This document shows, one piece after another, positions 1-8,031 of a stretch of DNA of 8,031 nt (within the stretch, counting starts at the first letter, position 1; the number at the start of each line of letters is the position of its first letter). The stretch is from Acidobacteriota bacterium (GTDB taxonomy: Bacteria > Acidobacteriota > Blastocatellia > Pyrinomonadales > Pyrinomonadaceae). A program made the translations under genes and the position numbers. Where the stretch lies: positions 1 through 8,031 of the forward strand of contig JADYZI010000382.1 of assembly GCA_020853255.1 (NCBI GenBank), written 5' to 3'. A model generated the notes under the pieces. That model worked only from the letters and a program-made list of their open reading frames with translations, was not told the DNA's origin and searched no databases.

Positions 1-98
1 AATCGGCGGTTGACGAGCTGCGGAGCCTTGCGGTTGACTCATTGACGCCTGAGGAATCAAAGGAATTCCTGCATCAGCTAAAACAAAAGGTGATCTAA
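1..98 (+). CDS. C-terminal end of an unidentified protein (5' end outside window)
   Basis: An open frame enters from the left edge (codons in register from base 3) and ends at TAA 96-98, giving 31 residues that end in EFLHQLKQKVI. The tail is charged and helical, with an LTPEES stretch that could begin a last helix. Such a tail is seen in small helical regulators of the MarR type, but 31 residues cannot identify a family and I assign none. Codon choice is like that of the next gene, on the same strand 65 bp downstream. The frame is short enough to be open by chance, so confidence is moderate. Confidence 0.45.
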   Translation, partial: SAVDELRSLAVDSLTPEESKEFLHQLKQKVI

Positions 99-115
99 AG
101 TTAATGTAGAACATC

Positions 116-137
116 AGGCGTCGGAGAGTCGACGTTT
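116..137 (+). terminator. Small hairpin between the first partial gene and nagZ, possible weak terminator
   Basis: CGTCG (119-123) pairs with CGACG (130-134) around a six-base loop. The stem can be extended outward by two G-T pairs and one A-T pair to 116/137. Only three T follow, so it is a poor intrinsic terminator; it might instead be a simple leader hairpin or an operator. It lies 18 bp past the upstream stop codon and 26 bp before the nagZ start. Confidence 0.3.
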
Positions 138-163
138 AATGTAACGGATGAAGTTTTTGGACC

Positions 164-1270
164 ATGGATAAGCCGGATATCTCAACACTTTCATTAGAGG
201 ACAAGATTGGCCAGTTGTTTTTTATTGGCGTACCGACAGATAGTGTCGACGAAACGACGCGCCGCCTTATGGCCGACATCAGGCCGGGCGGAATTTGCCT
301 GTTTGCTCGAAATATCAAGGAAGCTCGGCAGACACGCGATCTATTGGATGAATTGCGGTCGCTCGCTGCCATCGAGCCTTTTCTAAGCGTTGACCAGGAA
401 GGCGGCCTTGTCGAGAGGCTAAAGCGCATTTTCGGGCCTATGCCCGCCGGAGCGCGTATATCGAACCCGGAAATTGCCGAGGCCCAGGCCGAAATAATTG
501 CCGCAGCACTGCGAATTCTTGGATTCAATATGGATTTCGCGCCGGTTGTTGATGTCGTTGACGATCGGCGGGCAAAGTTTACAAATGGCCTTCACGCAAG
601 GGCATACGGCCATTCAGCAAACGACGTGATCGCCATTGGCTCGCGATTTCTTGAAACCTTGCAGTCCAATGGCGTGATAGGCTGTATAAAGCATTTTCCG
701 GGCCTCGGGGCCGCTGAGGTTGATTCGCACGAGGAGTTGCCGACGGTCGGCATATCAAAGGATGAATTTTGGGCGGTCGATCTACATCCGTTTCGGCATC
801 TAATATCGACCGGGCAGGCACGCGCCGTGATGGTCGCCCACGCCGCCTATCCAAATTTGAACTTGCAGGAAACAGGCCAAGATGGCAAACTCTTACCTGC
901 CTCGCTTAGCTTCAACTTCGTGACCAAACTGCTCAGAAACGAACTTGGATTTGACGGCCTTGTCGTGACCGACGATATGGAGATGGGCGCGATCGTCAAA
1001 GATTATGGGGTCGGCGAGGCTTCGGTGATGGCCCTTGCGGCCGGCCAGGACATGCTGGCGATATGCGCCGGTGTTGATTCGATCTTTGAGGCACGGGACG
1101 CAGTTTCGGCCGCGGTCGAAACAGGCAGATTAGATACGGCGAACATTGACCGCTCACTGGGGCGAATCGTTCGGCTAAAGGCTCACCTCTCGCCGCCGCT
1201 TGACTTTGAGCCGGAGCAGATCGGAGATCTCTCCAAAAGAATTGAAGAATTAAACGGCAGCTTGTCGTAA
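164..1270 (+). CDS. nagZ: Glycoside hydrolase family 3, NagZ-type beta-N-acetylhexosaminidase
   Basis: A 368-residue protein with the single (beta/alpha)8 barrel of GH3 beta-N-acetylhexosaminidases, which remove GlcNAc from muropeptides during cell-wall recycling. Family landmarks in order: DQEGG (77-81), FAPVVDV (125-131), KHFPG (176-180) running into DSH (187-189), and VVTDDMEMGA (267-276). By family knowledge D270 is the nucleophile, and the D187/H189 pair on the mobile loop supplies the general acid/base, which marks NagZ-type enzymes rather than beta-glucosidases. The His often seen in KHFPGHG is Leu here (L181). There is no signal peptide or C-terminal GH3 domain, so a cytoplasmic one-domain enzyme is expected. 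The ATG at 164 is the only good start because an in-frame TGA lies at 149-151; no clear Shine-Dalgarno is seen. The lipoprotein gene follows after 23 bp, probably in the same operon. Confidence 0.87.
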   Translation: MDKPDISTLSLEDKIGQLFFIGVPTDSVDETTRRLMADIRPGGICLFARNIKEARQTRDLLDELRSLAAIEPFLSVDQEGGLVERLKRIFGPMPAGARISNPEIAEAQAEIIAAALRILGFNMDFAPVVDVVDDRRAKFTNGLHARAYGHSANDVIAIGSRFLETLQSNGVIGCIKHFPGLGAAEVDSHEELPTVGISKDEFWAVDLHPFRHLISTGQARAVMVAHAAYPNLNLQETGQDGKLLPASLSFNFVTKLLRNELGFDGLVVTDDMEMGAIVKDYGVGEASVMALAAGQDMLAICAGVDSIFEARDAVSAAVETGRLDTANIDRSLGRIVRLKAHLSPPLDFEPEQIGDLSKRIEELNGSLS

Positions 1271-1278
1271 AACCCGAC

Positions 1279-1283
1279 GGAGG
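1279..1283 (+). promoter_or_regulatory. Ribosome binding site that fixes the TTG start of the next gene
   Basis: GGAGG lies 10 bases before TTG 1294. It is the only good Shine-Dalgarno in the short gap, and the reading frame from this TTG gives a complete lipoprotein signal peptide, so the unusual start codon is well supported. Confidence 0.75.
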
Positions 1284-1293
1284 TCCACTCGAT

Positions 1294-2841
1294 TTGAAAA
1301 GATCCCTAACGCTTTTATTTTTGCTCAGTCTTGCCGTCTTTTCGGCCTGCCGGCGTACGAATTCAGAATACGTCACGGTTGCCTTGTCCGAACCTTTCAC
1401 CGGCTTCGATACCTTGACAACGGAAAAGTCGGATGCGGCGGCCGAGCGTGTGCGGAGCCTGATGTTCAATTCACTTGTGCGCAAAAATGCAAGTTTTGAT
1501 TATGAAGGCGAGCTGGCAAAGGAGATCAAGACATCTGAGGACGGAAAGGCCATCACCTTCATTTTGCGTGACAATGTGAAGTTTCATGATGGAAAGCCAT
1601 TTACGTCGGCAGACGTCAAATACACGTTCGATGAACTGTTTCGCACCAAGGGCTACAAGTCGTTTGCGTTCTATGACACGGTAAACAAAATGCCGGTAGC
1701 CCATATCGTGTCGATAGATACGCCCGACGCAAGCACGGTCGTTTTCAATCTGGCCAAGCCGGAATTAAAGAACCAACTGCTTTCAAACCTTGTTGCGATC
1801 CCGGTCGTTTCTCAGGGTTCTTCGGCTCAGCTTAAAACTTCACCGGTCGGCACCGGCCCTTTCAAGTTCGTCTCGTTCGATCAATCACAGAATACGGTCG
1901 ATCTCGCGGCGTTCCCCGATTATTGGGAGGCATCTCCGAAGGTCGCAAAACTGCGGGTAAAAACTGTTACCGATGCGAGCGCCTTGCAGGCAGAACTTCA
2001 AACAGGCGGTGTTGACCTTGCTCCTGTCCCTTCCAATTTGCCGCCGGACAGCCTAAAGCAATTGGGCGCATTGCCGAATTTGAAGGTCGAACAGTTCGAT
2101 GGCTCGAACATACAGTACATTGGCTTGAACACGACTTCCCCGCCGCTCGACAAGGTCAAGGTCAGACAGGCGATCGGCTATGCGATCGACCGGAAAAAAA
2201 TAATTGACGAGCTGCTTTCGGGCCAGGCAAAGATCGCCTACTCCGTCTTGCCGGAGGCCAGTTGGGCATATACGGCAGGGGTTAAATATGACTATGACCC
2301 GGCAAGGGCAAAACAGCTCCTGGCCGAGGCCGGCTACAAGAATGAGCCGATTACCTTTAAGTTCTCATCGGGAAATGCCGCCTACAGCAGCTACGCGCAG
2401 GCCATCCAGAATATGCTTGTCGAGGCGGGCCTGAATGTTCAGATAGAAACGCTTGACCCGAACACTATCCGCGAAAATCTGGCAAAAGGGCAATTCCAGA
2501 TGAACACCGGTGCGTGGATAGGCGGTAACCAGGATCCACTTTTTCTTAAGGACCTTTTTACGACCGGCAAAATTCCGGGCGAGGGCGTTAGCTGCTGTAA
2601 CCGAAGCCGTTATTCAAATCCCGAGGTGGATGAACTTCTGAACGCCGCCGTCAATGAGACAGACCGATCAAAAGCGAAGGACCTGTATCAGCGCGCCTGG
2701 ACGTTGATCAGTTCCGACCTGCCGCTCATTCCGCTTTGGTATCCGGCAAATATGGTCGTTGCTAATAAGCGAATAGGAAACATTTCAATAAACCCGAGCG
2801 GTGATTGGAGCTTTATTAAAGATATAACTGTCAACAATTAG
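1294..2841 (+). CDS. ABC transporter solute-binding lipoprotein, family 5 (peptide/oligopeptide type)
   Basis: A 515-residue protein, a normal length for SBP_bac_5 (DppA/OppA/NikA type) binding proteins. It starts at TTG with a lipoprotein signal: basic MKRS, a hydrophobic core, then FSAC with the lipidated Cys at 19. F16 at -3 is a little off the usual Leu. Family features: FHDGKPFTSADVKYTFDEL (97-115), the classic signature region; a large middle lobe with PVGTGPFKF; and near the end NTGAW (404-408) and SNPEVDELL. It should hold the solute for an inner-membrane ABC importer, most likely peptides; no permease or ATPase gene is visible here. The Arg pair just after the lipid Cys does not suggest retention in the inner membrane. 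A vicinal Cys pair (C434-C435) sits in a loop before the SNPEVD motif. Pairing with nagZ suggests uptake and turnover of wall fragments, which is inference. Confidence 0.88.
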   Translation: MKRSLTLLFLLSLAVFSACRRTNSEYVTVALSEPFTGFDTLTTEKSDAAAERVRSLMFNSLVRKNASFDYEGELAKEIKTSEDGKAITFILRDNVKFHDGKPFTSADVKYTFDELFRTKGYKSFAFYDTVNKMPVAHIVSIDTPDASTVVFNLAKPELKNQLLSNLVAIPVVSQGSSAQLKTSPVGTGPFKFVSFDQSQNTVDLAAFPDYWEASPKVAKLRVKTVTDASALQAELQTGGVDLAPVPSNLPPDSLKQLGALPNLKVEQFDGSNIQYIGLNTTSPPLDKVKVRQAIGYAIDRKKIIDELLSGQAKIAYSVLPEASWAYTAGVKYDYDPARAKQLLAEAGYKNEPITFKFSSGNAAYSSYAQAIQNMLVEAGLNVQIETLDPNTIRENLAKGQFQMNTGAWIGGNQDPLFLKDLFTTGKIPGEGVSCCNRSRYSNPEVDELLNAAVNETDRSKAKDLYQRAWTLISSDLPLIPLWYPANMVVANKRIGNISINPSGDWSFIKDITVNN

Positions 2842-3077
2842 CGGACTCAGTCTTAGGTAATACACGAGTCGGCGAAAGGCATTTTGTATTGTGTGCTGAA
2901 AGCGATTCGTTGTTTCTTCGTGAATTTCGTGTCCTCTTTCGAGTATTTCGTGGTTAGGGTTTGGGCTTTAGGGTCAAAAGGCCTGCGAGATCACGTCGGA
3001 GCAACCTGGTCGAGCCTTGCGCCCCGCACAGGTGTTGGATCTGGTTTGCGGTGAGCCTATGGTTATCCAGCACTAAC
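2842..3077. other. Gene-free stretch between the lipoprotein gene and the tRNA promoter
   Basis: I see no convincing gene here. A GACTC/GAGTC pair (2844-2848 and 2866-2870) just past the lipoprotein stop could form a 5-bp stem, but its loop is 17 bases and no T run follows, so no terminator is called. The middle holds the TTCGTG repeat cluster listed separately. The last 100 bp before the tRNA promoter show no structure I can name. Confidence 0.6.
2917..2952 (+). repeat. Cluster of TTCGTG units, probable dispersed intergenic repeat
   Basis: TTCGTG occurs at 2917-2922, 2926-2931 and 2947-2952, with a one-base variant TTCGAG at 2938-2943. Successive steps are 9, 12 and 9 bases, so the unit is close to a degenerate 9-12-mer. 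From memory, TTCGTG-rich strings of this kind recur between genes in several phyla, so this is likely one copy of a dispersed non-coding repeat. Confidence 0.5.
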
Positions 3078-3105
3078 TTGACAAATCCGCCACACGCGGT
3101 AAAAT
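3078..3105 (+). promoter_or_regulatory. Sigma70-type promoter for the tRNA operon
   Basis: A perfect -35 box TTGACA (3078-3083) is followed after 16 bases by TAAAAT (3100-3105), one base from consensus TATAAT. The predicted start, around 3111-3113, is just five to seven bases before the mature 5' end of tRNA-Gly, as expected of a strong stable-RNA promoter. It probably also drives tRNA-Cys. Confidence 0.82.
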
Positions 3106-3117
3106 TTCTATTTGCGT

Positions 3118-3193
<76 letters not shown>

Positions 3194-3203
3194 TTCTTCA
3201 CGA

Positions 3204-3277
3204 GTAGGCAGTTCGCGGTCGGCAGAAGGCAGTTAAGTTTTTCCCAACTGCTCGTCTGCCAAGTGCAAACTGCCTAC
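3204..3277 (+). repeat. Long imperfect hairpin between the two tRNA genes, built from GGCAGTT-like units
   Basis: GTAGGCAGTT (3204-3213) is the exact reverse complement of AACTGCCTAC (3268-3277). Inside it GGCAG (3221-3225) pairs with CTGCC (3256-3260), and GCAGTT (3229-3234) pairs with AACTGC (3246-3251) around an 11-base loop. Three nested stems separated by small internal loops make one long hairpin in the 95-bp spacer. Each left arm holds a GGCAG(TT) unit, so the element may be a palindromic form of a short tandem repeat. It may act as a processing signal in a Gly-Cys co-transcript, or just be a dispersed repeat. Confidence 0.7.
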
Positions 3278-3288
3278 TTCCATTTTGC

Positions 3289-3361
<73 letters not shown>

Positions 3362-3363
<2 letters not shown>

Positions 3364-3386
3364 ATAACCTCAATAACTACAATAAC
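3362..3386 (+). repeat. Three CAATAAC units with a 9-bp period starting at the tRNA-Cys 3' end
   Basis: CAATAAC occurs at 3362-3368, 3371-3377 and 3380-3386, an exact 9-base step; the first copy overlaps the last two bases of the encoded CCA. Short direct repeats at such an edge can be integrase arm sites, or slippage products with no function. Confidence 0.6.
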
Positions 3387-3395
3387 GTACAGTCT

Positions 3396-3414
3396 TGGTA
3401 ATTTTGACCATTTT
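3396..3414 (+). terminator. Weak terminator candidate after tRNA-Cys
   Basis: TGGT (3396-3399) can pair with ACCA (3407-3410) around a seven-base loop, followed by four T. The stem is only four pairs, so this is a weak call; it is listed because it is the first stem-plus-T structure after the tRNA. Confidence 0.25.
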
Positions 3415-3451
3415 CATGCGATTTGTCATTATCGTATGATTATCGTAACCC
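3409..3451. repeat. Left copy of a 43-44 bp block also found past the intact integrase gene
   Basis: This block aligns with 5247-5290 over its whole length with one gap and about five mismatches. It holds TCAT (3426-3429) and ATGA (3436-3439) as inverted half-sites around a six-base centre TATCGT, a layout like a tyrosine-recombinase core site. TATCGTA also appears twice with an 11-base step (3430-3436 and 3441-3447). In both places the block lies just downstream of the 3' end of an integrase gene or its remnant. It may be an attachment-site copy, or simply the conserved 3' flank of a duplicated element. Confidence 0.6.
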
Positions 3452-3463
3452 CGTGCACCTGCC

Positions 3464-3484
3464 AGCCTGCTTTTCGGCTTTTTT
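3464..3484 (+). terminator. Weak stem followed by six T
   Basis: AGCC (3464-3467) and GGCT (3476-3479) can pair around eight bases, with T at 3479-3484. It could end transcription from the tRNA operon, but the stem is short and the distance from tRNA-Cys is about 100 bp. Confidence 0.25.
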
Positions 3485-3494
3485 GAGGGTCTGG

Positions 3495-3630
3495 TTACTT
3501 CATCGACCTTGTCGCATCGATTTGCGCTCGTCAGCCCCGCACCGTGAGTTTCCATCGCCGCTCTTGGGATCAAGGGCGAAGATTTGGCGAAAACCGTCAC
3601 CCCGCCGCAGCTTGTCGGCCAAGCGTGCAC
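3495..3630 (-). pseudogene. Decayed 3' end of a tyrosine integrase gene
   Basis: Read on the minus strand, this stretch matches the C-terminal part of the intact integrase at 5299-6453, broken by small indels. The clearest match is 3501-3536 against 5344-5378: the intact gene encodes SDEHKFDAIRSM, and the remnant encodes ADERK, then a one-base deletion, then DATRSMK and a TAA at 3495-3497. Upstream, METHG occupies the place of the MRYAH catalytic-Tyr motif, with three bases missing so that the Tyr codon is lost. IFALDPKS lies where the LLGHSS motif is expected, and HAWPT near 3620-3630 resembles HTFAT of box II. No single frame is intact and everything N-terminal of box II is gone. It looks like the remains of an older, related element. 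The last motifs are weak; the 36-bp match is solid. Confidence 0.62.
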
Positions 3631-3760
3631 ATCACCCCTTTGCTGAAACAGGTTTAAAATACACTAATGCCTTCGGGCAGGAACGTATCGTGTGAAAACG
3701 CTCGAATAAAATTATGGAAATAACAGCCATTTCGGTTGCGGGGTGTATTAAGGAACTTAG
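3631..3760 (+). other. Leader region of the PIN-like gene
   Basis: This 130-bp stretch separates the integrase remnant from the PIN-like gene. It holds TGCC-TTCG-GGCA (3668-3679), a four-pair stem capped by the very stable C(UUCG)G tetraloop; no T run follows, so it is not a terminator. A TTGCTG at 3640-3645 with AT-rich DNA at 3653-3668 could be a promoter, but no well spaced -10 box stands out. A 16-codon frame at 3714-3764 is listed separately. Confidence 0.4.
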
Positions 3761-3764
3761 ATGA
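3714..3764 (+). CDS. Possible 16-residue leader peptide overlapping the PIN-like gene start
   Basis: ATG 3714 opens MEITAISVAGCIKELR and ends at TGA 3762-3764, which overlaps the ATG of the next gene (3761-3763) in the ATGA arrangement used for translational coupling. No Shine-Dalgarno is seen before ATG 3714, and the frame is closed upstream by TGA 3693-3695. It could be a real coupled leader, the relic of a frameshifted N-terminus, or chance. The AAGGA at 3750-3754 inside it serves the PIN-like gene. Confidence 0.25.
   Translation: MEITAISVAGCIKELR
3750..3754 (+). promoter_or_regulatory. Ribosome binding site of the PIN-like gene
   Basis: AAGGA sits six bases before ATG 3761. An in-frame TAG directly precedes that ATG (3758-3760), so translation cannot begin further upstream and this site decides the start. 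Confidence 0.7.
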
Positions 3765-5128
3765 GAGGACTGCGCATCATCCTAGATAAGTCCGCTGTTT
3801 TTGGACTTGGCAATGAAGAGATTGATTCGCTCGACAGGTATTTTTTTCAAGTCGTTCCACAGATTCTCGTAAATGAGATCATTGCTGACCTAACGAAGGA
3901 ACTGGCAGGGATGACGAAGCGAATCGCCGCGCATACTTATAGGGTTAGTGGCAATCAAGGGCTCGCCTTTGACCACCGTAAGCGACTGGTTGCGTCTCTG
4001 CAGGGGCGCGAAGCTCCAATGGACGGTCGTTTCATGGCATCTAGAGAAAAAGTTGTCAGGACCGCTAGCGGTTCATTGGCATCGCTCATAGAAACTCCAC
4101 TGGAAGATGAACTGTTAGCTCGTTGGGAGCGTCAGGAGTTTACGGATACAGAGCGCGAATGGGCGCAGCGGTTCAGAACAATAGCTGAGAGACCACTGGC
4201 AACCGAACTATACCTAGCAAAGATTGAGAGCGCCGGTCTGTCATTCGCAGTTCCTACGTCAGATGAGGAGCTAGCAAATTCAGTCAAGCACATCCTATCG
4301 GACATTCGAATGGTAACCAAGCTTTTTGAAATCCTCGAGGAAGACTTTCAAGTGCCTCCTGCCGTGCTTCGCCAAGCAGGCGAACGGTGGAGGGCGCAGG
4401 GCCCTAGCTCTTTTGGGGAGTTTGCCCCATTTGCACTCTTTTGCTTGAAGGCAAGCTTCATGTGGCACTTGTCTCTGACTAATACTCGATTGTTTGGTCC
4501 AAACAAGAATGACCGTAAGGATTTGGAGTACAGCTACTATCTCCCAGGTACGCAAATCTTCGCGACCAAGGACACGAAGCAATTCCGCCTCATGTCTTTC
4601 CTGACAGCGGCCCACCAAAGTGTCGTCGATGCTGACGACTTGAAACGGGATCTGCGAAGGGTCAGTGAGGACTGGAATCGAATGAGCATCAGCGAGAGAA
4701 TCGAAATGAATGAACGGCTCGGGTCGGCGCCTCCTGAGGTGTTTGATTCTCTGGTGTACCAACTTTGGCGTAAGCACGATGGAGAATTGAAGCCGTCGAT
4801 GCACGCGCCAATCGCGAAGACGAAATGGATTGATGATTCACTTCCGGCAGATCAGCAAGTCCCGTTTACCATGGCGGAATTTGTCAAAAAGAAGTATCAA
4901 GAAGTTCGTGAAGGCAAGCCCCTGTTACCAGAAGAGGTTGACGCCCTAAATCTTTTTGCCGGGAGCACCGATCCGATCTCAATCCTCGTTTTCAACAGTC
5001 GAATCAGTCGCGAGCGAGCCGTAAAATGGTATCCCAATCTCACTCTCGATGACATGGACGACGAGATAATGAATGAAATCTATCTGGATCCTAGGGAGTA
5101 TAAGAACATAGTGAGTATTGGAGAGTGA
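3761..5128 (+). CDS. PIN-like nuclease-type protein of unknown role, island-borne
   Basis: A 455-residue soluble protein that I cannot assign to a named family. Its ends and middle show a split PIN-like pattern. Strand one is LRIILDKSAV, with D9. VVPQILVNEIIADL carries E39, matching the conserved acid after the PIN 'p.ll..E' strand. After about 200 mostly helical residues, DLEYSYYLPGTQIFATKD supplies D254 and D271, the two late acids with the typical D-x-x-Y-x-Y-LP...D spacing. PIN domains use such acids to bind metal and cut RNA, so a metal-dependent ribonuclease is the likely chemistry. The large insertion between E39 and D254 and the C-terminal 170 residues (290-455, charged, no known motif) are unexplained. 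There is no signal peptide or membrane segment and no antitoxin-like partner next to it. It lies between an integrase remnant and an intact integrase facing it, so it is mobile cargo; a defence role is conceivable but unproven. Confidence 0.7.
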   Translation: MRGLRIILDKSAVFGLGNEEIDSLDRYFFQVVPQILVNEIIADLTKELAGMTKRIAAHTYRVSGNQGLAFDHRKRLVASLQGREAPMDGRFMASREKVVRTASGSLASLIETPLEDELLARWERQEFTDTEREWAQRFRTIAERPLATELYLAKIESAGLSFAVPTSDEELANSVKHILSDIRMVTKLFEILEEDFQVPPAVLRQAGERWRAQGPSSFGEFAPFALFCLKASFMWHLSLTNTRLFGPNKNDRKDLEYSYYLPGTQIFATKDTKQFRLMSFLTAAHQSVVDADDLKRDLRRVSEDWNRMSISERIEMNERLGSAPPEVFDSLVYQLWRKHDGELKPSMHAPIAKTKWIDDSLPADQQVPFTMAEFVKKKYQEVREGKPLLPEEVDALNLFAGSTDPISILVFNSRISRERAVKWYPNLTLDDMDDEIMNEIYLDPREYKNIVSIGE

Positions 5129-5246
5129 GATCCGCTCATTATTGCCCCGGTCGCTTGCGCACGCTCCATGTTCACTCATTACCCTGCACTGTAACCTTAG
5201 GCAATGTCGCGCACCCTCATTCGTCGAACGCTTGGCGGGGACGCTG
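5129..5246. other. Spacer between the PIN-like gene and the right repeat block
   Basis: No gene is supported in this spacer between two convergent genes. ACGC (5241-5244) and GCGT (5256-5259) can form a four-pair stem followed by TTT, which is too weak to call a terminator. No copy of the tRNA-Cys 3' end is found here. Confidence 0.5.
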
Positions 5247-5290
5247 CATTTTTGTGCGTTTTGTCATTTATCGTATGATTATGGCAACCC
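5247..5290. repeat. Right copy of the 43-44 bp block, next to the intact integrase stop
   Basis: This copy matches 3409-3451 with one inserted T and about five substitutions. It begins eight bases past the integrase stop codon (TGA on the minus strand at 5299-5301). The TCAT/ATGA dyad is kept (5264-5267 and 5275-5278) with a seven-base centre, while the second TATCGTA has become TATGGCA. Similarity to the left copy resumes inside the integrase coding end (5344-5378), so both copies belong to one longer diverged duplication of the int 3' region. Confidence 0.65.
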
Positions 5291-5298
5291 GGCCACTT

Positions 5299-6453
5299 TC
5301 AGCTCGCCTTGTCCTCTCTCGGCAATTTCGGATGAGCCTCTTCCATCGACCTTATCGCGTCGAATTTATGCTCGTCGGAAGGATGGGCATATCGCATCGC
5401 CATGCGCAGACTGGAATGGCCGAGCAGAGCAGCCAAGGTCAGAAGATCACCGGGACGACGTTCGAGAAACCGGGTCGCGAAGGTGTGCCGGAATGAATAG
5501 AGTGTGCACACCCCGTCAGTTCCACTTCGATTAACGCCGTCAATCTTGCTACGTCTCAGGGTTCCGTAGTGAGCGTTATTGAATTTGAGGGCTGGCTTGT
5601 TGGGATCATTACCGCCCCGTCCTCCGGCGAAGATGTACTTCCCCTTTGCGTCGGCTACACGTTTGGCTAGGACATTTGCAGCACGCTTTGAAAGTGGCAC
5701 TGTTCGCCTGGCCGCTTTTGTTTTGCCTTCTTTAACAAGAAGGTAAGGCTTATCGACATTTAGGAACAGGTCGCGAACGGCCAACTTGCAAAGTTCTTCG
5801 GGACGTAAGCCGGCCTCGACCAAAACGGTCGCATAATCTTGTAGGGGCTGCGACGCGGCCATCAAATAAAGCCTTTCTTCCTCTCGGTTGAGTACTCGCC
5901 CCGGCTCGCTGTCCTCCGGAAGGAATTTGACGAGCTTAACCGGATTGGTTGTAAGAATGCCATCCGCAACAAGATTACTGAACATCTTCTTCAGACAGGC
6001 CAGTTCTCTGTTCACGGTTGCATTGGAGATCTTCTTTTTTTTAGTCTGTCTGGACTTTCCGGATTTTGGCTTAACACCTCGCGGAGCACCGTATTGAGAT
6101 TTTCGCCAGGTAATGAATTTCTCTATTTGAGGCTTGGTTATACGATCAACCCGAGTGATATTGCCCAAATAATTGATCAGGGCCTTTGACGCGATTTCGT
6201 AGCGGGCGGCGGTACTCTTCTTTTGTCTTGATGCGGACCACTCGAGAAAGTCCGTCATTGCTGTCTTGAAACCCGGGATCGGCTTTTTTTCTAGGATACC
6301 TATGCCTTCATTGCGAAGCTTCGTCCGGAACGCCTCGGCAAATGCTTCTGCCTTCCGAAGATTTGTATGTCCGGTCGATTGCTCAATGCGTTGACCCTCA
6401 AAGACAAATCGCATCGACCAGGTTTTGCCGCTTTTCTGCTTGTAGAGTTTCAT
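5299..6453 (-). CDS. int: Tyrosine recombinase (phage-type integrase)
   Basis: A complete 384-residue integrase that would insert and, with a helper, excise the element. Residues 1-50 form an arm-type DNA-binding domain (KSGKTWSMRF...), about 62-165 the SAM-like core-binding domain, and about 185-365 the catalytic domain. Active-site residues visible are R217 (AGLRPEEL), K244 (GKTK hairpin), R322 (YSFRHTFATR), H346 (LLGHSS) and the nucleophile Y355 (MRYAHPS). Box II has Tyr (Y319) where many relatives have His; this variant occurs in working family members. A Lys/Arg-rich insert (125-143) extends the core-binding domain. The start ATG (6451-6453) has AGGA eight bases upstream. It lies 103 bp after the excisionase-like gene on the same strand, and converges with the PIN-like gene. 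Confidence 0.95.
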   Translation of the reverse strand: MKLYKQKSGKTWSMRFVFEGQRIEQSTGHTNLRKAEAFAEAFRTKLRNEGIGILEKKPIPGFKTAMTDFLEWSASRQKKSTAARYEIASKALINYLGNITRVDRITKPQIEKFITWRKSQYGAPRGVKPKSGKSRQTKKKKISNATVNRELACLKKMFSNLVADGILTTNPVKLVKFLPEDSEPGRVLNREEERLYLMAASQPLQDYATVLVEAGLRPEELCKLAVRDLFLNVDKPYLLVKEGKTKAARRTVPLSKRAANVLAKRVADAKGKYIFAGGRGGNDPNKPALKFNNAHYGTLRRSKIDGVNRSGTDGVCTLYSFRHTFATRFLERRPGDLLTLAALLGHSSLRMAMRYAHPSDEHKFDAIRSMEEAHPKLPREDKAS

Positions 6454-6556
6454 GTGAACGTTCCTGGCTGGGAGCCGATATCGCAGTGGCCAATCATGCT
6501 ATAAAGATCCACTTCGGCAGAATCCGGGGCCACGAACCGCGTGCGCTGTATGCGTC

Positions 6557-6766
6557 TTATTCGTCTGAATCATAGCGATCGCTATCGTCCGTGCTCAGGT
6601 ATCGCATAGCCTCATCGCGGAGAATTATGCGGCGAGAACCTTTCTTCATACTCACGAGTTTTCCATTTCTAATATCTTTTCGGATCTTTGGCGCGGAGAG
6701 CGTGGATAACGCTACCAGTTCTTCGATTGAATACGCGAGTTTCTCCGTTGGTATGTAATTGTCCAT
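6557..6766 (-). CDS. Excisionase-like helix-turn-helix protein
   Basis: A 69-residue protein of the MerR/AlpA-like small DNA-binding type. LAYSIEELVAL (10-20) forms the first helix, APKIRKDIRNGKL (25-37) the recognition helix, and GSRRIILRDEAMRYL (43-57) the wing and closing helix with the family's usual order. The tail is acidic (DDSDRYDSDE). Such proteins bind arm sites and steer an integrase toward excision, or act as element regulators. The gene is just upstream of int on the same strand, the usual xis-int order. GAGG lies seven bases before the ATG (6764-6766). Excisionase is the likely role from context; a transcription regulator is the alternative. Confidence 0.82.
   Translation of the reverse strand: MDNYIPTEKLAYSIEELVALSTLSAPKIRKDIRNGKLVSMKKGSRRIILRDEAMRYLSTDDSDRYDSDE
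6572..6585. repeat. 14-bp perfect palindrome containing GCGATCGC
   Basis: ATAGCGATCGCTAT (6572-6585) is a perfect palindrome inside the 3' end of the excisionase-like gene, where it encodes DSDRY. The core GCGATCGC is the HIP1 octamer abundant in many cyanobacteria, but one copy in 8 kb says nothing on origin. It could be a protein binding site or a by-product of the repeated DSD codons. Confidence 0.4.
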
Positions 6767-6944
6767 GAACTTACCTCTGCTCCTCGCTTCGCAATCTTTG
6801 TGCCGAATATTGAAGTAGTGAGAAGTGTTGAGTTTGGGCGTTATTTGTGGCGTTAGCGGGCCGAACCCTTGAATGGCTTTTGCACCAACGGCTCAGATTT
6901 GAACCAAGTGGTTGATAGCAGCAACGCGTGGAGCGTCCCCCTCT
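6767..6944. other. Gap between the excisionase-like gene and the repeat protein gene
   Basis: This gap should hold the promoter of the xis-int unit (reading left), but I cannot pick confident -35/-10 boxes. GGCGTTA occurs twice (6837-6843 and 6849-6855) with a 12-base step; two direct copies about one helical turn apart could be a binding site for the element's small DNA-binding protein. No gene is seen. Confidence 0.4.
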
Positions 6945-8031
6945 TCATGGTTCGAATTGTGATTTGAGATCTGTCAGCTTTCCAATTCGTCTGACGATGG
7001 TTCCCGGACTAGGACATTCTCCGCGAATGCTGGCACGTCGAATCTCATGAAAGGTCGGCATTCGGCCGGCTTTTCTCGATAACGTCTTGAGGGCCATTAC
7101 GATCTCGTTGTCTGTATATGAACGCGGTTTCACTTTACCGAAGCCAGCCGCCCGATACGCCTGAGGTAAACTTCCGAACATCCTCGCGAATGTAGTAGCT
7201 GAGGCGCACTCGCCGAGTTTGCTTGCGAGATTGATGTCCCGGTCGGTCGGTTTTCGTCCGAGTTTCTCTCCGAGCGCTTTTAGCTGAGCAATCAATTCTT
7301 CCTTGGTATATTTTTGCCAGAATGTTGTCCCTTGTTGGGCTTTTCGGTAAGCGGTCTGCGTTCCGGCCGCGCGTCGCGCTTTTGAAAGCGTTCCAAACGC
7401 CTTCAGAAACATCTTCAACGACGGCCCCTTACCGGCCTCATACAACCCCCGAACATCCGATCCCTGAACTGGACGGTCGAGTGTCGCGTCCAACTCCCTA
7501 AGAATCGTAATCATCTCTTCGCGGCTGTAAATTCTTTTAGCAGCGCCGGCTGCCTCGATCGCGGCGGGGACGGAGCCGAATGCGCGTACAAAATGATAAG
7601 GAGGTGAAACCTCTCGTCTCCGTCGTGCATCGTCAACGTCCTCGTCAAAAAGCGGTCGGCCCAACTTCCGACGAAGTTGGCGAACTTCATTCAGAAGCCT
7701 TTCGCGATCAGATGCGGCGAACTCCTGCTTGTACCTGGGCTTCAGCTTTGCCCGCTTTAATGCGGAAAGAAAACTTCCGAACACCGCGTAGTATACGTAC
7801 AGCGGGTAAACGCGTTCTCGTTCCCGTAGTCCGGGCCAATCGTATGTTGTTGGTGTTCTGCCCAGTTCTCGGGCAATTTCTTTGAGCTCAGCGACTAAAT
7901 ATTGTTTCGATGGCAGATCATCCGTCTTACGCCTCTTTTCCTTGCCGCTTCTGATTTCCGGGTTCTCAAGGAACCAACGTCGGCACGCCCGGCAATAAAA
8001 CCTCTGCTTCCGATGCTTTCCAAATCCCGCC
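6945..8031 (-). CDS. Zinc-finger / homing-endonuclease-associated-repeat protein (5' end outside window)
   Basis: The frame stays open from the right edge (first full codon 8028-8030) to TGA 6945-6947, giving 361 visible residues; the GTG at 7782-7784 falls inside a repeat and is not the true start. The visible N-terminus shows GFGKHRKQRFYC then RACRRWF: a CxxC pair (Cys codons 7992-7994 and 7983-7985) that looks like the second half of a zinc ribbon as in transposase-type fingers. Five repeats of about 53-56 residues follow, roughly 7901-7743, 7709-7542, 7529-7362, 7310-7143 and 7118-6948. Each has a helix with L..L...LGR.P, then D or E, then a helix ending FGS...A...AG. This matches the repeats found beside homing endonuclease (HNH) domains, thought to bind DNA in modular fashion. 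No HNH nuclease motif is in the visible part. It is likely a DNA-binding protein of the element. Confidence 0.8.
   Translation of the reverse strand, partial: AGFGKHRKQRFYCRACRRWFLENPEIRSGKEKRRKTDDLPSKQYLVAELKEIARELGRTPTTYDWPGLRERERVYPLYVYYAVFGSFLSALKRAKLKPRYKQEFAASDRERLLNEVRQLRRKLGRPLFDEDVDDARRRREVSPPYHFVRAFGSVPAAIEAAGAAKRIYSREEMITILRELDATLDRPVQGSDVRGLYEAGKGPSLKMFLKAFGTLSKARRAAGTQTAYRKAQQGTTFWQKYTKEELIAQLKALGEKLGRKPTDRDINLASKLGECASATTFARMFGSLPQAYRAAGFGKVKPRSYTDNEIVMALKTLSRKAGRMPTFHEIRRASIRGECPSPGTIVRRIGKLTDLKSQFEP

Follow-up and report, generated by a model that had tools for sequence, protein, structure and literature searches.

Results

Genes and features of the locus

The window, by which we mean the whole 8,031-nucleotide stretch of Acidobacteriota DNA analyzed here, carries a 455-aa gene that lies downstream of two tRNA genes and faces a convergent tyrosine integrase gene (Table 1). 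Its product, which we call the split-PIN protein, has a predicted PIN nuclease core that is divided along the chain by a large, mostly helical insertion. The sequence AAGGAA is found at 3750-3755, ahead of the ATG, and scans for promoters and terminators gave scores near the shuffle mean. The two open reading frames (ORFs) at the left end of the window presumably encode a glycoside-hydrolase-like and a substrate-binding-protein-like product, names given by eye as opposed to by a family search.

Table 1. Coordinates of genes, protein parts and repeats in the window.
Feature	Coordinates	Strand	Remarks
Glycoside-hydrolase-like ORF	164-1270		
Substrate-binding-protein-like ORF	1294-2841		
tRNA-Gly (gcc)	3118..3193	+	
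tRNA-Cys (gca)	3289..3363	+	ends 397 bp before split-PIN start codon
Left direct repeat: decayed integrase 3′ end and adjoining DNA	3409..3532	.	starts 45 bp after tRNA-Cys
Split-PIN gene	3761..5128	+	455 aa, coordinates including stop; ATG start
PIN core part 1, residues ~1-61, with D9 and E39	3761..3943	+	model strand 4-8, helix 34-45; conservation
D9 codon	3785-3787	+	
E39 codon	3875-3877	+	
Insertion in PIN core, mostly helical, residues ~62-217	3944..4411	+	model; conserved W122, F127, R139, W210
PIN core part 2, residues ~218-307, with D254 and D271	4412..4681	+	model helix 251-258, strand 266-269; conservation
D254 codon	4520-4522	+	
D271 codon	4571-4573	+	
C-terminal extension, residues ~308-455	4682..5125	+	model; length differs among relatives
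Right direct repeat: complete integrase 3′ end and adjoining DNA	5247..5376	.	
Tyrosine integrase, 384 aa	5299..6453	-	PF00589 E 6.4e-19, PF13102 2.9e-9
Small HTH_17-like protein	6557..6766	-	PF12728 E 0.0009, 19.9 bits, below cut-off of 27
Protein with five HNH_repeat stretches	6945..8030	-	PF18780 E 2.9e-42; open at window end

The split-PIN gene is flanked by direct repeats. The left copy, 124 bp long, corresponds to the last ~25 codons of the integrase plus ~50 bp beyond, and it aligns with the right copy at 89 of 131 columns (68%; a two-sequence comparison under lenient scoring gave E 2e-10); a shared 23-mer, with at most three mismatches, occurs twice in the window and in none of 200 shuffles. 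The left integrase remnant retains weak protein similarity, and its frame is broken and holds a stop. A first-pass annotation had described the gene as mobile cargo between two integrase ends, on an island beside a tRNA. There is indeed a complete integrase on one side and a real remnant on the tRNA side, although the latter is short and decayed; likewise, the tRNA-Cys is close to the gene in the window, but the combination of tRNA and integrase is particular to this locus: in only three of 28 relatives is a tRNA found at a distance of 2 kb or less, and tRNA genes were therefore rejected as the family's general site. The tRNA-Cys 3′ end occurs only once in the window, with no repeat of it to bound an island; the window is probably the whole contig, so that the outer end of the island would lie beyond it. 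G+C content across the window is 0.48-0.54, and the small HTH_17-like protein is perhaps excisionase-like. The simplest reading is that an earlier, related element at tRNA-Cys lost nearly all of its integrase and that the split-PIN gene, its former cargo, stayed behind next to another integrase that is complete, in which case the island would have been built from more than one integration.

A predicted PIN core with a conserved insertion

AlphaFold models of the window protein and of a distant relative were both confident. When the models were compared with known structures using VIA-align, PIN domains occupied the first 23 of the best 50 rows for the window protein and the first 32 of the best 50 for the relative, followed in both lists by a gap in Z and, below it, unrelated folds; 15 of the 23 and 15 of the 32 were identified by title, and the others we take to be PIN domains as well. 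The positions of the four acids relative to strands and helices fit the PIN pattern in both models. The reading of a large, split PIN-like protein is thus upheld by structure prediction, which places the interruption, of about 155 residues, at positions ~62-217; the boundary of the first core part is our own reading of the predicted secondary structure. The first-pass annotation's estimate of about 215 residues between E39 and D254 proved exact, as 215 positions were counted, and its 170 unexplained C-terminal residues are nearer 150 when counted after model helix 291-307. Among relatives the insertion is conserved, with W122, F127, R139 and W210 invariant or nearly so, and the C-terminal tail is variable.

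Foldseek alone returned no significant PDB match with either model, and none in a viral library with the model of the distant relative. Nothing significant emerged when the window protein was compared with Pfam, PADLOC, NCBIfam and PDB sequences, relatives with Pfam, and a profile with PDB sequences, the PADLOC and NCBIfam scans for family membership covering the window protein only. PF01850, the VapC-type family, did not match the window protein (E up to 10), 66 relatives (E up to 1; among 25 of the 29 families listed) or 13 further relatives (E up to 1; all 4 families listed), and PF08745 (PIN_5) was not among the families listed for any of these three sets. With hhalign, the core scored E 0.22 against 28 PIN domains of VapC type taken from ten genomes of the set, the reversed core 0.21 and the best piece 0.027; against PIN_5, represented by only two sequences, the core reached 0.083. 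A positive control gave 1e-31, and PIN against PIN_5 was itself weak (0.048). A profile search against PIN families, proposed with the first-pass annotation, hence gave no match in Pfam scans or with hhalign. Since neither sequence profiles nor Foldseek alone produced a match, the assignment rests on the predicted fold and the acids, on which basis the protein almost certainly has a PIN fold and is, by its predicted structure, an unnamed variant of the PIN nucleases. No earlier account of the family was found in the titles and abstract openings searched, a scope outside which subscription papers and supplements fall.

Near-invariance of the putative catalytic acids

Including the window's own, 246 proteins were collected, and 229 of them (109 near and 120 far relatives) were counted after 17 shorter ones had been dropped at a minimum length of at least 380 aa for the near group and at least 370 aa for the far group. 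The acid tetrad that had been proposed lies at the positions named and is almost constant: D9 is conserved in 227 of the 229 proteins (the exceptions being one N and one gap), E39 in 229, D254 in 228 (one G) and D271 in 229. K10 (228), S11 (227) and K46 (227) are also near-constant. D251, in contrast, is a feature of the near group only, present in 107 of 109 near relatives and in none of the 120 far ones, all of which have N or H. Identity with the window protein falls to ~20% among these proteins, and constancy of the tetrad at such divergence is far beyond chance.

Distribution, selection and decay

Querying with the window protein retrieved 129 proteins at E <= 0.001, and a profile of 13 distant relatives retrieved 1346 protein clusters at E <= 1e-3 (best 120 listed in each case); in both searches scoring was limited to the nearly 8000 candidates with the most words in common. 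No precomputed Pfam domain was found on proteins among the matches listed, and the named relatives among them are nearly all Acidobacteriota, the closest, at 80% identity, belonging to a Chloracidobacterium MAG. In a genome survey whose quick first pass limits sensitivity, the near profile detected the gene in eight of 396 genomes sampled from the phylum. The broader profile detected it in three of 162 genomes of one class, each of them known beforehand, and 19 of 399 genomes of another class had it. No viral contig, plasmid or phage matched the near-group queries.

Comparison of the window gene with that of locus L001, the relative at 80% identity, gave a dN/dS of 0.085 (dS 1.28), which indicates that intact copies are maintained under purifying selection. 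Four of the 28 relatives with flanking sequence sit no more than 100 bp from the end of their contig, and ten of the other 24 are broken by stops, frame changes or truncation; some of these may be assembly errors. In one broken relative (L021), left in pieces, a transposase-like ORF, IS630-type by eye, occupies 5270-6364. The split-PIN gene is a patchy, often broken accessory gene.

Genomic neighbors of relatives

In an all-against-all BLAST comparison of 29 loci (1e-6; families that are too diverged could escape), neighbor families recurred at two loci at most, clusters formed by antisense shadows of the split-PIN gene itself being excluded from the count. The pairs seen at two loci are common families, named by eye: enoyl-CoA hydratases, short-chain dehydrogenases, response regulators and ABC ATPases. 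The description of a gene that stands alone, with no antitoxin partner, is supported at this level of comparison. DNA similarity between the window and L001 is confined to the ORF (3761-5125), and the surroundings differ: at L001 the gene is preceded by an AtuA family gene and followed by an enoyl-CoA hydratase, and by eye no integrase was noticed in its 15-kb locus. At 13938-15041 on the minus strand of L001, ~9 kb from the split-PIN gene, lies an ORF that by eye looks RepA/AAA-like and ends in an HTH-like stretch; it comes perhaps from another mobile element.

Defense genes occur near some relatives. Two hand-picked cases are a Gabija-like pair in L002 (GajA 4.4e-50, GajB 1.3e-20) and an Old-family gene (1.8e-49) in L049, ~1.1 kb from a further full-length relative (1985-3223), additional to the 229, in which N replaces the last catalytic D (D271). 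The neighbors at L018 include SLFN_AlbA_2, a CAP12-type TIR match below the cut-off and a serine recombinase, and other loci have nearby a TrwC relaxase (L019), a tyrosine integrase (L062), a RES-domain protein (L063) or VapC (L056). In L060 (8276-13834), a broken relative is found beside a TROVE (Ro60) protein and RtcA-/RtcB-like RNA repair genes, the latter recognized by eye. In L002 (11312-11995) and L019 (8390-9172), the split-PIN gene has next to it a protein that begins with a CxxC...EH motif and by eye looks HNH-like; the two did not cluster together by BLAST and had no Pfam match at E 0.01.

As a control, 13 target regions (103 ORFs within 4 kb), three of which hold broken copies and none of which is L049 with its Old gene, were set against 13 regions at least 21 kb away on the same contigs (101 ORFs). 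At E <= 1e-12, 52 PADLOC models were matched in targets and 25 in controls; among the best 25 rows of each list, many target matches came from GajA and GajB of L002 and control matches were mainly methyltransferases. Because the lists give the best 25 rows only and one protein matches many models, we draw no defense enrichment from these figures, and PADLOC does not separate the 13 target from the 13 control regions. For mobile genes, the Pfam rows listed differ in the expected direction: TrwC, TrwB and an IS66 transposase appear among the best 25 of 117 families in targets, and no gene of this kind appears among the best 25 of 104 in controls. A phmmer search for mobile genes gave four target matches, in three of the 13 regions, that are the query proteins themselves, and so shows only that the 13 controls lack relatives of them.

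Discussion

PIN enzymes hold metal ions with their acids and cut RNA. Four canonical acids and a two-metal mechanism have been described for them (PMC12923823). The predicted fold and the near-invariant tetrad suggest that the split-PIN protein is probably an active nuclease. The fuller proposal, that it is a metal-dependent PIN endoribonuclease made as one protein, self-restrained and accessory, seems to us about evenly balanced between right and wrong. D9, E39, D254 and D271 would bind Mg2+ or Mn2+ and cut RNA, and the insertion, together with the tail where present, would either bind substrate or restrain the nuclease until a trigger arrives. A one-protein build that lacks an antitoxin calls for some other restraint, for which the best candidate is the conserved block that separates the second acid from the third; it could serve as a HARP-like substrate-binding arm or as an internal lock; with such built-in restraint, a separate antitoxin would not be needed. 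The trigger would most likely be phage infection or another stress, leading to abortive-type defense. Anti-phage action is plausible, and we hold a role in defense at slightly short of an even chance since a patchy, decaying and partner-free distribution fits it and fits other accessory roles as well. More specifically, and only tentatively, the family may consist of one-protein immune nucleases that combine sensor, inhibitor and PIN effector in one chain, the insertion being a lock that is opened by phage infection.

The closest precedent is DS-3 (DefensePredictor), a tested one-protein anti-phage system of E. coli for which the authors also suggest auto-inhibition (PMC13092281). DS-3 resembles the split-PIN protein in being a single protein with a PIN domain split along the chain and in having no antitoxin, and differs in that its split is given as N- versus C-terminus, whereas both parts of the split-PIN core lie within residues ~1-307 and are followed by a variable tail. 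We suggest that the split-PIN family may work like DS-3 and do not claim membership.

HARP proteins (PIN_5), which are minimal RNase P enzymes, offer a second comparison, as they too have helices inserted in the PIN core between early and late catalytic acids, presumably at the same point, and in the published description these inserted helices are proposed to act as a substrate-binding arm. HARP proteins are ~190-200 aa long, compared with 455 aa for the split-PIN protein, and have two inserted helices as against about ten inserted elements. If the insertion were a spike-helix-like domain that holds a tRNA or another structured RNA in place while it is matured, the family would serve RNA processing and not defense. 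We consider this unlikely: a sparse and often broken gene is ill-suited to a housekeeping step, no PIN_5 profile match was seen in the Pfam lists or, with two PIN_5 sequences, by hhalign, and the D138/D142 pair that HARP needs has no family-wide counterpart, the nearest candidate, D251 beside D254, being confined to the near group. SMG6, a eukaryotic NMD factor, has a PIN domain that is among the best fold matches, with a D-E-D-D tetrad and similar first spacing, but its E1282 and D1353 are 71 residues apart.

VapC-type PIN toxins are ~130-150 aa long, with an adjacent antitoxin and no large insertion. Their likeness to the split-PIN protein lies in the predicted fold and four-acid pattern, and the fold, a RES-domain protein near one relative, and the presence, in two of ten genomes, of VapC-type PIN genes at most 1 kb away (L058 and L056; G829 and G581; expected 0.09, P 0.004, a post hoc comparison) would all suit a toxin with an antitoxin that is either an RNA or the product of a gene elsewhere. 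Such a pairing is improbable to much the same degree as RNA processing, given that by BLAST no neighbor family is shared by more than two loci and that the protein is about three times as long as VapC. A function for the mobile element itself, in excluding competing elements or controlling transfer, would account for the integrase beside the gene in the window and for the serine recombinase, relaxase, integrase and coupling-protein domain among neighbors of relatives; it is less likely still, as many relatives among the loci listed have, by eye, ordinary chromosomal neighbors, and near-group queries found nothing in viral contigs, plasmids or phages. That the protein is an enzymatically dead, PIN-like scaffold is the least likely reading: the N for D271 in L049 would agree with it, and the near-invariance of the tetrad in 229 proteins argues the other way. 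A self-restrained nuclease thus remains the explanation we prefer.

The profile search delineates a family of 1346 clusters with near-invariant nuclease residues, no partner gene and no PIN family in Pfam scans, whose member in the window matches no NCBIfam or PADLOC model. With this family one could ask directly whether a single chain is able to restrain its own PIN nuclease, a question that DS-3 makes concrete in E. coli and that the split-PIN family would extend to the Acidobacteriota. If the more tentative immune reading is correct, a nuclease of this kind would unite toxin and antitoxin in a single folded protein.
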